A stretch of 64,000 nucleotides of DNA, taken from Pseudomonas sp. 31-12. GTDB taxonomy: Bacteria > Pseudomonadota > Gammaproteobacteria > Pseudomonadales > Pseudomonadaceae. This document shows positions 1 through 64,000 of this stretch, piece after piece; the first letter of the stretch is position 1, and every line of letters begins with the position of its first letter. The translations under genes were made by a program, and so were the position numbers. Under the pieces are notes generated by a model. It was not told the origin of the DNA and did not search any database. It saw only the letters and a program-made list of their open reading frames with translations. The stretch is from the NCBI RefSeq assembly GCF_003151075.1, contig NZ_CP029482.1:5208001-5272000 (forward strand), written 5' to 3'.

Positions 1-1708
1 TGTCCTGGGTCGCGCGGTCGACATCGCTTATATCGCCCTCGATGACCACCAGAGCACTGGTTGAAACCTTGGCCTTCTCCACCTCTGACAGACCGGAGGC
101 GGCGATCTCTTCAAGGTCACGGCCAACGATGCCAATTTGATCTTGCACCCCTTTAACCAGGTCTTTGATGCGATCAGCGTTCTCCGCGGAATCGTGTGCC
201 AGGTTGCGAATGTCGGTGGCCACCACCACAAAGCCTTTACCGAACTCGCCGGCGCGGGCTGCCTCGATGGAGCCGTTCACGGCCAGCATGTTGGTCTGGA
301 TTGAGACTGTGGTAATGGCGTCGACGATCTTGTCGATCCGACGTGACACCAACTCCAGATCCTTGATTTGCTTGATGCTGTCCTTGGTCGACATCACTGC
401 CGAGGAAATCCCCTTGATCAGTTCGTCGACGCTGCCTTTGTTGATGGCCAGCAGGTTGCGGATCGCCAGCACCTTGTCTTTGCCTGTCGTCGCGCGAGCG
501 CGGGCGATCTCTAGACCTTTTTCGATCTGTTCGATCGCAGCAGCCGACTCTTCACTGGCGGCCGCCTGCACTTGGGCGCCTTTACGAATTTGATCAATGG
601 CCGCCATGATTTGTGAGCTGGAACGATTGATCTCCTGCAACGCGGACGACAACTCTTCTGCGGCGGAGGCAACCTCTTCGGCGCTTTTCGCCACATCGGT
701 TGAGTTCTTCAGGTCCTCGGCCAGTTCAGACAGGCTTTGCGCAGCGGCTTCGCACTGGGCCAAGGCCTGCGCTTGCTCCGCCACCGTTTTGGCCGATTCC
801 TCAGCAGCAGCGGACTGTTCCTCGGCTGCTGCGGCGATCGTCTCTGAGCCCTTTATGGCCTGTTGTGAAGCGGTTACCGACTGTTGTGCGCCGATGGCAA
901 TTTCACGAATGCCTGAGGCGATTTCAAAAGCATCAACACGAATTTGCTCAAGCTGCCCACCAATCGTGCGGCCGCGGTCAAGCTGACCTTCGACCTCCTT
1001 GGCTGAACTGTTTATGCCCTCAGAAATACCTTTGACCTCTTCGCGGATTTGCCCGACCAGCTCCTGGATCTGTTTGGCGCTTTTCTCTGAGGTTTCCGCC
1101 AGTGTGCGTACCTCGTCGGCGACGACGGCAAAGCCTTTACCGTGCTTACCGGCTCGTGCGGCTTCGATTGCCGCGTTGAGTGCCAACAGATTGGTCTGAT
1201 CGGCAATACGCACGACAGCTTTGATGATGTCGCCGATATTCGCCGCTTGACGCTCCAGCTCAGCCACCATCTCGACTGATGCCGACTGGCGCTGCGCAGC
1301 CAACCCAACATTATTAATCAGTGACGAGATGTCAGCACTAGTTTTGACGACTAAGGCCTGCGTGGCATCGACCTTTACCTGGCTGGTTTCCGAGCTGAGC
1401 AACTGACGGCTGATGCCTTGATCAACCTGCTTAAAGGCTACTTGTGACTCTTGCGCGGCGCCGGACGCCTCTTCTGCACCGGTTGCGATCTGGTCGGAAG
1501 AGCGCTTGAGCTCCTCGGAAGCGGATGCGGCCTGGGCGATACCGGCCGACAGTTGACCGGTGGCAGCCGCAACCCGTTCGGCCGCCTGCTGTTGCTTGGC
1601 AAGGGTACGCGCACGCTTGCGCTGGGCATCGGCGTCACGCTTCATATCGCCCGAGGAGCGGACATCAGACGAGGCGGTGAACGTCGAGGATTTCTTGACT
1701 AGAGCCAT
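1..1708 (-). CDS. Methyl-accepting chemotaxis-like protein, partial (C terminus off the window)
   Basis: The reading frame starts with ATG at 1708 behind a good AAGGAG site and is still open at base 1, so about 569 N-terminal residues are visible. There is no signal peptide or membrane segment; the first 60 residues are charged and rich in Lys, Arg and Gln, so the protein looks cytosolic. Two signalling-hairpin motifs are present: one near residue 180 ([13 protein letters not shown] then [12 protein letters not shown]) and a second near residue 480 ([20 protein letters not shown]). Between them lie long Ala/Glu/Ser heptads typical of coiled coils. Known MCPs use this hairpin to control CheA through CheW. 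The doubled arrangement suggests a soluble scaffold-type transducer. The ligand and the partner kinase cannot be read from the window. Confidence 0.88.
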
Positions 1709-2035
1709 GAACGTCTCCTTCAGGGCAGGGTGATAGGCACTTGAATTAACTGTCGGTCACACAGGCCCTGCTGAGCAGCTAGCGAGCTGTCCCATCGTCA
1801 TGATTAGGGTATGGGCGTTGTGTGCAAGGAAGGATGACCTTGCCAGCGCCGGTGCGCAGTCGGGAGAGGCTGATTCAAGGCTAGGCGCAGAAGACGTATG
1901 CTTGTAGGACAACTCCTAGGCCTTGGGTGTTTAACACGCGCAGCCAAAAACCACGGCCGTAACCCGCAGCACAATCAAGTTGTCGGGCTCAGCGTGCAGC
2001 CGCATTGCTTTGGGCAAGCAATTACGCTCATCCTT
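1709..2035. other. Intergenic region upstream of the chemotaxis gene
   Basis: This 327-bp stretch lies between the response regulator and the transducer, both read leftward. Apart from the AAGGAG ribosome site just above 1708 I see no gene, no strong hairpin and no repeat. It presumably holds the transducer promoter. Confidence 0.5.
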
Positions 2036-2677
2036 CTAGGGCAGGTTTTCTTCGATAAGGTTGTTATTGAGGGCATAGCGCACTATGTCGGCCGAATTGG
2101 CAAAGCCCATTTTTTGCATCAAGCGGGCCTTGTGCGTGCTCACGGTCTTAACACTGACAAATAGCGTTCGAGCAATTTCGGTGACTGTTTGTCCGCGCGC
2201 CATGCGCGACAAAACTTCAAACTCGCGCTCGGACAGGCAAGCAATATCGTGGGTGCTCTGCACGCCAGGATCACGCAGGAGAGACTCGGCTACTTCCGGA
2301 CTCATCGAGAGCCTACCAAGGGCTATACGCCTTATGGCCGTGACCAGCAAATCCGGCGCAGCATCCTTACACAGATAACCCGAAGCGCCGGCGCGGATAC
2401 AACGCAGGGCGAACTGATCTTCTTTAAACATGCTGAACACCAGAACCGGCAGCTTAGGGTGTTCACGCTTGATGAGCTTGATCAACTCGATGCCGCTCTT
2501 ACCGGGCATAGATAAATCAGTGACCAGGACATTAGGCGTTGTTAAGCGCAGGACGGTCATCAGCTCGTCGCTTTCCTGGGCTTCGCCAACAACCACTATA
2601 TCGCCACAATCCAACAGGATCTGTTTAACGCCCTCGCGCACGATACGGTGATCATCGGCCAAGACTACGTCGATCAC
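2036..2677 (-). CDS. NarL/FixJ-family response regulator
   Basis: This 213-aa protein has the two standard parts of a NarL-type regulator. The receiver domain (residues 1-120) shows the acidic pair DD at 8-9, the phosphoacceptor Asp54 in VTDLSMPG and the conserved Lys in YLCKD. The C-terminal LuxR-type helix-turn-helix (about 145-205) reads LSEREFEVL, then VSVKTVSTHKARLMQKM. The start is GTG at 2677. It overlaps the stop of the upstream histidine kinase by four bases (GTGA), so the pair is translationally coupled and almost certainly forms one two-component system. Phosphorylated NarL-type regulators bind DNA as dimers. The target genes are unknown; the chemotaxis gene just downstream is a plausible one. 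Confidence 0.93.
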   Translation of the reverse strand: MIDVVLADDHRIVREGVKQILLDCGDIVVVGEAQESDELMTVLRLTTPNVLVTDLSMPGKSGIELIKLIKREHPKLPVLVFSMFKEDQFALRCIRAGASGYLCKDAAPDLLVTAIRRIALGRLSMSPEVAESLLRDPGVQSTHDIACLSEREFEVLSRMARGQTVTEIARTLFVSVKTVSTHKARLMQKMGFANSADIVRYALNNNLIEENLP

Positions 2678-4338
2678 GCTGACGCCTCACACACAACCAA
2701 TGGCAACGTGATAGCGACGCGCAAGCCACCACTTGGCGGTCTATCGATTTTCGTGCTGCCGCTTAACGCGGACACCCGCTCGCCAATGCCCAATAATCCA
2801 AAACGGTGGCGCCCGCCAGATGGCGAGCCTGAAATACCAACACCGTTATCAGAAAACTGCAGGCGCAAAATGCCTGCCGATTCATGCAGGACAATATTCA
2901 CTTCGCTGGCCTGAGCATGGCGACTGACGTTGGTCAGTAACTCTTGAATGATGCGGAACACAGTAATGGCTGTCGGCTCGTCAGTGCTGAAATCCTCGCG
3001 ATTCATCTCCAGGACGCAGTGCAGTCCGCTGTGCCTTGCATAGTTAGTGACATGGTGCTCGATAGCCGCCGCCAAACCGAGAATATCGAGCATTCCAGGC
3101 CGCAGGTTCTCGCACACCCGGCCCACCACATCAATGTTCTGGTTAACCACTTTCAGCATATTGCTCAGGCGCGCTGGCCAGGCGGCGTCAGCGCCAACCA
3201 GGCTGTTTTTTAACTGGTGAACATCCATGCGCAGCACCGTTAGGGCTTGGCCCATGTCGTCGTGCAGATCACGGGCAATGCTGCGGCGCTCCTCTTCACG
3301 CACGGTCAGCACAGTGGCATACAACTCACGTAACGCCTGCTTGTGCTCAAGAATTTCCTTCTCCGTACGTTTTTGCTCAGTGATATTGCGGGAAATGATC
3401 ACGTATCCGGCTTTACTGCCACCATCCCGGTAATCCTGAATGGGCCACAGTGAAACCTGCTCCCAGTAGAGTTCGCCGGACTTGTGTCGGCAAAGCAAAT
3501 CCCCACTCCAAGGCTGTCTGCCAACCAGCGCCACGAGCATGGCTTCGGGTGCGGCAGCAACCAAATGTGCGGTTCGCCAGGTCAGGAAATTACGTCCGAC
3601 CATGTCGATCGCTGGATAGCCGCTCAGGTCGCTAAAACCGGGATTGAGGTACTCGATTGCACCATTGGCGTCTACGATCACGACGCTCTCCGGGCTTTGC
3701 TCAACGACCTGGGTCATGCGTTGCAGCACGTCTTCAATTAAATATGCATCCGATACATTAGTGTGTCGGAGCATTAACGCTTGGCTGCCGTGCCCGAGCG
3801 AAACGGCAACCATTTTCATCCAGCGTTTTTGCGTCGGTGAGTGACAAGGATAGAGGCAGGTGAACTCTGGATATTCGCCGCGCAGCACCCGCTGCAAGCC
3901 TTCCACTTGAGTGATGCCGCTGGCTGTAGAGCGATGGCACATATCGAAATAGCTCAGGCCGACACCGACAATCAGGCTCGCGCTCGCACCATTTTCTGCG
4001 CCGAATCGCTCCCAGGCGCGATTGACCATAAGAATCGTACCGTCCGCATCAAGCACCGCCAGCGTGCAGGAGATGGCATCAATAATCGAACGAGAGAGTT
4101 CCAGATCTGATGTGTCGAGCAGGTTATCCTCAGCAACTTTAGGGATAGTGAGAGACTCTCGCGCCGCCCCAGCACCGGAAGGACTAAGTAGCATGGGCCG
4201 CACGGCTCGCTTCCCGCGCAGTAGATAAAGCGCGCAGAGTGCCTTAAACAATTTAGCGCAAGCCCCGCTAAGCCCTCGCCATATCTGCAGGAGGTACCCA
4301 GTTGCCTGACTTTCACGCTTATCACTTGAAGACGTCAT
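2674..4338 (-). CDS. PAS-domain sensor histidine kinase, HisKA_3 (NarX/UhpB) type
   Basis: The start chosen is ATG at 4338 (MTSSSDKRES), 554 aa, with TGAGGT upstream; a TTG seven codons earlier is less likely. A short hydrophobic stretch near residues 27-40 is too weak to call a membrane segment. Two PAS-like domains follow (about 84-195 and 215-335). The second resembles LOV/PAS repeats but has GRNFLTW where a photoactive Cys would sit, so it is not a light sensor. The dimerisation and phosphoacceptor segment reads ARDLHDDMGQALT with His near residue 359. The ATPase domain shows NVSRHAQA, SDNGVG and GLLGIGERV. The protein overlaps and presumably phosphorylates the NarL-type regulator that follows. 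The signal is unknown. Confidence 0.92.
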   Translation of the reverse strand: MTSSSDKRESQATGYLLQIWRGLSGACAKLFKALCALYLLRGKRAVRPMLLSPSGAGAARESLTIPKVAEDNLLDTSDLELSRSIIDAISCTLAVLDADGTILMVNRAWERFGAENGASASLIVGVGLSYFDMCHRSTASGITQVEGLQRVLRGEYPEFTCLYPCHSPTQKRWMKMVAVSLGHGSQALMLRHTNVSDAYLIEDVLQRMTQVVEQSPESVVIVDANGAIEYLNPGFSDLSGYPAIDMVGRNFLTWRTAHLVAAAPEAMLVALVGRQPWSGDLLCRHKSGELYWEQVSLWPIQDYRDGGSKAGYVIISRNITEQKRTEKEILEHKQALRELYATVLTVREEERRSIARDLHDDMGQALTVLRMDVHQLKNSLVGADAAWPARLSNMLKVVNQNIDVVGRVCENLRPGMLDILGLAAAIEHHVTNYARHSGLHCVLEMNREDFSTDEPTAITVFRIIQELLTNVSRHAQASEVNIVLHESAGILRLQFSDNGVGISGSPSGGRHRFGLLGIGERVSALSGSTKIDRPPSGGLRVAITLPLVVCEASA

Positions 4339-4421
4339 ATAGACCTCACGCCAAATCAATTAAAATAAATAATAGAATTTTTATTTAAATAATTGATTTT
4401 ATCGATGACTCGTTATTCTAG

Positions 4422-4523
4422 CATAAACAGGCGGATGAGATGCGTGAGTTTCTCGAGCTGCAATGCCGCCGCTATATCCGCTGGGCCGAGTACGAGCGCA
4501 ATGAAGCCCTGAATCGCGCCTAG
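4422..4523 (+). pseudogene. Short remnant of an unrecognised coding sequence
   Basis: After an in-frame TAG at 4419, a 33-codon frame runs to TAG at 4521 with an internal ATG at 4440. The peptide (ADEMREFLELQCRRYIRW, then AEYERNEALNRA) is amphipathic and looks like the end of a real protein, not random sequence. No upstream part in the same frame is visible. It lies directly before a hexanucleotide repeat tract, so it may be the tail of a gene lost in a rearrangement. I do not recognise the family. Confidence 0.3.
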
Positions 4524-4530
4524 TTCCGTA

Positions 4531-4576
4531 TACGTCTACGTCTACGTCTACGTCTACGTCTACGTCTACGTCTACG
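4531..4576. repeat. Hexanucleotide microsatellite TACGTC x7
   Basis: Seven perfect tandem copies of TACGTC followed by a partial copy. The tract lies outside any convincing gene, between the histidine kinase and the LOV-GGDEF gene. Such a tract is prone to slipped-strand changes in copy number. Confidence 0.95.
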
Positions 4577-4730
4577 AGTCTCATTTCGGGGCAAAAGTGC
4601 CTAAGGCAATAAGTCCGCTTTTGGCCGATTGCTGCGGGCCGCAAACGAACCTGGGAGCCCCCCAAACAGGCCATTAGAGCGCGACATTATGTTGAATAAA
4701 AGCCATTTTCTCCAGAATTCCATACGAAGC

Positions 4731-5663
4731 CTAAAGATTAAAATATTGGTTTCTACCCCGTTCTTTAGCTATGTAGAGAGCTTTATCGGCTCGGGCCAGT
4801 AGTACGTTATACGGGGGCAGTGGACCAAATGTATGTACTGAAAAACCAACGCTTATAGTCAAGTATCCTGTGCTCGAAGCCGAGTGCGGTATTCTCAAGT
4901 CTCGCACTAGTTGGCATAGAGTTTCGACGTGCCGAGCTGATTGGTCTTTCGTCATGCCGCTGGAAAGAATTATAAATTCTTCACCGCCATACCTGGCTGC
5001 AAAATCAGAGCCACGCTGGAAAGACTTATTCAAACTATCAGCGACACGTATTAATGCTTCGTCGCCAGCTTGATGCCCATAAATATCATTGTATGACTTG
5101 AAGTTATCAACATCAATCATGGCAAGAGTCAATGAGTCGTTGTTGCGAAATGCAATTTTACATTGAATTTCGAACTGTATATCAAAAAAACGACGATTGT
5201 AAATGCCTGTCAATCCATCTTTCATGGATAGTTGTTCGAAGTGTGCTTTCATTTCCTCGAGGGACTGATGCTCGTCGCGAATTTGCTGTTGTATTAGCAT
5301 GCGAGGTGTTACATCTTTTTGTATACCTAAAAAATTGGTTACAACCCCACTTTCATCATGAACTGGAGATATGCTTAGTTCATTCCAAAACATCGTTCCA
5401 TCCTTGCGGTAGTTTCGCAAGGTTACGAGGCAGTACTCACCTCTTTTAACGGCGTTGTGAACAATTTCAAGTTCAGGCTGTTCTTGATCGTTTTTTTGTA
5501 GGTATCGGCAGTTAATGTTAGTGATTTCTTCAAACGAGTAACCAGTCATGCGCTCAAAAGCAGGATTTACAAAAATCAGCGGGTTGTCGTCGATAAGATT
5601 ATCGGAGATGGTAATGCCATCTCGCGAATCCATAACTGCCTGTTTAAGAATTTCAATTTTCAT
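4731..5663 (-). CDS. LOV-GGDEF protein, probable blue-light-regulated diguanylate cyclase
   Basis: This 310-aa soluble protein starts with an N-terminal LOV domain (about 10-125). It shows GYSFEEITNINCRYLQ with the flavin-reactive Cys52. Asn84 (NYRKDG), Asn94 (FWNEL) and Gln115 (FLGIQKDVT) have exactly the spacing of the FMN ligands in phototropin LOV2 (Cys+32, +42, +63). A coiled-coil linker (125-145) leads to a GGDEF domain with active site YGGEEF at 224-229. The product-binding I-site RGSD lies at 216-219, correctly five residues before it. The protein should make c-di-GMP from two GTP, in response to blue light and with product inhibition. No EAL domain is present. Base composition is more AT-rich than the flanks, which hints at acquisition. 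Confidence 0.93.
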   Translation of the reverse strand: MKIEILKQAVMDSRDGITISDNLIDDNPLIFVNPAFERMTGYSFEEITNINCRYLQKNDQEQPELEIVHNAVKRGEYCLVTLRNYRKDGTMFWNELSISPVHDESGVVTNFLGIQKDVTPRMLIQQQIRDEHQSLEEMKAHFEQLSMKDGLTGIYNRRFFDIQFEIQCKIAFRNNDSLTLAMIDVDNFKSYNDIYGHQAGDEALIRVADSLNKSFQRGSDFAARYGGEEFIILSSGMTKDQSARHVETLCQLVRDLRIPHSASSTGYLTISVGFSVHTFGPLPPYNVLLARADKALYIAKERGRNQYFNL

Positions 5664-6105
5664 GCAAATTCCGTCAATAGGATTGAATGGGGGGAGCTGT
5701 TTTAAAAGGGTATGCTATCTAGATGGTACAGTGAATTAACATTGCCTAATGTATAAGTATAGTCGTTGAAAAAAATATAATGTCTGTTTTTTATGCTTTA
5801 GATAGCCGTTGCGATTGATTTCAGTCAAAAGATCCGCAGAAATGGCCCTGGCTGGCTGATTGCGTCAGAAATGACCTGCATTGGGGAATGAGAATTAAAG
5901 GCTTAACTAGTCACTTCTTTTTTCGCGCGACCGCTTGGTGACCGGCTGCTTTTGGGCAAGATCGGCAGATGACCACTGTCTGCTTCGGGTCCAGGCTGTG
6001 TGAAAACACACTTGATACGTTCAACGCTGAGATTTTTTGGATTGCCTGCGAAGTCGGTAGAAGGAAGTAAAGATTGGTCCGTGCGGCCAACATCGGCGCT
6101 CATAC
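5664..6105. other. Gene-free stretch between the LOV gene and the transposase remnant
   Basis: The part next to the LOV start (5664-5800) is AT-rich and presumably holds its promoter. From about 5900 the sequence becomes GC-rich with no convincing gene in either direction; it may be flanking debris of the insertion sequence. I see no repeats here. Confidence 0.45.
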
Positions 6106-6139
6106 GGCTGTTGGGGTCGCGTCAGCGGTCCCAACAGCC
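6106..6139 (-). terminator. Hairpin downstream of the transposase remnant
   Basis: A perfect 10-bp inverted repeat (GGCTGTTGGG at 6106-6115, CCCAACAGCC at 6130-6139) with a 14-base loop lies just past the stop of the transposase remnant. There is no T-tract, so it may be an insertion-sequence end or a rho-assisted stop instead of a classical terminator. Confidence 0.45.
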
Positions 6140-6164
6140 ACTTACCGACGATCCAGAGGCATGA

Positions 6165-6704
6165 TCACGCCCTGATCGCTTTAAGCAATCCCAAGATGCC
6201 GAAGATGCCAAAGATGCTCATCATTCGTTTGAGGTTGTAGGCGAGCACATGAAGGTTCATTTCGGTACTTACTCGCGTAAGTGTTTTGGTCAGGAAGTGG
6301 GTGGCTCCCATCCAATATTTGAGCGTTCCAAAAGGATGCTCAACAGTCTGGCGGCGAACCTTCATCTTCCCCGGGTCATGCTCCAGCCGAACCTGCATCG
6401 CGTCGACTACCGCTTCATGCTCCCAGCGCTTCACCCGACGTTCCTTACCCATCGTACATTGCTTTTGCATTGAGCAGGACTGGCAGGCTGAGAAGTAATA
6501 ACAATGCAATAACGTGTCGTCTTCCGTCGACGAATGTCGCCTGGTTAGTAACTGCCCCGCAGGGCATCGATACTCGTCCGACGCCGCAAGATAGATGAAA
6601 TCCTGCTTGCCGAATCTGCCTTCCGCTTTGCTGCCAGATGTGAGGGGTTTCGGTACGAAGGTAGTGATGCCGGCTTGCTCGCAAGCAAGGATTTCCAGAC
6701 TGTT
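6165..6704 (-). pseudogene. IS1182-family transposase, C-terminal remnant
   Basis: The recognisable part begins around NSLEILACEQAGITTFVPKP and ends at the TGA at 6165, about 180 residues. It contains the cysteine-rich stretch typical of IS1182 transposases (YRCPAGQ, CQSCSMQKQC) and the last catalytic acidic region (QTVEHPFGTLKYWMG). The N-terminal half with the first two DDE acidic residues is missing; upstream of 6704 the frame runs into unrelated sequence. It is therefore a dead fragment left after deletion. Confidence 0.88.
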
Positions 6705-6834
6705 GACGCCGTCTCCGAATTGACCTAGGTGCTGACGCAAGACTGACCCGCCTCCAAACCTGCACAAATTCAGCAAAATCAATAGTTAGCGATCAACAGA
6801 CTGGGTCAACGATATCTCGGCAACTGGATCAATT

Positions 6835-6858
6835 CGGCGTCGGCGTCGGCGTCGGCGT
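6835..6858. repeat. Hexanucleotide tract CGGCGT x4
   Basis: Four perfect tandem copies of CGGCGT lie in non-coding sequence between the transposase remnant and the group II intron remnant. This is the second hexamer tract within 2.4 kb. Confidence 0.9.
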
Positions 6859-6950
6859 CAACACAATCTCCTTACCAACCAGCATATGTACCGAAATCAG
6901 CAGGTTTATGCTCAGGACATAATTTCGCTAATTTCCATACACCTTGCGTC

Positions 6951-7024
6951 GGTCGCGGTAGGAACGGCAGTTACCTGCCGCCCCCCGCACGGATCCGTAC
7001 GTGCGGAACTACCGCATACGGCTC
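6951..7024 (-). mobile_element. Group II intron 3'-end remnant (domains V and VI)
   Basis: On the minus strand, bases 7024 to 6992 form a 33-nt domain V. It starts with GAGCCGTATGCGG (AGC catalytic triad) and closes with CCGCACGTACGGATC, leaving the CG bulge. Below it, GGGGGGCGGCAGGTAACTGC leads into a domain VI-like hairpin and a TACCGCGAC end near 6952, where the 3' splice site would be. No reverse transcriptase/maturase frame is present upstream (7025-7219), so only the 3' tail of the intron survives. The domain V call rests on the well-known consensus of that element. Confidence 0.75.
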
Positions 7025-7219
7025 CTGCCTCGGGTAGAGAAGACGCATCCGTATGCTCTCGCGCACAGCTGATTCCGTCATGGGATAAGCGCTTATAGGG
7101 CCAACCTATACCGATTATTGGGACGAGCGGCTCTGACCTCCAGTGCATCGGCGAATCGCTAACTCATCTCTTGATGATGATTCATGCAGAGCGATTCCGG
7201 TACGCGAGACGGTATCGGT

Positions 7220-7483
7220 TTAGACACCACGAATAGTCATCAACAGCGAAACAATGCCGTCCCAGTACTTGAATGCTGCCAAAACTAAAGCTCCGACAAT
7301 TGGTAGCATGGACAGTCCCTTCAGCAACCGAAAGGTCCTGGTCAGCGTTAGACCCTGCGTGTCCACCTGATCGATGGTGATACTAAGCAGACGTTGGAGT
7401 TTTGGTGGGTAGGTTTTTATCTTGTCTTTGAAATCATCGAAGATGACATTGAAGCTATGAAGCAGGCGCTCCGTTTGCAGCAT
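7220..7483 (-). CDS. Hypothetical protein with a C-terminal hydrophobic segment
   Basis: From ATG at 7483 this is an 87-aa frame with no clear ribosome site. It has an amphipathic first half (SFNVIFDDFKDKIKTYPP) and a hydrophobic stretch near residues 58-82 (LSMLPIVGALVLAAFKYW) that could be a membrane anchor. It abuts, head to head, the truncated helicase that starts at about 7491, so it may itself be cut at its 5' end by the same rearrangement. I do not recognise a family. Confidence 0.4.
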   Translation of the reverse strand: MLQTERLLHSFNVIFDDFKDKIKTYPPKLQRLLSITIDQVDTQGLTLTRTFRLLKGLSMLPIVGALVLAAFKYWDGIVSLLMTIRGV

Positions 7484-7490
7484 TTGATTG

Positions 7491-8036
7491 TGCAAGATTG
7501 TTCGGCAAGTTTTGGAACCGGTCCTTGAGGGAGAGCTTTTTGAAGCGGATCTCCGCTTGGTACAAGCCTACGAGGATTCTTCGCCACCTCCGTCCGATCC
7601 TAAGCCTAGGGCCAAGGAAGCCAAAGAGGACCGACGCAAGCGCGGATGGCACGCGCTCTTCAATACACCCTGGCAACAGATTTCTCGATATAGTGCGTAC
7701 CTTGGCGGAGAAACAGAACTCGCGACGTACCAAGTCGTCAAGGGATCTGAGTTCAAGCACGTATTGGTTGTCATGGATGATAAAGAAGCGGGCGGCACGC
7801 TATTCTCCTATGACAAGCTCTTCGGTGCCGAAGGCTTGAGCCCGGCTGACCTGGAGAATGTTACCGAAGGCAATGAGACCGCTATTGACCGAACCTTACG
7901 AATGCTCTACGTCACTTGCAGTCGAGCAGAAGAAAGCCTCGCTTTGGTTATTTGGGCTAAGGACCCCAACGCAGCGTATGTCGCAATCAAGCGCAGTGAA
8001 TGGTTTACCACGGATGAAGTGACTGCTTTGAATTAA
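7491..8036 (+). pseudogene. UvrD/Rep-type helicase, C-terminal fragment
   Basis: About 180 residues remain. The fragment carries the helicase-superfamily-1 C-terminal motifs: the VKGSEFKHVLVV region (motif V-like, normally KGLEF) and RTLRMLYVTCSRAEESLALV (motif VI, normally RLLYVAxTRA). The nucleotide-binding N-terminal half is missing, there is no start codon with a ribosome site, and a TGA lies in frame at 7485, so the gene is 5'-truncated. Such helicases occur in DNA repair and in defence systems such as Gabija, but the fragment is too short to decide. Confidence 0.78.
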
Positions 8037-8093
8037 TCTCCGGCGACCGTTCTCCCCGAATGAGTTAGCTTCGACTTCTCACTGAGTTCACGA

Positions 8094-8116
8094 GACCTAT
8101 GCACCGTGCATAGGTC
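8094..8116. promoter_or_regulatory. Perfect 23-base palindrome
   Basis: GACCTATGCAC and its exact reverse complement are separated by one C. It lies after the helicase fragment (stop at 8036) and after the end of the leftward relaxase operon (8156). It could act as a dimer-binding operator or a transcription stop; there is no T-tract. Confidence 0.6.
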
Positions 8117-8155
8117 CGCCACCATATCGGCACCGACACAGCCTTGTGCCCTGCG

Positions 8156-8371
8156 TCATTCTGCTTCTCGGCATTCATCATCTACATCCGGCTTAATTGC
8201 TGCAGCCACGCTATCTGCCATTTCGCACAACACATCGACGATGCGCGCATGCTCCCACGGATCATTCGGTGCAACAGCCATCGCGACGGCCCTCGGGTTT
8301 GCCAGCACGGTCTGTAGAGCATCAAGGTCATTTGCGTTCAGGTCCAGGCTGAAGCTCAAGCGTTTAGTCAT
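8156..8371 (-). CDS. Small hypothetical protein
   Basis: This 71-aa acidic protein (MTKRLSFSLDLNANDLDALQ) starts with ATG at 8371 and overlaps the end of the preceding gene by eight bases. It is therefore the last member of a tightly packed leftward operon that begins with the relaxase accessory gene at 14121. No membrane segment, signal peptide or known motif is visible. Its place suggests a conjugation-linked role. Confidence 0.6.
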   Translation of the reverse strand: MTKRLSFSLDLNANDLDALQTVLANPRAVAMAVAPNDPWEHARIVDVLCEMADSVAAAIKPDVDDECREAE

Positions 8372-8801
8372 GATGTAACTCCAAAAGAGGGATCTGAATG
8401 CCGACGGCCATCGCCTGCCCTAGATACCCAGCATGTTTGATGTAGCTGAATACTTCGAATCGACTGGCTACCGAGCGAGGGCCGTCGTCGAAAAGGCGAT
8501 TACGAAGATTGAGTAAGCCGATCTCATCAGGGACGTTTTCCGAAAATAGCACCAGGTGCCAACCACCACTTCCCTCCCAGCATTTCTCATCGGATAGCGG
8601 ATGGGGAACGACATACGCCTCTTTAATCGGCAACACCTGCTGAGCGATAGCTAACATGAGTACGAAAGGACCTGCGTTTTCGTTGGTAAGCGAAGCGCGA
8701 AGCTGTTCAAGTTGGACCGCGAGATTGGAGATCTCTAAAGCACGCATCTGCTTGCCAAGAGCTTGGATCTGATTAAGGAATTTTTCATGATCCCTAGACA
8801 T
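8364..8801 (-). CDS. Hypothetical protein downstream of the relaxase
   Basis: This 145-aa protein starts with ATG at 8801, one base inside the relaxase stop (TAATG), so translation is coupled. Residues 1-50 are predicted coiled coil (FLNQIQALGKQMRALEISN). The remainder looks like a small globular domain with a Trp-rich strand (CWEGSGGWHLVLFSENVP). No family is recognised. Close coupling to the relaxase suggests a role in DNA processing or its control. Confidence 0.65.
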   Translation of the reverse strand: MSRDHEKFLNQIQALGKQMRALEISNLAVQLEQLRASLTNENAGPFVLMLAIAQQVLPIKEAYVVPHPLSDEKCWEGSGGWHLVLFSENVPDEIGLLNLRNRLFDDGPRSVASRFEVFSYIKHAGYLGQAMAVGIQIPLLELHHD

Positions 8802-11800
8802 TAGATCGATCTCCTGTGGCTATAATTTGCTTCATCTTCGTCATACGAAGGTTGGGTTTCTGGCTGGGCAACCGGCCTTATTGTCGGTTCTGCCAGAGCA
8901 ACGGTTTCAGAATTCTGCACTTCTCGCTGGGCGCTCATCGCTTCGATACGCTTCAGGGCTTCGTTGGGATCTTCGCCAAGCTGCAGACCAACACGCTCGC
9001 GAACATCCTCGATCTGCGCGCCAGCGAACTGGCTAACGAGTCGAGCATGACGCTTCACCGTAAGGCTATCGCCGCCTTGGTCACGATCATAAGCAAGCGA
9101 AAAGCGCTGGATTTTATAGCGCTCGGCCAGGGCGATGATTGCCGCCTCAGTGTTTGGACCAGGTTCGCCAGTTGTGCCGATGAACAGGATCCGCTGCCGC
9201 TCTTCTGCGCTAGCCAACTGGTAGATGCTCAGGGTGTCGACACCGCCCTCGCTGAAGCGGATTTCGGTTGGGTTCGCGCATTTCGGGTTGGCGAGGTAGA
9301 CACCTTTTTCAGTTTCTGTCGTAAAACCCTTGAACTCACGTCGTTCGCCATTGATAACCTGAGCGCCGCGGTACTCATACCCGCAGAACTTGGCATTAGC
9401 ATCAATGTGAGGAAACACAGCGGAGCCATGCCGGCTCGTACGCCAGCGCGTTTCGGCCAACACTTCGGACGAGATACCTCGCTCTTGGCTCAGATAGCTA
9501 TCACGGCGAGACATGAAACCGAAAGTGCGGTAGTGGTTTTCCGTGCTGGTTGCGATTGTCTCTAGGCGCTCGCGTTCCTTCCTCTGTCGCGACTCTTCGC
9601 GTACCCGATCAATACGGGCCTGCTCTTCCGCTGATTTACCCAGCGAAGGCAGAACGCCCCCCTGAAACGCACGAATATCGTCCTTGGCCTGGATGAAGGT
9701 GCCGCCACTGGCTTCCTGATAGAGCTTGAAGATGTCACCGCTCTTGCCCGAATGGCGGTCATGCCAGACCCAATTGTCATCAGCGGCTTGGTAAATGTCG
9801 TATTTCCCTGAGCCGTTGCGGAAAACAGCATGTCCTTTGTACGAGGCCTTCTTGTCGTACTCCATGCCCAGGTGAGCAGCGTAGTCGGTCAGGTCAACGT
9901 CGCGTTTCATCGCGGCGACTTCACGGGCGTCTGATGCTTTGTCGTATTTCATCGAGCGTGCTAAAGCAGTACCAGGAACCTGCCGTCGCACTCGACCAAG
10001 AGGCTGTCGATCAGCGAGTGTGTTATCGGGCAATACACCCTCACGTCCCCTTCCGGGACCTGCTGCCAGATAGCATGTGGACAACGTACGCAGACAGTCT
10101 GAGGGAGTTCGCCCTGCAGGGCGTTTAATGTTGCCGAGCGGACGGGAGAAGGCTTCTTCGTTTGCTGCGTCACCGGCGCCGGCGGCGCGGTCAAATTGGC
10201 CGAGGCTGCCGGCGACTCGCTGGCCTGCGGCGCCGGCTCGGGATTCGGGTAGGGAAACTCCATCGGCGGCGACAGGTCGTCCATCAACGCGGTGGTATCG
10301 GCCGAGACCGGCAAGGGTGGCAGGTCGGACAGGATCAATTCGGACATAGCGGGCCTCCTGAGGCTCAGGCTTGATCAGTTTCAGCTTCGTAGTGAATACG
10401 GCGGTCTTCATTCCCTGAAGCGTTTCGCAAAGGTCGCGGCGCTGCTCTAGGGGAACGGATGAGCCGGGGTTTGTCCATCGCGCAACTTCTGCACCTGGAG
10501 CGGGGTTTTCTGCAGCTACAACGGCAACGCGGCGGGCATCAGCCGGCCAGGTCTGTTCGTCGATGCGAAGGTCGACGATTTCAGCGCCGAAGGCCTTGGC
10601 GTGCTCGATCTCAACCTCTACGGGCGGCAGGACGGTGACGGACTGGCGGGGTTGTTCTTGGGGCTGTTCCTTCGCCTGGCCGGGAAACTGGAAAGGTGGA
10701 GAGGCCCCCTGGAGACGATCGAGGACGGAAAGTTTCTGAGGGGTCAGCCTAAACGGCTGGCCGGTGTGCACGGATGCGCGAATTGCTTCGCGAGCCTGAG
10801 GCATCAGGTCGAGAGCGTTCTCTTTATAGACGAATTCCGCCGTCGACTTCTTGAATGGGAGCCAGTTGGCTTCACTCAGGTACGTTTTGCACCCGTGGAT
10901 TCCGCGGGTATAGGCGACATACCAAGCCTGCAGAGAAGCGTAGGATGACGGCAGGTAATAAGACTGCATAACAGTCATGCCCTGCGCTTTGTGGCCGGTC
11001 ATCGCATAGCCGTGCTGCAGCGACTCGTATTCACTGGCATTGATCTTGACCGTCCTCCCATCGTCCCGGGTGATCGTGAACAGAATGTCCTCGATCCGCT
11101 CACCGTCGACTTCGCGGGTGACTCGCTCGATACCCAGCACGGTGCCAAGGTCCCCGTTGTAGACCGGTTCATTCTGAGAGTCCTTGGCCGTTTTGCGCAA
11201 AAGCAGGCGGTCACCAATCGCAACCTGGATCGTGAATCGCTCGCCGGGCAGTACCTCGTTTTCGATGCTTACACTGCCTACAGCACTCAATTCACCACGA
11301 GCGAATCGGGCATCACGAATTTTGTCGTTGAGCGCCCGTACCTGTTCGTTCGTATCAGTGAGGACAAGAATCTGGGACCAGTCCAACTCACGGACAACGC
11401 TATCCCTCCCTGGCAGGCCAGCTTTCATGTCAGCGAAAACATCGCCAACCAACTCGTCCGCTTCGTTCACGCCGTCAGCAAAAACCTTGAGCTGATCATC
11501 GCGCTGCATGTGGCGGATCGCATCGCTCACCTTTCCTTCATAAAGGGCCTGAGCAGTAGGCCTGAACTGGTCGACTTGGCGGGCGATCGTTTCGATCTTG
11601 GCGCAGCGATCCCCAACAGCGTCGTGCAGAAGGCCGAACAATGCGGCGGTCTCCACTGCGTCATGCTGGTTTCTATCACCAACGCAGATCAGGCGGGCGC
11701 CTGCCTGGTGACAAGCAACCACCAGGTTATGCATCTGGTAGGTGTCCAGCATGCCGGCTTCGTCGCACACGACGATATCGCCGTGTCCGATGAGATCCTG

Positions 11801-13690
11801 ATGTTTGAAACGCTGCCCAGCCTGCTGCGCGGCAAGCGCGTTCTGGTGCTTGATCAGTAGTGAATGGACAGTCTGGGCCTGAATACCGGTCGACTTAGCC
11901 AGCTCCGTTGCCTGCTTGTTTGCAGGCGCAACGCCAATTACACGGCGCCCCTGCGCCTTGAAAACTTCGGCGTATACGCGGAAGGTCGGCGCCAGAGTGG
12001 AAGACTTACCAACGCCAGCGGCCCCCTTAAAGAATGTGTACTGACCTGGCCCAGTCAGATCGTAGGCAGCTTGGCGCTGCTCCTGAGTGAGCCGAAAAGG
12101 CTTTTCGCCTGGCTTCTGGGTCGCCTGTTTTTCCTTCTCATAATCGTCAATCACCTCGTCAACAAAGGCACGGTCAACACTCCAACTCGGATCATCGAGA
12201 CCAGCATGCACCGCCTTTACGCAGTCGGCTTCAAGGGTGAAGAGCTCCTTCGTCGTGTAACGCTTTGGCGGCATGCGGCCGTTTTCGTCCGGCTGCTGGG
12301 GAATTTCGATGAGGCCGAGTTGTTTGTAAATCTCCGACTTGGTTGCTTCGATTTCTTCAAGGCCACCTTTGCCAATGGTCAGGTGCGCGGCCGCGGAATC
12401 GATCGCGAATTCATCGATCACGGTGGATCCGCGGAACACCATGCGCTGCAGCTCAGCGAGACTCGGTGCCTGGAGATCTTTGGCGGTTGATGCCTTCAGC
12501 TCGACAGTGGGAATCGCTTCGCGCCAATGACCATCCAGGCTGTCGCCTAGCTCGATGTCCTTCGCATCGCGGCTTCGGACGGCGATAGCCTGAGCTGCAG
12601 CTTGGCCAGAGGTGGCCATAGTCTTCTTCTCTGCCTGGATCTGCTCGCTGCGCTTGGAAAACTCGGCGACGAGTTCCTTCGAAACTGAAGCATCGTTGAG
12701 ACGCAGGCCATGCCCGCTCCAATCAACCACCATCGCAGAAGCCAACTCGGGCAGGCGTGCCTGGAGACGCTGATAAAAGGCCACGTCGACGACTGCACCA
12801 AACTCCTTCTGGCTCTTGTACAGCCATCCCGCATCGAGGGTCAGGAACTTGCCGTCGACGGTGCGAACGAAATTCGGCCGTTCCAGGTGTACGTGAAGCT
12901 GAGGATCAGGGAAGTCCTGGCCGGGGGCGCGACGTGCTGTGCAATGGGCATATGTCAGAGTGACGCACTCGCCGGTTACAGATTCTGCGCCCTGAGCGCC
13001 TTCACGTCCGCGAATCCGGCCAGTACGGTGCTCGCGCTCGATCGCATCGTTCACAGCCCCCATCATGCATTCCTGGATCACGCGACGGGTTTGGTCGTCG
13101 GCCTGTGCCCAGTAGATGCTGATGGACTTCTGCAGGCTCACACACGAGCTGAAGCCGAGAACAGGATCCTTTGCCGATTTTTCTTTCCCGTCCTTCTCCA
13201 GTCGCTCCAGGTCGCCGGCGTCGAGGTGCTTTTTCGAGGACGGGTTTGCCTTCTTCGATTCAGCTTCCTGAATAGCCTTGTCGATGGCCTTTTGGCGCTT
13301 CTCATCAAGGAACGCCTCTCCGGTGCGTGGGTTGATTCCACGGAAAAGAGCAAGGTAATCACCGTCCAGGGGATGCTCACCGAGGCCCAGCTTGTTGGCC
13401 AACGGGCCTGCAATACCCGATGCCAAAGTGTCGTTGCCGGACTTGTGGTAGTAGTCCTCTCGCCCTGTGCCCTGGTCGCCCTCCACCTGACTGACGATAG
13501 CGGCGATCTCGGCGTCGACTTTCGCCAGTTCGGCAGCCATTACCTCATCTGTCACGCCACGCTCTGCGCCGAGATCAATGCGCTTCTCACGTAAGGCCTG
13601 GAGCTCCTTCAGCTTCTTTTCGAAGTAGGAAGCCTTGGCCGCAAAATTACCGGCCGTGGTCTTCTGGTTGCTCATCCCGTAGTGACTCAT
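8801..13690 (-). CDS. MobF-type relaxase-helicase with a C-terminal Toprim-like region
   Basis: A 1629-aa conjugation initiator. The N terminus has two tyrosine motifs (KASYFEKK near residue 22; DYY at 79-81) separated by about 50 charged residues. A histidine triad follows near residues 245-265 (AHCTARR, then DPQLHVH), giving the HUH nicking fold of TrwC/TraI. A RecD-like helicase follows, with Walker A GAAGVGKSST near 560 and Walker B VVCDEAGM near 640. A linker around 1030-1240 leads to a C-terminal part with KRDVDLTDYAAHLG, RFSEGGVDTLSIYQLA and SLAYDRDQGGDS, resembling DUF3991/Toprim domains of primase-like proteins. The enzyme should nick oriT, stay bound to the strand and unwind it. The start (ATG, 13690) overlaps the accessory gene by four bases. 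Confidence 0.93.
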   Translation of the reverse strand: MSHYGMSNQKTTAGNFAAKASYFEKKLKELQALREKRIDLGAERGVTDEVMAAELAKVDAEIAAIVSQVEGDQGTGREDYYHKSGNDTLASGIAGPLANKLGLGEHPLDGDYLALFRGINPRTGEAFLDEKRQKAIDKAIQEAESKKANPSSKKHLDAGDLERLEKDGKEKSAKDPVLGFSSCVSLQKSISIYWAQADDQTRRVIQECMMGAVNDAIEREHRTGRIRGREGAQGAESVTGECVTLTYAHCTARRAPGQDFPDPQLHVHLERPNFVRTVDGKFLTLDAGWLYKSQKEFGAVVDVAFYQRLQARLPELASAMVVDWSGHGLRLNDASVSKELVAEFSKRSEQIQAEKKTMATSGQAAAQAIAVRSRDAKDIELGDSLDGHWREAIPTVELKASTAKDLQAPSLAELQRMVFRGSTVIDEFAIDSAAAHLTIGKGGLEEIEATKSEIYKQLGLIEIPQQPDENGRMPPKRYTTKELFTLEADCVKAVHAGLDDPSWSVDRAFVDEVIDDYEKEKQATQKPGEKPFRLTQEQRQAAYDLTGPGQYTFFKGAAGVGKSSTLAPTFRVYAEVFKAQGRRVIGVAPANKQATELAKSTGIQAQTVHSLLIKHQNALAAQQAGQRFKHQDLIGHGDIVVCDEAGMLDTYQMHNLVVACHQAGARLICVGDRNQHDAVETAALFGLLHDAVGDRCAKIETIARQVDQFRPTAQALYEGKVSDAIRHMQRDDQLKVFADGVNEADELVGDVFADMKAGLPGRDSVVRELDWSQILVLTDTNEQVRALNDKIRDARFARGELSAVGSVSIENEVLPGERFTIQVAIGDRLLLRKTAKDSQNEPVYNGDLGTVLGIERVTREVDGERIEDILFTITRDDGRTVKINASEYESLQHGYAMTGHKAQGMTVMQSYYLPSSYASLQAWYVAYTRGIHGCKTYLSEANWLPFKKSTAEFVYKENALDLMPQAREAIRASVHTGQPFRLTPQKLSVLDRLQGASPPFQFPGQAKEQPQEQPRQSVTVLPPVEVEIEHAKAFGAEIVDLRIDEQTWPADARRVAVVAAENPAPGAEVARWTNPGSSVPLEQRRDLCETLQGMKTAVFTTKLKLIKPEPQEARYVRIDPVRPATLAGLGRYHRVDGRPVAADGVSLPESRAGAAGQRVAGSLGQFDRAAGAGDAANEEAFSRPLGNIKRPAGRTPSDCLRTLSTCYLAAGPGRGREGVLPDNTLADRQPLGRVRRQVPGTALARSMKYDKASDAREVAAMKRDVDLTDYAAHLGMEYDKKASYKGHAVFRNGSGKYDIYQAADDNWVWHDRHSGKSGDIFKLYQEASGGTFIQAKDDIRAFQGGVLPSLGKSAEEQARIDRVREESRQRKERERLETIATSTENHYRTFGFMSRRDSYLSQERGISSEVLAETRWRTSRHGSAVFPHIDANAKFCGYEYRGAQVINGERREFKGFTTETEKGVYLANPKCANPTEIRFSEGGVDTLSIYQLASAEERQRILFIGTTGEPGPNTEAAIIALAERYKIQRFSLAYDRDQGGDSLTVKRHARLVSQFAGAQIEDVRERVGLQLGEDPNEALKRIEAMSAQREVQNSETVALAEPTIRPVAQPETQPSYDEDEANYSHRRSI

Positions 13691-14121
13691 CGCCCAATCT
13701 CCATGCCTGTCTGCTCGGCAATGAGGCGATCCATAACCATCGGCACGAGCCGATTGAGCATCGGCTCGATGGTGCCGGCGAGCAGTTCAGGCCGGCGCTC
13801 GGCCTGGCTGGCGAGAACCTGCAACAGCAGATCAGGAAGAGCAGAGCCCAGAAGGGAAGAAACGGATTGGGTAATTGCGCCTGCAATCGAAGCCACAACC
13901 GGGCCATCGAGCAGAACAGGTACCGGACGAGACGGCTCGGCGCAGAAGCGCTGCGCCTCTAGGAAGCCCGCGATCTCTTCGTCTGTACGCTGGGACATGA
14001 GGGCATCGAGTACGCGGCCTTGAGCAACGTCCAAGCGTGCCGAAAGGCGCTCCAAGCGCACCGCTGCAACTTCATTCAGGTACTGGGTCGAGGTCTTTGC
14101 CCCAGCCTTTTTCCGCGCCAT
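13687..14121 (-). CDS. Probable relaxosome accessory protein
   Basis: This 144-aa protein starts with ATG at 14121 behind AAGGGAAAAGGAAA and overlaps the relaxase start by four bases (ATGA). The N terminus is basic (MARKKAGAKTSTQYL). A helical stretch (AVRLERLSARLDVAQGRVLD) could be a ribbon-helix-helix type DNA-binding unit, as in TrwA or TraY-like nicking accessories. The rest is hydrophobic helix (ALPDLLLQVLAS, LNRLVPMVMDRL), probably for oligomerisation. The role is inferred from its position directly between the repeat array and the relaxase. Confidence 0.65.
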   Translation of the reverse strand: MARKKAGAKTSTQYLNEVAAVRLERLSARLDVAQGRVLDALMSQRTDEEIAGFLEAQRFCAEPSRPVPVLLDGPVVASIAGAITQSVSSLLGSALPDLLLQVLASQAERRPELLAGTIEPMLNRLVPMVMDRLIAEQTGMEIGR

Positions 14122-14474
14122 TTTCCTTTTCCCTTCTGAGAACGCTTCTCAGGTAGACGGCTTTAGCCGGCGTACCTTGCTTTTGCTTTGTTGGCTTTAC
14201 GGCTTGGAGTCCGCGAACTGCGCGGGATCCGGGCCGACGCGAAGCACCCGAAGGGTGCAGATGTGTTAAGAAAACCCGCAGCAAAACCACAATAATCCAG
14301 AAAAACCATCATAGCAAGACCAGTAAAACCATAAAAACCTTTATGGAAAACCAGTAATATCCATTGACGACCAGATAAAACCAGCTTTAAATCTATTCCA
14401 GGGGGTGTGTAAAACCAGAAAGACCCACTAAAATCCAGTTTCAACCATTAACTTCACACTGGAGGAGGTCGGGA
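14122..14474. other. Divergent intergenic region, proposed oriT/stb region
   Basis: This 353-bp region separates the leftward relaxase operon from the rightward StbB-like operon. In plasmid R388 the same layout (trwABC on one side, stbABC on the other) brackets oriT. It also contains the phased CCA-repeat array listed separately. I cannot point to a nic site. Confidence 0.5.
14281..14450. repeat. Phased array of about 15 short AAAACCAG-like repeats
   Basis: CC dinucleotides, most within AAAACCA or a close variant, start at 14287, 14297, 14306, 14320, 14329, 14338, 14351, 14361, 14371, 14381, 14398, 14415, 14425, 14435 and 14445. Many spacings are exactly 10 bp and most others are 9 or 13-17 bp, so the motifs mostly lie on one face of the helix. 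This looks like a multi-site binding platform for a plasmid protein: a partition site, an operator or an oriT accessory array. The nearest candidate ligand is the protein encoded from 14475. Confidence 0.8.
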
Positions 14475-15020
14475 ATGTTCAAACGCCCTGAGGACCTGAT
14501 CGCGGAACAACAGGAAGCCGAAGAGATGGCTGCAGAACTGGAGGCATGGCTCGCAAAAGAGGAAGCCACCGAGCAGAAAAACCGTCGTGGGGCTGGTTAT
14601 CGCCTACTGAATCCGGTGCGAGTACAGATCGCCCTGCTGATGCAGCGCGGGAAAACCGTAAAGGACATCCATCGGGCACTTGATGAAGCACTCGGGATCA
14701 AGGTCGATCTTAAGACCGTGCGCAAATTCCTGGTCGAGAACATGCCAGAGGAATACGCCTCGTATCTGGGTGCAAACAAGCGAGGCAAGAAGGAAAACCG
14801 GGTCTATCAGGACGGTTCGAAGCCAGCTCATGAAGAGTTAACAGCCTCACCGACCCCGGCAGAGCAGGAAGAGATTAACCGTCACCTAGAGGTTAAGACC
14901 TCTCCGGTGCAACAAGTGAAAACCGCTGAAATGTCAGCAAAAAAACCGCCACTTACCGCTGGTGATCTCCGAGCGATGACTGGTCAGCTTGATCCAGAGA
15001 AGTACCGAACCGACGACTAG
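14475..15020 (+). CDS. Probable DNA-binding protein, first gene of the stb-like operon
   Basis: This 181-aa protein starts with ATG at 14475 behind a very strong GGAGGAGG. Residues 1-40 are acidic helix. Residues 45-95 (VRIALLMQRGKTVKDIHRAL here as VQIALLMQRGKTVKDIHRAL, then LKTVRKFLVE) read like a helix-turn-helix of the resolvase/transposase style. The C-terminal 80 residues are hydrophilic and probably disordered. It stands where stbA stands in R388, next to a direct-repeat array and before an StbB-like ATPase. A role in binding the array, for partition or autoregulation, is likely but inferred. Confidence 0.65.
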   Translation: MFKRPEDLIAEQQEAEEMAAELEAWLAKEEATEQKNRRGAGYRLLNPVRVQIALLMQRGKTVKDIHRALDEALGIKVDLKTVRKFLVENMPEEYASYLGANKRGKKENRVYQDGSKPAHEELTASPTPAEQEEINRHLEVKTSPVQQVKTAEMSAKKPPLTAGDLRAMTGQLDPEKYRTDD

Positions 15021-15048
15021 TCGGAACATCTACGAAAGGAAGAGAAAA

Positions 15049-15771
15049 ATGCGCGTAGCACTCGTCAACCTTGGCGGCAACCAAGGTAAGACCACCCTCT
15101 CAGTAAACCTGTTCGCGCCGCGTATGCCGGAAGCGAAGATCTTGGCAGTAGAAACGATCAACGCCGCGGGTGGTGATCTTGGCGCTGCCGTTGAGCAACT
15201 GAAGGGCGAGCAGTTCGCCCGGATCTATGCGGAACTTGCTTCCGCCGACGATTTGATCCTGGATGTTGGCGCATCGAACATCGAAGACTTCCTGGTCGGC
15301 CTTTCCCGTTTCGAGGATGGCCACGATGAAATCGATCTGTTCGTCATCCCCTGCACTTCTGATACCAAGGAACGCACTGAGGCCATGAAAACGGCCCACA
15401 TGCTCAGCGCTCTCGGTGTTCCTCCGGAAAAAATTCAGTTCGTGTTCAACCGCGTCGTTGATGGCGTCGAGGCTGAGTTTGCGGATGTGCTGAACTTCGC
15501 GAAGAAAAGCGGTGTGGCGTTTGCCAATCCGGCCTGCGTTGTCCCTGAGTCGGAGCTTTTCGCCCTGCTCTCGGATAAGAAAATGAACATCGTCCAAGCA
15601 CTGAGTGATATCACCGATTACAAGGCCGAGTTGAAGGCAGCAACTCGTTCCGACGACAAGAAGGCTTGGCGTCGTGCCATGGACATGCTGGCCATCACCA
15701 AGCAGTCCAAATCGATGGATCGACAGTTGCAGCATGTTTTCGAACTGCTGACTTCGACGGTTGGGGCCTGA
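15049..15771 (+). CDS. StbB/ParA-like P-loop ATPase
   Basis: From ATG at 15049 (behind AAAGGAAGAG) this is a 240-aa protein. It opens with the ParA-type sequence MRVALVNLGGNQGKTTLS. The first Lys of a true deviant Walker A (KGGxGKT) is replaced by Leu/Gly (LGGNQGKT), as in the StbB group. LILDVGASN near residue 65 is the Walker A' region, and LFVIPCTSDT (about 98) and FVFNRV (about 138) match the later core strands. Such ATPases position plasmids or control entry into conjugation. It is followed with a 2-bp gap by a membrane-anchored coil protein, so the genes are co-expressed. Confidence 0.8.
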   Translation: MRVALVNLGGNQGKTTLSVNLFAPRMPEAKILAVETINAAGGDLGAAVEQLKGEQFARIYAELASADDLILDVGASNIEDFLVGLSRFEDGHDEIDLFVIPCTSDTKERTEAMKTAHMLSALGVPPEKIQFVFNRVVDGVEAEFADVLNFAKKSGVAFANPACVVPESELFALLSDKKMNIVQALSDITDYKAELKAATRSDDKKAWRRAMDMLAITKQSKSMDRQLQHVFELLTSTVGA

Positions 15772-15773
15772 CG

Positions 15774-16538
15774 ATGAGCGCGCTCCCGATGAATGTCAGC
15801 GAAGCTGCTCTCACACGGGAGCAACTGATGCTGCGCGAGCTCTTCCGCGATCACTTCGAGTTGGCTGATCGTTTCGAGGCAACAGCAAATCAGATGGCAG
15901 CCGTCGATCGATCCCTGCACGGCTCTGGCGAGCAGCAGGGAATTGCCGAGTTGCTGCTCGATGCTGCAGAAAATATCCGTGGCGCAGCATCATCGATCGA
16001 CACCATGAACTTGGATGGCTTCTCGCGAGCGCTCGACTCCCTCAGCCGGCAGATCGCTGGTCTACCAGGTCGTTTGCTCAAGCCGGCCGATGAGATCGAC
16101 TTCCGAGCCTCACTGCGCGAGGGGATTGCTCAGGTGCTAGCTGATGCGATCATCGATGCCAAGCTTCAAGTTGAGCAGGAAGCGATTGAGGTCGCCATCA
16201 ATGACCTAACTGGGCGCGTTAAAGCGGCGATGGCGCAGCTAGGCGAGAGCTCTGCTAACTACTTCGCAGAGCGCAACCAACTGCGTGGCCAACTCGACAC
16301 AGAGAAAGTTAAATCGACTGCACTGACAGAGCGACTGACGTACTTCGAACAGAACAAAGACAAGGCCTTTCGCCAGATGACCGCCGACTTTGCCGCCGCG
16401 AGTCAGCGAGCGGGTAAGACTCGCTTGATCGACTTTTGCGCAGGCCTGGTGATCGGCGTCGTCGTTTCGCTCAGCGTCCTGGTGCCGATGGCCAGCCAAC
16501 ACCTCAACCAACAAACCCACACCAACCAACAGCGCTAG
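15774..16538 (+). CDS. Coiled-coil protein with a C-terminal membrane anchor
   Basis: The start at ATG 15774, two bases after the ATPase stop, gives 254 aa. Most of the sequence is helical and heptad-like (IIDAKLQVEQEAIEVAINDL; QLRGQLDTEKVKSTALTERL). A single membrane segment sits at the end (about 222-242: FCAGLVIGVVVSLSVLVPMA) with a short polar tail. No catalytic motif is visible. Similar anchored coils accompany partition or mobilisation genes on plasmids. The function here is inferred only from the operon. Confidence 0.7.
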   Translation: MSALPMNVSEAALTREQLMLRELFRDHFELADRFEATANQMAAVDRSLHGSGEQQGIAELLLDAAENIRGAASSIDTMNLDGFSRALDSLSRQIAGLPGRLLKPADEIDFRASLREGIAQVLADAIIDAKLQVEQEAIEVAINDLTGRVKAAMAQLGESSANYFAERNQLRGQLDTEKVKSTALTERLTYFEQNKDKAFRQMTADFAAASQRAGKTRLIDFCAGLVIGVVVSLSVLVPMASQHLNQQTHTNQQR

Positions 16539-16570
16539 CGCGCAACCACTACTACTGACGGAGAAGTCGC

Positions 16571-16906
16571 ATGTCTAACCATAGCGATGATGGGGATTTT
16601 CGTGCCCGAAAAAAGAAGGTGAGCCTGCTCGGCAGTGACGCGGAGGCTTTTATCCGTGCACGACACGAGGAGCGCGAAGAGTTCAAACGCCTTGAGGGAC
16701 GGGACCTTGATGGTCTGGACAAACTGGCCAAGGATCCGCGCATGGAAGAGCTGCATAAGCAACATCAGCAGCGGGACGACGCTCCAACATCCCACGCTGA
16801 GCAGCGCAAAGATGCCCAGGAGGTGGTCCAGGAGGAGCAAAAAAAGCTGACTGATCAGCAGGTCAACCAAGAAAAACAGGGCGAACACGCCAGGAGATCA
16901 ATGTAA
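16571..16906 (+). CDS. Small highly charged hypothetical protein
   Basis: This 111-aa, very hydrophilic protein is rich in Glu, Gln, Lys and Arg (EEREEFKRLEGRDLDGLDKL; EVVQEEQKKLTDQQVNQEKQ). It is predicted helical or disordered and has no membrane segment. The start is ATG at 16571 behind a GACGGAGAAG site. Its stop overlaps the next gene by one base (TAATG), so the two are coupled. No family is recognised. Confidence 0.6.
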   Translation: MSNHSDDGDFRARKKKVSLLGSDAEAFIRARHEEREEFKRLEGRDLDGLDKLAKDPRMEELHKQHQQRDDAPTSHAEQRKDAQEVVQEEQKKLTDQQVNQEKQGEHARRSM

Positions 16907-17400
16907 TGGATAACAGAACCCTCATTGCAGCATCGGCACTGGTCGCAGTGTTCACGGGCCAAGTGGGCGCTTGCCCTCTTGAAGATTGCCTGCCTGGATT
17001 GAGCGAGCCTCAGTTTCAGTCTCGTGACCAAGACATGCTCGGTTTGTATGACCTGAAGCAGTCCGGACAAGCGGCAATGCACGTTGGATTAATCGCCGCT
17101 GATTTCAGGATCGCACTGCTCGAAACGGAGAATCGCGCTCTTCGTCTGGCCTTGGCAACTGGCACTCCACCTGACGTCAGCAGCCTGAAGTTTTATCCGA
17201 GCCTGAAAAGTTTTCTAGATGCAATGAAATCGGACCTGATTCAGACAGAAACAACTGGCCGGATGCCGCAATTGCGTCATTTTGAGCAACGGGTCCGCAA
17301 TGCGGACACCCGAGCAAAAATTGCTGATGCATCGCGGGCGCTGGTAATCGAGAGCGCTCAAATTGCTGCGGCGGCGAACGCAACTAAGCAAGCGAAGTGA
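16906..17400 (+). CDS. Secreted or periplasmic hypothetical protein
   Basis: This 164-aa protein starts with a likely cleavable signal peptide (IAASALVAVFTGQVGA, then CPLEDCLPG). Two cysteines close together after the cleavage point could form a disulfide. The rest is helical. Translation is coupled to the preceding gene. Its location before the coupling protein suggests a periplasmic conjugation component, but no homology is recognised. Confidence 0.65.
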   Translation: MDNRTLIAASALVAVFTGQVGACPLEDCLPGLSEPQFQSRDQDMLGLYDLKQSGQAAMHVGLIAADFRIALLETENRALRLALATGTPPDVSSLKFYPSLKSFLDAMKSDLIQTETTGRMPQLRHFEQRVRNADTRAKIADASRALVIESAQIAAAANATKQAK

Positions 17401-17406
17401 AAGGGT

Positions 17407-17436
17407 GGCTCACCTGAGCGGCAACTCAGGTGAGCC
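17407..17436 (+). terminator. Strong hairpin between the small genes and the coupling-protein gene
   Basis: A perfect 12-bp stem (GGCTCACCTGAG / CTCAGGTGAGCC) with a CGGCAA loop begins 7 bases after the stop at 17400. It is followed by GGTTT, without a long T-run, so it may attenuate transcription or stabilise the upstream mRNA more than fully terminate. It lies 41 bases before the next start codon. Confidence 0.65.
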
Positions 17437-17476
17437 GGTTTCGCGGCAGGAAAAACCCACGAAAGGAAGAAATTGT

Positions 17477-20008
17477 ATGGTAACGCAATTCCGTAATTAC
17501 ATGGAAAATGTGCTTCTCTGGTTCACAGATCCTGAGGCAGCAAAACGCGCCTGGCGCGAGCGGCGCACCACGGCGCTCCGTACGGCACTGGCACCACAAC
17601 TCAGCACCGATATTTACGGCTGGCCGGTTGAGCAAATCATTCATGATAATGTGATCGACCCCATCCCCGCCGATCGTGCGGCGATCACGCGTCGAGCGTA
17701 TTACGGCCGTGCGGCGTATCACGCCGGCGCTCGTTTGCAGAAGCGTATGCGCGCTCGCAACTTCGTAATCAGCGTAGTGTCGTTCCTGGTGGTGTGCGCC
17801 ACGGCCTACCTACTCGGTCGCAACGGTTCCAGCCTCGCCTGGCAGTGGGGTTCGACAGCTGCCGGTGCCTGCATGGTCATCGCTGGCATCTACCTCTTCG
17901 GTTGCGCTCGTGGGCTAACGACTGATAGCTGGCGTCTCATTGTTCCTGCCGGCCCGTTGCTCACCGAGGAGGAGATCGAGGACGTTAAAGAGTTCGGCGC
18001 TCGAGTACTGCTGCGTGTGACACCACCCCAAACGCCTTCTGACCTGGTGGGCTCGTACCGGGCTTGGACTTATGATCGTGACGGCAACCCGGTCGACGGC
18101 CAGATTGTTCCTGACGATCTGTCGGTTTCATATCTGCGCAAAGCGGCGGTCGATGAGTCGGTCCCGATGGCTGTTGCGGGGATTGCGTTCTCTATGGCCG
18201 GTGCGTTCGTGGCCACCGACTCCATTAGCTGGTTCTTCGCCCCCATTGCTGCGGGTGCCGCTGCTGTGTGGTCGCTCCTTTCGATTTTCGATTTGAGCTC
18301 AATTGCAAAAACTCGCGCTGCTGCAGCTCGTGAAGCGCTAGCCGTCAGCGCGTACCCGAAGCTTATCGAGCAGGAAGGAAAGTCAAAATTTTCGGACTTT
18401 GATCGCGCTCTTGACGAACAGATTGAACGCGCCATTACGGAACAATCGCCGTTCATCCAGCTGGGCACCTCAACCGATTTGTTTGCCGAACGCCGTGATC
18501 CATTCAGCCCGGCAAAAGCCGGCGTGCCGTTCGGAATGACTGTCGCAGACCTATCCACTCACCTGTTAATTGTGGGCCTCACTGGTACGGGTAAAACGGC
18601 GGCGTGCATTCGCCCCGTTGTCTGGCAATGGCAAGCAGCGAAAGCTGGAGGTCTGCTTGTACTCGATGGCAAAGGTCAACTGCCGACTGAGTTGGTGGAT
18701 CTCCCGGGCTTCCAGGTAATCAGCCCAGGCAATGCCTCGTTCAACGCTATCCAAAATCTGCGCCCGGATGAAGTTGCCGACACACTGTTCAAGTTGTTTT
18801 CGTCGGACAAAGGCAATGCTGGCGACGTGTCCGGCAACGAATGGGAGCAGTTCGCACGAGAGTTGCTGCGCAGCGCCGCAAAAGTTCTGGCCCTGCTGAA
18901 TGCTCTGGAGCCGACAGAGTGGCCCTGGACGCTGGGTTCGATCTACAAACTCGCGTTCGAGCCTGGTAGCCGTGAGCGTGCAAAAGTAGTAATTGAAGAA
19001 GGCAGCGCCTGTGGCCACCTTATGCCAGGGCATGTGCGACGTGCCTACAATGGTTTCATGGTGCGCCACATTGAAAAGGCCGATGAGACTCGATCGAGCA
19101 TCGAACTCAACCTTGAAACCTGGCTCGGTACTCTGATCAACGACCAAGATCTGGGTGCGTGGGCTGATACCGAGGAAGGCATCGAGATCGAGGACTGCCT
19201 GTACGGCGCGATGTTGGGGCTGGCTCTGCCAGACACTCAAACTGGTGTTGCAATTTCAGCTCTCGCCAAACGCCGCTTTTACAGCGCAATCAAACGCCGG
19301 GGCGATGCCTGGAAAGCTGATGGCCAGACAGCAGTCCTGCTGGTTGTCGATGAGGCTCAGGATCTGGTGTCACATGAAGAGTTGGCGATTTTACCCAAGG
19401 CTCGCAGCCTCGGTCTCTGCGCGGTGTACTCGACTCAGGGCCTAGATGGGCTCCAGGTCGCGCTGAAAGATGAACAGGCCACCATCATGCTTCTCGACCA
19501 GTTCCGTTCGATTGTGAGCGCGCAGATCGGCTCTGACATGACTCTGGCTTATGTGTCGAAACGAATTGGCGCCTCGCCCCGGGTTGTATTCTCTGAAGTC
19601 GCCGCTAACACCACTGATCCGGTTGCTACGGCGAACTCGTACGGCGTAAACGCTGGTGGCTATTCGGCTGGCACCTTAGCCGCCCGCGCGCAAACCTCGG
19701 ACGAAATGCTGAAACTCAGCAGGTCTTATGGTCACGTTGGCCAGGCCATTCAAACCATGTCCGAACTTGCCAAGAAATTCGGTGCCGAGCAGGCTTGGCA
19801 GCAACTCCCAGCAGTAATTCGTCGCGAGCGCCCTGCAGGCAGCGTCAAGATCGGCGAAATCCCTCTCGTCGCCGTCGAAGAGATCCACTCTCTCACCATG
19901 AATAAATTCACCGCTCTGGCAGCGATCAATCGCTGCGGGACCATCCGCCGTTCCCAGATCCGCCTGATCCCAATGTTTAAGTTTCCGACGGAGGAGAAAG
20001 CAGCATGA
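17477..20008 (+). CDS. Type IV coupling protein (VirD4/TrbC-like ATPase)
   Basis: The start is ATG at 17477 behind AAAGGAAG, giving 843 aa; an upstream in-frame extension would cross the hairpin and earlier gene and is rejected. The N terminus has four hydrophobic segments in two pairs (near 95-115, 125-140, 230-250, 255-275). The motor domain has Walker A LIVGLTGTGKTAA near residue 367 and Walker B LLVVDEAQD near 623, plus LVLDGKGQ and the Gln-containing motif YSTQGLDGL. This inner-membrane hexamer brings the relaxase-DNA complex to the secretion channel. The paired N-terminal helices and the IncI1-type traXY genes nearby suggest the TrbC/DotL branch. It overlaps the next gene by four bases. 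Confidence 0.9.
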   Translation: MVTQFRNYMENVLLWFTDPEAAKRAWRERRTTALRTALAPQLSTDIYGWPVEQIIHDNVIDPIPADRAAITRRAYYGRAAYHAGARLQKRMRARNFVISVVSFLVVCATAYLLGRNGSSLAWQWGSTAAGACMVIAGIYLFGCARGLTTDSWRLIVPAGPLLTEEEIEDVKEFGARVLLRVTPPQTPSDLVGSYRAWTYDRDGNPVDGQIVPDDLSVSYLRKAAVDESVPMAVAGIAFSMAGAFVATDSISWFFAPIAAGAAAVWSLLSIFDLSSIAKTRAAAAREALAVSAYPKLIEQEGKSKFSDFDRALDEQIERAITEQSPFIQLGTSTDLFAERRDPFSPAKAGVPFGMTVADLSTHLLIVGLTGTGKTAACIRPVVWQWQAAKAGGLLVLDGKGQLPTELVDLPGFQVISPGNASFNAIQNLRPDEVADTLFKLFSSDKGNAGDVSGNEWEQFARELLRSAAKVLALLNALEPTEWPWTLGSIYKLAFEPGSRERAKVVIEEGSACGHLMPGHVRRAYNGFMVRHIEKADETRSSIELNLETWLGTLINDQDLGAWADTEEGIEIEDCLYGAMLGLALPDTQTGVAISALAKRRFYSAIKRRGDAWKADGQTAVLLVVDEAQDLVSHEELAILPKARSLGLCAVYSTQGLDGLQVALKDEQATIMLLDQFRSIVSAQIGSDMTLAYVSKRIGASPRVVFSEVAANTTDPVATANSYGVNAGGYSAGTLAARAQTSDEMLKLSRSYGHVGQAIQTMSELAKKFGAEQAWQQLPAVIRRERPAGSVKIGEIPLVAVEEIHSLTMNKFTALAAINRCGTIRRSQIRLIPMFKFPTEEKAA

Positions 20009-20841
20009 ACAACCAATCCACTCATCTGCTGGCCCAGCACGGTGAACTCCTTCAAGTCGGATCCGTAACGACGGCAAGCGCACAAGGTGTTAAATCGGGG
20101 CTGGTCCTGAAGGCAATGGGGGCTGCGATCATGTGCATCGTAGTTGCTGCCGGCGCAGGCCATTTCACCCAAAGTATTCGTGAGGAGGCCGCTCGCGTTG
20201 CTGCAGCGGAAAAGGCTGCAGCAGCTCACCAGACGGAAGAAGCGCGAATTGCCGCGGCGCAGGTTGCCGGTCTGAAGAAGCGTCTGACCGCAATGCAAAC
20301 GCAGATCAGCACTCAACGGGATAACCTGCTCACCGACCTCCAAGGAATTATCGTCGCGGGGGAAAAACACTCTGATGTTGCCGAAATGCTTCGCCGCTAT
20401 CCAGCGCCGTACAAGCCTCTTCAGGCCATCGATCCGGCAATGTTTGAAAGTTTTCTGGTGACCGACCGCCAAAGCTGGGTTGCCACAGGGACCAGTCCCC
20501 AGCTTGAGCAGCACTATCAATCTGAGCTGGCGAAACTGAAACGGGCCGATGAATACTTAAAGAACTTCGAGCAGGCTGTGAACCTGATCGACCGCGGCCA
20601 ACCGTTGCCTGCCTGGATGGGGTATGAACGCTTTGCCATTGGTCCCAAGGCAGAGCCTCGGGAGGTGGAAGCCCCCGTCGCTCCGGCGCCCGAACCGCCT
20701 CGCTCTACACCAAGTGTCCCTATTGCTTCCGAACCGATCATGCCGCTAGACACTCCAGCGGCACAGAAACGGGTGCCGGCGGCGAAGCCGCGCACAGCGG
20801 TAACCGGCGAGCCAGGAAAGGTTCAAGTGCTGGATTGGTAA
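20005..20841 (+). CDS. Single-pass membrane protein coupled to the coupling-protein gene
   Basis: This 278-aa protein overlaps the coupling-protein stop (ATGA). It has a cytoplasmic N terminus, a membrane segment around residues 34-52 (LKAMGAAIMCIVVAAGAGHF), then an Ala/Glu coiled coil, a small folded region (about 125-215) and a Pro/Ala-rich tail. The design suggests an inner-membrane protein reaching into the periplasm. It is the last gene before a cluster of terminators, so it ends the StbB-coupling-protein operon. No family is recognised. Confidence 0.65.
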   Translation: MNNQSTHLLAQHGELLQVGSVTTASAQGVKSGLVLKAMGAAIMCIVVAAGAGHFTQSIREEAARVAAAEKAAAAHQTEEARIAAAQVAGLKKRLTAMQTQISTQRDNLLTDLQGIIVAGEKHSDVAEMLRRYPAPYKPLQAIDPAMFESFLVTDRQSWVATGTSPQLEQHYQSELAKLKRADEYLKNFEQAVNLIDRGQPLPAWMGYERFAIGPKAEPREVEAPVAPAPEPPRSTPSVPIASEPIMPLDTPAAQKRVPAAKPRTAVTGEPGKVQVLDW

Positions 20842-20860
20842 CCTGGTCGGCTCGCGCCTA

Positions 20861-20889
20861 AAAGGATCCCGGCCTCGGCCGGATTCTTT
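20861..20889 (+). terminator. Intrinsic terminator of the coupling-protein operon
   Basis: AAAGGATCCCGGCC, then TC, then GGCCGGATTCTTT forms a GC-rich stem with an A/T outer stem, 20 bases after the operon's last stop. It is directly followed by a second short hairpin (CCCGC-TTC-GCGGG at about 20893-20905). Confidence 0.75.
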
Positions 20890-21122
20890 ATGCCCGCTTC
20901 GCGGGCGGAGCCCAAAAGGGAAAACGGTGTGCGCCGGGGCGGACATTTCCCTGCACACCAGGGGTGTTACTTGCTTCTGGGCCTCGCCTCGATCACCTAC
21001 CCTTATGTTCCCTTGCATTACGACCGCCATTGCACGAGACTTCTCACAACAACTAACCCTCATGACCGGTGTGGCTTGACCATCTGGTTGGAGGGGGGAA
21101 AAGCCGGCGCTAGCCGGTTTTT
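20890..21122 (+). ncRNA. Candidate small RNA ending in an intrinsic terminator
   Basis: There is no reading frame of note between two terminators. The region contains the CCCGC/GCGGG hairpin, a 7-bp long-range pairing (GGTGTGC about 20926, GCACACC about 20955) and a strong rho-independent terminator at 21099-21122 (AAAAGCCGGC, GCTA, GCCGGTTTTTT). A structured transcript ending there is plausible. The promoter was not identified, so it may instead be only a relay of terminators. Confidence 0.3.
21099..21122 (+). terminator. Rho-independent terminator
   Basis: CCGGC-GCTA-GCCGG stem extended by A/T pairs and followed by six T residues. It is the clearest terminator in this gene-free block. Confidence 0.85.
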
Positions 21123-21142
21123 TCGTATCTGGAGTACGAGAA

Positions 21143-21235
21143 ATGCAGGAAACGCCTGAGCTAGAGCTTCTGTGCATCGCATCTACATGGCGAACTTTGT
21201 CACGGGGAATGAAGGCTTTGAAGGATTGCTGGTAA
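21143..21235 (+). CDS. Possible 30-aa peptide
   Basis: ATG at 21143 lies 8 bases after a GGAG site, and the frame runs to TAA at 21233 (MQETPELELLCIASTWRTLS, then RGMKALKDCW). It is framed by a terminator just upstream and a strong terminator 13 bases downstream, so it forms a neat transcription unit. Its size makes the call uncertain. The peptide would be amphipathic with two Cys and two Trp. Confidence 0.35.
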   Translation: MQETPELELLCIASTWRTLSRGMKALKDCW

Positions 21236-21248
21236 ATTCGGCGCCAGA

Positions 21249-21282
21249 AACGAAAAAACCACCGTGAGGTGGTTTCTTCGTT
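21249..21282. terminator. Bidirectional terminator
   Basis: AACGAAAAAACCACC and GGTGGTTTCTTCGTT pair over 15 positions with one mismatch and a GTGA loop. A-rich and T-rich sides allow termination in both directions: after the possible peptide gene on the plus strand and after the minus-strand gene ending at 21386. Confidence 0.85.
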
Positions 21283-21385
21283 AAGCACTTTCATATGTCC
21301 GCGGGTGGAGGCTTTCGCCCTCGTTTCCCTCGGCTACTGGATTCAATCTAAGGATATTCGCGGTTGTCGTCAATGCTTGCTCAAC

Positions 21386-21871
21386 CTATCGCGCCTCGAT
21401 TGCGAATGTGCTCAGTAGCTGGACCATTTGCTCCTGGTACTCGCTGTACTCGTCCAGGAGCACTGGGTCGCCGGCTAACCCTGGTAAATAATCAGGCCCG
21501 TACTCAGCCGCAAGAGCACCTTGAAGCATCCAGTCCAGATACAAGGGGCGCAGCACCCTCTCAGCCAGCCCGGGTTTGCCGTGCGCCCAATAGAATCGAT
21601 GCTCGGGGGTAGAGACGAAAGCGCAGCCTTTCGCCCATGCAACATAGTCAACTTCCCAGTAAATTCCGATCGCATCAAGGTGGATCGCGAACCAAAGTGA
21701 ACCACTGGGTTCTTTCGATGCCTTGGCTCTCCAGGATTGCGGGTAGGCGTTGCAGGCCAGGCCGGCGAACGCAGAGCCTGGATAGTAGGCCATACGATCA
21801 CGCCCGATCTGCAGGACGGGAACGGAGTTAATGATGTGATCGAGGAGCAGATCATTCAGGTGAGGTTTCAT
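21386..21871 (-). CDS. Hypothetical protein, 161 aa
   Basis: ATG at 21871 (MKPHLNDLLLDHIINSVPVL). The protein is rich in Tyr and Trp (LWFAIHLDAIGIYWEVDYVAW) and looks globular and cytoplasmic. It is transcribed divergently from the GNAT-like gene, about 97 bp apart. No family is recognised. It is probably cargo of the element, with an accessory-type lifestyle role. Confidence 0.55.
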   Translation of the reverse strand: MKPHLNDLLLDHIINSVPVLQIGRDRMAYYPGSAFAGLACNAYPQSWRAKASKEPSGSLWFAIHLDAIGIYWEVDYVAWAKGCAFVSTPEHRFYWAHGKPGLAERVLRPLYLDWMLQGALAAEYGPDYLPGLAGDPVLLDEYSEYQEQMVQLLSTFAIEAR

Positions 21872-21967
21872 GACTTGGATGCTACCGACCTACCCTCCTC
21901 GCCTCAATTCCCAGCAGGTTTGAAAATTACCGATAAAATACGCGAACTTTTTAGACAGGTAGGCCGT

Positions 21968-22522
21968 ATGTCGCTTTTTGACCCAATGCGCGATTTTTTC
22001 CAGCGGCGCGCTTCAAACAACCTGACAACCAGTCTGTCGTCACTGTCGATCCGTATCGACCATTCCAACGACACCCAGCGGCTCCAGTTTCCGTTTCCAG
22101 GGACGGGATCGTTTATCGTCGCTGAGCGGGACGGTGTCCGCATCGGCCATGTTGACTACAGCCTCAACGTGCTCAAGGACCGGGTGTATATCAACAAGAT
22201 CGAGATAAAGCCCGAGCATCATCGTCAGGGCAACGGACTGGCACTGCTATGGCACCTCTGGCAAACGCACCAGGTGCCAATCATTCCTCTCTACGAGTAC
22301 GAGCTATCGTACGGGTTCTGGGACAAAGCTCGGGCCAGGTTCAAAGCTGCAGGTGCTGAAATCGGCCCTCAGTTGGGATCTCAAGCTCAGATGGACGAAG
22401 CGTCCGAGCGCTGGCAACACCTGGTACCGGAGTCTGAGGTAGACCGTTCAATCCGTAAGTATTGGGAATGGGTTGCGAGTGAGCACGCTGCAGGTCGGCC
22501 TGCAGGGCCCGGCATAAAATGA
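21968..22522 (+). CDS. GNAT-like N-acetyltransferase
   Basis: The start chosen is ATG at 21968 (184 aa), because the upstream in-frame extension overlaps the divergent gene. The acetyl-CoA binding region looks like motif A of GNAT enzymes: a strand VYINKIEIKPEHHRQGNG, then ALLWHLW, where RQGNG matches the R/QxxGxG/A loop. The substrate is unknown. The stop overlaps by four bases the start of an integrase remnant (ATGA), so these two once formed an operon. Confidence 0.65.
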   Translation: MSLFDPMRDFFQRRASNNLTTSLSSLSIRIDHSNDTQRLQFPFPGTGSFIVAERDGVRIGHVDYSLNVLKDRVYINKIEIKPEHHRQGNGLALLWHLWQTHQVPIIPLYEYELSYGFWDKARARFKAAGAEIGPQLGSQAQMDEASERWQHLVPESEVDRSIRKYWEWVASEHAAGRPAGPGIK

Positions 22523-22751
22523 AGGACATCAACCCATCCGGCTCTGGTGAGCTATTGCCAGCCCCAGCAGACCGTCGTCTGACGGCAGCGCAGTTTCAGA
22601 CCCTGGCTGAGGTGTCCGCAGCAGTCAGCATGAGGCCGATATCGCCAAGGTCCAGCAGTGGCTGGGGCATGCCAATATCAGTACCACTCGCATATAAGAT
22701 CGGCGAGCTTCCAGACCGGAAGACTCGCCGAAATATAAAGTGCGGTATTAG
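22519..22751 (+). pseudogene. Tyrosine recombinase (integrase) remnant, internally deleted
   Basis: The first 35 or so codons (ATG at 22519) match the start of a phage-type integrase (RRLTAAQFQTLAEVSAAV). The frame then shifts directly to the integrase C terminus, read from about 22631: HEADIAKVQQWLGHANISTT, then RI, a TAA, then DRRASRPEDSPKYKVRY and TAG at 22749. The whole core-binding domain and most of the catalytic domain are missing. The TAA stands exactly where the nucleophilic Tyr of TTRIYDRR should be. The gene is dead on both counts. Confidence 0.82.
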
Positions 22752-24931
22752 ATGCCTCCGCCCTGCGGGGGCTGTGGCGGTCGAAATGGGGTGATCGCCC
22801 GGCTTATAGATCCCGTCAGAATCTGCCGGGTGCTCATAGAAAGCCCCCCCATAATCCCCTGCATCGAGTTCTCGTAAGGATTGAGGCCCGGTTCGCTGAG
22901 CGAAATCATATTGAGCACACTACGGGGAAATGAGGTGATCAGTTGAGCACTTGTGACAACTACGTTCCAGGACAGCAGGATAATCACTACGACCATCAGC
23001 AATCCGCCGATCAGAATCCCTCCGAGGCTTTCCAGCGGACGGCCGACATCGGCGACACCAGGATCAAACATCCCCCAAAGTCCCATAGCCATCGCTTGGA
23101 CCATTGCCAGGCCGACAGCGCTAATCACAATCGCTGCTGCCAGGCCACCCACGGCCAAAGCAGGATAGAGAAAGATGAAGATGAAGGCGTTCCACCCTTT
23201 GGCCGACAATTGAGAGGTGTGCTCTTCGCCTTTCGGTGCGGCCATACCAGCCGACCAGAGCGTCACTCCGAAAAAGGTCGTAGCAACGGCTACGAGCCAG
23301 CTGATTGCCCCCATCAGTCCATAGATTGCAAACAATAGAGGCATCACGTAGCCAAGTAACCCGCCGGAGACAATCATTACTCCTCCGATTGCTTTTGGCA
23401 GCGTCCCATCAGTGATTGAGTTAAGACCGGGGATATATTTCGCGATCGTCCCGCCCGCAAAAAATCCAATGCCAGTGCCAACGAGCGAGCGTCCCCAGGA
23501 CGCAATGTTGTGGATATTCTGGTTCGAGGGCCCGGTCGTGGACTTGAGGATGTCGAGCGAAAAAACTCTAGCCAGCAGCGACTTTTCAGCACCAACATTT
23601 CCAGGTTGAATCTGTGCCAGGGCTTCGCTTTCGACCAGTTTTGAGAGCGAGTCGCCCGGAGTCATCGCCGAAAGCGTGGATTTTGGCATCATCTGTGCGG
23701 TCGCGCCCTCTGCGTAGCTAGCAGCACGTGAGAAGTCGCTCGCTGCGCGCAACACGAACGTGCCGCCGAGCATCCAACCCCAGTTCTTTACTTCGTCAAA
23801 ATACGCTGCACTACGAGCAGCCTGGTCAGTTGCAATCGTGGTGCTGATGGTTTGCTCAACCATGGTTTTGTACCAGTCTGCGGACTGACTAGCCCATGTG
23901 ATACTTTCCTCAAAAAACGTCTTCGCGTCCCCTGCCCCCACAGTCCCGTCCCGAGCCAAAATCGCCTGCTGGACGGCATGCTCGACCAGACCGATCCAGA
24001 TCTGACGCTGAGCCGAGGCTATACCGACCTCGATAGAGGCGGCATTGTTTTTCTTGACCTGTTCATACTCATCACTGCATGTCATTGACGACAACCAACC
24101 GGATTGGCAAAACCACCCCTCGGTTTCCATCTCCCCCTCGACCGTACCAGTAACCGCGTCGGGATCGATCAATCGTTGGACACCCATGCTGACAGCACGG
24201 GCCAATTCGTCGCTCGGAGGAATTAACGGTATCTGTAAAGATCGGCCCGCGTTTGCGATATACACGCCTGCAGCAGCGGCTTCAGTCGACCCCGCAGCTG
24301 GATACTTACCGCCGTAAACCTGATTCCATTTTATTTTTAAAGCCTCATTCGCAAGGTCACGACTCGATAGCGAATTTAATTGATCGTTCGGATCTCGGAA
24401 TATTTTCAGACCAGCGAGTTGGACCGCTGAGATTTTCCAACTGTTTAGCATGTCCAAAGCGACTTTCGCGTCGACTTCAACTCGGAATTTCGGATCACTA
24501 AACAGGTTATGGCGATGCATCAGTTCAAATGCATTGTGTTGCATCGTGTCGCCGAATTCGGCCGCAGATTTGGAGACACCGGCCACAAGAGCGTGTCCTG
24601 GCGTCAAAGTGATCTGAATCCCGCCGGCACTAGAGACAGGAATAACCGGTGCAATTAGAGTCAAGGCGAAGATCACCCGCAGCGGGTAGAAAAAAGCCTC
24701 GTTCCCATCTTTTGCACCGAAAAAATTCCCGTTGTTTTTGAGTCGGAAAATTCCGAGAAATATAGCCCAAGCCGTGAGGGCGCCGAACATGGCTAGACCG
24801 AGTGTTGAAAAAGCGGATGCAAATATCGTCAGTGGTGTTACGTCCTGAGCACCTATTCCTGGGAGTTCTGCCGCATCAAATATCCAACGTCCGAAAAGCC
24901 ATGTCAGTACAAGTGCGGAGAAACTATTCAT
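22748..24931 (-). CDS. DotA/TraY-family conjugal transfer membrane protein
   Basis: This 727-aa inner-membrane protein has hydrophobic segments at the N terminus (about 3-20, 35-62, 83-105), a long periplasmic loop (about 110-470) with a Cys pair (WFCQSGWLSSMTC), and a block of five or more segments near 485-680. This is the DotA/TraY architecture of IncI1 and Dot/Icm systems. TraY is needed for conjugal transfer in R64. It starts with ATG at 24931, overlapping the TraX-like gene by four bases, as traX-traY are ordered in R64. Its last codons run into the integrase remnant, so this marks a recombination junction. Confidence 0.85.
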   Translation of the reverse strand: MNSFSALVLTWLFGRWIFDAAELPGIGAQDVTPLTIFASAFSTLGLAMFGALTAWAIFLGIFRLKNNGNFFGAKDGNEAFFYPLRVIFALTLIAPVIPVSSAGGIQITLTPGHALVAGVSKSAAEFGDTMQHNAFELMHRHNLFSDPKFRVEVDAKVALDMLNSWKISAVQLAGLKIFRDPNDQLNSLSSRDLANEALKIKWNQVYGGKYPAAGSTEAAAAGVYIANAGRSLQIPLIPPSDELARAVSMGVQRLIDPDAVTGTVEGEMETEGWFCQSGWLSSMTCSDEYEQVKKNNAASIEVGIASAQRQIWIGLVEHAVQQAILARDGTVGAGDAKTFFEESITWASQSADWYKTMVEQTISTTIATDQAARSAAYFDEVKNWGWMLGGTFVLRAASDFSRAASYAEGATAQMMPKSTLSAMTPGDSLSKLVESEALAQIQPGNVGAEKSLLARVFSLDILKSTTGPSNQNIHNIASWGRSLVGTGIGFFAGGTIAKYIPGLNSITDGTLPKAIGGVMIVSGGLLGYVMPLLFAIYGLMGAISWLVAVATTFFGVTLWSAGMAAPKGEEHTSQLSAKGWNAFIFIFLYPALAVGGLAAAIVISAVGLAMVQAMAMGLWGMFDPGVADVGRPLESLGGILIGGLLMVVVIILLSWNVVVTSAQLITSFPRSVLNMISLSEPGLNPYENSMQGIMGGLSMSTRQILTGSISRAITPFRPPQPPQGGGI

Positions 24932-25461
24932 TCGATAGCCCTCACCCGCACACAGTAATCATTAGGCAGCACTCGCCCTATCAACAACGACGGCCGTTTA
25001 AAAATCTCTCGCAAAAATCGCAACGGGTGTGGTGCGCTTTGCGTATAAGCCATATGAATGCGGTAGGCATTCTGAAAAAGCAACATCAGCACCATATTCA
25101 GAAAAACACCATTAGCGAAAAGAAGCATTTTGCCCTGCCCCCAGCTTGCGACAAAATAAGAAAGCACAGCCGCCACACTAAGAACTAATACAAAATTGAC
25201 AAAAATAAGCGACTTATAAGCCCGCCGCAGTGACTCATTCGTAACTTGACTCTTCAAACAAATGTCATCCCACAAAAGTTCATCATCAAGCTCTGCGAGA
25301 TGGCGACCAGCTTTCGCCTGTATCCGTATTTCACTGACCCAATGGTAAATATTTTTAATAAAATAAATCGGAAGAGTAGCGGCATTTTTAAGCTCGCGAC
25401 CAGCATTGACAGTCTGACGGTAACCACTCAGGTAACCAAACGCCGTTATAATCTTACTCAT
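24928..25461 (-). CDS. IncI1 TraX-like conjugal transfer protein
   Basis: The start at ATG 25461 (MSKIITAFGYLSGYRQTVNA) has GGGAG upstream and gives 177 aa. Two hydrophobic segments near residues 97-118 and 123-140 (FVLVLSVAAVLSYFVASW; GVFLNMVLMLLFQNAY) make it an inner-membrane protein. It lies directly upstream of, and overlaps, traY, as traX does in R64. The call rests on position, size and topology, because sequence motifs are few. It is unrelated to the F-type TraX acetylase encoded at 27537. Confidence 0.65.
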   Translation of the reverse strand: MSKIITAFGYLSGYRQTVNAGRELKNAATLPIYFIKNIYHWVSEIRIQAKAGRHLAELDDELLWDDICLKSQVTNESLRRAYKSLIFVNFVLVLSVAAVLSYFVASWGQGKMLLFANGVFLNMVLMLLFQNAYRIHMAYTQSAPHPLRFLREIFKRPSLLIGRVLPNDYCVRVRAIE

Positions 25462-25636
25462 GATTACTACTCCCCATATAAACAGGAGAAATTGGAGTTT
25501 CTGGAGCCTTGATTTGCATCGTGCTTTCGCTTCTATCAAGCTGCGACATTTCACGAGCCGGCAAGACCAAGCCGAAATAAATAATTAGAAAAACGCCGAT
25601 AGCTCTTGGAATCTTTACGCTAGCCTCTTTAAACAT
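25454..25636 (-). CDS. Small secreted or membrane hypothetical protein
   Basis: This 60-aa protein has an excellent ribosome site (AGGAGGG, 8 bases before ATG at 25636) and a hydrophobic N-terminal segment (IPRAIGVFLIIYFGLVLPA) with a polar tail. It overlaps its neighbours by 8 bases on each side, which supports it as a real operon member despite its size. Function unknown; probably a small transfer component. Confidence 0.6.
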   Translation of the reverse strand: MFKEASVKIPRAIGVFLIIYFGLVLPAREMSQLDRSESTMQIKAPETPISPVYMGSSNHE

Positions 25637-25790
25637 AGTTCCCGCCCTCCTTCAAAAGAATTTCTTCTACAGTTCCAGCAAGAGCTGAAATGACATAGCC
25701 GTCATGCATGCATGACTCTGGCAATTCACATGCTTTAACCTGTATCTCTCGCAGTATTGCGAGAACCTTTTTTAGCTGCTCATACGACAT
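25629..25790 (-). CDS. Small hypothetical protein, first gene of the traXY operon
   Basis: A 53-aa protein from ATG at 25790 (MSYEQLKKVLAILREIQVKA), preceded at 8 bases by AAGAGG. An ATG nine codons earlier lacks a ribosome site. The protein is helical with two Cys. It overlaps the next gene. The AT-rich region above it (25791-25970) is the likely operon promoter. Confidence 0.55.
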   Translation of the reverse strand: MSYEQLKKVLAILREIQVKACELPESCMHDGYVISALAGTVEEILLKEGGNYV

Positions 25791-25974
25791 CACCAAAGCC
25801 TCTTTATGTTCATACACACTATTCTATGACTCTAAAGCGCAGCCATCTAATTGATTATTCACAAACATGGCGATGCTTTTGCAATTACATAAGAACAACT
25901 TTGATGGCTACTAGCTTGACTTGCAGAGCATAAAGAAAAGCCATCATAGAGCCAGCCTATATGCCAACGAAGAA

Positions 25975-25998
25975 AAAAGCCCCAATAAAGGGGCTTTT
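25975..25998. terminator. Bidirectional intrinsic terminator
   Basis: AAAAGCCCC-AATAAA-GGGGCTTTT with A and T tracts on either side. It stops transcription from the lipoprotein gene (minus strand, stop at 26014) before the traXY operon promoter. Confidence 0.9.
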
Positions 25999-26013
25999 GA
26001 ACAAGCAACTAAA

Positions 26014-26442
26014 TCAATAGCGTCGAAGAATTTGGGCAATACCCGCAAAAAACTCTTCGGGATGGTTGGAATGCGTCTCTATATCACTCTCTGAAACATA
26101 CGCTGACCACTTGCCATTTTCATATACAAATTTATAAGCGTCTGTACCAGCAGTTTGGCGGCTGTAACCGCCGATATTGTCAATCGGACGCACCCTCTGA
26201 ACGCCATTTATCAGCAGTGACATATATCCGGTGTCGCGATTGCCTGGCTCATTCCAGAAAGTGAGTTGAATACTTTCTGCCTTCGGTCGCCCTACAGCTT
26301 TATCCAAGTATCGAGAGGTCTTTTCGCTGTACACAGCATCAGCCGTCGCAGTTGCCGGCATGACCTTATTCATTTTAGGTTCGCCACAGCCGACAAGTGC
26401 AGCCAAAACCATGGTGACAACGATGATGCTCAGCTTTTTCAT
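26014..26442 (-). CDS. Small lipoprotein of the transfer region
   Basis: This 142-aa protein has a lipoprotein signal MKKLSIIVVTMVLAALVGC (lipobox LVGC, Cys19), so it should be anchored in an envelope membrane. The mature part (NGVQRVRPIDNIGGYSRQTA) shows no known domain. Small lipoproteins of this kind (DotD/TraH type) occur in IncI-type secretion systems, but I cannot claim homology. It is followed by a terminator and preceded by the OmpA-like gene, both read leftward. Confidence 0.7.
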   Translation of the reverse strand: MKKLSIIVVTMVLAALVGCGEPKMNKVMPATATADAVYSEKTSRYLDKAVGRPKAESIQLTFWNEPGNRDTGYMSLLINGVQRVRPIDNIGGYSRQTAGTDAYKFVYENGKWSAYVSESDIETHSNHPEEFFAGIAQILRRY

Positions 26443-26536
26443 AATCAGATTCCCTCAATTTAATGTGCCAGGATCTCGTCCTGCTGTACCAGCGGGGCGG
26501 TATCGAGACCTGGCAATGGAGCCAGACGTAGATTTG

Positions 26537-27223
26537 TTACTGCGTCCGCTCCATAGCGACGGGCTGCAGCGGCGCCTTCAGCTTGATCTCCACACGACGG
26601 TTCTGCGCCCTCCCCTGCTCCGAGCTGTTGCTTGCGATCGGCTGCGACGGACCGGCACCGAACACCTGAATGCGATTCTTATCAATGCCCTGGCTCATCA
26701 GGTGCTTACCGACGCTAATAGCGCGCCTCTGGCTCAGCTCGATGTTGCTAGAGTTGCTACCGACACTATCAGTGTGGCCAGTAACCTCAATGTTGTTTTC
26801 TCCGTACTGCTTGAAGGAACCAGACAGTTTGTCCAGGTTAAATTGGGCAGCAGGAGACAGTTCAGTCGAGCCATTAGCGAACGTGATCGCACCAGGCATC
26901 ACCAGCTTGATGTCATCGCCTTGGCGCTGTACGTCGATGCCAGTGCCAGCAGTCGCTTTGCGGAGTTCAGCCTCTTGACGGTCGGCGTACACGCCGTAAC
27001 CTGCGCCGGCCAAGCCACCGATACCAGCGCCAATAAGTGCGCCTTTACCACGGTTGTCCTTGTTGATCAGCGCCCCTGCTGCGGCTCCTGCAATAGTGCC
27101 GATAGAGCCCCAGGTCAGGGTCTGGTTGCGGGAACCATCCTGATCCTGCAACCCAGTACGAGCGCAGCCAGTGAGAGAGAAGAGAATGCTGGTAACCAGC
27201 ACGGAGGTAATAGCTTTTTGCAT
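26537..27223 (-). CDS. OmpA-family lipoprotein
   Basis: From ATG at 27223 the protein has 228 aa. The signal peptide ends in a lipobox (ILFSLTGC, Cys20). A glycine-zipper segment follows (about 40-85: GSIGTIAGAAAGALI, ALIGAGIGGLAGAGYG). The C-terminal OmpA-like peptidoglycan-binding domain comes last (about 110-220) with VTGHTDSVGS, LSQRRAISVGKHL and RAQNRRVEI. Proteins of this YiaD-like type tie the outer membrane to peptidoglycan. In this setting it may stabilise the transfer apparatus. Confidence 0.88.
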   Translation of the reverse strand: MQKAITSVLVTSILFSLTGCARTGLQDQDGSRNQTLTWGSIGTIAGAAAGALINKDNRGKGALIGAGIGGLAGAGYGVYADRQEAELRKATAGTGIDVQRQGDDIKLVMPGAITFANGSTELSPAAQFNLDKLSGSFKQYGENNIEVTGHTDSVGSNSSNIELSQRRAISVGKHLMSQGIDKNRIQVFGAGPSQPIASNSSEQGRAQNRRVEIKLKAPLQPVAMERTQ

Positions 27224-27536
27224 GTCGAGGCCTCTAATTGTTAGTCGTAGAATGGAGAAAGTGCGTCCGAGCCAGTTGATAGAGTCAACCGGATATATAC
27301 GAATAACAGCGAGCACCCGACCGGGCTATTTTAGTTATTGCCTCCCTACCCCTATCGCTGCTCGGGAGTAGTTTGGTACACAGCGATTAACTGCTACTTA
27401 CTTTCTAGGCATAATTATGTACCAGCATTACCGCACATACAAGTAACAAACCGCCAACTTCTTCATGATAAATATATATCACAAGACCAAAAGCCATATA
27501 TAATTAACGACAACAAACAGCCGCTGCAGACTAACG
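27224..27536. promoter_or_regulatory. Divergent promoter region between the OmpA-like and TraX-type genes
   Basis: This 313-bp stretch separates two diverging genes and is clearly AT-rich on its right side (27400-27536). It must hold promoters for both. No hairpin, repeat or clear box can be singled out. Confidence 0.5.
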
Positions 27537-28268
27537 ATGAATACTTTCGAAAGAGACAGCTCGCTCGATCTAATTAAGTGGATCGCACTATTTACGATGA
27601 TCATCGATCACACCTGGTTCGTGCTACCAAATGAAATCCAGGAAAATCTGTCCTCGATGCGGATTATCGGACGACTTGCATACCCCTTATTCTGTCTCGC
27701 AATTGCGGCAAATGTTGTCCGGCAGCCAATCAGTTGTCCAATCGGATTGAAATATCTGAGTGGGATATTACTATTCGCCATCCTGAGCCAATGGCCGTAT
27801 TCGAGATATTTCGATAATGGGCATTTAAACATTCTGTTCGTCATAGCACTTGGGCTAGTTATCGCTCAGGCGATGCATCATCGAACTCCCGGACTGATCT
27901 TATGCGGGATCCTAGCCCTGATGACCACAGTCGCGCTCCGTCCGATACTGAGCTACGGCCTAACTGGAGTGTTGTTACCTACTGCACTAGTAATCGCGCT
28001 TCAGGCACGGAAGCTAGAGATTAAAATCGTAAGTTGGTCCCTATCCGCTCTCCTCGCCGCTATCGCAAATGTCGGCAGCTCGATTTTGCTGTTGCCTGAT
28101 CTGCCCACGATGGATCATGCGGTAATCATCGCAGCCGCATTGGCACCAGTGCTCGGACTGACTCTGCTGCAGGTCCAGGTGCCACCGTTACGCTCCGTCA
28201 AAGGATGGCTCTACCCAGTTTATCCGATTCATTTACTACTTCTCAGCTCCCTATCAATATCGTTTTGA
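27537..28268 (+). CDS. TraX-family (F-type) membrane acetylase-like protein
   Basis: This 243-aa integral membrane protein has about eight hydrophobic segments. The N-terminal signature LDLIKWIALFTMIIDHTW, then IGRLAYPLFCLAIAANV, is that of the TraX family (the F plasmid N-acetylates its pilin). The conserved IDH and the late YPIHL are present. It is monocistronic here and divergent from the OmpA-like gene. Since F-type TraX is not needed with IncI-type TraXY, it may modify another pilin or surface protein. Confidence 0.85.
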   Translation: MNTFERDSSLDLIKWIALFTMIIDHTWFVLPNEIQENLSSMRIIGRLAYPLFCLAIAANVVRQPISCPIGLKYLSGILLFAILSQWPYSRYFDNGHLNILFVIALGLVIAQAMHHRTPGLILCGILALMTTVALRPILSYGLTGVLLPTALVIALQARKLEIKIVSWSLSALLAAIANVGSSILLLPDLPTMDHAVIIAAALAPVLGLTLLQVQVPPLRSVKGWLYPVYPIHLLLLSSLSISF

Positions 28269-28479
28269 TGCCACCTAGCAAGCGCTTGGACGTTGAGGCT
28301 TCACTAGATCGCGCGGTATCTCCTCGCCCTTCGCCTGCCACTTCAGCCTCCAGGATGCGTGTCGATGCTTGAACTCACTTCCTTCCCTTCCGGGGCCTTT
28401 CAAGCGCCTCAGGCGCTTGATCAAAGATTGGGCATGCCGCCTCGCAGGCACGCAGATACCCCGACGATAAGCACTTCTA
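28269..28479. other. Gene-free stretch left of the miniature element
   Basis: No credible gene. It contains the left copy of a diverged direct repeat (28347-28401) whose right copy lies in the 3' part of rep. Confidence 0.5.
28347..28401. repeat. Diverged direct repeat, left copy
   Basis: The sequence CTCCAGG, GATGC, GAACTCACT, TTCCCTT, GGGG aligns over about 55 bp with 29081-29137 at roughly four bases in five. The right copy is coding (3' part of rep). The left copy is non-coding, so the 3' end of rep was probably duplicated around the miniature element. Confidence 0.65.
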
Positions 28480-28700
28480 TGGGTCGATAGCGAATACGAA
28501 AAAATCGTACGCTAAGCGTGCGGCCTGTCAGGTTGAGTCCATAGAGCTTGAAGCCTTGAGGGAATGCCAATCAAAAAGAAGGGGTCAGCATTTTCAAGGT
28601 CGCGGCCGATTCCCAGAAAAAGCCAAAGGGTCAGTGTCCCGAAAGAAGTCCGGAACCGGCCCAAAACGTGATGAGAGGAAAATCGGGGGCCAGAAACGGC

Positions 28701-28723
28701 GAATCCCTCTCTAGGAGGGATTC
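28701..28723. other. Hairpin inside the miniature element
   Basis: GAATCCCTC-TCTAG-GAGGGATTC: a perfect 9-bp stem with a 5-base loop, on the 3' side (minus-strand sense) of the folded RNA candidate. There is no adjacent T-run. Confidence 0.6.
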
Positions 28724-28762
28724 TCAGCCATCGATTGCGTACGTTCGACGGGGCAGGTCGTT

Positions 28763-28856
28763 CTTGCGTCGCGCTAGGCGAACTGCTTTCGCAGTAACGG
28801 GGTGCGATCCTTTCGGATCCCTGTAACCACCCTGTGGTACACGACTAAGACGCAAG
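28763..28856 (-). ncRNA. Candidate structured RNA with a closing stem and three hairpins
   Basis: An outer 8-bp stem (CTTGCGTC 28763-28770 with GACGCAAG 28849-28856) encloses three consecutive hairpins: ACTGC-TTTC-GCAGT (28782-28795), GATCC-TTTC-GGATC (28806-28819) and ACCAC-CCT-GTGGT (28826-28838). Read on the minus strand the first two loops become GAAA, a GNRA tetraloop, so the RNA is most likely minus-sense, the same direction as rep upstream. No tRNA-like conserved bases are present. It could be an RNA, a replication signal or a single-strand folding site. Confidence 0.5.
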
Positions 28857-29049
28857 TTGATTATGCAAGGATCTACAAGCGTCCAAAAGGCCCATTGATC
28901 ATTTTTGTTCATCATTCTTCACGCTGAATAATGGCCCTTGCCTTGTTCAAAGCTCGCAGCCACGAACTTCAACTCATAGGCCAGAGTCGCTGGCCTAGTC
29001 GGCTCACACAGCGTCTCAACCTGACAGGCCGCACGCTTAGCGTACGATT

Positions 29050-30540
29050 TTATCCAAATTCTGTTGGCTTCCCTTCATAGTCTCCAGGCTGCACGCCGAT
29101 ACTCGAACTCACTCCTTTCCCTTCTAGGGGGCATTTCGGATTCATAGCTGTTGTCTCGGCGCTTGAGTGTTTGCACAATCTATAATCCACTGTTTGGCGT
29201 CGTCTGGATTGTTTCTGACCTGTGGTGCAGGGCGCAGCTCTGCCGGGGTCGAGAGGGGCAGAGCCCCCGGCTTCCTTGTCTACCCCCACTTCCCGCGAGT
29301 TGCTTTTCAAAGCCCACGTCAAAGGGGCGGTTACCTGATGTGCACCATAATTAACATCCAAGGTCGCGCTGGTAGGGGCCGCGGAATGATTGCATTCGCT
29401 TCCTCGATCGCTGGTGCCAGCGACGACTTGTGATTGCATGCAAGGGGATTTAGCCGCGCCCAGGACGGCTATGATCTGCGGCCGCGAGACTTCATCCAGG
29501 ACGTGGCCATAGTTGGCCACCGTCTGCCGAGAGAGACCTGCAAAGCTGGCTATCGAGGCTTGAGTCAGCTTTTCACCGCGCTCCTGGAGTCCTCTGCACG
29601 CCGCTCGGATCTTCGATTCGGTAGCCTTATGCCGCAATTCGTGGGTGCGCCTGGCTGCGAGGCTCTGACGCTCGTTTAGTGGTAACGACTTGTCGAGTTC
29701 CATCGCCCCCCGGCAACACCTAGCGCTGCCCTCGTAGCGCGTCCACGTCCAACGTGCGACGGATCTGACCGTCGCTCTTACTGAGGACAGCATTAAGTCC
29801 TGGGTAAAGCCATTCCTAGCGAACTTGTTATGGTTGTGAGCGAAGGCTTCCAGTCGCCGTGTCAACGTGGCAAGCGTCCCGCGCTCGCGCTCCTGGTTCA
29901 CGATGCTGTAAGCGAAATAGCGAAGCTGTTCAAACAGGATGCAGTGTCTGGAGTGCGGGAGGTCTTCCAGCTGTGGCCCCGTCTTCCAGGGCGAAACCTC
30001 CAGCTCCACATAATCGGCCAGTTCGCCTAACTCGTAGACGTGGTTATGCAACTCTGAGGTCGACCACCACGGATGCCCTGGAGTCTTGGCGACTGGGCCA
30101 CTGTTGTAATCGGTATCGGCCTTTAAGCGCAGGGCAAAGGCGGTGTAGACCGCCTTCATGTACTGAATCGGCTTGTCTCGGGCGTTCTCAGTCGTGCAGA
30201 CCGGAGGAATGGCGTAGAAAAGGTGTGAATGACCATTATTCCTGTTCCGCACGATCAGGTTCGGCGGCGGCAGACCTTCGTCGTCCCAGGCAAGTGAATT
30301 AATGTGATCGAGGTCGAAGATCAGCCAAGACACCATCCCTGGACGATTGATCTGCATGTATGGATAGCGAATGGCGTGCTCGCGGGGGCGAACTCGCGCG
30401 GCGGTTTTGTTATCGCTACAGCGAGCCAGATACGGGGCCTCCATCAACACGCGATTGAACACACCGCCCGGCTCAAAGAATCGGGATGGAGGTGTATCGA
30501 TCAGTGAAGATGTCCCAATACAATGAACTATTGCCGCCAT
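29050..30540 (-). CDS. ColE2-type plasmid replication protein (Rep/primase), 3' end replaced by the miniature element
   Basis: This 496-aa frame starts with ATG at 30540. The N-terminal half carries Replicase-family features: WLIFDLDHINSLAWDDEGLP, then NLIVRNRNNGHSHLFYAI and the TPGHPWW stretch. A primase C-terminal (PriCT-like) helical region follows, then an HTH-like segment (LTQASIASFAGLSRQTVANY). Such proteins start replication of ColE2-like plasmids. The last eight codons (GKPTEFG and stop) lie inside the transposon terminal repeat, so the natural C terminus was cut by the insertion. The region from about 380 onward is low-complexity. It indicates that an integrated plasmid contributed to this island. 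Confidence 0.82.
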   Translation of the reverse strand: MAAIVHCIGTSSLIDTPPSRFFEPGGVFNRVLMEAPYLARCSDNKTAARVRPREHAIRYPYMQINRPGMVSWLIFDLDHINSLAWDDEGLPPPNLIVRNRNNGHSHLFYAIPPVCTTENARDKPIQYMKAVYTAFALRLKADTDYNSGPVAKTPGHPWWSTSELHNHVYELGELADYVELEVSPWKTGPQLEDLPHSRHCILFEQLRYFAYSIVNQERERGTLATLTRRLEAFAHNHNKFARNGFTQDLMLSSVRATVRSVARWTWTRYEGSARCCRGAMELDKSLPLNERQSLAARRTHELRHKATESKIRAACRGLQERGEKLTQASIASFAGLSRQTVANYGHVLDEVSRPQIIAVLGAAKSPCMQSQVVAGTSDRGSECNHSAAPTSATLDVNYGAHQVTAPLTWALKSNSREVGVDKEAGGSAPLDPGRAAPCTTGQKQSRRRQTVDYRLCKHSSAETTAMNPKCPLEGKGVSSSIGVQPGDYEGKPTEFG

Positions 30541-30680
30541 CGACCACCGCCTGATCGGCGGTGAACGCGCACGCAGAATTGATGCTTGCAGATCTGCAAA
30601 GGCATATACATACTGTGCTCACCGATTGCGTTCCGCAGGTTTCCGCCAAGAAATCAGCTGCCGAACGTAATTAAGGAAAG

Positions 30681-30703
30681 GCCCGCCTCGTGCGGGCTTT
30701 TTT
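30681..30703. terminator. Intrinsic terminator next to the alpA remnant
   Basis: GCCCGC-CTCGT-GCGGGC followed by six T residues on the plus strand. On the minus strand the same stem overlaps the stop of the AlpA remnant and would end its transcript. Confidence 0.85.
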
Positions 30704-30890
30704 ATGCCCGTTTTTGCGGAGCGTGTCGCTGCTGCGCGTAAAACTCACAAATGTCTGCGAGGTTCCAGCGAATTGCGCGACCGAAGTGCAACGGCTGTGG
30801 AAAGGCGGGATCGTTTTTCGATAGTCGATAAAGCGTTTATCGTGAAATCTTAAAGATCTCGCAAACTTGCTCAGTAGTTTGAATTTGCAT
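30702..30890 (-). pseudogene. AlpA/Cox-like excisionase-regulator broken by an in-frame stop
   Basis: From ATG at 30890 the frame reads MQIQTTEQVCEIFKISR, then TAA (30837-30839), then TLYRLSKNDPAFPQPLHFGR and AIRWNLADICEFYAQQR, ending at 30702. This is a complete AlpA-type winged helix-turn-helix protein of 62 residues with one nonsense codon at position 18. The codon there is often Gln (CAA to TAA is a single change). AlpA-like proteins switch on the integrase or excision of islands, so its loss would lock the element in place. Confidence 0.85.
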
Positions 30891-31264
30891 CGCATACGTC
30901 TCGTTGTCGAAGCCTGTGACGCTGATCATTCGCGACACGAGCTGACACGTCAATCCGCTGAACTTTGGCACTAACTTGCTGTTTTCCCCGTCGTTTTTCT
31001 ATCGCAATTGCATCTGAATATATTTATGCGGCGCGACAGCGAGGTGCTAACAAACAAAGCGACAGAAATGAATTAAAACACTTGTAATTATAACTAACTA
31101 ATCTAGTTAAATTTAGATTTACGTCGATTGTGAGCATCACGCCTGGTTGTTACGCCAGCACAGAGGACACCCCAAGCCGATCCGCCGCGATGGGATACAA
31201 TCTCGGAAAAATCGCTAGTGTTTTTTAGACGCAACAGCACGCTTTCCATTGCCAAGGACCGCCG
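30891..31264. promoter_or_regulatory. AT-rich regulatory region upstream of the large lone gene
   Basis: This 374-bp region has no gene. Bases 31070-31130 are strikingly AT-rich. A small inverted repeat, TAACTA-ATC-TAGTTA (31095-31109), could be an operator. The region is likely to contain the promoter of the 1075-aa gene. Its 3' end has AAGGA at 31253-31257, the ribosome site of that gene. Confidence 0.45.
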
Positions 31265-34200
31265 ATGCCCCCGCGAACAGAGAGCCACAGGATGCAGATG
31301 AAGGCTGAAGAAAAGGTTGTTTCGCCATCACAGTTCATGCGCCAGATCCGACCTGAGCTCTATTCGGACTCAACCTCTAGCGTCAAGCATCAGCTCAAAG
31401 CCGAGGTCCTGTCGCATCACCTGGACACCATCACCGAGCGTAACCAAACGCATGACTTTGAACTGTTCTGCCGCAAGCTTTGCGAACGGACGATTTGTCC
31501 AAACCTAAGGCCGGCAACTGGCCCGGAGGGTGGCGGTGACAGCAAGGCCGACACCGAGACCTCTCCGGTCTCCGATGAGATTAGCAAGCTCACCTTTATC
31601 GGTATGGCCAATAGCGGCAGCGAGCGATGGGCTTTCGCCTTCAGCGCGAAAAAGACGTGGGCCGACAAAGCGAGGTCGGACGTGGATGGAATCGTGGCCA
31701 CAGACCGCGACTACAAAAAGATCTTTTTTGTGACGTCCAGAGCCGCGCGTGCGAAGGATCGAGCCCGAGTGGAAGATGAACTCACCCGTAAGCACGGTGT
31801 TCAAGTGATCATCCACGACCGTGCCTGGATCATCAATGAGGTCATCGATAAGAATCGCCGCGATCTTGCGTTTAACTATCTGAGGATCGGTGAAGAAACG
31901 AGCGATCTTGATCTTGGCCCATCTGATTATTCGCGAAAGCAGCAACTAGCCGACATAGAGCAGGAACTTGCGGACCCTTCTACGTTTGTCGGGATGAAGA
32001 TGCAGCGCGCATCCGAAGCGCTTGTGGCAGCAAAGCTGGCGCGAGAGCTGGAACTGCCGCGAACTGACGTCGACGGCAGGTTTGTTCGGGCCGTTCGCCT
32101 GGCGGACGATGGAGGAACGCATCGGCAGCAGCTCAACGCGCGCTACGAGTCGCTCTGGACGGCGTTCTGGTGGTTCGACGACATCAAGGCCATCGTCGAC
32201 GGCTATGATGGCTTTGAAGCCCTTGTCATCGGAAACGAACATGCGACTAATCTTGAGATGCTGTGCAACTTGGCGCAGTTATTATTCAATACCGTCATTC
32301 ATGAGCACCTCACGTCGGAGCAAGTCCGACTGGAACCCCGAATTGCCCGGTTATCATCAAGGCTTGCCGAACTAGCGAGCGACAGCAGCCGGCCAAACAA
32401 TGCGCTGGAGGCAAAGACTTCGCTGCTGACCATCCAGCTCAACGAAGCCCTGATTGCCGGCGAGCCAGAACGAATTTCCTCGCTGTGGCCACAGTTTGCA
32501 GACATCCTCGTCGAGGCTGACGGCTTGGGGGAGTTTGATGCTAAACGCCTGGTTAGGCTAATTGAGGTGTTCGGCCAGGTCGCCGGCAAAGACCGAGGTT
32601 ACCGGAACCTTGTGGACCAACTCTCCGACTTCGTGTCTAAACGTACGGGGGAGGTTCAAGGCGCGGTGGTATTGCTCAATCGCGCCAAGCAACTCGACTT
32701 CGACGAAAACATGGAGATGATCCGGCTTCTTGGCAAAGCCGCCCGGCTGCTTTCCAAAAAGGAGCATGCGGAAAACCTGGTTGACGCCCTGCTTCAACTT
32801 TCGGTCGCTTACCAAAGCGCTGGTTTACTCTGGGCGGCACGTGCGAGCTGCACCTCGGCCGCCGCGACCTTGTTCATTGAAGGTGAAGAAAACGGCGAAC
32901 TCCCGTCAACTCTATTTCCGACGCTGATGAATGCGGCATGGCAAGCGGTCCAGCTTAAGCACTTCCCTGAGTTGCTGGGAATGGTTCAGATCGCGCGCGG
33001 ATGCCTGAACGCTTTGCCACTCGACGACAAGTCGAAGAGTCGTGCCGCTGCGCAATTGAAGGACTTCGACATGGTCCTAGCCTGTCAACTGACGAACCTC
33101 TCCTCGGAGGAGATACCGCGACTAGAATTGATCCCTGATATCTTGGAAGGGCTGGACCTGAACATCAGCAGGTTCACGCTGCTATACCTGCTGGGATATG
33201 AGGACGCTCTGAGGCAGGAAGGATGGGTTCCCGAAAGCGAATCTCCCAAGGACGTACAGAGTTTTTTCAATCAGTTGGCGGGGCAGCCCGCTGGCGACGC
33301 ACATTGGCGACCATCAATTTTCAACGACCAGAATACTCAGGTGTTTGTCACCTCAGTACTTGGCGTTCAGGTAAACGTCATACATGAGCCCACCGACACA
33401 GGTATAACCGTCGCCGAAGCCATTGCTGGAACAGTCGAGGCGTTCTTCGCGACCGCGTTCGAACTGGGCGCTTTCGCTCACGCGGAGCGTTTCGATGTCA
33501 CAGTTGTCGATGCGAGCATCGCGCGTTTCGAGGTGACGGCTGATTTGGACCGTATGAGAGCGACGGTTCGCTGGCCCAATGACGTGTTTCCCGGGACCCC
33601 GTCGGTGCATGGCGACTTTCTCTCCATGTTGCTGGAAGTCGCCGCCATCATCTTTTCAGCGACTTGCACTGCGAAGAACTTCAAAGAAGCGGCTGATCGG
33701 CTATTCAAGACAGACGCAGCAATGGAACGCGTTGCGATGATTGGTTCACTGTGCATCAGCCGCCAGCGCATCTTCGACGGCGTGTCGCGCCTGAACTCCT
33801 GGGATAAGCGTTCACCGAAAAGGTTCGAAGCCAAGCTGGAAAGGCCGCAGGTTAGACGGGAGCCGCGACCAGCCAGAGAAGAAACGCAAGCCAAAGACGA
33901 GATCCTCGATGAGAGGGAATTCCCGACGTTGACAGACCACCGCAATGTGAAAGTCCGATCGGTGATCGATGTCCACCTCTGGGATCGCGCTGGCTGGATG
34001 GGCATAGCTTATGGAGTGGTTAATCCCATGGCGCCGCCCTTCATTGCGATAATGTTTAAGGATAGGGATGCGGCCGTAAAAATATTTGAGCGGTGGCGAG
34101 AGCGATTCGGGACAGTAGACAAGGAGGAGGAAATCCACGTAGGCATTGTTCGCCGGTTTTCCATCGAGCATCCGACGCATTACGGAATGGTCATCACGTC

Positions 34201-34492
34201 AAAGATCCCGAGGGATCAAGGGGATCTACAAGTTGCGATGCTGGCGTCGCGCTCCCTGACCATGGAACCTGCTGATGACGTCAACCTCACAAGGTTTTTG
34301 GACGACTACAAGAAGGCTGGTGCTTATCTCTTAATGCCAGTTGTAATGGTGCCTGGGCAACCACCGCAATTCATCGACGGAATCTATCTGCTTAAGAGAT
34401 CGTTGCAGGTGAAGGACGCTTCCGATGTTGGCCCAAATGACCTAGAAAACATGTTTCTTCAGCCTCGGGGATTTGGGCACAAGCACACATGA
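31265..34492 (+). CDS. Large lone protein with PD-(D/E)XK-like nuclease N terminus; candidate defence gene
   Basis: A 1075-aa protein starts with ATG at 31265 behind AAGGA (spacing 7). Residues 50-160 resemble a restriction-endonuclease fold: helix with Glu66 (HDFELFCRKLCE), then GPEGGGDSKADTE (Asp92/Asp96), then WAFAFSAKKTW (Lys129), the order Glu, Asp, xxK of PD-(D/E)XK enzymes. Residues 200-650 are long helices that could be repeats. The C-terminal third (about 850-1060) contains further mixed domains. There is no P-loop, signal peptide or membrane segment. It stands alone beside the tRNA island end, where defence genes often accumulate. Anti-phage or nucleic-acid cleavage activity is inference; no exact family is recognised. 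Confidence 0.7.
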   Translation: MPPRTESHRMQMKAEEKVVSPSQFMRQIRPELYSDSTSSVKHQLKAEVLSHHLDTITERNQTHDFELFCRKLCERTICPNLRPATGPEGGGDSKADTETSPVSDEISKLTFIGMANSGSERWAFAFSAKKTWADKARSDVDGIVATDRDYKKIFFVTSRAARAKDRARVEDELTRKHGVQVIIHDRAWIINEVIDKNRRDLAFNYLRIGEETSDLDLGPSDYSRKQQLADIEQELADPSTFVGMKMQRASEALVAAKLARELELPRTDVDGRFVRAVRLADDGGTHRQQLNARYESLWTAFWWFDDIKAIVDGYDGFEALVIGNEHATNLEMLCNLAQLLFNTVIHEHLTSEQVRLEPRIARLSSRLAELASDSSRPNNALEAKTSLLTIQLNEALIAGEPERISSLWPQFADILVEADGLGEFDAKRLVRLIEVFGQVAGKDRGYRNLVDQLSDFVSKRTGEVQGAVVLLNRAKQLDFDENMEMIRLLGKAARLLSKKEHAENLVDALLQLSVAYQSAGLLWAARASCTSAAATLFIEGEENGELPSTLFPTLMNAAWQAVQLKHFPELLGMVQIARGCLNALPLDDKSKSRAAAQLKDFDMVLACQLTNLSSEEIPRLELIPDILEGLDLNISRFTLLYLLGYEDALRQEGWVPESESPKDVQSFFNQLAGQPAGDAHWRPSIFNDQNTQVFVTSVLGVQVNVIHEPTDTGITVAEAIAGTVEAFFATAFELGAFAHAERFDVTVVDASIARFEVTADLDRMRATVRWPNDVFPGTPSVHGDFLSMLLEVAAIIFSATCTAKNFKEAADRLFKTDAAMERVAMIGSLCISRQRIFDGVSRLNSWDKRSPKRFEAKLERPQVRREPRPAREETQAKDEILDEREFPTLTDHRNVKVRSVIDVHLWDRAGWMGIAYGVVNPMAPPFIAIMFKDRDAAVKIFERWRERFGTVDKEEEIHVGIVRRFSIEHPTHYGMVITSKIPRDQGDLQVAMLASRSLTMEPADDVNLTRFLDDYKKAGAYLLMPVVMVPGQPPQFIDGIYLLKRSLQVKDASDVGPNDLENMFLQPRGFGHKHT

Positions 34493-34514
34493 TCTGTAAG
34501 GGTTTATCTCTGTC

Positions 34515-34536
34515 AGCCGCCCCTACATGGGCGGCT
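34515..34536 (+). terminator. Hairpin after the large lone gene
   Basis: AGCCGCCC and GGGCGGCT form a perfect 8-bp stem (loop CCTACAT trimmed to six bases) 22 bases after the stop at 34492. No clear T-run follows. Confidence 0.6.
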
Positions 34537-34701
34537 CAAACGTGCCGGCCAATTCCGACGTCTCGAGATCAACGGCAGCGCAAATGACTTTTCAATTGGA
34601 ATGGAATTCAAAGAAAGTGAGAACGAGCTAGCACCAGTTTCGTAAATCGACCAAAACAACCATGGTTCCTTGGTGGATCTCTCGATAATGAACGTGCAGA
34701 G

Positions 34702-34724
34702 AAGTGGGGACCAAAGTGGGGACT
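34702..34724. repeat. Tandem repeat AAGTGGGGAC x2 near the tRNA
   Basis: AAGTGGGGACC followed at once by AAAGTGGGGACT, 57 bases from the tRNA 3' end. In one frame the surrounding sequence reads ERAEKWGPKWGLATRIIEKA, then NTKPR and a stop at about 34767, which may be the tail of a lost integrase. The tandem copies could also be arm-type binding sites for an integrase or excisionase. Low-confidence interpretation. Confidence 0.4.
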
Positions 34725-34781
34725 AGCGACAAGGATAATCGAAAAAGCTAACACCAAGCCTCGCTAACCACTTGATAATTA

Positions 34782-34858
34782 TGGTGTCCCAGGGCAGGTT
34801 CGAACTGCCAACCTTCCCCTTAGGAGGGGGATGCTCTATCCAATTGAGCTACTGAGAC
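34782..34858 (-). tRNA. tRNA-Arg (CCT)
   Basis: A 77-nt cloverleaf with encoded CCA. The acceptor is GTCTCAG/CTGGGAC, the anticodon loop CTCCTAA (anticodon CCT) and the T-loop TTCGAAC. It marks the border between accessory DNA on its 3' side (lower coordinates) and core genes on the other side. This tRNA is a well-known insertion site for Pseudomonas islands. Confidence 0.96.
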
Positions 34859-35148
34859 ACAGGTCACCCGCAAGAAATGCGGTGCGAGGGACGGCGTGCA
34901 TGTTAACGGGCAGGCCTGATTTTGTCATGTCGTCCGTATGGCTTTTTAAGTGTAGGCAGACGCCCTTCTTCATCGTGGCTTAATTTACCGTGCAAATTGC
35001 ATCCTCTCAAAATGCCATCATTGCAATTTGCAACGAGCACCCCTTTGGGCAATAAGTTAATTCTTTGTTTTTAAAGGATTTAATAGCCGTTAAACTCTTG
35101 GCACGCGGGCTGCTTTAGCTGTTCTCACGAACAACCGAGGTCAGCCTC

Positions 35149-35382
35149 ATGAACAGCGTCCTTTTACTCTCGAATGCGATCGCTCTTACCGTCCTCCTGG
35201 GTGGTCATTTTGCCCCCGAGAACGGCGCTGAGCAGATCGCGCATCGGATGCCCCATTACCTCCAGCTGCAAAAAGCCCCGCAATTGGCGGTCATGAACGA
35301 TCAGCGCGGCTTTGTTGGCCAGGACGTGAACCAGCACAATTACCCGTTGGTATCGCAGTCTTCGGAACGCTTGGTATTTTGA
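35149..35382 (+). CDS. Small probably exported hypothetical protein
   Basis: A 77-aa frame from ATG at 35149 with an N-terminal hydrophobic segment (VLLLSNAIALTVLLGGH) that could be a signal peptide, and a polar remainder. A GAGGT site lies about 10 bases upstream. It is followed 23 bases later by another small membrane-type gene on the same strand. No family is recognised. Confidence 0.5.
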   Translation: MNSVLLLSNAIALTVLLGGHFAPENGAEQIAHRMPHYLQLQKAPQLAVMNDQRGFVGQDVNQHNYPLVSQSSERLVF

Positions 35383-35405
35383 ATCACCCCCATCAGGAGC
35401 ACAGC

Positions 35406-35585
35406 ATGTCCAAATCAGCCGCAGGATGTTTGATCCTTGCCTTACTGAGCGGCATTCTTCATTTGTCATTGGTACCGGACACGGTCGCCACCCTGCCCCT
35501 GATTGCCTGCGGCGTATTCGGTGCGTTATTCGTGCTTGCGCTGATTGTCGGGCGCAAAATCAAGTTCGATCCGGTTTTACGCTGA
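35406..35585 (+). CDS. Small membrane protein
   Basis: 59 aa from ATG at 35406 behind CAGGAG. Two hydrophobic segments (GCLILALLSGILHLSLV; LIACGVFGALFVLALIVG) followed by a basic end make it a two-pass inner-membrane protein. It converges with phnN, overlapping it by 26 bases at the 3' ends. Function unknown. Confidence 0.65.
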   Translation: MSKSAAGCLILALLSGILHLSLVPDTVATLPLIACGVFGALFVLALIVGRKIKFDPVLR

Positions 35586-36132
35586 GCTTCAGCAGGTTCA
35601 GAAGATTTTCAACAGTGACCGCCAGTTCGCCAGAATTGTCGAGCCGATGGATCTTCGTGTCACCGAGCGAGTCGTGCGCCGCAAACAGAGCGTTGCGGCG
35701 CAACCTTGCTTCAATCTCCTCAACACTCTCCCGACCACGTCGCAGCAAGCGTTCGCGCAGCACTTCATCCTTGACCGTCAACAGCACCGGTAGCAGCGTC
35801 GGATAGCGTTGCAGCGCCTCACTCAGGTGGCCGCGAGAGCCGTTGACCAATACATGTCGGCCGTCTTTCAGCCAGTGGTCGATCTGGCGCGGAATGCCGT
35901 AATCCAGGCCGTTGGCGTGCCACGACAGGGCGAAGTCGCCCATTTCCTGGCGTCGCTGGAAGTCTTCACGGGAAACTCCGATGGCGTCTTCACCTACGGA
36001 TTCAGCCGAGCGCGTGATGACCCGTCGCACCACTTCGCCATTCATCGAGCGTAAAGGTTGTCGAGCCGCTTCGATGAGGCTGTCCTTGCCGGATCCGGAC
36101 GGCCCCATCAAGTAAATCAACGTGCCATCCAT
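35560..36132 (-). CDS. phnN: Ribose 1,5-bisphosphate phosphokinase PhnN
   Basis: This 190-aa kinase is related to guanylate kinase. The P-loop GPSGSGKDSL is at residues 10-19, and RVITRSAE, ALSWHANGLDYGIP and RGRESVEEIEARL fit PhnN. It phosphorylates ribose 1,5-bisphosphate to PRPP, the last step that salvages ribose from phosphonate breakdown. The C-P lyase genes that usually accompany it are absent around it, so it is either a solitary remnant or serves another PRPP-linked route. The start is ATG at 36132. Confidence 0.9.
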   Translation of the reverse strand: MDGTLIYLMGPSGSGKDSLIEAARQPLRSMNGEVVRRVITRSAESVGEDAIGVSREDFQRRQEMGDFALSWHANGLDYGIPRQIDHWLKDGRHVLVNGSRGHLSEALQRYPTLLPVLLTVKDEVLRERLLRRGRESVEEIEARLRRNALFAAHDSLGDTKIHRLDNSGELAVTVENLLNLLKLSVKPDRT

Positions 36133-36517
36133 CCTGAATCACCCTCCTCTGCGGGTCTGCCACTAGTAAATCGGCCATTTGCCACTATCCTGTATAAGGT
36201 AAGGACCAAGGATCGAATCCGCGTAGCATGCACCTTCAGGCGTCTTCGGGCATCACCTGTCGGGCAGAGGACGCGGTCAGCGATGCGGGCAAGGGGCAAA
36301 GTTTTCCAACCAGTCCACATTTCTGATAAGGGTGCTGGCATAACGCCTTTACCCAGCGCAATATTTGTCACAGAATTGACGCCAATGATCTGGCTGCTTT
36401 GAGGCATGATGCGAGCCTCTATCAATTCAGGTTGAACATTTGGCCAGAGACCTTGTCCTATCAGACATCCTGCGGCCAATCCCGAGAACCGCTCCCCTGA
36501 ACTAACCGGTTAAATAT
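36133..36517. promoter_or_regulatory. Region between phnN and amrZ
   Basis: This 385-bp divergent region should hold the promoters of both genes. In P. aeruginosa amrZ is driven by AlgU and represses itself. I could not confirm an AlgU-type promoter or AmrZ sites by eye. No hairpins or repeats stand out. Confidence 0.45.
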
Positions 36518-36844
36518 ATGCGCCCATTGAAACAGGCAATTTATTCCAGCCGTACGGCTGACAAGTTCGTCGTACGTCTGCCAGACGGAATGCGTGAACG
36601 CATTGCCGAAGTGGCTCGCAATCATCATCGCAGCATGAACTCCGAAATCATTGCGCGCCTTGAGCAGAGTCTTATTCAGGAAGGTGCACTGGGCGAAGAA
36701 TTGAGCATGCGCCTGGACAGCCCGGAGCTGTCATTGCACGAACGTGAATTGCTTCAACGCTTCCGCCAACTCTCTCACCGTCAGCAAAATGCTCTTGTTT
36801 CGCTGATTGCCCATGACGCCGAAATGGCCGCAGACGCTTCCTGA
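36518..36844 (+). CDS. amrZ: Ribbon-helix-helix regulator AmrZ
   Basis: 108 aa, Arc/MetJ family. The N-terminal tail [20 protein letters not shown] contains the strand that inserts into DNA. It is followed by two helices ([20 protein letters not shown]) and a C-terminal tetramerisation helix ([18 protein letters not shown]). The sequence is close to P. aeruginosa AmrZ throughout. AmrZ controls alginate, motility and, in fluorescent pseudomonads, several c-di-GMP enzymes and iron genes. A strong terminator follows 17 bases after the stop. Confidence 0.96.
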
Positions 36845-36860
36845 TTCAACCCGAACGCTC

Positions 36861-36888
36861 AAGCCAGCATAATCGCTGGCTTTTTTTT
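36861..36888 (+). terminator. Terminator of amrZ
   Basis: AAGCCAGC-ATAATC-GCTGGCTT followed by a run of T residues. Confidence 0.93.
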
Positions 36889-36909
36889 GCCTGAAATTCG
36901 GTGATAAAA

Positions 36910-36930
36910 AACCCGCCGATTTGGCGGGTT
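36910..36930 (-). terminator. Terminator of mgtE
   Basis: On the minus strand AACCCGCC-AAATC-GGCGGGTT followed by TTTTAT, 17 bases after the mgtE stop. Confidence 0.88.
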
Positions 36931-36946
36931 CTTAAAAGCAGGCAAG

Positions 36947-38389
36947 TCAGAGCAGGAAGATCGTCGCCAGCCCGAGGAAGATGAAGAACCCGCCGCTGTC
37001 AGTCATGGCGGTGATCATCACACTGGCGCCCATGGCAGGATCGCGCCCGAGCCTCGCCAGCGTCATCGGAATCAAAACACCCATCAACGCCGCCAGCAAC
37101 AGGTTAAGCGTCATCGCGGCGGTCATCACCACGCCCAGGGACCAACTGCCATAAAGCAGATAGGCCACGACGCCAATCACACCGCCCCAAACCAGACCAT
37201 TGATCAAACCGACGACCAACTCTTTACGCATCAGTCGTGACGTATTGCCGGTGCTCACCTGGTCCAGCGCCATGGCTCGAACGATCATGGTGATGGTCTG
37301 GTTGCCCGAGTTGCCACCGATACCGGCCACGATCGGCATCAATGCCGCCAGCGCCACCAGTTTTTCGATGGAGCCTTCGAACAGGCCGATCACCCGGGAT
37401 GCGATAAACGCGGTGATCAGGTTGACCGCCAGCCAGGCCCAACGGTTACGCAGGGATTTCCAGACGGAGGCGAAGATATCTTCTTCTTCGCGCAGACCCG
37501 CCATGTTGAGCACTTCGTTCTCGCTCTCTTCACGGATCAGGTCGACCATTTCGTCGATGGTCAGACGGCCGATAAGCTTGCCGTTCTTGTCGACCACAGG
37601 CGCCGAGATCAAGTCGTAACGTTCGAACGCCTGAGCGGCGTCGTAGGCGTCCTCGTCCGGGTGAAAACTCACCGGGTCGCTGGCCATGACTTCCGACACC
37701 TGTTTTTCAGGGTCGTTGACCAGCAAACGCTTGATCGGCAGCACGCCCTTGAGCACACCGTCGTAATCGACCACAAACAGTTTGTCGGTGTGGCCCGGCA
37801 GCTCCTTGAGACGACGCAGGTAACGCAGAACCACTTCGAGACTGACATCCTCACGGATGGTCACCATCTCGAAGTCCATCAGCGCACCGACTTGTTCCTC
37901 GTCATAAGACAACGCGGAGCGGACGCGCTCACGCTGTTGACTATCGAGGGTTTCCATCAGCTCGTGGACGACATCTCGCGGCAGCTCGGAAGCCAGGTCA
38001 GCAAGTTCGTCGGCATCCATGTCCTTGGCCGCAGCCAGGAGCTCGTGATCGTCCATGTCGGCGATCAGGGTTTCACGAACCGAGTCGGATACTTCGAGGA
38101 GGATGTCGCCGTCGCGATCAGCCTTGACCAATTGCCAGAGCGTCAGACGATCGTCCAGCGGCAAGGCTTCAAGAATGTAGGCAACGTCGGCGGAGTGCAG
38201 ATCATCGAGCTTGCGTTGCAACTCGACGAGGTTTTGCCGGTGAACGAGGTTCTCGACCCGCTCGTGATGCGGACCTTCCTGGCGATGAGTCAGGTCTTCG
38301 ACCACCCGCTGACGCTGCAGCAGCTCAACGACTTGAGCGAGGCGGTCCTGCAAGCTTTCCTGCGTTTTCTTTACTTCAACTTCGGACAT
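36947..38389 (-). CDS. mgtE: Magnesium transporter MgtE
   Basis: 480 aa from ATG at 38389 (GGAG 7 bases upstream); a start ten codons earlier lacks support. The order of parts is that of MgtE: a helical Mg-sensing N domain (about 20-145, with ADVAYILEALPLDDRL), a CBS pair (about 150-275) and a five-helix channel domain (about 300-480) containing ALMPIVAGIGGNSGNQT. This dimeric inner-membrane channel imports Mg2+ and is closed by high internal Mg2+ through the N and CBS domains. It is monocistronic, with its own terminator. Confidence 0.96.
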   Translation of the reverse strand: MSEVEVKKTQESLQDRLAQVVELLQRQRVVEDLTHRQEGPHHERVENLVHRQNLVELQRKLDDLHSADVAYILEALPLDDRLTLWQLVKADRDGDILLEVSDSVRETLIADMDDHELLAAAKDMDADELADLASELPRDVVHELMETLDSQQRERVRSALSYDEEQVGALMDFEMVTIREDVSLEVVLRYLRRLKELPGHTDKLFVVDYDGVLKGVLPIKRLLVNDPEKQVSEVMASDPVSFHPDEDAYDAAQAFERYDLISAPVVDKNGKLIGRLTIDEMVDLIREESENEVLNMAGLREEEDIFASVWKSLRNRWAWLAVNLITAFIASRVIGLFEGSIEKLVALAALMPIVAGIGGNSGNQTITMIVRAMALDQVSTGNTSRLMRKELVVGLINGLVWGGVIGVVAYLLYGSWSLGVVMTAAMTLNLLLAALMGVLIPMTLARLGRDPAMGASVMITAMTDSGGFFIFLGLATIFLL

Positions 38390-38708
38390 AGGCGAACTCC
38401 ACTCCCAGCAGCGGGGCACGCCGGAAGGATCAATCAGTCAATTCATGATTGGAAAAACGGGGTACTGAGTAACTACTGGGTAAGTCCATGGAGGTATTCC
38501 ACAAGCCCCGGCGGGGCTGACGGGCGCAATGATACACCGCCCGACCGTTTTAAACGTTAAAAAATCGTGGCTGAAACAAGCGGTTGCAAGACAAAGCTGA
38601 GTGCAGTCCTGACCTCTCCAACTGCGACGACTCATTCTGAAAAGAAAACACACCCTCGTCGAAAAATGTAGCGGCTACCCTGACATGGACCGTCATGGAG
38701 GACGTTTA
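38390..38708. promoter_or_regulatory. Divergent region between mgtE and the DUF4124-like gene
   Basis: 319 bp. In the likely mgtE leader a small hairpin (AGCCCC-GGC-GGGGCT, 38504-38518) is visible. I see no recognisable Mg2+ riboswitch. The GGAGG at 38697-38701 is the ribosome site of the rightward gene. Confidence 0.45.
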
Positions 38709-39227
38709 ATGCCATCGATCAGCCTTTATTTTTTACTGCTTGCCCTGCTCTGCCTTTCGCCCCGGTTACAAGCCGCCACCCTTCACCGTTGCGAAGCACC
38801 CGACGGCCGCCTCACCTTCACCACCTTGAGTTGCACGGACGGCGAAAGTCTCTCTCTGCAAGATGTGCGCACCTTCAAACCCGTTAACCCGGTAGCGATG
38901 ATGCCGGAGGCGGACACTCGGGAAACACCCAGAGCGAAAAACAGAAGGAAGGAGCCAACCGTTGTCGGTCAGACTGAGGACAAGTGTGGAAACCTGATGA
39001 CTGCCAAGGAGCGTCGCGAAGCAATCATCAACCAACGGATCGTCGCCGGCATGACTCAACAGGACGTCGAGAGTGCTCTGGGCAAGCCAGACAAGATCAG
39101 TATTCGCAATTCGGCCACGAGCTACCGTTATGACCTCAAGCGAGGTCGCAGCGCACACGTCGAGTTCGATGAGAAAGGATGCACGAAGGGAAAAGCCAAA
39201 TCCCGGACGGCAAAAAGCCCGCGTTAA
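38709..39227 (+). CDS. Periplasmic DUF4124-like protein
   Basis: 172 aa. ATG at 38709 is chosen because GGAGG lies 7 bases upstream. A signal peptide (residues 1-24, SLYFLLLALLCLSPRLQA) is followed by TLHRCEAPDGRLTFTTLSCT, a DUF4124-type strand pair with two Cys. A C-terminal segment (GMTQQDVESALGKPDKI) resembles the SmpA/OmlA motif. It is probably periplasmic and of unknown role. The stop lies inside a strong terminator. Confidence 0.75.
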   Translation: MPSISLYFLLLALLCLSPRLQAATLHRCEAPDGRLTFTTLSCTDGESLSLQDVRTFKPVNPVAMMPEADTRETPRAKNRRKEPTVVGQTEDKCGNLMTAKERREAIINQRIVAGMTQQDVESALGKPDKISIRNSATSYRYDLKRGRSAHVEFDEKGCTKGKAKSRTAKSPR

Positions 39228-39240
39228 ACGCGGGCTTTTT
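39212..39240. terminator. Strong intrinsic terminator
   Basis: AAAAAGCCCGCG-TTAAA-CGCGGGCTTTTT: a perfect 12-bp palindromic stem that overlaps the preceding stop codon and also faces the end of the leftward tRNA genes. Confidence 0.95.
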
Positions 39241-39246
39241 GGTGTT

Positions 39247-39323
39247 TGGTGCACTCGACAGGATTCGAACCTGTGACCGCTCGGTTCGTAGCCGAGTACT
39301 CTATCCAGCTGAGCTACGAGTGC
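39247..39323 (-). tRNA. tRNA-Arg (ACG), copy 1
   Basis: 77 nt with encoded CCA. Acceptor GCACTCG/CGAGTGC, anticodon loop CTACGAA (ACG), T-loop TTCGAAT. Identical to the copy at 39395. Confidence 0.97.
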
Positions 39324-39394
39324 ATTTGTGTTTTTATACCAGATCACAACTGGTTGGAGCCAAGTTATTCACATTACTGCAAACAACCCTTAAA

Positions 39395-39471
39395 TGGTGC
39401 ACTCGACAGGATTCGAACCTGTGACCGCTCGGTTCGTAGCCGAGTACTCTATCCAGCTGAGCTACGAGTGC
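39395..39471 (-). tRNA. tRNA-Arg (ACG), copy 2
   Basis: Exact duplicate of the tRNA at 39247-39323, separated by 71 bp; probably one transcript together with tRNA-Ser upstream. Confidence 0.97.
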
Positions 39472-39578
39472 ATTTGTTGCCGCGCATTATAGGCCGTCTA
39501 ATCTCTATGTAAAGCACTTTTTCTAGTAATTTCAAACACTTACCGAAAAAGCCAGATTACAACGTACTACGCAAATAA

Positions 39579-39669
39579 TGGCGGAGAACGGGGGATTCGA
39601 ACCCCCGACACCCTTTTGAGGTGTACTCCCTTAGCAGGGGAGCGCCTTCGGCCACTCGGCCAGCTCTCC
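39579..39669 (-). tRNA. tRNA-Ser (GCT)
   Basis: 91 nt with the long variable arm expected for Ser (GTACACC region), anticodon loop CTGCTAA (GCT), T-loop TTCGAAT and encoded CCA. It lies between the arginine tRNAs and rsmA, as in other pseudomonads. Confidence 0.97.
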
Positions 39670-39731
39670 GCAACACGGGGCGTATATTAACCAGCTTCTT
39701 CCCCGTTTGCAAACATAAAAAACGATAAAAA

Positions 39732-39920
39732 TTAATGGCTTGGTTCGTCGTCCTTCTCTTTCTTGATCCGCAAGTAAATTTCCTCACGGTGAACCGCAAC
39801 CTCTTTAGGTGCGTTAACGCCAATACGCACTTGATTTCCTTTAACGCCGAGCACGGTCACGGTGATTTCGCCATCACCAATAATCAGGCTTTCTGCGCAC
39901 CGACGAGTCAGAATCAGCAT
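39732..39920 (-). CDS. rsmA: Carbon storage regulator CsrA/RsmA
   Basis: 62 aa from ATG at 39920 with AGGAG upstream; a start six codons earlier would place the ribosome site inside the gene. [16 protein letters not shown], then [20 protein letters not shown], then [12 protein letters not shown] is the standard CsrA sequence including the RNA-binding RxVHREEIY strand (HREE present). The dimer binds GGA motifs in mRNA leaders and is titrated by RsmX/Y/Z RNAs under GacS/GacA control. Gene order lysC-rsmA-tRNA-Ser is conserved in Pseudomonas. Confidence 0.97.
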
Positions 39921-40070
39921 ACCTTTCTCCTCACGCATTTCATTTCAGGGACAACAGTCTGCAAAAAAAAGGCACTCGACCTACAACCGGAACGATCGCA
40001 GCCCTACATGCCTGAGTATTGACCAGCGCGAGCAAAAGAACAGTTCCTGGGTCGCGCTATTCAAAAAAGA

Positions 40071-40099
40071 CAAAGGGCGCGGTCAGACCGCGCCCTTTG
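40071..40099 (-). terminator. Terminator of lysC
   Basis: CAAAGGGCGCGGTC and GACCGCGCCCTTTG are perfect 14-base arms with one central base. On the minus strand TCTTTTTT follows. It separates lysC from rsmA, so rsmA must also have its own promoter in 39921-40070. Confidence 0.93.
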
Positions 40100-40108
40100 G
40101 CAAACGCA

Positions 40109-41350
40109 TCACTCGCCCGTTCGGGCCGGTGCGTCCAGTTCGAAAGCCGTGTGCAGAGCGCGCACAGCCAGTTCCAGATACTTCTCTTCGATCACAACGG
40201 AGACTTTGATTTCCGACGTCGAGATCATCTGGATGTTGATGCTTTCTTTCGCCAGGGATTCGAACATGCGGCTGGCCACACCTGCGTGGGAACGCATGCC
40301 GACGCCGACGATCGAGACCTTGGCGATCTTGATGTCACCCACGACCTCACGGGCACCGATCTCGCGAGCGGTGTTTTCCAGCACGGTTTGTGCGGCCTGG
40401 AAGTCATTGCGGTGCACGGTGAAGGTGAAGTCGGTGGTGTTATCGTGCGCAACGTTCTGCACGATCATGTCGACTTCGATGTTCGCGGCACTGATCGGGC
40501 CGAGAATCTTGAATGCAACGCCCGGGGTGTCTGGCACACCACGGATGGTCAGCTTGGCTTCATCGCGATTGAAAGCGATGCCGGAAATGATCGGCTGTTC
40601 CATGGTTTCCTCTTCATCAATAGTAATGAGGGTGCCCGGACCCTCCTTGAAGCTGTGCAGTACGCGCAGCGGAACGTTGTACTTGCCGGCGAATTCCACC
40701 GCACGGATCTGCAACACCTTGGAACCGAGGCTGGCCATTTCCAGCATCTCTTCGAAGGTAATCTTGTCCAGGCGCTGGGCCACGGACACCACACGCGGGT
40801 CGGTGGTGTAGACGCCGTCGACATCGGTGTAGATCTGGCATTCATCAGCCTTCAAGGCTGCTGCCAGCGCCACGCCGGTGGTGTCGGAACCGCCACGACC
40901 AAGGGTGGTGATGTTGCCGTGCTCGTCGACGCCCTGAAAACCGGCGACAACAACGACACGACCTGCCTTCAGATCACCGCGAATCTTCTGGTCATCAATC
41001 TGCAAGATACGCGCTTTATTGTGCGCGCTGTCCGTCAGAATCCGCACCTGATTGCCGGTGTACGACACCGCCGGCACGCCGCGCTTGATCAGCGCCATGG
41101 CCAACAGTGCAATCGTCACCTGCTCGCCCGTGGAGACGATCACATCCAGCTCACGCGGAACCGGTTGGCCGTCGCCACTGATTTGCTTGGCCAGATCGAT
41201 CAGACGGTTGGTTTCGCCGCTCATTGCAGACAGGACAACCACCAGGTCATCGCCGGCATCGCGGAATTTCTTAACCTTGTCGGCGACCTGCTCGATTCTC
41301 TCGACAGTGCCGACGGAGGTGCCTCCAAATTTCTGTACGATCAAAGCCAT
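40109..41350 (-). CDS. lysC: Aspartate kinase
   Basis: 413 aa from ATG at 41350 (MALIVQKFGGTSVGTVERIE). It shows KFGGTSVG at the N terminus and the kinase core with GRGGSDTTGVALAAALKADE, followed by two C-terminal ACT domains (about 265-400) that bind feedback amino acids. It phosphorylates aspartate, the first step to lysine, threonine, methionine and diaminopimelate. It lies 91 bp downstream of alaS on the same strand, as is usual in Pseudomonas, and ends at its own terminator. Confidence 0.97.
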   Translation of the reverse strand: MALIVQKFGGTSVGTVERIEQVADKVKKFRDAGDDLVVVLSAMSGETNRLIDLAKQISGDGQPVPRELDVIVSTGEQVTIALLAMALIKRGVPAVSYTGNQVRILTDSAHNKARILQIDDQKIRGDLKAGRVVVVAGFQGVDEHGNITTLGRGGSDTTGVALAAALKADECQIYTDVDGVYTTDPRVVSVAQRLDKITFEEMLEMASLGSKVLQIRAVEFAGKYNVPLRVLHSFKEGPGTLITIDEEETMEQPIISGIAFNRDEAKLTIRGVPDTPGVAFKILGPISAANIEVDMIVQNVAHDNTTDFTFTVHRNDFQAAQTVLENTAREIGAREVVGDIKIAKVSIVGVGMRSHAGVASRMFESLAKESINIQMISTSEIKVSVVIEEKYLELAVRALHTAFELDAPARTGE

Positions 41351-41441
41351 TTCAAAGCCGCCTCTGCCCATGAAGGGCGCCCAAATAATCACTCAAACAG
41401 CGTTCCGGCCCGCCACTAGACTGCGGGCCGGACACCCTGCC

Positions 41442-44066
<2,625 letters not shown>

Positions 44067-44212
44067 TAGGTTCTTCCACGGAGGCTGCGGCCAAAGGCCT
44101 GTGCGAAACGTCAACAGACGAAGCGACGGCAAAGGGCCGCATTATATCGGCCCTGCGCGCGGGGTACAGCGTGTTTATACGATAGAAACGGTCAATTGGA
44201 CCGCCAAGGCGA

Positions 44213-45217
44213 TCAGTTGCGAGAAAAGTCGACGAATGTCGCCACGACTTGCTCGATTTGAGCGCGGTTGACGTCCATGTGCGTGACCATGCGCAGACGT
44301 CCGGCAGCACTCAGTTTGATCCCGCGCTCGGCCGCAAAAGCCTTGATCGCCTCAGCCTTGTCACCCATGTTCACGTACACCATGTTGGTCTGCACCGGCT
44401 CGACTTCGTAACCGGCCTTTTGCAGTTCATCGGCCAGAAATTGCGCATTGGCATGATCGTCGGCCAGACGCTGAACGTTGTTATCCAGCGCATAGAGCCC
44501 CGCCGCCGCCAACAGACCCGCCTGGCGCATGCCGCCACCGACCATCTTGCGCAGGCGGCGTGCCTTGCCGATCAACTCCGCCGAGCCGCACAACACCGAA
44601 CCGATCGGCGCGCCCAGGCCTTTGGACAGGCAGACCGAGACCGAATCGAAGTGTTGAGTGATCTCGCGGGCATCAACGCCCAGTTTGACGGCTGCGTTGT
44701 AGAGCCGCGCGCCGTCCAGGTGCAGTTGCAATCCGTGCTCACGAGTAAAGCTGCGCGCCCGGGCGAGATATTCCAGCGGCAGCACTTTGCCCTGCATGGT
44801 GTTTTCCAGCGCCAGCAACCGCGTACGGGCGAAATGAAAGTCGTCCGGTTTGATCGCGGCAGCGACGTGTGCCAGGTCCACCGAACCATCGGCCTGTACT
44901 TCCAGCGGTTGCGGCTGGATCGAACCGAGGACCGCCGCGCCGCCACCTTCGTACTTATAGGTGTGTGCCTGCTGGCCGACGATGTATTCGTCACCGCGTT
45001 CGCAATGGGCCATCAGGCCCAGCAGGTTGCTCATGGTGCCTGTCGGCACGAACAACGCAGCGGCAAAACCCAGCCGTTTTGCCAGTTCCGCTTCCAGACG
45101 ATTGACCGTCGGATCTTCGCCATAGACGTCGTCACCGGTGGCCGCACTGGCCATCGCGTCGAGCATCTCGGCGGTCGGTTGGGTAACGGTGTCGCTGCGA
45201 AGATCGATAACGCTCAT
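44213..45217 (-). CDS. ltaE: Low-specificity L-threonine aldolase
   Basis: 334 aa PLP enzyme starting with ATG at 45217 (MSVIDLRSDTVTQPTAEML). DGARLYNAAVKLG provides the cofactor-binding Asp/Arg, and the PLP Lys lies near residue 200 in SVCLSKGLGAPIGSVL. It splits L-threonine or allo-threonine to glycine and acetaldehyde. It runs in the same direction as alaS and about 150 bp upstream of it, without a clear terminator between them. Confidence 0.95.
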   Translation of the reverse strand: MSVIDLRSDTVTQPTAEMLDAMASAATGDDVYGEDPTVNRLEAELAKRLGFAAALFVPTGTMSNLLGLMAHCERGDEYIVGQQAHTYKYEGGGAAVLGSIQPQPLEVQADGSVDLAHVAAAIKPDDFHFARTRLLALENTMQGKVLPLEYLARARSFTREHGLQLHLDGARLYNAAVKLGVDAREITQHFDSVSVCLSKGLGAPIGSVLCGSAELIGKARRLRKMVGGGMRQAGLLAAAGLYALDNNVQRLADDHANAQFLADELQKAGYEVEPVQTNMVYVNMGDKAEAIKAFAAERGIKLSAAGRLRMVTHMDVNRAQIEQVVATFVDFSRN

Positions 45218-45418
45218 GAATCTGGCCTCGGAAAGCAGGGGAAAATCCCTTTCAGTCGGGAATTACTGCGGCCATGACGACGATTAATCAACCCCAGGCG
45301 AAGGAAAAGACGCTTCGAGTAAGCGAAAAAGTCGATAGCAATCATCAGATAGCAGCAATGCACGGCTCGGAAATATGTGTTAAAAACGCTTCGCCTCCAG
45401 ACAATCTGGCGGCAAAAC

Positions 45419-45590
45419 GTTCTCAGGGCGGGGTGCAACTCCCCACCGGCGGTAATTGCGCGCAATGCGCATAGCCCGCGAGCGCTTGGTGACAGACATG
45501 GCTTCGGTGGTGTCTGGCGACAAGGTCAGCAGACCCGGTGTGATCCCGGGGCCGACGGTCATAGTCCGGATGAAGAGAGAACGGGATTGG
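45419..45590 (+). promoter_or_regulatory. FMN riboswitch (RFN element)
   Basis: The conserved pieces are in order: TCTCAGGGCGGGGTGCAACT, CCCCACCGGCGGTAAT, AGCCCGCGAGCG, GGTCAGCAGACCCGGTGTGA, GGGGCCGACGGTCATAGTCC and GGATGAAGAGAGAACGGG. The paired ends close a six-way junction that binds FMN. It lies 99 bp before the start of ribH. When FMN is plentiful it should block expression, in Pseudomonas probably by hiding the ribosome site or by early termination. Confidence 0.97.
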
Positions 45591-45688
45591 CGCCAAAGGG
45601 CCGTCCGCGGGCATTCGTGCGAGCGTGCGCACCCTTAAATCCCATTCGATTCATATGCCCTGTTTTTTACATAAACAGGAGTCAGAAC

Positions 45689-46198
45689 ATGCAACCCACC
45701 GCAATCGATAGCAAAAGCAAAAACCATCAGGGCGAGCGCGTTGCGTTCATCCAGGCCTGCTGGCACAAGGAAATCGTCGATCAAAGCCGTAAGGGCTTCG
45801 TTGCCGAAATGATTGCCCAGGGTTATCAGGAGTCCGACATCGATTTCTTCGAAGTCGGCGGCGCCTTTGAAATTCCACTGCACGCCAAGCTGCTGGCCAA
45901 GTCCGGTCGTTACGCTGGCATCGTCGCGGCCGGCCTGGTGGTCGACGGCGGCATCTACCGTCATGAATTCGTCGCCCAATCGGTGATCAGCGGCCTGATG
46001 CAGGTTCAGCTGGAAACCGAAGTGCCGGTGTTCTCTGTGGTTTTGACCCCGCACCACTTCCACGCTGGCGAAGAGCACCAGAAGTTCTTCTTCGAGCATT
46101 TCGTGCATAAAGGTCAGGAAGCGGCGAAGACGTGCGCGGATACGCTGCACAAGATGCGGGCGTTGCGTCGCAGCGAGCCCCGCGCGGTAGCCGTCTAA
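45689..46198 (+). CDS. ribH: 6,7-dimethyl-8-ribityllumazine synthase, type II (RibH2-like)
   Basis: 169 aa from ATG at 45689 behind CAGGAG. It has VAFIQACWHKEIVDQSRKGF at the substrate strand, FEVGGAFEIP, GLVVDGGIYRHEFVAQSVI and SVVLTPHHFH. The double His and Trp at the active site and the longer C terminus point to the type II (Brucella RibH2-like) enzyme instead of the common icosahedral RibH. It condenses the ribityl uracil amine with dihydroxybutanone phosphate in riboflavin synthesis. It is a single-gene unit under the FMN riboswitch, so it is probably a second lumazine synthase tuned to flavin shortage. Confidence 0.93.
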   Translation: MQPTAIDSKSKNHQGERVAFIQACWHKEIVDQSRKGFVAEMIAQGYQESDIDFFEVGGAFEIPLHAKLLAKSGRYAGIVAAGLVVDGGIYRHEFVAQSVISGLMQVQLETEVPVFSVVLTPHHFHAGEEHQKFFFEHFVHKGQEAAKTCADTLHKMRALRRSEPRAVAV

Positions 46199-46212
46199 AC
46201 ACCGGCCATAAC

Positions 46213-46303
46213 TGTGGGAGCTAGCCTGCTGGCGATAGCGGAGTGTCAGTCGATAACCAGGGTGACTGACACATTGCAATCGCTAGCAGGCTAGCTCCCA
46301 CAT
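46213..46303. repeat. REPIN-type repeat, copy 1
   Basis: TGTGGGAGCTAGCCTGCTGG and, 50 bp on, its near-perfect inverse CGCTAGCAGGCTAGCTCCCA; a paired, inverted REP sequence of the kind dispersed in fluorescent pseudomonads. Lies between ribH and astE. Confidence 0.93.
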
Positions 46304-46319
46304 TTGTTATGTGTTGGAT

Positions 46320-47330
46320 TCAGGCGAGGTTCTCGTCGGTGGTCGGCACGATCAGGATGCCGGCGCGCAGGCCGTTTTTGACCTTGGGGTTCGGAAAGAT
46401 GATCCGGGCGCCCTTCTCTTCGATGATCCAGCGGGTCTGGGCGATGTCTTCGGCCAGCACGTAACCCACATCCAACTCCGAAAAGTTCTCGATGTCCGCC
46501 GGCAGGTTCAGGCGGAAGCTGTCGCTGTGCTTGATGATTTCCCGCGCCACGCTGAACAACTGCAAACCGTCCAGGCATTCTTCAGTCACCGCAGGCTCGG
46601 TGCCTTCAATGATCTGCTGGAGGCGGGTCTCAAGCAGCGAGACGTTTACACCGTCGTTCTGCCCGAACGGCCGCGCCTTGCCCAGTTCAAGGGTGAAAGA
46701 CTCGGCACCGAGCTTGTCGTAGGTGTAAGAGCTGAACACGATCGACGGCTTGTTCTGCAATAGCACCGCTTCCATGCCGGCAGCACGTAAGCGGGCCAGT
46801 TCCAGGCGCGAATGCTGGCGCCCTTCTTTCCACGGATACAACGCGAACTGTTCGATTTTCGAGCCGCGTATCGCCGTGTGCAGATCGTAGTGCAGACGCC
46901 CACGATCCGGCAGGCTGAAAAAACTCGCCGCCAACCGCTCCAGCTCACAGGCGCGCAGCGCTTCGGAACCGCTGGTTTGTTCGTGACGGCCGTTGAACAG
47001 CCGGTTGACGTCCTGCTCGACGAAACGCTCGCCTTTGCGAATCGCTTCCGGGTTCCCGAACAGGAACAGAATACGTGCGCGCGGCTTCAAATCACCGCGG
47101 GCGATGTCATGCAACAGGCGATCGAGCAGCTCGATCGGCGCTGTTTCGTTGCCATGGATACCCGCTGACAGCAGCAGGTCCAGGCCGTTATCACGAGCCT
47201 CAGGTGGCCGGACTTCCAGCGCACCTTCGCTCAACCAGCGCATGCGTACGCCTTCGACAGTCAGTTGAGTCTTCTCCGCCGGTTCGCGGCCGGCGAGGGT
47301 CAGTTCAAGCAGTTTGCCGAGGGCGAGCAT
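46320..47330 (-). CDS. astE: Succinylglutamate desuccinylase AstE
   Basis: 336-aa zinc enzyme of the M14/AspA family. Zinc ligands appear in [11 protein letters not shown] and [10 protein letters not shown]. It performs the last step of the arginine succinyltransferase pathway, splitting N-succinylglutamate to glutamate and succinate. It is the final gene of the aru/ast operon, 13 bp after a small conserved gene. Confidence 0.96.
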
Positions 47331-47342
47331 AGAGCGGTTTCC

Positions 47343-47630
47343 TTAGTGGTCGTGTGCGCAATCCGGGCCGTGCACGTGGTCTTCGTCGCCGACTTCAGCC
47401 GGTTCCATTTCCAGTTGCAGACTTACCAGATTAGTCGCCAATGGGCGCAGCAGCAGGTTTGCGTATTCGGCGTCACCTTCTTCGACGTCCACGCCGATCA
47501 GCAGCTGGCCACGGCCGTCCTGCTGGATCCACAGCTCTTTGCCTTGCCACATGACCGCGACGCGGGTGCAGGAGGTTTCCAGTTGCGTGCCGTCGGTGTC
47601 TTCAAGGATCAGCTGCAGGGTATCGCTCAT
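47343..47630 (-). CDS. Small conserved protein of the ast operon
   Basis: 95 aa from ATG at 47630; an alternative TTG eight codons upstream is less likely. It has an acidic mature part and a His-rich metal-binding-like end (EDHVHGPDCAHDH). A small gene at this position between astB and astE is usual in Pseudomonas. It might handle a metal for the zinc-dependent AstE; that link is inference. Confidence 0.75.
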   Translation of the reverse strand: MSDTLQLILEDTDGTQLETSCTRVAVMWQGKELWIQQDGRGQLLIGVDVEEGDAEYANLLLRPLATNLVSLQLEMEPAEVGDEDHVHGPDCAHDH

Positions 47631-47650
47631 GTTTTTTACGCTCTCGACGT

Positions 47651-48997
47651 TCAATTGATCTGGAAGGGATAAACCGCGCCCAGTTTAAGGATTTGCGTCA
47701 GTTCATCCAGTGCCGTCCGGCACTCAAGCAGCAACTGCGGGTCCGCGAGATCGTTTTCGGTCATGCGGTCGCGGTAGTGCTTGTCGACCCATTCGGTCAA
47801 CGTGCCGTACAACGGTGCCGTCATGATAACCCCTGGGTTGACGGCCGCCAGTTCGGTTTCGTTGAGCGCGACGCGCAGTCGCAGGCAAGCCGGGCCACCG
47901 CCGTTCTGCATACTCTGCTTCAAATCGAAGACTTTCACTTCACGGATCAGGCCGCCGGAGCTGGTCAAACCTTGCAGGTACTGCCAGACACGCTCATTGC
48001 CACGGCACTCTTCCGGCACGATCAACAGCATCGAACCGTCAGGACGGGTCAGCAACTGGCTATTGAACAGGTAGGAACGAACGGCGTCTTCGACGGTGAC
48101 GGCGGAACGCGGTACGCAGATTGACTGAAATTTCCCACCAAATTTTGCGAGTTTGCCCTGCAGTTCAGCGAGCATCTGCTCGGTGTCGAGGAACGCGTCC
48201 TCGTGATAGAACAGCACCTCGCCGTTACCCACCGCGATCACGTCGTTGTGGAACACGCCCTGATCGATCACCGAAGGGTTCTGCTGGGCGTAGACCACGC
48301 CGTCATCGCTCAAGCCGTGCAGGCGAGCAACGGCTTGCGAGGCTTCGAGGGTCTGGCGCGCCGGGTACTTTTGAGGCGCCGGGTAGCGGTTGTCGAACGC
48401 ACTGCGACCGAACACGAAAAACTCGACGCCGGCCTCACCGTATTCACGGCAGAAACGGGTGTGGTTGGCCGCGCCTTCGTCGCCGAACTGCGCCACCGCC
48501 GGCAATGCGGCGTGGTGAGCGAAGTGCTTCTGGTCAGCGAACATTGCCCCCAGCACGCGGCTGGTGGTCGGGTGTTCGATGCTGCGGTGGTATTTGCAGT
48601 TGAGGTTGGCGGCGGTGAAATGCACGCGACCGTCGGCAGTGTCGGCACTTGGGCTGACCGTGGCGGCGTTAGCCACCCACATGCTCGACGCCGAGCAACT
48701 GGCGACCAGCAACGGCATCGCGTCTTTCGCGGCTTGCTCGATCACTTGCGCGTCGGTACCGCTGAAACCCAGGCGGCGCAGGGCTGCAACGTCCGGGCGC
48801 TCCTGGGGTGCCAGGATGCCTTGCTGAAAGCCCATTTCCATCAGCGCTTTCATCTTCGCCAGGCCTTGCAGCGCGGCTTCCTTCGGGTTCGAAGACTGCT
48901 GGCTGTTGCTCTGGGAGGCGACGTTGCCGTAGGACAGACCGCCGTAGTTATGAGTCGGCCCCACTAGACCGTCAAAATTGACTTCATAGGATTTCAT
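47651..48997 (-). CDS. astB: N-succinylarginine dihydrolase AstB
   Basis: 448 aa, amidinotransferase-fold enzyme. It shows [20 protein letters not shown] at the N terminus and [20 protein letters not shown] with the catalytic Cys near residue 367. It converts N2-succinylarginine to N2-succinylornithine, two ammonia and CO2. It is the second catalytic step of the pathway and lies between astD and the small conserved gene. Confidence 0.97.
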
Positions 48998-49064
48998 CAG
49001 CGAGGCTCCACGAGAATCTGTTGTTATGGCTTGAGTAACTATTCAGTAAGACCGCATCGCGACC

Positions 49065-49153
49065 ATCGCCAGCAGGCTGGCTCCCACAGGTTCGGGGGTG
49101 TTCACACATTTTGTGTACGACCCAATCACTGTGGGAGCCAGCTGCTGGCGATA
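49065..49153. repeat. REPIN-type repeat, copy 2
   Basis: ATCGCCAGCAGGCTGGCTCC and, further on, its inverse GTGGGAGCCAGCTGCTGGCG; same family, opposite arrangement to the first copy, with one arm carrying a small deletion. Lies between astD and astB. Confidence 0.9.
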
Positions 49154-49157
49154 GGCA

Positions 49158-51649
<2,492 letters not shown>

Positions 51650-51708
51650 GCTATCTCCTCAAACGGGCCGCCAACGCCACCCGCGAAACTTCGCTGCTTT
51701 CTAGGCAA

Positions 51709-52728
51709 TCAAACCGCAACCAGGCGCACGCTGGCACCTTCACCGACGCCCAAGGCTTCGGCCGCTTCCAGATCCAGGGTCACGGGCTTGCCCGGCGCGT
51801 AATCGAGCTCGAGCAACACGGCGCGGTAATCCTGCAACTGGGCATTGGCCACCAGGTACTGACGACCGGCACCTTTGACCGCCTCACCGATTTTCACCGG
51901 CACCACACGGCTCTGGGCAATCGAACGGATCCCCGAGACGCGGGCATGCAACGTCGGGCCACCGTCGAAAATGTCGATGTAGTGATCGGTCTCGAAGCCT
52001 TCGCGCATCAGGATGTCGAAGGTGATTTGCGCCCGCGGGTGCACCTGGCCCATCGCTTCTTGTGCAGTGTCCGGCAGCAGAGGCACGTAGATCGGGTAGT
52101 GCGGCATCAGTTCGGCGAGGAAGGTCCGGCTCTTCAGACCGCACAGACGCTCGGCTGCGGCGTAGTTGAGGTCGAAGAAGTTGCGACCGATCGCGTCCCA
52201 GAACGGCGAATCGCCATTTTCATCGCTGTAACCGACGATCTCGGTCACCACGGAATCGGCAAAACGCTCCGGATGGCTGGCGACGAACAGCAAGCGACCA
52301 CGGGAATTGAGCTCAGCCCACGGCGAACCCACCAGCTCGCGCTGCACGTAGAAACTGGTCAGCAAGCTGTTGCCGGTCAGGTCATGGCACTGCGAAAGCA
52401 CGTGAATCTTGTTGTGAATCTTCAGCTCGCGGGAGGCGTGCACGAAGGTTTCATTACGGAAACTGTAGAACGGCTCGGAATAACCGGCGGAGGCAACGAT
52501 GGCCGAGCAGCCGACCAGTTTGCCGGTGGTCGAATCTTCGAGGACGAAGAAGTAGCTCTCTTCACCGTTGAAGCTGACTTCAGCGGAAAACGAGGCTTCG
52601 CTCGCAGCGATCTTGTCGCTCAGGCGTTCAACGTCATCCGGCAAGGAAGTGACACCAATCGGGCTGTCCGCAGCCAGACGCTGTACCTCGCCCAGATCAG
52701 CCATTTGCGCGGGGCGCATCACCAGCAT
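51709..52728 (-). CDS. aruF: Arginine/ornithine N-succinyltransferase, alpha subunit
   Basis: 339 aa, paralogous to AruG. It has MLVMRPAQMADLGEVQRLAA at the N terminus, AELMPHYPIYVPLLPDTAQE and MGQVHPRAQITFDILMREGF. In P. aeruginosa the AruF/AruG pair acts on arginine and ornithine. It lies 59 bp upstream of aruG and downstream of aruC, separated from aruC by a REPIN. Confidence 0.95.
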   Translation of the reverse strand: MLVMRPAQMADLGEVQRLAADSPIGVTSLPDDVERLSDKIAASEASFSAEVSFNGEESYFFVLEDSTTGKLVGCSAIVASAGYSEPFYSFRNETFVHASRELKIHNKIHVLSQCHDLTGNSLLTSFYVQRELVGSPWAELNSRGRLLFVASHPERFADSVVTEIVGYSDENGDSPFWDAIGRNFFDLNYAAAERLCGLKSRTFLAELMPHYPIYVPLLPDTAQEAMGQVHPRAQITFDILMREGFETDHYIDIFDGGPTLHARVSGIRSIAQSRVVPVKIGEAVKGAGRQYLVANAQLQDYRAVLLELDYAPGKPVTLDLEAAEALGVGEGASVRLVAV

Positions 52729-52801
52729 GGTGTCACTCCTTAATCTCAGAACTTACAGAAGAAAAAATCCCGGGCCATCCCTGAAACAACTCAGAGTCAA
52801 C

Positions 52802-52892
52802 TGTGGGAGCTAGCCTGCTAGCGATATCGTCCTGTCAGGCAACAATGATGTTGGCTATCAGGCCCTCATCGCTAGCAGGCTAGCTCCCACAC
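52802..52892. repeat. REPIN-type repeat, copy 3
   Basis: TGTGGGAGCTAGCCTGCTAG with inverse CGCTAGCAGGCTAGCTCCCA, nearly the same as copy 1, between aruF and aruC. Confidence 0.93.
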
Positions 52893-52956
52893 TTTTGATC
52901 CAGCCCGAAACAAAAATTTGGATCGACGCCTGAAATGTCAGGCGTCGAAGGGTCTA

Positions 52957-54322
<1,366 letters not shown>

Positions 54323-54463
54323 TATAGGGTCGCAAAGGCGCAGTTTAAACCGCCGGCACAGGTTATAGGCAGGCTTGTCGAGCGGTGCGGTAAATATGTA
54401 CCGCACGAAACCCATCATCGTCTGTTTTGCTGGCGGCTCATCCAAACGCTAAGGGAATAGCGC

Positions 54464-57400
54464 ATGAGTCAACACGAAAACGATCGCCCTTCTGATTCCG
54501 CCGCCAGTGAATACGTCACGCAGCCGGACGATCATTACCATCACCTGTTCAACAATCTGCCGGCCTGGGTATTAGAAGCATCAGTAGAAACGCGGAGCGC
54601 CCTCAAGAACACCTCGCTTGCCACTCCCACATGGCATGGCACCGCGACGCCCCTGCAACATCAGTCGCTGAAAAAGATCAGCCAGGAACACTGGACTCAT
54701 CGAAATCGCCTGGACGCAACACTGTCGAAGCTTCAAAGCGCACGAGCCTTTGCCGAGCCCCTTCTACAAGCAGCCCTGAAAACCCGGTTTGATCTGGAAC
54801 TGGATGTCAAAACCACCTTCCTGCGCCTGTACATCCCGCAAACCGTGCCCTGGCTGGGGATCAAGACGGGCGCCGCGCGCACCTGGACCGTATCGCTGCT
54901 CGACGCCGCCCTGCACAACTTTCAGGAATCGGAAACGACGGCTGGTGCCTACGAGCCCGCCTCGACATTCATCACCAAACCTTCGCCCACCGGGCAGTTC
55001 GACACGCTGCCGGCGGTCAAGCAAAAGCTTGGCGTCGCGGCCTTTGCGCGACTGTGCCGGGAACTGGACATCGGCGCCCGATACAACACGTATCTCAAGG
55101 ACAATCTGGGGCTGACCAACCCGGTGGCCGGCGCGGTGTTGAAAACGAAGGTGATCAGCTCGCAAAAAGCGGCCCTCAAAGCCGCGCTGCAAATGGCGCA
55201 TATCCGCAAGGATATTCCAGAGGATGCCTATCTCTCGATCCTGCGCCTTCTGGAAGGGCGTTCGGGGGCGCAACTGGGTGGCCAATCCCTGTACGGTCAT
55301 GACCTGACCATAATGTCCTCCGCGCTGACCGGGATTGTCATTTTCGCCGCGAGCCTGGAGCGTGTACGCAAGGGAACACGGATCATTGCCTACATTCCCG
55401 ACGATCCGGAACATCCGCTCAAGGAATATCCGAACACCCTGGCGTTCATGACCGAGTTGACCCGCAAGCTGCGCGCCCCGGCTTACCAGACGTTCTTCAG
55501 CCGCTTCGTCGAGCATAAGGAAAGAGGCCATTTTTTCACTGATCTGAACTGTCGTCTCCAGCGTGTCACCTGGCATCAACACAAGCGTGGCGAGCCACTG
55601 CCGAGCTGGCGCGCAACGGCCATCGACAGGCCCGATCTGCGGTTTTCGATGACGCCGTTCAGCGCGAACCTGTGGAATCATCTCTATCAGCGACAACTGA
55701 ACAAGATCCTCAACGACGCCAGCACACTTGCTGTCTCGACCGCCTCTGCCGACCGAAACGCGCGATGGGCATTGTGGGACGCCTTCAGCAACGTGGCTTC
55801 AACGCTCCTTGAAATCGCATCGTTCGTGGCATTGCCGTTCGTCCCGTTTCTCGGCGAATTGATGCTCGGTTATATGGCCTACCAGTTACTCGACGACACC
55901 TTCGAAGGCATCGTAGACCTGGCTGAAGGGTTGAAAACCGAAGCGTTCGGGCATCTGATCGCCTTCGTCGAGACCGTGGTTCAGGTGGGCACATTCGTGG
56001 TGGGCGGCGCAATCGCTGCCGGTACCTTCAGCCGTCTGCTCTCGCGTGAAGCTGTCGCGCTGGTCGACCCACTCAAGCCCATCGCAATGTCAAACGGAAA
56101 AACCCGCTACTGGAAGCCGGACCTGACAGCGTACGAGCAAGCAAAGACGCTGCCCGCCGGCGCAAAACCGGATCAACTTGGTCTTTATCACCTCGAGGGC
56201 AAGAAGCTGCTGCCTTTGGAGGGAAAACTGTATTCCGTGAAACCCGATGCCACTTCGGGCGCGTTTCAGATTGAGCATCCAACCCGGGCCGATGCGTATC
56301 AGCCATCGCTGCTGCACAACCATCACGGCGCCTGGCACACCGAGCTGGAGCAACCACTGAACTGGGATCGGGAAACGGTCATGCGCCGTCTCGGCCAAAG
56401 CGTCGAGTCGTTCAGCAGCGCCGAGCGCGAACAGATCCTGCGGGTCAGCGGTTTCCACGACAATGCCCTGCGCGAAATGCATGTCGAACACTATCGACCG
56501 CCATCGCTGCTGACCGACACGATCAAGCGCTTCAGGATCAACCGGGACATTGAAACCTTTATCGAGCAGATCGGCAGCGATCAACCCGAGCGCTATCGAA
56601 ACGCCGATGTGCCCCTGCAGCATCAATTGCTGAGCGGCTACGACGCGTGGCCCGTCGACACGCCAATGCCGACACCGCAAGCCCAAACGCCAGCCTTCAG
56701 GCAACAGAGCGCCGAACTCGCCCGCAAGTACCGCAAATCACTGTTCGATTTGCGCTATCGCGCATTGGAGAAAACCGATGAACCACGCGTCCAGCGACTG
56801 ATCGACGACGTGCAGGGGTTACCCACCGATATCGCCCAGGAACTGGTGAGCAATGCATCCGGCACTGAATTAAAGCAGCTGCACAACGGCCGCACGCCCC
56901 AACGGCTCAAGGACGCGGCGCTCAAAGCCATGGAGGCGGTGCGCGCGACACGAGCCTTTGAAGGCTTTTATTCCGACACGCTGGACACCACTGACACCCA
57001 CCGACTGACCTTGCAAAGCCTGAACTCGCTGCCCGATTTGCCAGCCGAGTTGCGTATCGAAGTGAGGGATTACATTGCCGAGGGGACGGTGCGCGACAGC
57101 ATTGGCCAGCCCGATGCACCCACTCACAAAACATTGGTTCGCGCTGAAGACGGGACTTACCAGGTTCTCCCACACAACGATTCGACGCCTGGTGATTTTT
57201 ATCACGCCCTGTTCCAGGCGCTCCCGGATGTGCAACGCAACAAGCTGAACCCGTCGATCGCAGACGCCCGGGCACTTAAACAGCACATCGCCGAACACGC
57301 GCTGGAACAACCGGCATTACGCACACTGTTCGCAAAAAACCCTAATCGAAAACCGTTCTACGACCCCACCACCATGCGCCTGCCCGGTGGCACGCAGGGC

Positions 57401-59329
57401 TACAGCCGAATGAACCGCGAGACCCCCACCCTCAACAACCGTGTTCGCGAGGTTTACCCCGACCTGCCTCAGGAGGAAATGCAGTCTGTTGTTCAGGCAT
57501 TGCAGCTTCACCCCGATGGCGCTCGTGTAGAACTTTCACGCTTGAACAGGGAGTTGGTCCGACTGCATCAGGAGCTGCGCACCTGGGCCGATGACGCCCC
57601 CACTGTTCATCCTGAAACCGGACGCCCGCTCACTGAACTGGATCAACAAGCGCAGAGAAACAATCGCCGATTGCTGGCTCAGGAAATCCAGCGCAGCTGG
57701 CGGCGACAGTCCGACCGGGACTTCGACACACCGGACGGGGTTAGCCAATATGTGCTCAGGTTTGCAGAGCCGATCATCGGTGACTTGCCGTCATTGAGTG
57801 CCGATTTCAGCCATGTCTCTTTACTGTCCCTGGAAGGCAATCATGCCGCGCAAGGTATTCACGGTTTTCTACAGGGTTTCAGCGGGCTGCGCCGTCTGGA
57901 ATTGCGCCGCTTCTCGCTGGCCACCCTCCCCGACGCCATCAGCCGAATGCCAGACCTGCACGCCTTGGTGTTAAGCGATTGCGGTATCAGGGTCGACACG
58001 GCCACCTGGTCGAAACTGATGGCATTGAACAAACTGGCCATGCTGGACCTGTACAAAAATCCGTTTGAAACCCTGCCCCGTTTCGACACGATGAGCGAAC
58101 TGGTGCACGTGGACCTGAGCGACACTCACCTGAGCGAAATCCCGCCCGGCGCCCTGCAACATCCAAAGCTCGACACCCTTTTGCTGATGAACAACCGAAT
58201 CAGCGAGTTACCTGCCGAGTTATTCGAGGCATCGCTGCACGACAAACGGGGCATACACCTCACGCACAATCCGCTTTCAAACAGAGCACTCGAACTGATC
58301 AAGCGTCACCATTTTGATACCGCCTACGACATGGGTGTTTATGCCCCAGAGTCGGACATTGATCGCGTCAGGGCGCTGTACCCGAGCATGGAAGTCGAAC
58401 AGGCGAGCGAGTTTGTGTACGAATTGCCGGGAACACTTGAGGAGGGCCGGATCGCGCTGACACATCTGGAAGAAGAGTTGACCCAATTGAGAAATGACTT
58501 GTCGACCTGGACCAGCAACCTTCCAGACCAGCACCCCTTGACGGGCGAGCCCTTCAACGCATTCCAACTGTTTATCGAGCACGCCAACCGCGACGAATTC
58601 AAGCAGGCACTGGAACGCTGCTGGCAGCGTGAATCGGAACTGGATGACTTCAACGATGCGCTGGAGCCCACTTACGAGCTCACCATCCGCCCGATCATCA
58701 ATGGAGAACTGCCGGCCCTGAGTGCAGACTTCAGTCATGTATCCGCTCTGGAGATACAGAGCACCAATGGCGTGACGCGCATCGGGCGTTTCCTGGACGC
58801 CTTCCCTAACCTCAAAAGCCTGAGGCTGCGCGAGTGTGAACTCGGCAACATTCCCGACGCGGTATTCAAGATGGGGCGCCTGCGCTCACTGTCGCTTCCC
58901 AATTGCCGTGTCAGCCTGTCAGCAGAAACGGCCAATGCATTGGCGGGAATGGAATTGCTGGATTACCTCGACCTCGGTTTCAACCCGCTGGGGCGTACGC
59001 CTGATCTTAGTCAAATGCCAGAACTGGCGACCGTGTTGCTCAATGACACCGGCATCACGGAAATACCCGATGGCCTGCTTCAACTGACGGACCTGGACTG
59101 GGCTGACCTGAGCATGAACGGGATTACCGAAGTGCCCAGCGACCTGATGGAGTTGCCGGTTGAAACTGCAGAAAACATCACGTTGAGAGGCAACACGTTT
59201 TCCGAGGAAAGCCTGGTACGGCTGATCAGTTACTTCGAACAGACAGGCGCAGACTTTGGCGTAGAAGAGGTGATCAACCGAGGTGAAATGCAGGTTTCCA
59301 CCTCAGAGGGGTCCGAAATCGACGAGTAG
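54464..59329 (+). CDS. Large DUF6543-like leucine-rich-repeat protein without NEL domain
   Basis: 1621 aa from ATG at 54464. Residues 1-700 resemble the DUF6543 region of Pseudomonas LRR effector-like proteins, with hydrophobic helices near 465-485 (SFVALPFVPFLGELMLGYMA) and 505-530. Two LRR blocks follow, about 1110-1300 and 1420-1590, with repeats of the type LPDAISRMPDLHALVLSDC. Each block is preceded by the same module: a coiled segment with HPxTG (residues about 1007 and 1309) and ALSADFSHVS-like joints (LPSLSADFSHVS at about 1110, LPALSADFSHVS at about 1417). Related proteins end in a NEL ubiquitin-ligase domain with a catalytic Cys; here the frame stops after the LRRs. A host-interaction or toxin-like role is inferred. 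Confidence 0.8.
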   Translation: MSQHENDRPSDSAASEYVTQPDDHYHHLFNNLPAWVLEASVETRSALKNTSLATPTWHGTATPLQHQSLKKISQEHWTHRNRLDATLSKLQSARAFAEPLLQAALKTRFDLELDVKTTFLRLYIPQTVPWLGIKTGAARTWTVSLLDAALHNFQESETTAGAYEPASTFITKPSPTGQFDTLPAVKQKLGVAAFARLCRELDIGARYNTYLKDNLGLTNPVAGAVLKTKVISSQKAALKAALQMAHIRKDIPEDAYLSILRLLEGRSGAQLGGQSLYGHDLTIMSSALTGIVIFAASLERVRKGTRIIAYIPDDPEHPLKEYPNTLAFMTELTRKLRAPAYQTFFSRFVEHKERGHFFTDLNCRLQRVTWHQHKRGEPLPSWRATAIDRPDLRFSMTPFSANLWNHLYQRQLNKILNDASTLAVSTASADRNARWALWDAFSNVASTLLEIASFVALPFVPFLGELMLGYMAYQLLDDTFEGIVDLAEGLKTEAFGHLIAFVETVVQVGTFVVGGAIAAGTFSRLLSREAVALVDPLKPIAMSNGKTRYWKPDLTAYEQAKTLPAGAKPDQLGLYHLEGKKLLPLEGKLYSVKPDATSGAFQIEHPTRADAYQPSLLHNHHGAWHTELEQPLNWDRETVMRRLGQSVESFSSAEREQILRVSGFHDNALREMHVEHYRPPSLLTDTIKRFRINRDIETFIEQIGSDQPERYRNADVPLQHQLLSGYDAWPVDTPMPTPQAQTPAFRQQSAELARKYRKSLFDLRYRALEKTDEPRVQRLIDDVQGLPTDIAQELVSNASGTELKQLHNGRTPQRLKDAALKAMEAVRATRAFEGFYSDTLDTTDTHRLTLQSLNSLPDLPAELRIEVRDYIAEGTVRDSIGQPDAPTHKTLVRAEDGTYQVLPHNDSTPGDFYHALFQALPDVQRNKLNPSIADARALKQHIAEHALEQPALRTLFAKNPNRKPFYDPTTMRLPGGTQGYSRMNRETPTLNNRVREVYPDLPQEEMQSVVQALQLHPDGARVELSRLNRELVRLHQELRTWADDAPTVHPETGRPLTELDQQAQRNNRRLLAQEIQRSWRRQSDRDFDTPDGVSQYVLRFAEPIIGDLPSLSADFSHVSLLSLEGNHAAQGIHGFLQGFSGLRRLELRRFSLATLPDAISRMPDLHALVLSDCGIRVDTATWSKLMALNKLAMLDLYKNPFETLPRFDTMSELVHVDLSDTHLSEIPPGALQHPKLDTLLLMNNRISELPAELFEASLHDKRGIHLTHNPLSNRALELIKRHHFDTAYDMGVYAPESDIDRVRALYPSMEVEQASEFVYELPGTLEEGRIALTHLEEELTQLRNDLSTWTSNLPDQHPLTGEPFNAFQLFIEHANRDEFKQALERCWQRESELDDFNDALEPTYELTIRPIINGELPALSADFSHVSALEIQSTNGVTRIGRFLDAFPNLKSLRLRECELGNIPDAVFKMGRLRSLSLPNCRVSLSAETANALAGMELLDYLDLGFNPLGRTPDLSQMPELATVLLNDTGITEIPDGLLQLTDLDWADLSMNGITEVPSDLMELPVETAENITLRGNTFSEESLVRLISYFEQTGADFGVEEVINRGEMQVSTSEGSEIDE

Positions 59330-59330
59330 A

Positions 59331-60311
59331 TCAGCCGCGCTCGGACGGCACCGACGACAACTCGAATGGACTGCTGCTGCGCCGCTGGTTGCGATCTTCA
59401 CGCGGCGTGGCGCCGAAGAAGTTGCGGTAGGCACTGGAGAAATGCGGCCCCGAGGAGAAGCCACACGACAGGCCGATCTGGATGATCGACTTGCTGGTTT
59501 GCATCAACATCTGCCGGGCCTTGTTCAGGCGCAGCTCCAGGTAATACTGGCTCGGCACACGGTTGAGGTATTGCTTGAAGATCCGCTCCAGCTGTCGACG
59601 GGACACGCACACGTGCTGGGCGATTTCGTCGGTGGTCAGGGGCTCTTCGATGTTGGCTTCCATCAGCAACACCGCTTGGGTGAGCTTCGGATGGCTGGAG
59701 CCCAAGCGGTTTTGCAATGGAATGCGCTGGCGCTCGCCGCCTTCACGGATGCGCTCGACCACCAGCTCTTCGGAGACTGCACCAGCCAATTCGGCGCCGT
59801 GATCACGGGCCAGCACCGCCAGCAACAGATCGAGTACCGACAAGCCGCCACACGCGGTCAGTCGATCGCGATCCCAATCGAACAGATGGCTGGTGGCGAT
59901 GACTTTGGGAAAACGTTCAGCGAAATCGTCCTGCCAGCGCCAATGCACGGCAGCGCGATAACCGTCGAGCAAACCCAGTTGCGCCAACGGGTAGACACCG
60001 GCAGACAAACCGCCGATCACACAACCGGCGCGCACCAGTTGTTTCAGCGAACTGCTGAGCGCCGGCGCGAGGGTAGTCGGCGGCTCATCGGCGAGCAGAA
60101 ACAGTTTCTGAAAGTTTTCGAGCTTGCCGGCCCACGGCTCACCCGGCAATTGCCAGGCGCCTTCGGTCGGCAGTTCGGCCTGCAAGAACGACAGTTCGTA
60201 GACCACGTCCGGATGCACACGCTGGGCAACACGCAAGGCCTCCTCAGCCAGCGCAAGCGTCAGTGCTTTAGTGCTGGGCCAAATCAGGAAACCAATTCGA
60301 TGGGCAGTCAT
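59331..60311 (-). CDS. argR: Arginine-responsive regulator ArgR (AraC/XylS family)
   Basis: 326 aa from ATG at 60311 (MTAHRIGFLIWPSTKALTLA); a longer frame upstream crosses a REPIN and is rejected. The N-terminal half is a glutamine-amidotransferase-like sensor (CVIGGLSAGVYPLAQLGLLD). The C-terminal double helix-turn-helix includes HVCVSRRQLERIFKQYLN and IIQIGLSCGFSSGPHFSSAY. In P. aeruginosa this protein activates the aot and aru operons with arginine and represses biosynthesis. It stands downstream of aotP with a REPIN between. It converges tail to tail (1 bp) with the LRR gene. Confidence 0.95.
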   Translation of the reverse strand: MTAHRIGFLIWPSTKALTLALAEEALRVAQRVHPDVVYELSFLQAELPTEGAWQLPGEPWAGKLENFQKLFLLADEPPTTLAPALSSSLKQLVRAGCVIGGLSAGVYPLAQLGLLDGYRAAVHWRWQDDFAERFPKVIATSHLFDWDRDRLTACGGLSVLDLLLAVLARDHGAELAGAVSEELVVERIREGGERQRIPLQNRLGSSHPKLTQAVLLMEANIEEPLTTDEIAQHVCVSRRQLERIFKQYLNRVPSQYYLELRLNKARQMLMQTSKSIIQIGLSCGFSSGPHFSSAYRNFFGATPREDRNQRRSSSPFELSSVPSERG

Positions 60312-60403
60312 GGCGGGCAATCCGAAACGAAAACAGTGATGAAGGCATGGGCCAATGCTAGCCCGTAAATGAACGCAAATCTCAAAACCGATGGAGATCA
60401 AAC

Positions 60404-60491
60404 TGTGGGAGCTGGCCTGCCAGCGATGGCGGCGTGTCTGTGCCAGAGATGCAAACTGGCCCACCGCTATCGCTGGCAGGCCAGTTCCCAC
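60404..60491. repeat. REPIN-type repeat, copy 4
   Basis: TGTGGGAGCTGGCCTGCCAG with inverse CGCTGGCAGGCCAGTTCCCA, a variant of the same family, between aotP and argR. Confidence 0.92.
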
Positions 60492-60556
60492 AGGAATCGG
60501 GGCCAGCCTTTAGGTTGCGAAGCATGCACTATCCCGGTGCGCAACGGGAGTTCGCT

Positions 60557-61321
60557 TTACTTCAGGCTGCCCGAGAGGAATTGCTGCAAACGTTCAGACT
60601 GTGGATTGACCAGCACTTCACGCGGGTTGCCGCTTTCTTCAACGACGCCTTTGTGCAGGAACACCAACTGGTTCGACACTTCACGGGCGAAGCCCATTTC
60701 GTGCGTTACCACCACCATGGTCCGGCCTTCCAGCGCCAGGGCCTGCATGACTTTCAATACGTCGCCGACCAGTTCCGGGTCGAGGGCCGAGGTCGGTTCG
60801 TCGAACAGCATCACTTCAGGTTCCATCGCCAGCGCACGGGCAATCGCTACGCGCTGCTGCTCGCCGCCGGACATGTGGCCCGGGTAAGCATCTTTGCGGT
60901 GGGCCACGCCAACCTTGTTCAGGTAGTGCTCGGCTTTCTCGCGGGCTTCGGCCTTGGACATGCCCAGTACGTGGACCGGCGCTTCCATGATGTTTTCCAG
61001 CGCGGTCATGTGCGACCACAGGTTGAAATGCTGGAACACCATCGACAGGCGCGAACGCATGCGTTGCAGCTGTTTCGGGTCGGCCGCTTTCATCGCGCCG
61101 TCCTTGTTCGCCACCAGTTTCAGCTCTTCGTTGTTGAGCAGAATACGGCCCGCGTGCGGCTGCTCGAGCAGGTTGATGCAGCGCAGGAACGTACTTTTGC
61201 CGGAGCCACTGGAGCCGATGATGCTGATCACATCGCCAGCCGCCGCTTTCAGGGACACGCCCTTGAGCACTTCGTGACTGCCATAGCGTTTATGCAGGTC
61301 TTGGACTTCAAGTTTGTACAT
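60557..61321 (-). CDS. aotP: Arginine/ornithine ABC transporter ATP-binding protein AotP
   Basis: 254 aa from ATG at 61321 ([20 protein letters not shown]). It has Walker [10 protein letters not shown], signature [15 protein letters not shown], Walker [15 protein letters not shown] and the switch His in VVTHEMG. As a dimer it powers AotQM import of arginine and ornithine. Polar amino-acid uptake family; typical length. Confidence 0.95.
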
Positions 61322-61348
61322 GCGGTCGGTTCTCACAAAAACAGTCAG

Positions 61349-62461
61349 TCAGTCGTTGAGCAAGCGCCCGTGACGCAGCGCTTCGCGCCCCGCCACCTTG
61401 GCCAGCCAGAAACCGGGTTGGGCATAACGCAGCCGTTCAATGGCAAACAGCACCCCGGACGTACCAGCACACACCGTGCTGACCCGATCCGATAACGGAT
61501 CGATCACTTCGAAAATCTCGTCGCCGGCTTCGATCCACTCACCGGGTTTACGCAAAAAGCTGATCACGCCAGGGTGCGGCGCGAAGAGCAATTCGGTGCC
61601 TTCGAACGGCATGCCTTCGCACGCCTCTCGCGCAGGCTTCGGCCATTCGCCGCTGATCAAGCCTTGCTCGGCGAGGAACGCCAGAATGCCTTCGGCGTAA
61701 GCCTCGGCCTCGGCGCGACCGGTATCAGCCTGACCACCCAGTTCAATGGTAGTCGCCAGGCAGGCCAGTGGAATCTGCGCATCAGGAAACTGACGCGACA
61801 GGCGCAACCACGGCAGCGAGCAAGCCTCGTCAAAGGAACTGCCGCCGGAATCTTCGGCCAGCAACCCCACTTTCACGTTCAGGTGCGCGGCGAGCGAACG
61901 CCATTGCGGCCAGTGTTGCGGCAAGGCGTACATGTGCAGCGCCGCTTCGGCATCACAGTGCAAATCCAGCACCACGTCGGCGGTGCACGCATGGCTGAGC
62001 AAGATGCGCTGCATGCCTTGCAACTGGCTCGCGGCCGGCGGCAATGCGGCCAGCGCATCGCTCATGGCCTGACGGATCAGCTGAATATTGGCGTGCGGAT
62101 CATCACCCAGGCGCCCTTCCACCGCGGCGGCCACTGGCGCGCTCAGCTCGACGAAATCCCGGTTGAAATTCTTCCCGCTGCCCGCTTCGAAACGCCCTTG
62201 ATGACTGCCCTGAAGCAATTGACCCAGCCCCAGCGGATTGGCCACCGGCACCAGTTCGATCACCCCGTTGAGCAAGCCTTGGGCTTCGAGTTCGGCCAAG
62301 CGCTTTTTCAGCTCCCAGGCCGTGCGCATGCCCGGCAATTCATCGGCGTGGAGGCTGGCCTGGATGTAGGCCTTGCGCTCGCCACTTCCGAAGCGGAACA
62401 CCGAAATCTGGCGTTCGCTGCCCAGGTGGTTCCACGGCAATGAATGATCGATGCGTTCCAT
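61349..62461 (-). CDS. aotO: AotO, succinylglutamate desuccinylase/aspartoacylase family protein
   Basis: 370 aa. Zinc-peptidase-like motifs: ASLHADELPGMRTAWELKKR, FNRDF and VVLDLHCDAEAALHMYAL. In P. aeruginosa aotO is part of the aot operon but is not needed for arginine uptake, and its reaction is unknown. It lies two bases from aotM and 27 bp before aotP. It is distantly related to AstE, which suggests hydrolysis of an N-acyl amino acid. Confidence 0.93.
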   Translation of the reverse strand: MERIDHSLPWNHLGSERQISVFRFGSGERKAYIQASLHADELPGMRTAWELKKRLAELEAQGLLNGVIELVPVANPLGLGQLLQGSHQGRFEAGSGKNFNRDFVELSAPVAAAVEGRLGDDPHANIQLIRQAMSDALAALPPAASQLQGMQRILLSHACTADVVLDLHCDAEAALHMYALPQHWPQWRSLAAHLNVKVGLLAEDSGGSSFDEACSLPWLRLSRQFPDAQIPLACLATTIELGGQADTGRAEAEAYAEGILAFLAEQGLISGEWPKPAREACEGMPFEGTELLFAPHPGVISFLRKPGEWIEAGDEIFEVIDPLSDRVSTVCAGTSGVLFAIERLRYAQPGFWLAKVAGREALRHGRLLND

Positions 62462-62462
62462 A

Positions 62463-63161
62463 TCAGTGCTTCCGCGGGGCCAGATAGCCCAACCAGCGGC
62501 GCTCGGCCAGTTTGAACAGCTTCACCAGAATGAAGGTCAGGCACAGGTAGAACACACCCGCCGTGATGTACGCTTCGAACGGCAAGTAGTACTGGGCATT
62601 GACCGTGCGCGCAGCGCCGGTGATGTCGATCAGGGTCACGATGGACGCCAGACTGGTGGTCTGCAGCATCATGATCACTTCGTTGCTGTACTGCGGCAGC
62701 GCCCGGCGCAGGGCCGACGGCAACAGGATGCGCTTGTACATTTTGTAGCGCGACATGCCCATGGCCTTGGCCGCTTCGATCTCACCGTTCGGCGTGGCGC
62801 GCAGGCTGCCGGCGATGATTTCAGCGGTGTAGGCGCTGGTGTTGATCGCGAAGGCCAGGCACGCACAGAACGTCGCGCTGGACAGCCACGGCCACAAGAA
62901 GCTTTCACGTACCGCTTCGAACTGCGCCAGGCCGTAATAGATCAAGAACAGCTGCACCAGCATCGGCGTGCCGCGGATCACGTAGGTGAAAAGCCAAGCG
63001 CTCATGTTAACGACAGCATTCTTCGAGACACGCATCAGGCCAAGTGGCAAAGCCGCCAGCAGGCCGAAGAACAGCGACAGCGCGAGCAATTTGAGGGTGG
63101 TCACCAGGCCGCCGAAGTACAGCGGCAAGGCCTCCCAAATGACGTTGTAGTCGAAGATCAT
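62463..63161 (-). CDS. aotM: Arginine/ornithine ABC transporter permease AotM
   Basis: 232-aa inner-membrane permease (HisM/GlnP type) with five hydrophobic segments and the ATPase-contact loop GEIEAAKAMGMSRYKMYKRI. It overlaps aotQ by four bases (ATGA), so the two permease halves are made together. Confidence 0.95.
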   Translation of the reverse strand: MIFDYNVIWEALPLYFGGLVTTLKLLALSLFFGLLAALPLGLMRVSKNAVVNMSAWLFTYVIRGTPMLVQLFLIYYGLAQFEAVRESFLWPWLSSATFCACLAFAINTSAYTAEIIAGSLRATPNGEIEAAKAMGMSRYKMYKRILLPSALRRALPQYSNEVIMMLQTTSLASIVTLIDITGAARTVNAQYYLPFEAYITAGVFYLCLTFILVKLFKLAERRWLGYLAPRKH

Positions 63162-63847
63162 AGATCAGCCGCCCTTACGCCTACCGAGTAGCGCTTCTCA
63201 AGGTGACGCAATGCCAGCAACGAGACACTGGTGATCACCAGGTACATCGCCGCCACTGCGAGGAAGAAGGTGAAAGGCTCGCGGGTGGCATCTGCCGCCT
63301 GCTTGGCCTTGAACATCATGTCTTGCAGACCCACCACCGAAATCAGCGCGGTGGCCTTGGTCAGTACCAGCCAGTTGTTGGTGAAGCCCGGAATCGCCAG
63401 ACGAATCATCTGCGGCACCAACACCCGGAAGAACACCTGAAAACTGCTCATGCCGTACGCCATGCCGGCTTCGGCCTGACCTTTGGGAATCGCCATGAAG
63501 GCGCCGCGGAAGGTTTCCGACAGGTACGCACCGAAGATGAAGCCCAAGGTGCCGATACCGGCGGCCAGCGGGTTCAGGTCGATGTAGTCGTCAAAGCCGA
63601 GCATCGGCGCGACGCGGTTGAGCAGGTCCTGACCACCGTAGAAAATCAGCAGGATCAATACCAGATCGGGAATACCGCGGATCACCGTGGAATACAGGTC
63701 GCCCAGCCAGGCCAGCCAGCGAACCGGCGACAGACGCAATGCAACGCCGATCAGACCCAGAAAGATGGCCAGGACCATGGAGGACAAGGCGAGCTGAAGC
63801 GTCAGCCATGCGCCATCGAGGATGACAGCCCCGTAGCCTTTCAACAT
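63158..63847 (-). CDS. aotQ: Arginine/ornithine ABC transporter permease AotQ
   Basis: 229-aa permease with five hydrophobic segments, starting MLKGYGAVILDGAWLTLQLA, and the contact loop GQAEAGMAYGMSSFQVFFRV. It forms a heterodimeric channel with AotM. It follows aotJ after a hairpin that likely reduces read-through. Confidence 0.95.
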   Translation of the reverse strand: MLKGYGAVILDGAWLTLQLALSSMVLAIFLGLIGVALRLSPVRWLAWLGDLYSTVIRGIPDLVLILLIFYGGQDLLNRVAPMLGFDDYIDLNPLAAGIGTLGFIFGAYLSETFRGAFMAIPKGQAEAGMAYGMSSFQVFFRVLVPQMIRLAIPGFTNNWLVLTKATALISVVGLQDMMFKAKQAADATREPFTFFLAVAAMYLVITSVSLLALRHLEKRYSVGVRAADL

Positions 63848-63876
63848 GATTCAGGTCCTCGAATGTTGGGATGAAA

Positions 63877-63917
63877 AAATGGCGCAAACCTCAGAGATCC
63901 TGTTGCTTGCGCCATTT
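63877..63917 (-). terminator. Attenuating hairpin between aotJ and aotQ
   Basis: AAATGGCGCAA and TTGCGCCATTT are perfect 11-base arms; on the minus strand a TTTTTT tract closes the second arm. It should stop part of the transcripts after aotJ, giving more binding protein than permease. Confidence 0.8.
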
Positions 63918-63938
63918 CGGACTTGTCGCCGGGACGTG

Positions 63939-64000
63939 TTACTTGCCGTAGATGTCGAAGGCGAAGTATTTGTCCTGGATTTGCTTGTACTTGCCGTTCT
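63939..64000 (-). CDS. aotJ: Arginine/ornithine-binding periplasmic protein AotJ, C-terminal end only
   Basis: The last 20 or so codons are present (NGKYKQIQDKYFAFDIYGK and TAA at 63939); the rest is beyond the window. The ending KYF-FDIYGK and its place directly before aotQMOP identify the periplasmic substrate-binding protein of the system. Confidence 0.85.
   Translation of the reverse strand, partial: NGKYKQIQDKYFAFDIYGK

Follow-up and report, generated by a model that had tools for sequence, protein, structure and literature searches.

The region analyzed here is a window of 64,000 nt from Pseudomonas sp. 31-12, the genome of which is a single contig of 6.73 Mb. The window harbours an open reading frame (ORF) encoding a protein of 1075 amino acids (aa), present as one copy in the genome. 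The features of the locus and of the encoded protein are as follows.

about 30702..30890, (-) strand: alpA-type regulator gene with one in-frame stop (named by eye)
31265..34492, (+) strand: complete gene (1075 aa), with M10 at 31292 as a possible alternative start
31391..31897, (+) strand: PD-(D/E)XK-type putative effector module, residues 43-211
31460..31462, (+) strand: E66, a Glu of the first helix and candidate for the active site (from conservation in alignments)
31538..31552, (+) strand: D92-x-K-x-D96, candidate metal-binding Asp residues (from conservation in alignments)
31649..31651, (+) strand: K129, canonical-looking lysine, variable (from conservation in alignments)
31667..31669, (+) strand: K135, invariant lysine, candidate catalytic residue (from conservation in alignments)
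31913..33280, (+) strand: TPR-like alpha-solenoid, residues 217-672 (pLDDT mostly >85; Foldseek and VIA lists)
33335..33751, (+) strand: M1-aminopeptidase-like domain lacking HEXXH (pseudo-peptidase), residues 691-829 (fold lists dominated by M1)
33947..34417, (+) strand: C-terminal alpha/beta domain, residues 895-1051 (from the model)
34782..34858, (-) strand: tRNA-Arg(CCT), integration site, with the att repeat 34784-34809 within it

Residue M10 is a possible alternative start, at which 14 of the 20 other rows of the alignment (A1) begin. Relatives of the protein are 993-1090 aa long and share 60-99 % identity (among the 120 listed of 713). This common length and identity, the single copy and a 99 % identical protein in another genome of the genus (G032) indicate that the ORF is a real gene. 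The positions of ORF, tRNA and alpA confirm the placement given in the preliminary description, a lone gene with a dead alpA on one side and tRNA-Arg(CCT), at a distance of 289 bases, on the other. A 26-base repeat at the tRNA end has two copies in the genome, 53.5 kb apart, one at 34784 within the tRNA and the other outside the window. An integrase gene is located near the far end of the island (phrog_1, E 6.7e-20; no Pfam match at 1e-5). Flanked by the tRNA repeat and with an integrase at the far end, the gene thus belongs to the cargo of an integrative element and lies at its tRNA end. Other genes of the island encode a TrwC-type relaxase, a TraX protein, a Replicase-family protein and a DotA/TraY-like protein, the latter with a match below the cut-off. 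In G032 the nearly identical protein occupies the same position on an island that carries an uninterrupted alpA copy; 33.6 kb separate two exact copies of the repeat, and a third copy has two mismatches. Furthermore, a 13.9-kb segment of P. fluorescens PfAR1 (L008) that spans both gene and tRNA aligns at 98.6 %.

The N terminus had been described as compatible with a restriction-type nuclease on the basis of a series consisting of a Glu (E66), GPEGGGDSKADTE and FSAKKTW. All of these are present in the protein, and the restriction-type fold is borne out by the predicted model, in which the module superposes on Avs4 residues 1-177 (VIA rank 42, in a list filled by solenoids). Avs4 was absent among the 50 Foldseek rows listed, and the active-site loop 84-119 was modelled mostly below pLDDT 50. 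In an alignment of 56 diverse rows, residues E66, D92, K94, D96, S127, K135 and D139 are invariant (56/56), while position 129 holds K (44 rows), M (8), E (2) or Q (2). A wider set of 70 rows adds Nostoc, Cohnella, Agrobacterium, Mycobacterium, a phage record and others. Of the 70 rows, 69 retain D92, D96 and K135, the remaining one (Pantoea) having no N terminus, and 68 retain E66, with one Lys and one gap. Relatives of the Mycobacterium protein display E66, D92, D96, E98, K135 and D139, together with a Gln at position 129, in all 120 listed (of 337). Asp96 and Lys129 had been proposed as the key residues. The choice of D96 was a good one, D92 being equally invariant, but K129 is unlikely to be catalytic since this position varies; the invariant K135 is, judged from the alignments, the more likely catalytic lysine. 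That the N-terminal module is a nuclease is considered quite likely.

Membership of the Mrr family was considered and dropped, as the module has no PF04471 match and shows only a weak profile score. By eye, the order of motifs resembles that of Mrr_cat (PF04471), with FE, a G-rich D motif, a lysine, a T(T/S)S strand and a D-containing end. A comparison with 22 Mrr_cat domains scored 23.3, the maximum among 30 shuffles being 16.8; with the wider rows the score was 22.5, against at most 20.7 in 100 shuffles, at a probability of 7 %. Two profile alignments differ in where they place D92 and D96, so that either may be the counterpart of the Mrr catalytic Asp.

The variation at position 129, the canonical position of the lysine, and the presence of S or T where PD-(D/E)XK enzymes usually have Glu or Gln would also fit an N-terminal domain that is PD-(D/E)XK-like without cutting, or that cuts RNA. 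Such a protein could act by RNA cleavage or binding, as the effector-TPR-GreA/B-C-PIN proteins would. Excerpts of one study predict standalone proteins of that kind, in which swappable N-terminal effectors are combined with TPRs and C-terminal domains (PMC8195603). However, D92, D96 and K135 are invariant and E66 nearly so, the fold matches the Avs4 N terminus, and Pfam gives no match to GreA/B-C or PIN, so that this explanation is regarded as rather improbable.

The remainder of the protein had been called helical and mixed, without a P-loop. The second statement held: no Walker A pattern occurs in the protein or in the 70 aligned rows. The first had missed both a TPR-like solenoid and an M1-like domain devoid of HEXXH. 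The Foldseek and VIA lists for the model are filled by TPR and other solenoid proteins. The HEXXH motif was found neither at residues 690-850 in any of the 70 aligned rows, nor beyond residue 650 in any of 131 P records (window protein included), nor beyond residue 500 in any of 104 full-length Mycobacterium-type relatives. W906, A909, W911, G913 and Y973 of the C-terminal domain, and H892 just before it, are invariant in the 56 rows. Mean conservation is 0.72 for the N-terminal module, 0.62 and 0.59 for the two solenoid halves, 0.46 for the M1-like domain, 0.39 for the linker and 0.55 for the last domain.

The 1075-aa protein has no match among Pfam (0 families at E up to 1), NCBIfam, PADLOC or PHROGs models, in line with the earlier statement that it belongs to no named family. 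Sequence searches of the PDB, with the single sequence and with a profile, gave nothing credible. No name for the family was found in titles and abstracts of the literature, in a search without most subscription journals and bioRxiv. The family itself is large. A protein search yielded at least 713 relatives at E up to 1e-3 (7996 candidates scored), and 1849 were found with residues 20-215 as query. Members occur in Pseudomonadota, Thermodesulfobacteriota, Bacteroidota, Cyanobacteriota, Bacillota and Actinomycetota. A genome scan with two peptide anchors revealed 71 loci, mainly in Proteobacteria and otherwise in Runella (Bacteroidota), Desulfobulbus (Thermodesulfobacteriota) and one Acidobacteria fragment. 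One metagenomic phage record matches as well. Four proteins of 684-747 aa (P0121, P0122, P0123 and P0127) and a split copy in locus L035 had raised the idea of a two-gene form made of halves, which was dropped. Of these four proteins, three terminate in unrelated tails at differing places and the other stops early, and they are therefore read as truncations or frame breaks.

This distribution bears on the view that the protein is a housekeeping repair or regulatory protein that resides in the island by chance. The neighbours of some relatives do look like housekeeping genes, as in locus L009 with its gyrB- and recF-like genes (by eye). However, occurrence is patchy: 6 of 95 genomes are positive, including that of strain 31-12 itself and one with an 81-residue piece, and an N-terminal profile had hits in 3 of the 398 genomes searched in the phylum, including a divergent one outside the family (G134, E 1.1e-5). 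The gene is moreover partly plasmid-borne, and stops or frame breaks lie within the matched stretch in 7 of the 71 loci, some other loci being cut by contig ends. A housekeeping role is accordingly judged highly unlikely.

The N-terminal module is not confined to this family. A search with residues 1-190 of the Mycobacterium relative returned the 337 proteins mentioned above; all listed entries that name an organism come from Actinobacteria. Precomputed matches to NB-ARC (PF00931) and WD40 (PF00400) are present in four of the listed proteins (P0169, P0200, P0232 and P0236; 1340-1381 aa). In these four a Walker A sequence, GAGGFGKT, lies no more than about 50 residues from the module, beginning at residues 209-233, and a Walker A in the stretch following the module was seen in 6 of the 120 listed (of 337). 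P0200 shares 60 % identity with the Mycobacterium protein over 193 residues, a second significant segment being absent. The Mycobacterium protein in turn aligns with the window protein across 173 residues at 28 % identity (single comparison, E 4e-14). Beyond the module, a body profile built from 60 of the 104 full-length Mycobacterium-type relatives was found to be colinear with the solenoid and M1-like part of the window family (hhalign 95.4, probability 96.6 %, 513 columns), against at most 26.5 in 30 column shuffles and 24.3 for the reversed profile. By these sequence comparisons the body is homologous from Pseudomonas to Actinobacteria, and the module is also found on NB-ARC/WD40 STAND proteins. 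Occurring on two kinds of body, the module behaves as a swappable effector. The labels effector, for the module, and sensor, for the body, follow chiefly from this sharing, and the pattern of conservation fits them too. The claim that the protein is not Avs-like thus stands as far as the missing ATPase is concerned, yet STAND proteins elsewhere carry a homologous module at their N terminus.

A defence role had been suggested, and the surroundings of relatives were surveyed for co-located defence genes, with a positive outcome. The survey covered 58 loci with 306 mechanically called ORFs of at least 200 aa within 5 kb, 12 of the 71 loci having been dropped as near-duplicates or tiny contigs. 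At E up to 1e-10, PADLOC gave matches to 142, 51 and 117 models in three batches. Those listed (the best 25 of each) include HamA, HamB, CBASS cyclase, E1-E2 and endonuclease, SAVED-HNH, pAgo, type I RM, Lamassu LmuA/B, AbiEi/AbiEii, GajA, PD-T7-1, PD-T7-5, DRT and dGTPase. The pAgo match appeared in two batches with the same E-value, from the near-identical loci L029 and L030. For comparison, 20 regions were taken from other places in 20 of the genomes surveyed, and 111 of 156 ORFs, from 14 of the regions, served as the control. Here 49 models matched. GajB accounts for 23 of the 25 listed, RTasHel and CARF_2OG for the remaining two, a pattern that suggests a single UvrD-type helicase and one further protein. 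GajB was also seen once in the third test batch. Known defence genes are thus found near the relatives above background, counted by ORF and not by locus, and against a control of about a third of the test size. As the family is widespread and its relatives often lie among virus-defence genes, it probably represents an undescribed one-gene defence system, and a role of the 1075-aa protein in defence is considered very likely.

Whether phages are the target is a separate question. The protein could be an anti-plasmid nuclease in the competition between elements, by which an island or plasmid targets incoming plasmids or integrative and conjugative elements (ICEs), not phages. The gene is island-borne, and matches occur in 14 plasmid records, including Nostoc, Cohnella and Mycobacterium, 6 of which are typed conjugative. 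Neighbours of relatives include Pfam phage integrases (4/104 and 3/110) and resolvases (3/110) in two of the three batches; neither was among the 25 of 134 control Pfam families listed. Against this, many of the systems found among the neighbours are anti-phage systems, and competition between elements is given only a small chance. Of the 12 plasmid loci examined, of the 14, four lie close to a gene with a clear defence name: DUF1837 with a DEAD/DEAH helicase, which is the PADLOC description of HamA/HamB, 252 bases downstream in the first; AbiEii and NACHT in the second; Shedu and a restriction endonuclease in the third; and SAVED in the fourth, next to a relative that is itself a fragment. 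An S8 peptidase and ATPase pair is common to the loci of B. plantarii and Bradyrhizobium. The other seven plasmid loci show no clear defence gene, those of Cohnella and Pantoea carrying plain plasmid genes by their look.

The mobile location and the nuclease-type module might also suggest the toxin of an addiction module with its antitoxin nearby. However, no conserved partner gene was found among ORFs of at least 120 aa in the 71 loci, a size limit that a small antitoxin could escape. The commonest neighbour family, an integrase by eye, occurs in 13 of the 71 loci, seven of which represent one Sphingopyxis-type site. An addiction toxin is hence thought very improbable.

The favoured reading is an immune (conflict) protein, carried by mobile islands and plasmids, that is encoded by one gene and works without an NTPase. 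Its long C-terminal body would hold the PD-(D/E)XK module (E66, D92/D96, K135) inactive as long as the cell is at rest. On infection the body would bind a cue, for which a phage protein, a peptide end or an altered host complex is the most likely candidate, and the protein would rearrange or multimerise in response, allowing its nuclease modules to cut DNA in concert. This cutting would stop the phage, probably at the expense of the host cell. The full mechanism as proposed is held with moderate confidence, and for its sensing step, in which the C-terminal body senses infection and releases the nuclease, the chances are put at about even. Inactive peptidase domains are discussed in PMC7159879 as possible binders of peptides in conflict systems. 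In a more specific version of the reading, the dead aminopeptidase-like domain, mounted on the TPR solenoid, would capture ends of phage proteins or peptides and directly switch on the fused nuclease. The protein would then be an NLR-like, ATP-independent receptor, its effector common to true NB-ARC receptors and found in at least six phyla. This version is considered unlikely.

If the favoured reading is correct, a large unannotated family (at least 713 proteins) from six phyla would act as a defence system of one gene, sensing infection independently of an NTPase. With a homologous effector on NB-ARC/WD40 proteins, NTPase-driven and NTPase-free control of the same kind of nuclease could be compared directly. 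A nuclease fold alone is poor evidence of defence. In the DefensePredictor study, E. coli PD-(D/E)XK proteins were validated, with TPR listed in a figure legend, while only 1 of 24 units with low model scores and remote defence homology, six PD-(D/E)XK proteins among the 24, defended (PMC13092281). Nuclease-protease pairs described in excerpts of PMC12799240 are of other kinds.

Among known systems, Avs4 (AVAST type 4) resembles the window protein in being a large single protein with a superposing N-terminal nuclease-type module, although no Avs4 chain of the PDB set was among the sequence-search matches listed. Avs proteins are STAND NTPases, and the nucleases of Avs1-Avs4 cut phage and host genomes upon recognition of phage terminase or portal, as stated in excerpts of PMC12931631; the portal is also given as the Avs4 trigger in part of PMC12724215. 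In contrast, the window family has no P-loop pattern in 70 rows. The NB-ARC/WD40 STAND proteins, P0200 of Streptomyces zagrosensis and the three others, carry a homologous module with the same invariant residues, but on a body of NB-ARC and WD40, whereas the body of the window protein consists of a solenoid and a pseudo-peptidase and is free of an NTPase. The M1/M61 aminopeptidase catalytic domain resembles the corresponding window domain in fold, but the relatives checked lack HEXXH. The effector-TPR-GreA/B-C-PIN conflict proteins, for which the available text of PMC8195603 predicts 13 swappable effectors including REase, are likewise standalone genes with a variable N-terminal effector and a TPR middle. 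They differ at the C terminus, which in the window protein consists of the M1-like and the terminal alpha/beta domain. GreA/B-C and PIN gave zero Pfam matches in the window protein, and its fold lists are M1-dominated, though such domains may still be present. These proteins are best regarded as relatives in design, with no link of descent claimed. The protein described here would appear to belong to a new family, built on a known design of defence proteins.

The backbone of the 53.5-kb island carrying the 1075-aa gene encodes both a DotA/TraY-like protein, with a TIGR04346 match that falls below the cut-off (E 1.3e-16), and a TrwC-type relaxase, behind which lie AAA helicase-like domains (window positions):

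22748-24931, minus strand, DotA/TraY-like protein
8801-13690, minus strand, TrwC-type relaxase

At the opposite end of the island, left of the window (L084, G000:C1:5188101-5208000), a chemosensory gene cluster was found. Pfam identified an MCP, CheB, CheR and a CheA-type kinase with a CheW domain, and response-regulator-like ORFs were recognized by eye. A PAS-GGDEF-EAL protein is also encoded within this cluster. Inspection by eye of the ORF list of the 33.6-kb island of G032, a genome of the same genus, revealed no chemosensory cluster gene. The G032 island harbours, between its replicase and TraX-like genes, a gene pair judged by eye to be a GNAT-type toxin-antitoxin, for which blastn found no counterpart in the window:

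L086:9498-10432, minus strand, two genes (174 and 132 aa)

Several genes recur beside homologues of the 1075-aa protein (relatives):

L019, L021, L022 and L031: gene of 589-611 aa
L046, L050, L054, L058, L060, L061, L062 and L065: 622-aa-type gene, upstream
L091:5203-8901 and L146:1943-5404: S8 peptidase and ATPase gene pair, adjoining

The first lies at most 206 bases from the relative's gene in three of four loci; its L021 copy, close to a contig end, measures 262 aa. The 622-aa-type gene precedes the relative by ~95-110 bases in all eight loci, mostly of the Sphingopyxis type. Noted with this neighbour were Pfam matches to CoiA_N in two members of A6, a batch of neighbouring ORFs. The peptidase/ATPase pair, found on plasmids of Burkholderia plantarii and Bradyrhizobium, possibly constitutes a separate defence pair.

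Seven relatives contain stops or frame breaks (L013, L023, L035, L036, L066, L067 and L078), a pattern like that of accessory genes that are often lost.
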